Shown here: positions 1 to 5,764 of the stretch, piece after piece
Layout of the letters: each line of letters starts with the position of its first letter
Position numbering within the stretch: position 1 is the first letter of the stretch
Assembly: GCA_031273185.1 (NCBI GenBank)
Contig: JAISSG010000116.1
Coordinates: 1 to 5,764, forward strand
Source of the DNA: Treponema sp.
GTDB lineage: Bacteria; Spirochaetota; Spirochaetia; Treponematales; Breznakiellaceae
Length of the DNA: 5,764 bases
Direction: 5' to 3'
Made by a program: the position numbers and the translations under genes
Notes under the pieces: generated by a model
What the model saw: only the letters and a program-made list of their open reading frames with translations
Databases searched by the model: none
What the model was told of the DNA's origin: nothing

Positions 1-1271
1 ATTTTCTGCACGTAGTTGCCGTAGATGCCGCTGAACACCACGTCTTCCCACGCGATAAGCACGAACCCGTATTTCTGGTGCATGATTACAAGTTGCCGGA
101 GCGTCGCCGTTTCGCTGCACACCTTTGCCCAGGGCGGCAGCACATAGATAATGCCGGTTTTTTTGTGAACCGCGCCCGGTATTTCCGCCGTGCGGTCGTG
201 CTTGCCAGTTGCCGGATCAACGCCGCAGAGAAAAAGCAGTTCGTTGGCAGGAGGAAGATCGCGGTACTTATGGGTTTCTATCCACGCACGCTGGATGATG
301 CGCTGCTCGTCAGATAACGGCTCGTTGCACCACTCCGTCGAGAAACTGTCAAAGCCGAGCTGTGCCCGTTTTTCCTCAAGGGCTTCGGCGCTCCAGTATT
401 CCGGCCAGAGCGGGGAGCCGTCAGGCCGCAGGCACGACAGGCGGACGGCGATCCACCGTTTGAGCGTCCCGGTCTCCACCTCCGCGATGAGCCGCGAGAT
501 AGGATCGTCGGAATGGAAAATGGTGTTGACCCAGATGATGAACGCGGTCTTGCCGAGGTTGAACACCACCCGCTTGAGCCAGCGGGAAATCTTGTCGCGC
601 TGCGACGGGGAGTCCACCGCGTCGTCTTTGAGCACGTCGTCAAGGATGATAAGATCGGGACGGTACTGCCGGAACCGTGTGCCGCGCATGGAAGCACCGG
701 AGCCTTTGGCCTGTATGCAGGCTTCTTTTTTGGGGCCGATTTTCAACTCGATACGGTTGTCCCGCCACACGTCGCCTTTCAGGTCGCCGAAATCCTCAAG
801 CAGCAGTTCGTTTTCCTCAATCTCGTTTTTAATGTTGATGAGGTTTTCTTTGGCGGCATCGCCGGACGCGCCGATTAGCAGCGCGTAACGTTTTTTTTCG
901 GTAACGATACTCCACAGGACATAGGCGAAGGACCAGCGTACCGTCTTGCCGTGTTCGCGCGGCTCGACGAACATCGCGCCGGTAAGACTTTCCGTGGGCC
1001 TTAACAGGCCGTGATAACGCTCGTCAATGAACGGTTTAAGGCGCTTCGCGGTATCTTCTGAAAGCGAACGGGTGTCCGCCACATCGTACAAAATCTTTTG
1101 ATAATCGGCGGGGTCGGTGAAAAAATAATCAGACAGGTAGTGCCGGCAGAAAAAGCTGTAGTCTTTTTTCGCGCGGGCGACGCGTTCTTTCTTTTCCCCG
1201 TCAAGGCGTTTCTTCTCTTCCAGAGAAGTACGTTCATCGCCTACCAGTTCAGAGAGAAGATCGCTCATCAT
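1..1271 (-). CDS. Phage terminase large subunit, 3' end cut by window edge
   Basis: Large terminase: the ATPase-nuclease motor that cuts phage DNA and pumps it into the prohead. The 423 codons present show an N-terminal charged helix, a Walker A-like EPREHGKT at residues 103-110, the conserved SGASMRGTRFRQYRPD stretch at about 191-206, a Walker B DLIILDD at 206-212, a coupling-motif-like WVNTIF at 247-252, and the start of the C-terminal RNase H-like nuclease with GVDPATG (350-356) and a second acidic WED (408-410). The order fits the TerL family often annotated 'phage uncharacterized protein (putative large terminase)'. The family usually exceeds 500 residues, so perhaps 100 or more are missing at the left edge. 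The start is the first ATG of ATGATGA, whose TGA is the stop of the preceding DUF3486 gene (4-base overlap, so translation is probably coupled). The long plus-strand open frames opposite it are antisense shadows. Family call is strong; exact subfamily is inferred. Confidence 0.93.
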   Translation of the reverse strand, partial: MMSDLLSELVGDERTSLEEKKRLDGEKKERVARAKKDYSFFCRHYLSDYFFTDPADYQKILYDVADTRSLSEDTAKRLKPFIDERYHGLLRPTESLTGAMFVEPREHGKTVRWSFAYVLWSIVTEKKRYALLIGASGDAAKENLINIKNEIEENELLLEDFGDLKGDVWRDNRIELKIGPKKEACIQAKGSGASMRGTRFRQYRPDLIILDDVLKDDAVDSPSQRDKISRWLKRVVFNLGKTAFIIWVNTIFHSDDPISRLIAEVETGTLKRWIAVRLSCLRPDGSPLWPEYWSAEALEEKRAQLGFDSFSTEWCNEPLSDEQRIIQRAWIETHKYRDLPPANELLFLCGVDPATGKHDRTAEIPGAVHKKTGIIYVLPPWAKVCSETATLRQLVIMHQKYGFVLIAWEDVVFSGIYGNYVQK

Positions 1272-1804
1272 GCCACCTTCACGTTGTCAACAATTTTATA
1301 GAGGCGATCCAGCAGATCGGGATCGTTTTTGATGGCGTTTTGCAGTTCGGTCTTTATTTTGTCCTTGGCTTTATCCAGCGCCTTGACAGCCTGGGTGCGG
1401 TACTGCGATAGCTTTGCCTGCGCGGTGGTAAGTTTGGCGGCCGCATGAATCATCTCGGCCGGGTCTTCAAAGTTGATGCTTTCGATGTTCCGCAGTTCTT
1501 TGGTGACAAGCTGAGCAAGATACATCAGCATCGCCTCCGACTGCTCGGTGCCGGGATGATCCTTAAAGACTTCGGCCATAGCCTTCGATATTTCAACGCC
1601 TTTGCGGACATCGGCGATTTCGTCCTCATAACTGCGGACGGCACGGCGAATAGCCTCGCGGCTCACGGTGATCTTGAATCCATTCTGCTTGAGCCACTCA
1701 TTAACCTCTTCGGTTACATAGACGATGGTTTTCTTACCGCCGTCCCATTTTTCGGCGATGATTTCTTTCAGGCCGTACTGGTCTGCTTTGCTTTTCTGGC
1801 CCAT
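1268..1804 (-). CDS. DUF3486 family protein (Mu gp27-like), probable small terminase-type packaging protein
   Basis: A 178-residue soluble protein, almost entirely helical and charged. Residues 1-60 (QYGLKEIIAEKWDGGKKTIVYVTEEVNEWL...VSREAIRRAVRSYED in outline) look like a small DNA-binding helical domain, and the rest resembles a long coiled coil with no membrane segment. Length, N-terminal pattern and position directly before the large terminase match DUF3486 (phage Mu gp27). Its place suggests it recognises phage DNA for packaging, as a small terminase would; that role is an inference from position. The ATG lies 2 bases after the TAA of the preceding gene, with a G-rich SD (CGGGGGT) inside that gene's end. 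The 3' end overlaps the terminase start by 4 bases. Confidence 0.85.
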   Translation of the reverse strand: MGQKSKADQYGLKEIIAEKWDGGKKTIVYVTEEVNEWLKQNGFKITVSREAIRRAVRSYEDEIADVRKGVEISKAMAEVFKDHPGTEQSEAMLMYLAQLVTKELRNIESINFEDPAEMIHAAAKLTTAQAKLSQYRTQAVKALDKAKDKIKTELQNAIKNDPDLLDRLYKIVDNVKVA

Positions 1805-1806
1805 GA

Positions 1807-2097
1807 TTACCCCCGCTGAATGAGGATGCCGGGATCGGGATCGATATTTCCTTCCAAAAGGTCAATGCCCTTCGGTCTCAGCTTGTACCACCGGACATAG
1901 TTGTGTTCAATGAAAGGATGGGACTGTTGTTTTTTCTCGACATAATCTTTATCGACGACATATTCCAAAGACGCTTGAATATCCTCGGTTTTATGGTACT
2001 GATACAAAATGCTTATCATGGTGATCTCGTCTACGCCGTCCGGGTAAGTTTTTTTGAGGATGTCGAGAATCTTGCCCCGTAAAATATTTTGTTTCAT
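1807..2097 (-). CDS. Small winged-helix-like phage protein (Mu gp26 position)
   Basis: A 96-residue protein with no signal peptide or membrane segment. Residues about 5-55 read as three helices (RGKILDILKKTYPDG, ITMISILYQYHKTED, IQASLEYVVDKDYVEKK), followed by a hairpin-like WYKLRPKGIDLLEG. That is the outline of a winged-helix domain: helix, helix, recognition helix, then a wing ending in 'LRPKGIDLL', as in many small regulators and phage proteins. It sits between the membrane/coiled-coil gene and DUF3486, the slot of Mu gp26. The ATG overlaps the upstream stop as ATGA, with SD AAGGA about 8 bases upstream. Function is unknown; DNA binding or a packaging accessory role is possible but only inferred. 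Confidence 0.75.
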   Translation of the reverse strand: MKQNILRGKILDILKKTYPDGVDEITMISILYQYHKTEDIQASLEYVVDKDYVEKKQQSHPFIEHNYVRWYKLRPKGIDLLEGNIDPDPGILIQRG

Positions 2098-2456
2098 TGC
2101 GTTTTATCCTTCCACAGTTCGATAATATTTTTACCGACCTCGGATATTTGGCCGGACAGCCTGTTGATATCGTCTTTCCAGCCGCCGAGTTCCCGGTAAA
2201 ATGTTTCCCGCTTTATGTACTCCATTTCGATATATGAAAGCCTCCGTCCGTGTTCGTCCAGCGTTTTGGCGTTGCCTTCCCGAAATTCCTTTAATTTATC
2301 GTCAAGATAACCTTGAAGGTTATCCGCCCGCTTCTTGTCATCCTCGTTGTTTTTATCTAACTTTTTGGCGAGATGTATGACGAAAAAAACCAACAAGGAA
2401 GTAACTGCCGAGGGGCCCCACGAATGAACTATTTTGAATAACGCTTCTAAGTCCAT
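2094..2456 (-). CDS. Membrane-anchored coiled-coil phage protein (DUF2730/Mu gp25-like position)
   Basis: A 120-residue protein with one hydrophobic segment at about residues 16-30 (SAVTSLLVFFVIHLA) followed directly by KK, then a long charged helical region (about 35-115) with heptad-like spacing that suggests a coiled coil. One N-terminal membrane helix plus a coiled coil of about 120 residues is the layout of Mu gp25-type (DUF2730) proteins in the same slot. The same layout is also found in inner-membrane spanins and some holin accessories, so a lysis role is not excluded. The start ATG overlaps the stop of the preceding gene as TGATG, with an AGAGG SD inside that gene. Family call is by architecture and order, not by strong motifs. 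Confidence 0.72.
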   Translation of the reverse strand: MDLEALFKIVHSWGPSAVTSLLVFFVIHLAKKLDKNNEDDKKRADNLQGYLDDKLKEFREGNAKTLDEHGRRLSYIEMEYIKRETFYRELGGWKDDINRLSGQISEVGKNIIELWKDKTQ

Positions 2457-2833
2457 CAGCGCCTCTCTATAATTACGCCGACTGCCATTCCGCCGAGGAA
2501 TGAAAGTCCGCCGCCGATAAAAATATTCCGCCAGTATTTCCGGCGGTCAATCTTGAAAGTTTCGATGGTCATATTGAGCATGGCGATCTCCGGCATGAAC
2601 CGCAGGGAGGCGGCCTTGTACCCCTCGGCGTATGCCTCGCGTACCGCCGCGTCAATCTCCGCCTCCGCCGCTTCCATCAGCTCCAGTACCAGCGTGCCCG
2701 AATAAAATTGCTCCGGCTCGATCCCGTAACCGTTGCTTTGCGCGTCCGGCAATTCCGGCGGCGTCTGCGCGTAACTGATCGGCGTTAGGAGCAGCAGAAA
2801 CAAGATCGTCAGCAGGGGTATTTTCAATCTCAA
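2456..2833 (-). CDS. Exported small membrane protein with signal peptide and C-terminal membrane segment; spanin-like position
   Basis: A 125-residue protein starting at TTG, chosen because GAGGAGG lies 6 bases upstream and there is no ATG until far inside the hydrophobic-to-helical region. Residues 1-22 form a clear signal peptide (MRLKI, a leucine-rich core, then PISYA before Q23, a type I cleavage pattern). Then come a Pro-rich stretch (TPPELPD), an amphipathic helix at about 49-78, and a second membrane segment at about 104-122 ending in ERR. No lipobox cysteine is present, so this is not a standard outer-membrane spanin lipoprotein. The signal-plus-C-terminal-membrane layout recalls single-gene spanins, and the gene is overlapped in another frame by its upstream neighbour in the manner of Rz/Rz1. 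A lysis role is inferred from position only. Confidence 0.72.
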   Translation of the reverse strand: MRLKIPLLTILFLLLLTPISYAQTPPELPDAQSNGYGIEPEQFYSGTLVLELMEAAEAEIDAAVREAYAEGYKAASLRFMPEIAMLNMTIETFKIDRRKYWRNIFIGGGLSFLGGMAVGVIIERR

Positions 2834-2966
2834 GTTTTACCTCCTCGGGCGTTTTGCCGGCGGCTGCGGAATCGGCCCTCCTTCCGAACAGACTCCGCAG
2901 GAGCCATCCGGCAAGGAAGACCAGCCCCGCGCAAACGACGGCAAGGACAGCCACCAGCTTTTTCAT
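2652..2966 (-). CDS. Small membrane protein overlapping the next gene out of frame; i-spanin-like position
   Basis: A 104-residue protein beginning MKKLVAVLAVV. I use the ATG at 2966 because it overlaps the holin stop as TGATG; an in-frame extension further upstream would lie inside the holin gene. Its SD is weak (AAAGAA-like), suggesting coupled translation. A membrane helix spans about residues 4-24 with basic residues on both sides (KK before, RSLFGRR after). The rest is a small hydrophilic helical domain (EEVKLEIENTPADDL, then ADQLRADAAGIAGRAKQRL in outline) and a Gly-rich tail. A cysteine at residue 12 lacks a proper lipobox (Val at -1). The last 182 bases are shared with the following gene in the +1 frame. 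Location after the holin and this nesting resemble Rz/Rz1, but no family was recognised for certain, and the Gly-rich tail may be poorly constrained. Confidence 0.6.
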   Translation of the reverse strand: MKKLVAVLAVVCAGLVFLAGWLLRSLFGRRADSAAAGKTPEEVKLEIENTPADDLVSAAPNADQLRADAAGIAGRAKQRLRDRAGAILFGHAGTGADGSGGGGD

Positions 2967-3256
2967 CAAAACGTTATTTCTTTGTCGCCGAGGGCGGTGG
3001 TTATCTTTTTCAATACCGCCTCGTAGGCGAACACCGAAAAAGCGAAGATCACCGCCCACCAGAACCAAACTTGCTGGGTTTTGTCAAAAAAATCCCCCAG
3101 CCGCAGCAGCCATGCGGCGCCGCCGGAAAGCACGGCGGGTATCCACACGCGGTAGCCCTTGAGCCGGTTCTTGCCGTCGAGCTTCTTGATGAGTTCCGCG
3201 AAGACTATCACCAACGCGATAGCGATCACGATGAACACCGGTAAAATGTTTGTCAT
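2966..3256 (-). CDS. Phage holin-like small membrane protein
   Basis: A 96-residue, strongly hydrophobic protein with three likely membrane helices at about residues 4-22 (ILPVFIVIAIALVIVFAEL), 37-53 (VWIPAVLSGGAAWLL) and 62-80 (VWFWWAVIFAFSVFAYEA), with short charged loops (KKLDGKNRLKG; a KK after the third helix). Size and three-helix topology suit a class I holin, which makes inner-membrane lesions that release or activate the endolysin. It lies directly downstream of the endolysin gene, which supports the lysis role. SD GGAGG is 4 bases before the ATG. A 6-bp G+C-rich hairpin sits just upstream of that SD (3268-3282). No specific family motif was recognised, so the name rests on topology and position. 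Confidence 0.8.
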   Translation of the reverse strand: MTNILPVFIVIAIALVIVFAELIKKLDGKNRLKGYRVWIPAVLSGGAAWLLRLGDFFDKTQQVWFWWAVIFAFSVFAYEAVLKKITTALGDKEITF

Positions 3257-3267
3257 ATAACCTCCCT

Positions 3268-3282
3268 CCGGGCAGCGCCCGG
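3268..3282 (-). promoter_or_regulatory. G+C-rich hairpin just upstream of the holin SD
   Basis: CCGGGC-loop of three-GCCCGG is a perfect 6-bp inverted repeat in the gap between the endolysin stop and the holin start. On the minus strand it is followed directly by the holin SD (AGGGAGG), not by a T-run, so it is not a minus-strand terminator. It could tune holin translation or protect the endolysin mRNA 3' end. On the plus strand it is followed by TTTGTT, but no plus-strand transcription is expected. Confidence 0.4.
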
Positions 3283-3290
3283 TTTGTTAC

Positions 3291-3740
3291 TCAAACACGT
3301 ATCTCATAATGCGGCCAATCAGGAGTGGACCAATCAGCGCCGCATACAAGTCCTGCCTGTTTCCCGCAATCCCTGATGGTTTCAAAAAACTTGAGGTAAT
3401 GAGCCATATCCCAAGTCGGATTCCCCCTTCCGTCTACAGGCAGCACGTCCATAGCAAGGCCGTCGATATGTTTGCTTTTCAGCGTCCACGTTATGACATA
3501 ATTATCTCTTTCGCTCTGAAGCAAATATAATCCGGCAATTGCCCGTTTTTTATTTACTTCCTCAAGAGACTCCCTTCCTTGCGCATAATACGCTTGTTGG
3601 ACTTCTGGCCTGCGCTTTCCCTCGAATACGATGTATTTGTCATCACCCAGAGCATTATCAAGCTGTTCTAGGAAATTTTTAAAGACCGGCTGCGCTGCCG
3701 GAACAAGTTCCGCTAACATTTTTCTGCTGCGTTCGGTCAT
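3291..3740 (-). CDS. M15-family endolysin (L-alanyl-D-glutamate / D-Ala-D-Ala type peptidase)
   Basis: A 149-residue zinc peptidase that cuts the peptide stems of peptidoglycan at the end of infection. The zinc ligands are visible: H91 and D98 in SKHIDGLAMDV, and H144 in DWPHYEI, the usual H-x6-D...H pattern of VanY/M15 enzymes. Upstream, EGKRRPEVQQAYYAQGR (about 40-56) is the typical substrate-groove segment. There is no signal peptide, so release depends on a holin, which is the next gene. An AGGAG SD lies about 10 bases before the ATG; it overlaps the right arm of a 13-bp palindrome. The length fits the compact single-domain phage endolysins; no separate cell-wall-binding domain is present. 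The region between about residues 57 and 85 is longer than in the shortest members. Confidence 0.92.
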   Translation of the reverse strand: MTERSRKMLAELVPAAQPVFKNFLEQLDNALGDDKYIVFEGKRRPEVQQAYYAQGRESLEEVNKKRAIAGLYLLQSERDNYVITWTLKSKHIDGLAMDVLPVDGRGNPTWDMAHYLKFFETIRDCGKQAGLVCGADWSTPDWPHYEIRV

Positions 3741-3753
3741 TTCTTTAACGCTC

Positions 3754-3766
3754 CTGTACGGTACAG
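3754..3766. promoter_or_regulatory. Perfect 13-bp palindrome at the endolysin ribosome binding site, candidate operator
   Basis: CTGTAC-G-GTACAG is a perfect inverted repeat with a single central base. Its right arm, in transcription direction, shares AG with the AGGAG SD of the endolysin gene. With a one-base centre it cannot form an RNA hairpin using full arms, so a protein-bound DNA operator is the likelier reading. It lies in the gap between the regulatory genes and the lysis cassette, where a late/lysis control site would be expected. The binding protein is unknown; the two HTH proteins just upstream are obvious candidates (inference). Confidence 0.45.
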
Positions 3767-3815
3767 CGTAATGGATGTGATTTGTAAATACTCTAAATGG
3801 GATAAATGAACTAAA
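3767..3815 (-). promoter_or_regulatory. A+T-rich gap probably holding the lysis/late promoter
   Basis: This is the only real intergenic space in the window (about 90 bases between the HTH2 stop and the endolysin start), and it is markedly A+T-rich on the upstream side. I could not find a well-spaced consensus -35/-10 pair. Weak elements such as TTGGAA and TTATCC or TATTTA exist but do not match well. An activator-dependent promoter, as for the Mu lysis genes, would look like this. The exact promoter is not defined. Confidence 0.35.
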
Positions 3816-3842
3816 ATAATTCCAACTGCGTCACAGGTTGGA
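3811..3842 (-). terminator. Terminator-like hairpin at the end of the regulatory block
   Basis: On the minus strand TCCAA-(C bulge)-CTG pairs with CAG-TTGGA around a TGACG loop (3821-3842). It is an 8-bp stem with one bulged base, followed at once by the T-rich ATTATTTTAG (3811-3820). The stop codon of the HTH2 gene lies in the loop. This looks like a moderate intrinsic terminator that would separate early/middle transcripts from the lysis operon. The stem is not very G+C-rich, so efficiency may be partial. Confidence 0.5.
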
Positions 3843-4182
3843 GTTGTTGGAGCAAAACCGCTCGAGGTCGTAGCGCGCGACGCACCAGTTTCCTTCGTCG
3901 TCTTTCCACGCCGGCAGCTTTTCCCTGTAGATGAGGCGGTAGACGGTCAGGGGCTGCGTCGAAAAGAAGTCCGCCGTCTCCTGTATAGATAAAATAGCCG
4001 GTAGGCTCTCTATCTTTTCTTTCAGGGTGCTGCTTATCATAATCAGCTACCGCATCCGGCGCCAGCCGCCAGACCCTGCCTACTTTGACGGCTTCGATAT
4101 TTCCCATTGCCACAAGGTAGTACACCTGATGTGGCTTTAGGCGCAGCGTACGCGCCGCTCTTTTTACCGACCACAACATCAT
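3811..4182 (-). CDS. Excisionase-type HTH protein 1, with long out-of-frame overlap
   Basis: The open frame is 123 codons, but only residues 1 to about 50 look like protein. SVKRAARTLRLKPHQVYYLV, GNIEAVKVGRVWRLAPDAV and ADYDKQ in order match the excisionase/MerR-type HTH_17 fold (helix, turn, recognition helix ending in VYYLV, wing with GRVWRL). A very strong SD, AAGGAGGGG, precedes an ATGATG pair; the second ATG (4179) has better spacing (6 bases). The start lies inside the 3' end of gemA. Beyond residue 50 the sequence is Arg/Leu/Pro-rich (QGKAAGVERRRRKLVRRALR), lies over the HTH2 gene and runs through the terminator-like hairpin, so it is probably a readthrough tail rather than a selected domain. 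The original stop may have been lost, or a frameshift may once have joined HTH1 to HTH2. Likely a DNA-binding regulator in the Mor/C position; target unknown. Confidence 0.65.
   Translation of the reverse strand: MMLWSVKRAARTLRLKPHQVYYLVAMGNIEAVKVGRVWRLAPDAVADYDKQHPERKDREPTGYFIYTGDGGLLFDAAPDRLPPHLQGKAAGVERRRRKLVRRALRPRAVLLQQLQPVTQLELF
3831..4040 (-). CDS. Excisionase-type HTH protein 2, nested within the HTH1 frame
   Basis: A 69-residue protein. Residues 16-63 (ILSIQETADFFSTQPLTVYR, LIYREKLPAWKDDEG, NWCVARYDLERF) follow the HTH_17 pattern: 'S-x-x-E-x-A' first helix, 'TVYRLI' recognition helix, 'KLPAWK' and 'NWCVARYDLERF' wing. It shares the same signature positions as HTH1 (S..A, VY.L, A.K, W), so the two may be related. 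The ATG follows the gemA stop by two bases (TGATTATG), which favours coupled translation, since no strong SD is seen. A TAG five codons upstream blocks N-terminal extension past about 4052. The gene lies entirely within the longer HTH1 open frame, +1 to it. Probably a DNA-binding regulator of the adjacent promoters; not of the Mor/C family by pattern. Confidence 0.72.
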   Translation of the reverse strand: MISSTLKEKIESLPAILSIQETADFFSTQPLTVYRLIYREKLPAWKDDEGNWCVARYDLERFCSNNSNL

Positions 4183-4633
4183 TCCCCTCCTTGATATCGG
4201 TATCGGGATTGAACCCGGCCTTCCAGCAGATATCCCGCAGGGCGAGTATGAGCGCCGATGCCGCCCGTCGGGATAAAAAAGAAACGTCGTCGACCTTGCC
4301 GATGCGTTTTACCATGCCGCGCAGGCTTTTCTCGTCCTTGGCCCGGCTGGCCAGCACCCACAGCCCTTTGATGTAATACTCCTGTCGGCGGCTGATCATG
4401 GCGGGATTAGTGCCGGGGATGGCGCTGCGGTATTTGTTCAGCCCGCCATGCGACGGCAAAAACCCAAGATGCAGAAACGCGCCCATCACCGTGTTGAACT
4501 GCAATTCCGTTTCAATATCCTTCGCGCTGGCGACCCCGGCCCCGGAGAGGATCGCGCGGTACGCATCTTCATCGAGGCCAAGCTGTTTTTTGGCGAGGTG
4601 AATTATCGCAAGGCGGGATTTTTGGTTTTGCAT
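4043..4633 (-). CDS. gemA: GemA / Mu gp16-like regulatory protein (DUF1018)
   Basis: A 196-codon frame. Residues 1-145 carry the DUF1018 pattern of Mu GemA: MQNQKSRLAIIHLAKKQLGL and DEDAYRAILS at the N-terminus, then MISRRQEYYIKGLW (79-92), and a C-terminal helical part with LSRRAASALILALRDICWKAG (about 120-140). In Mu this protein is linked to early regulation and effects on host DNA supercoiling and replication genes; its exact role here is an inference. The start ATG has AAGGGGG about 8 bases upstream and lies 31 bases inside the end of the HNH gene. The last ~46 residues (after about 150) lie over the HTH1 gene and read as Gly/Ser/Lys-poor-complexity sequence (APKATSGVLPCGNG, QGLAAGAGCGS), probably an unselected extension. 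In another frame a TGA falls exactly at the HTH1 ATG, so an indel may have removed an earlier stop. Confidence 0.85.
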   Translation of the reverse strand: MQNQKSRLAIIHLAKKQLGLDEDAYRAILSGAGVASAKDIETELQFNTVMGAFLHLGFLPSHGGLNKYRSAIPGTNPAMISRRQEYYIKGLWVLASRAKDEKSLRGMVKRIGKVDDVSFLSRRAASALILALRDICWKAGFNPDTDIKEGNDVVVGKKSGAYAAPKATSGVLPCGNGKYRSRQSRQGLAAGAGCGS

Positions 4634-5214
4634 TTTTTTGCCCCCTTCTTTTTTCTTTTTCGTTTGCCGACTGCCAGTTTCACATCTGCGATTGTTTTGC
4701 CGATAGCGGTCAAGTCTTTGTTATCGGTAATAAGGTCCAAATTATTCATCACTACAAGTTCCGCCCGAGAAACCAACAGCAGATTCCCCAAGTCAAAATT
4801 GCGGTTATTCCCGTCCGCAAAGATAACAACATGGCCTTTTGGGATTTTTCCATGAGCGGCTTCATAGATTGCGACGTGCTTCCTTTGCCAGTTCTTATTT
4901 CCGGCATATTTTTTGCTGGAAACTTTTACTACAATATAGCCAAGATCTACCCGCTCACTTCCTACAGGTCTAAAATTTCCCCTGCCCGGCCTTGCTCTGT
5001 ATTTTTTGCCTTTGCAGGGAGGCGGATATCCGTTGAGAACACCGAGGCCATTATGAAACCCGTGCTTACACGCCATTGTTTGTAATTGTTTTAAGGATAT
5101 CCGGAGGTCGAATCGCTTATTGAACAGCTTGAGCGTTTCAACATACGTCCGCCCCCGGATATTCTTTTTGACAAACTTGATTTCTTCCGGTGTATACCGG
5201 CGGCGCATTCGCAT
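4603..5214 (-). CDS. HNH homing-type endonuclease
   Basis: A 203-residue protein of the phage HNH family. The N-terminal ~55 residues (RRYTPEEIKFVKKNIRGRTY ... ISLKQLQTMACKHGF) form an HTH-like DNA-recognition region. Then come PVGSERVDLGYIVVKV (83-98) and the nuclease core H113...HGKIPKGHVVIFADGNNRN (121-139) with FDLGNLLLVSRAE (140-152). The usual second histidine of 'V-x-H-x-DGN' is Phe132 here, as I recall for the widespread 'HVVIFxDGN' subgroup, while H128, D134 and N137/N139/N144 are present. The C-terminus is strongly basic (KRKRKKKGAKKCK). Such genes are mobile and often sit between phage genes without a role in the phage cycle; it separates the small early gene from gemA. GGAG 6 bases before the ATG, 3 bases after the upstream stop. 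Confidence 0.88.
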   Translation of the reverse strand: MRMRRRYTPEEIKFVKKNIRGRTYVETLKLFNKRFDLRISLKQLQTMACKHGFHNGLGVLNGYPPPCKGKKYRARPGRGNFRPVGSERVDLGYIVVKVSSKKYAGNKNWQRKHVAIYEAAHGKIPKGHVVIFADGNNRNFDLGNLLLVSRAELVVMNNLDLITDNKDLTAIGKTIADVKLAVGKRKRKKKGAKKCKTKNPALR

Positions 5215-5217
5215 TGG

Positions 5218-5457
5218 CTACTCCAGCAGTTTTTGAAGCGCAGTGGGAACTTTTGTTTTTTCTGAGTTAAAAGCGTCTGCTGCTTTTGTTGCATTTAGTA
5301 ACAAATTTCCCCCGGCGATAATCTGCTGCGCAATTGTGCATTTGGCTTCCGCGCGGCTTATTTCCTCTTTGAGATCGTCCCCTGTAATGCTGCGGTCTCC
5401 GACATACTCAAGCGCTTCAAACAGATGATCGTTCAGTGTTAATCTTGTCTTTTCCAT
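5218..5457 (-). CDS. Small phage protein of unknown function
   Basis: A 79-residue soluble protein with the pattern LTLNDHLFEALEYVGDRSI, TGDDLKEEISRAEAKCTIAQ, QIIAGGNLLLNA. I recall the 'LN-HLF-ALE-L ... L--EI-RA--I---A--II' pattern from small early proteins of several phages, where its function is not known. It looks all-helical, with no signal or membrane segment. The start ATG has GAGGAGA 6 bases upstream, and the stop TAG is three bases from the start of the HNH gene, so the two are probably co-translated. It follows DUF3164 by about 58 bases, the second-largest gap in the window. Confidence 0.82.
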   Translation of the reverse strand: MEKTRLTLNDHLFEALEYVGDRSITGDDLKEEISRAEAKCTIAQQIIAGGNLLLNATKAADAFNSEKTKVPTALQKLLE

Positions 5458-5475
5458 GTTTTCTCTCCTCTAAAA

Positions 5476-5493
5476 ATGTTCCGGGCGGAACGT
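5476..5493 (-). terminator. Weak hairpin with T-run between DUF3164 and the small phage gene
   Basis: On the minus strand GTTCC-GCCC-GGAAC (5478-5491) forms a 5-bp stem followed by ATTTTTAG. It could be a weak attenuator or terminator just before the SD (GAGGAGA) of the next gene. The stem is short and could pair by chance, and the genes otherwise look like one operon. Confidence 0.25.
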
Positions 5494-5515
5494 CCAGCGC
5501 CGTCCGGGTTTGCGT

Positions 5516-5764
5516 TTATAACGCCGCCACGTCGAGCGGCACCTGCTGATACTCGCCGTTATCCGCCCGGGTGTATACGCGCAGGTATTCCTTGCTGCCG
5601 GACACCTGGATGGATTCGGTTATCGCTTCCATCGCCCGCTTCCACTCGGGATCGCTGATGTCCAGCCGCCGCAGCCCGAGGATGCGGGCGGTGTTGATGT
5701 TGCCGGCCTTGTCAACGTAGAACGCGCTGTTCACCAGCGCCTTTATCTCGTTACGGGAACCCTC
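5516..5764 (-). CDS. DUF3164 family phage protein, 5' end cut by window edge
   Basis: The last 82 codons of a gene that enters from the right. The reading frame is open to the edge: GSRNEIKALVNSAFYVDKAG then INTARILGLRRLDISDPEWK, RAMEAITESIQVSGSKEYLR and a tail ending PLDVAAL. This is the conserved C-terminal part of DUF3164 proteins, found in early regions of Mu-like phages. A GTG at 5734 could be read as a start, but the conserved sequence continues upstream of it, so it is internal. Function is unknown; the family occurs between transposition genes and gemA. Most of the protein (usually about 200 residues) is outside the window. Confidence 0.85.
   Translation of the reverse strand, partial: EGSRNEIKALVNSAFYVDKAGNINTARILGLRRLDISDPEWKRAMEAITESIQVSGSKEYLRVYTRADNGEYQQVPLDVAAL

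Follow-up and report, generated by a model that had tools for sequence, protein, structure and literature searches.

A nested pair of HTH_17 genes in the Mor position of Mu-like treponeme phages, a candidate late-gene activator with a clamp-type tail

The stretch of DNA analysed here (the window, 5,764 nucleotides of a Treponema sp. contig) carries on its minus strand a run of genes whose order resembles that of Mu at the boundary between early and late genes: DUF3164, PHROG 2044, an HNH endonuclease, gemA, the nested genes that I call HTH1 and HTH2, an M15 endolysin, several small ORFs, a gene of the Mu Gp27 family and a large ORF. The last stands where the terminase large subunit is expected, a label given by position only, Pfam returning no match. 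The PHROG 2044 entry is a 79-aa protein (5218-5457) whose match is labelled 'RNA polymerase beta subunit', which looks doubtful. The gene for the HNH endonuclease shares 31 bases with the 5' end of gemA (4603-4633), and in the lysis region the minus-strand frames 2456-2833 and 2652-3068 form a second long two-frame overlap, perhaps a spanin pair.

An earlier note on this DNA had placed gemA (4633-4043), HTH1 (4182-3811) and HTH2 (4040-3831) in three minus-strand frames, each +1 to the previous, and these coordinates and frames are borne out, as are the 140-base overlap of gemA with HTH1, the enclosure of HTH2 entirely within the HTH1 frame and the position of the HTH2 ATG two bases past the gemA stop. 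gemA, of the GemA/Mu gp16 family, encodes 196 aa (Pfam PF06252, 49.1 bits), and its final 46 or so codons overprint HTH1. The HTH1 frame is open from 4182 to 3811 (123 aa); homologues favour a start at the second ATG, at 4179, which gives a protein of 122 aa (3811-4179) and a spacing of 6 nt to the Shine-Dalgarno sequence. The latter, to which the note had also drawn attention, is AAGGAGG at 4192-4186, and a Shine-Dalgarno-like site is found here in 35 of 37 loci.

HTH1 consists of an N-terminal HTH_17 domain (4039-4170), a long tail read across the whole of HTH2, and a C-terminal QLELF motif of the beta-clamp-binding type (3814-3828, from codon reading) that lies wholly past the HTH2 stop. 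HTH2 (3831-4040) is an HTH_17 protein of 69 aa. The note's assignment of both proteins to HTH_17 agrees with Pfam PF12728, which HTH2 matches with 29.6 bits, above the cut-off of 27 and with support from the alignment, and HTH1 with 22.2 bits (E 1.8e-4), under that cut-off. Comparison of loci points to a weak Shine-Dalgarno-like site for HTH2, GGTAG (4047-4051), within the codons of HTH1. Five bp past the HTH1 stop codon, matrix scans locate a candidate promoter element, TTATCCCATTTAGAGTA (3789-3805), followed 18 bp on by a putative -10 hexamer, TACGCT (3765-3770), and by the first gene past the element, the M15-peptidase endolysin (3291-3740; Pfam PF13539, PHROG 465). All of these features lie on the minus strand.

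Related loci were collected in two surveys. The first queried IMG/VR and GTDB genomes with gemA, HTH2 and alignments and gave 39 distinct HTH1/HTH2 loci, the window included and identical HTH1 DNA counted once; one of them (L051) is cut by a contig end. HTH1 is open through all of HTH2 in 37 of the 38 distinct full-length loci, and in the open loci it ends 17-68 nt past the HTH2 stop. The exception (L080), from Brucepastera parasyntrophica, has an HTH1 that stops after 54 aa. The 13 loci that came from genome scans belong to ten Treponema sp. MAGs, one Spirochaetales MAG, Brucepastera and Ca. Treponema caballi; going by isolate and sample codes, many are presumably from termite guts. The second survey covered 390 genomes of the order and returned 30 loci, of which 11 were repeats, 13 were new and six (L116-L121) were dropped as other HTH proteins; most of the listed matches were short and generic to HTH domains, and two further matches with stops (G152 and G256) stand outside the counts. 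HTH1 is long in ten of the 13 new loci (L103-L108 and L111-L114), that of L105 ending 7 nt before the HTH2 stop, and short or cut in the other three (L109, L110 and L115).

The earlier note had proposed that homologues with short, non-overlapping genes at this spot would mark the layering as a local mutation or a sequencing error. Short HTH1 genes do occur, in four loci (L080, L109, L110 and L115) of which L109 and L115 adjoin gemA, whereas long HTH1 genes prevail in both surveys. The complete genome of B. parasyntrophica holds two HTH1/HTH2 copies (L080 and L101) in opposite orientation and without gemA, both with an intact HTH2 (69 aa) and an HTH1 frame broken by several stops; that genome also contains a third short gene resembling HTH1. 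Because the layout is common to loci down to 25% HTH1 identity, an indel that removed the stop of HTH1, as the note had considered, is not supported, and because the layering recurs in many contigs, sequencing error or indel can be ruled out as its source.

The family surfaced through gemA, HTH2 and alignment queries and not through HTH1 alone: a single-sequence search of viral contigs with HTH1 returned no relative, a 60-aa piece of HTH1 found one protein, and tblastn of HTH1 against named phages gave no match. Against the same database the HTH2 profile found 162 proteins and the HTH1 profile 29, with differing candidate numbers (433 and 1083). Gene callers seem often to miss the overprinted HTH1. 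In L015 the HTH1 domain carries an insertion of about seven residues with the frame kept. One genome (G149) has four places on a single 3.37-Mb contig, L113 among them, with near-equal score and length, as one would expect if a single transposable phage were present several times.

When the HTH2 protein was kept and its codons were resampled, the HTH1 frame was open by chance in 1.6% of trials, which treat the loci as independent although they are not; this was run on 37 loci, L080 (closed HTH1) and L051 (contig-cut) having been removed beforehand. The converse test leaves HTH2 open in 26%. A pairwise test drawn from real relatives (15 disjoint pairs from 31 loci with a 69-aa HTH2) gave a mean z of 1.44, with 14 of 15 pairs positive. 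Leaving stops out of account lowers the mean z to 0.57 (12 of 15 positive, the distant pair L057/L058 at -3.3), so the higher value is owed in part to stop avoidance. It is thus the openness of HTH1 and its end that are under selection, and the middle of the tail is loosely constrained at most, as for a flexible linker. The layering is genuine and conserved, and dual coding of the DNA is near certain.

The run-on of gemA over HTH1 has a different standing. Resampling predicts that the gemA frame should be open over HTH1 in 20% of cases, against 21 of 37 observed; the run-on is not family-wide, yet it is commoner than chance predicts, an excess that may reflect descent from a common ancestor. 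The C-terminal extension of gemA varies between homologues (read lengths of 127-198 codons from the match start) and the stop likely drifts. Since the stop varies, a conserved gemA coding tail is not supported family-wide; given the excess of open frames, descent or a role in coupling could nevertheless account for the run-on.

A stop in the gemA frame precedes the HTH2 ATG by 2 nt in 15 of 39 loci; in the others it is placed elsewhere, gemA itself not being confirmed everywhere (e.g. L057). Of the compact and translationally coupled regulatory pair that the earlier note had offered, the compact pair with nested genes stands, and coupling of HTH2 translation to the gemA stop is possible. In the alignment the HTH2 ATG falls at one position in all of the 37 loci, under a start rule that favours ATG. 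It is preceded by a GGTG-like Shine-Dalgarno site inside HTH1 codons, with G at -11, the third base of an HTH1 codon, in 30 of 37 loci (background: in the rest of HTH1, 253 of 623 fourfold third bases are G).

The window's HTH1 ends V-T-Q-L-E-L-F, and the last five residues (3828-3814) fall beyond the HTH2 stop codon (3833-3831). Across loci the corresponding ends read QLELF, QLDLF, QPDLF, QPELF, QAELF, QMELF, QFELF and QMKLF, and in distant members QLEFDF, QLEFAF, QLEFLF, QLWFDF, QLMLPF, QLFFDF, QLEFCF and similar. A loose form of the motif is found in 34 of 37 HTH1 proteins and the strict form in 32; the loose form is missing from L053, L056 and L057, the last of which holds QNSLF. Ten further long HTH1 proteins, judged by eye, comprise eight with a clear motif and two (L106 and L111) with a weak one. 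Of the 1293 ORFs called mechanically in the phage stretches L122-L149, 13 have a strict-motif end, all 13 of them HTH1, and 25 a loose one. The motif codons vary synonymously between loci, and selection therefore acts here on the protein.

Such an end, of the terminal Q-L-x-L-F type on a flexible tail, is what a beta-clamp-binding peptide looks like: passages of PMC4549789 give Q-L-x-L-F as the C-terminal consensus, and a passage of PMC3716654 also gives QL[S/D]LF. The hosts offer a comparison of their own. Of seven DinB-type loci from seven genomes of the same order, four carry QTELF, QLSLF, QPGLF or QPDLF (the frame read in L153 and L156 is maybe not DinB), and QPDLF also occurs in the HTH1 of L008 and L046. 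MutS-type loci, taken as a second motif check, showed QxxLF in 0 of 14 and loose look-alikes only, so the host evidence rests on DinB.

Structure prediction divides HTH1 in two. AlphaFold gives it a mean pLDDT of 65.8, with about 90 over residues 1-50 and mostly below 50 in the tail, which is predicted to be disordered; HTH2 has a mean pLDDT of 92.4. The best Foldseek folds for the two HTH domains are BldC and Xis (6ama and 4j2n; probability 1.00, E 0.011 and 0.025, none below 0.001), and the PHROG matches of the pair are to excisionase. The HTH1 profile run against PDB sequences found just two prefoldin chains (E 0.013), which I take as chance.

The position of the pair invites comparison with known activators. 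In Mu the gene directly after gemA is Mor (PF08765), and its counterpart in D3112 bears the annotation of a late transcriptional activator, the PF08765 scan having covered only Mu of these two. Mor/C (PF08765) was found in none of the 20 records tied to the pair (17 virus records and 3 genomes), with 2 matches in the Mu control; the absence is not proof, because the virus records are possibly fragmentary. All of the 20 but Brucepastera have GemA (19 of 20), and each of the 17 virus records has the C-terminal domain of the Mu transposase. HTH1 and HTH2 themselves did not match PF08765 either, HTH_17 being their only match in Pfam.

Downstream of the pair, the 17-bp element given above recurs in the 3' flank of HTH1 at a subset of the loci. 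In the 339 kb made up of the window and 11 phage records, a matrix built from 18 HTH1 flanks, some of them weak, found 26 sites of at least 15 bits; shuffled sequence amounting to 1.69 Mb gave 3, from which about 0.6 would be expected. Seven of the sites are training sites. The 19 outside the training flanks lie before head-protease-like genes (ten), tail-fibre-like genes (five) and CHAP- or M15-endolysin-like genes (four). These last four belong to phages with other genes after HTH1, in which the element stands further on, before the endolysin-like gene; one product was scanned and the rest were judged by eye from the N-terminus. Scanned products behind the element include a head maturation protease (PHROG), a tail fibre (PHROG) and a CHAP endolysin, and two others gave an unknown PHROG or no match. 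In L002, L005 and others a resolvase-like gene or other ORFs sit between the HTH1 stop and the lysis promoter, a spot that looks like a moron site.

The spacing around the element is nearly fixed. The first reported ATG comes 29-31 nt past it in 22 of 26 sites, and a -10-like hexamer, [TC]ANNNT, stands at +18 in 23 of 26 and at +17 in two more (counted by eye). Read from the letters, element and hexamer together are arranged like a promoter that depends on an activator and lacks a -35 box, and the short distance from element to ATG suggests transcripts that are leaderless or nearly so. At the head-protease gene, 12 of the 15 records examined have the element with at least 15 bits, among them the distant G013 and G014, and three score lower; G016 has the variant TGATCCGATTTAGAGCA at this gene, which recurs once in its genome, and the head-protease gene of G011 and of G017 is without the element. 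A second matrix, from ten head-protease promoters that were chosen with a pattern shaped on the element, detects it immediately past HTH1 in 13 of 38 loci, where shuffling gave 5 in 1900 flanks. All 13 have a hexamer starting TA at +18, and in 25 of the 38 loci the element next to HTH1 scores below 8 bits. What ties the element to HTH1/HTH2 is position and the missing Mor/C only; another early protein could be the activator.

Taking these results together, I lean slightly towards the view that HTH1/HTH2 take the part of Mor/C and activate the late genes in a family of Mu-like treponeme phages, and that the HTH1 tail couples this activity to the replication clamp. The observations behind it are the conserved frames of HTH1 and HTH2, the conserved clamp-type end, the position after gemA, the lack of a Mor/C match in the related records searched and the near-fixed spacing from the element, which precedes several late genes, to the -10-like hexamer; from them I infer the activator role and the clamp role. 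HTH1, HTH2 or both would bind the 17-bp element, which would replace the -35 box, and once bound would recruit RNA polymerase. The flexible tail of HTH1 would meanwhile grip the beta clamp of the host (DnaN) where it is loaded on phage DNA undergoing replication, and with the tail held in this way late transcription would wait for replicative transposition and scale with it. A more far-reaching version, in which the host beta clamp is a co-activator of late transcription by way of a de novo overprinted HTH1 tail, the nested HTH_17 pair replaced Mor/C, and a coupling like that of T4 was invented independently, I hold more tentatively, at a little under an even chance.

As to origin, a tandem pair of short genes is the likely ancestor because the HTH1 domain and HTH2 belong to one family (Pfam and cross-matches). 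A short HTH1 gene would probably have lost its stop and run on over HTH2, giving the overprinted tail. The short HTH1 of Brucepastera, which has no gemA beside it, is consistent with a tail that is kept in the phage setting only, though L109 and L115 are short next to gemA.

The most serious competitor, in my judgement unlikely, agrees that HTH1/HTH2 are the late activator and gives the tail another task: QLELF would link HTH1 to the replication or transposition machinery, or block host replication, with no direct role at the promoter. Replicative transposition needs the host replisome, and these phages carry the Mu transposase. Furthermore, parts of PMC4549789 describe C-terminal QLxLF as common in transposases. 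However, the motif sits here on a DNA-binding protein in the Mor slot, no other strict-motif ORF occurs in L122-L149, the transposase included as far as examined, and the closest functional parallel, T4 gp33/gp55, is transcriptional in the passages of PMC2988020 that describe it.

Less probable again is that the two proteins are of the excisionase type or control a repressor, as the annotators' 'excisionase family' would have it, and that another activator reads the element. The HTH_17 or Xis fold and the PHROG excisionase matches are what one would expect of such proteins, but these are phages with Mu-type transposases, the gene position is that of Mor, and Mor/C is missing from all 20 records. 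Transposable phages with a Mu-type transposase are not known to need an integrase-type excisionase.

It is very improbable that the long HTH1 frame is a by-product, only its HTH domain mattering and its tail being held open by the HTH2 codons and chance: weak amino-acid constraint in the overlapped part and the existence of tail-less HTH1 would suit this, but 37 of 38 open loci far exceed the 1.6% expected per locus (independence assumed), and the QLELF-type end past HTH2 is kept despite synonymous codon changes. Least credible is the programmed +1 frameshift raised in the earlier note, which would join HTH1 to HTH2 as a two-headed regulator and would fit a start of HTH2 in the +1 frame inside HTH1; the fusion lacks support because HTH1 reads alone to its own conserved C-terminal motif past the HTH2 stop, and HTH2 has its own ATG in 37 of 37 loci with a Shine-Dalgarno-like site.

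The earlier note had overlooked the Mor slot, the promoter element and the clamp-type end of HTH1. Should the clamp-coupled activator be real, it would be a second and unrelated case of clamp-coupled late transcription, built from the host clamp and a simple HTH protein, so that the trick would have evolved more than once, and it would give a concrete mechanism tying late genes to replication in a transposable phage. In addition, the tail of HTH1 was apparently made by overprinting, and this case is widely conserved. A literature search of titles and abstract openings, with many subscription papers outside its scope, returned no report of the nested pair, of a clamp-binding excisionase-type protein or of the element.

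Set against known systems, the pair shares with Mu Mor/C (PF08765) its place directly after gemA at the early/late boundary and differs in belonging to another family (HTH_17), in consisting of two nested genes and in carrying a clamp-type motif. The element sequence is not known to be shared with the Mu Mor/C sites. A further likeness is an upstream site common to several late promoters, including those of head protease and endolysin (PMC4287176, in part); the C-dependent promoters of Mu, as described in passages of PMC4461284 and PMC4287176, are Plys, PI, PP and Pmom and are expressed once phage replication has begun.

With BldC and Xis, small winged-HTH proteins that are HTH_17 and MerR-like, both HTH domains share the fold (Foldseek, E above 0.001). 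Neither BldC nor Xis is known to have a clamp tail or a nested partner, and in this HTH1/HTH2 would differ from them. The beta-clamp-binding transposases of IS families have the C-terminal QLxLF in common with HTH1 (PMC4549789, in part), whereas in the treponeme phages the motif sits on a regulator and not on the transposase.

Finally, replication-coupled late transcription by way of a sliding clamp is detailed for T4, whose late coactivator gp33 and sigma-like gp55 bear short C-terminal clamp epitopes, that of gp55 on a divergent, probably unstructured linker (passages of PMC2988020). HTH1 would be similar as a small transcription protein with a predicted C-terminal clamp-binding epitope, a parallel in working at most and not in descent. 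T4 brings its own clamp (gp45) and the sigma-like gp55, whereas in the treponeme phages the host DnaN would serve and DNA would be recognised by way of the HTH_17 domain.
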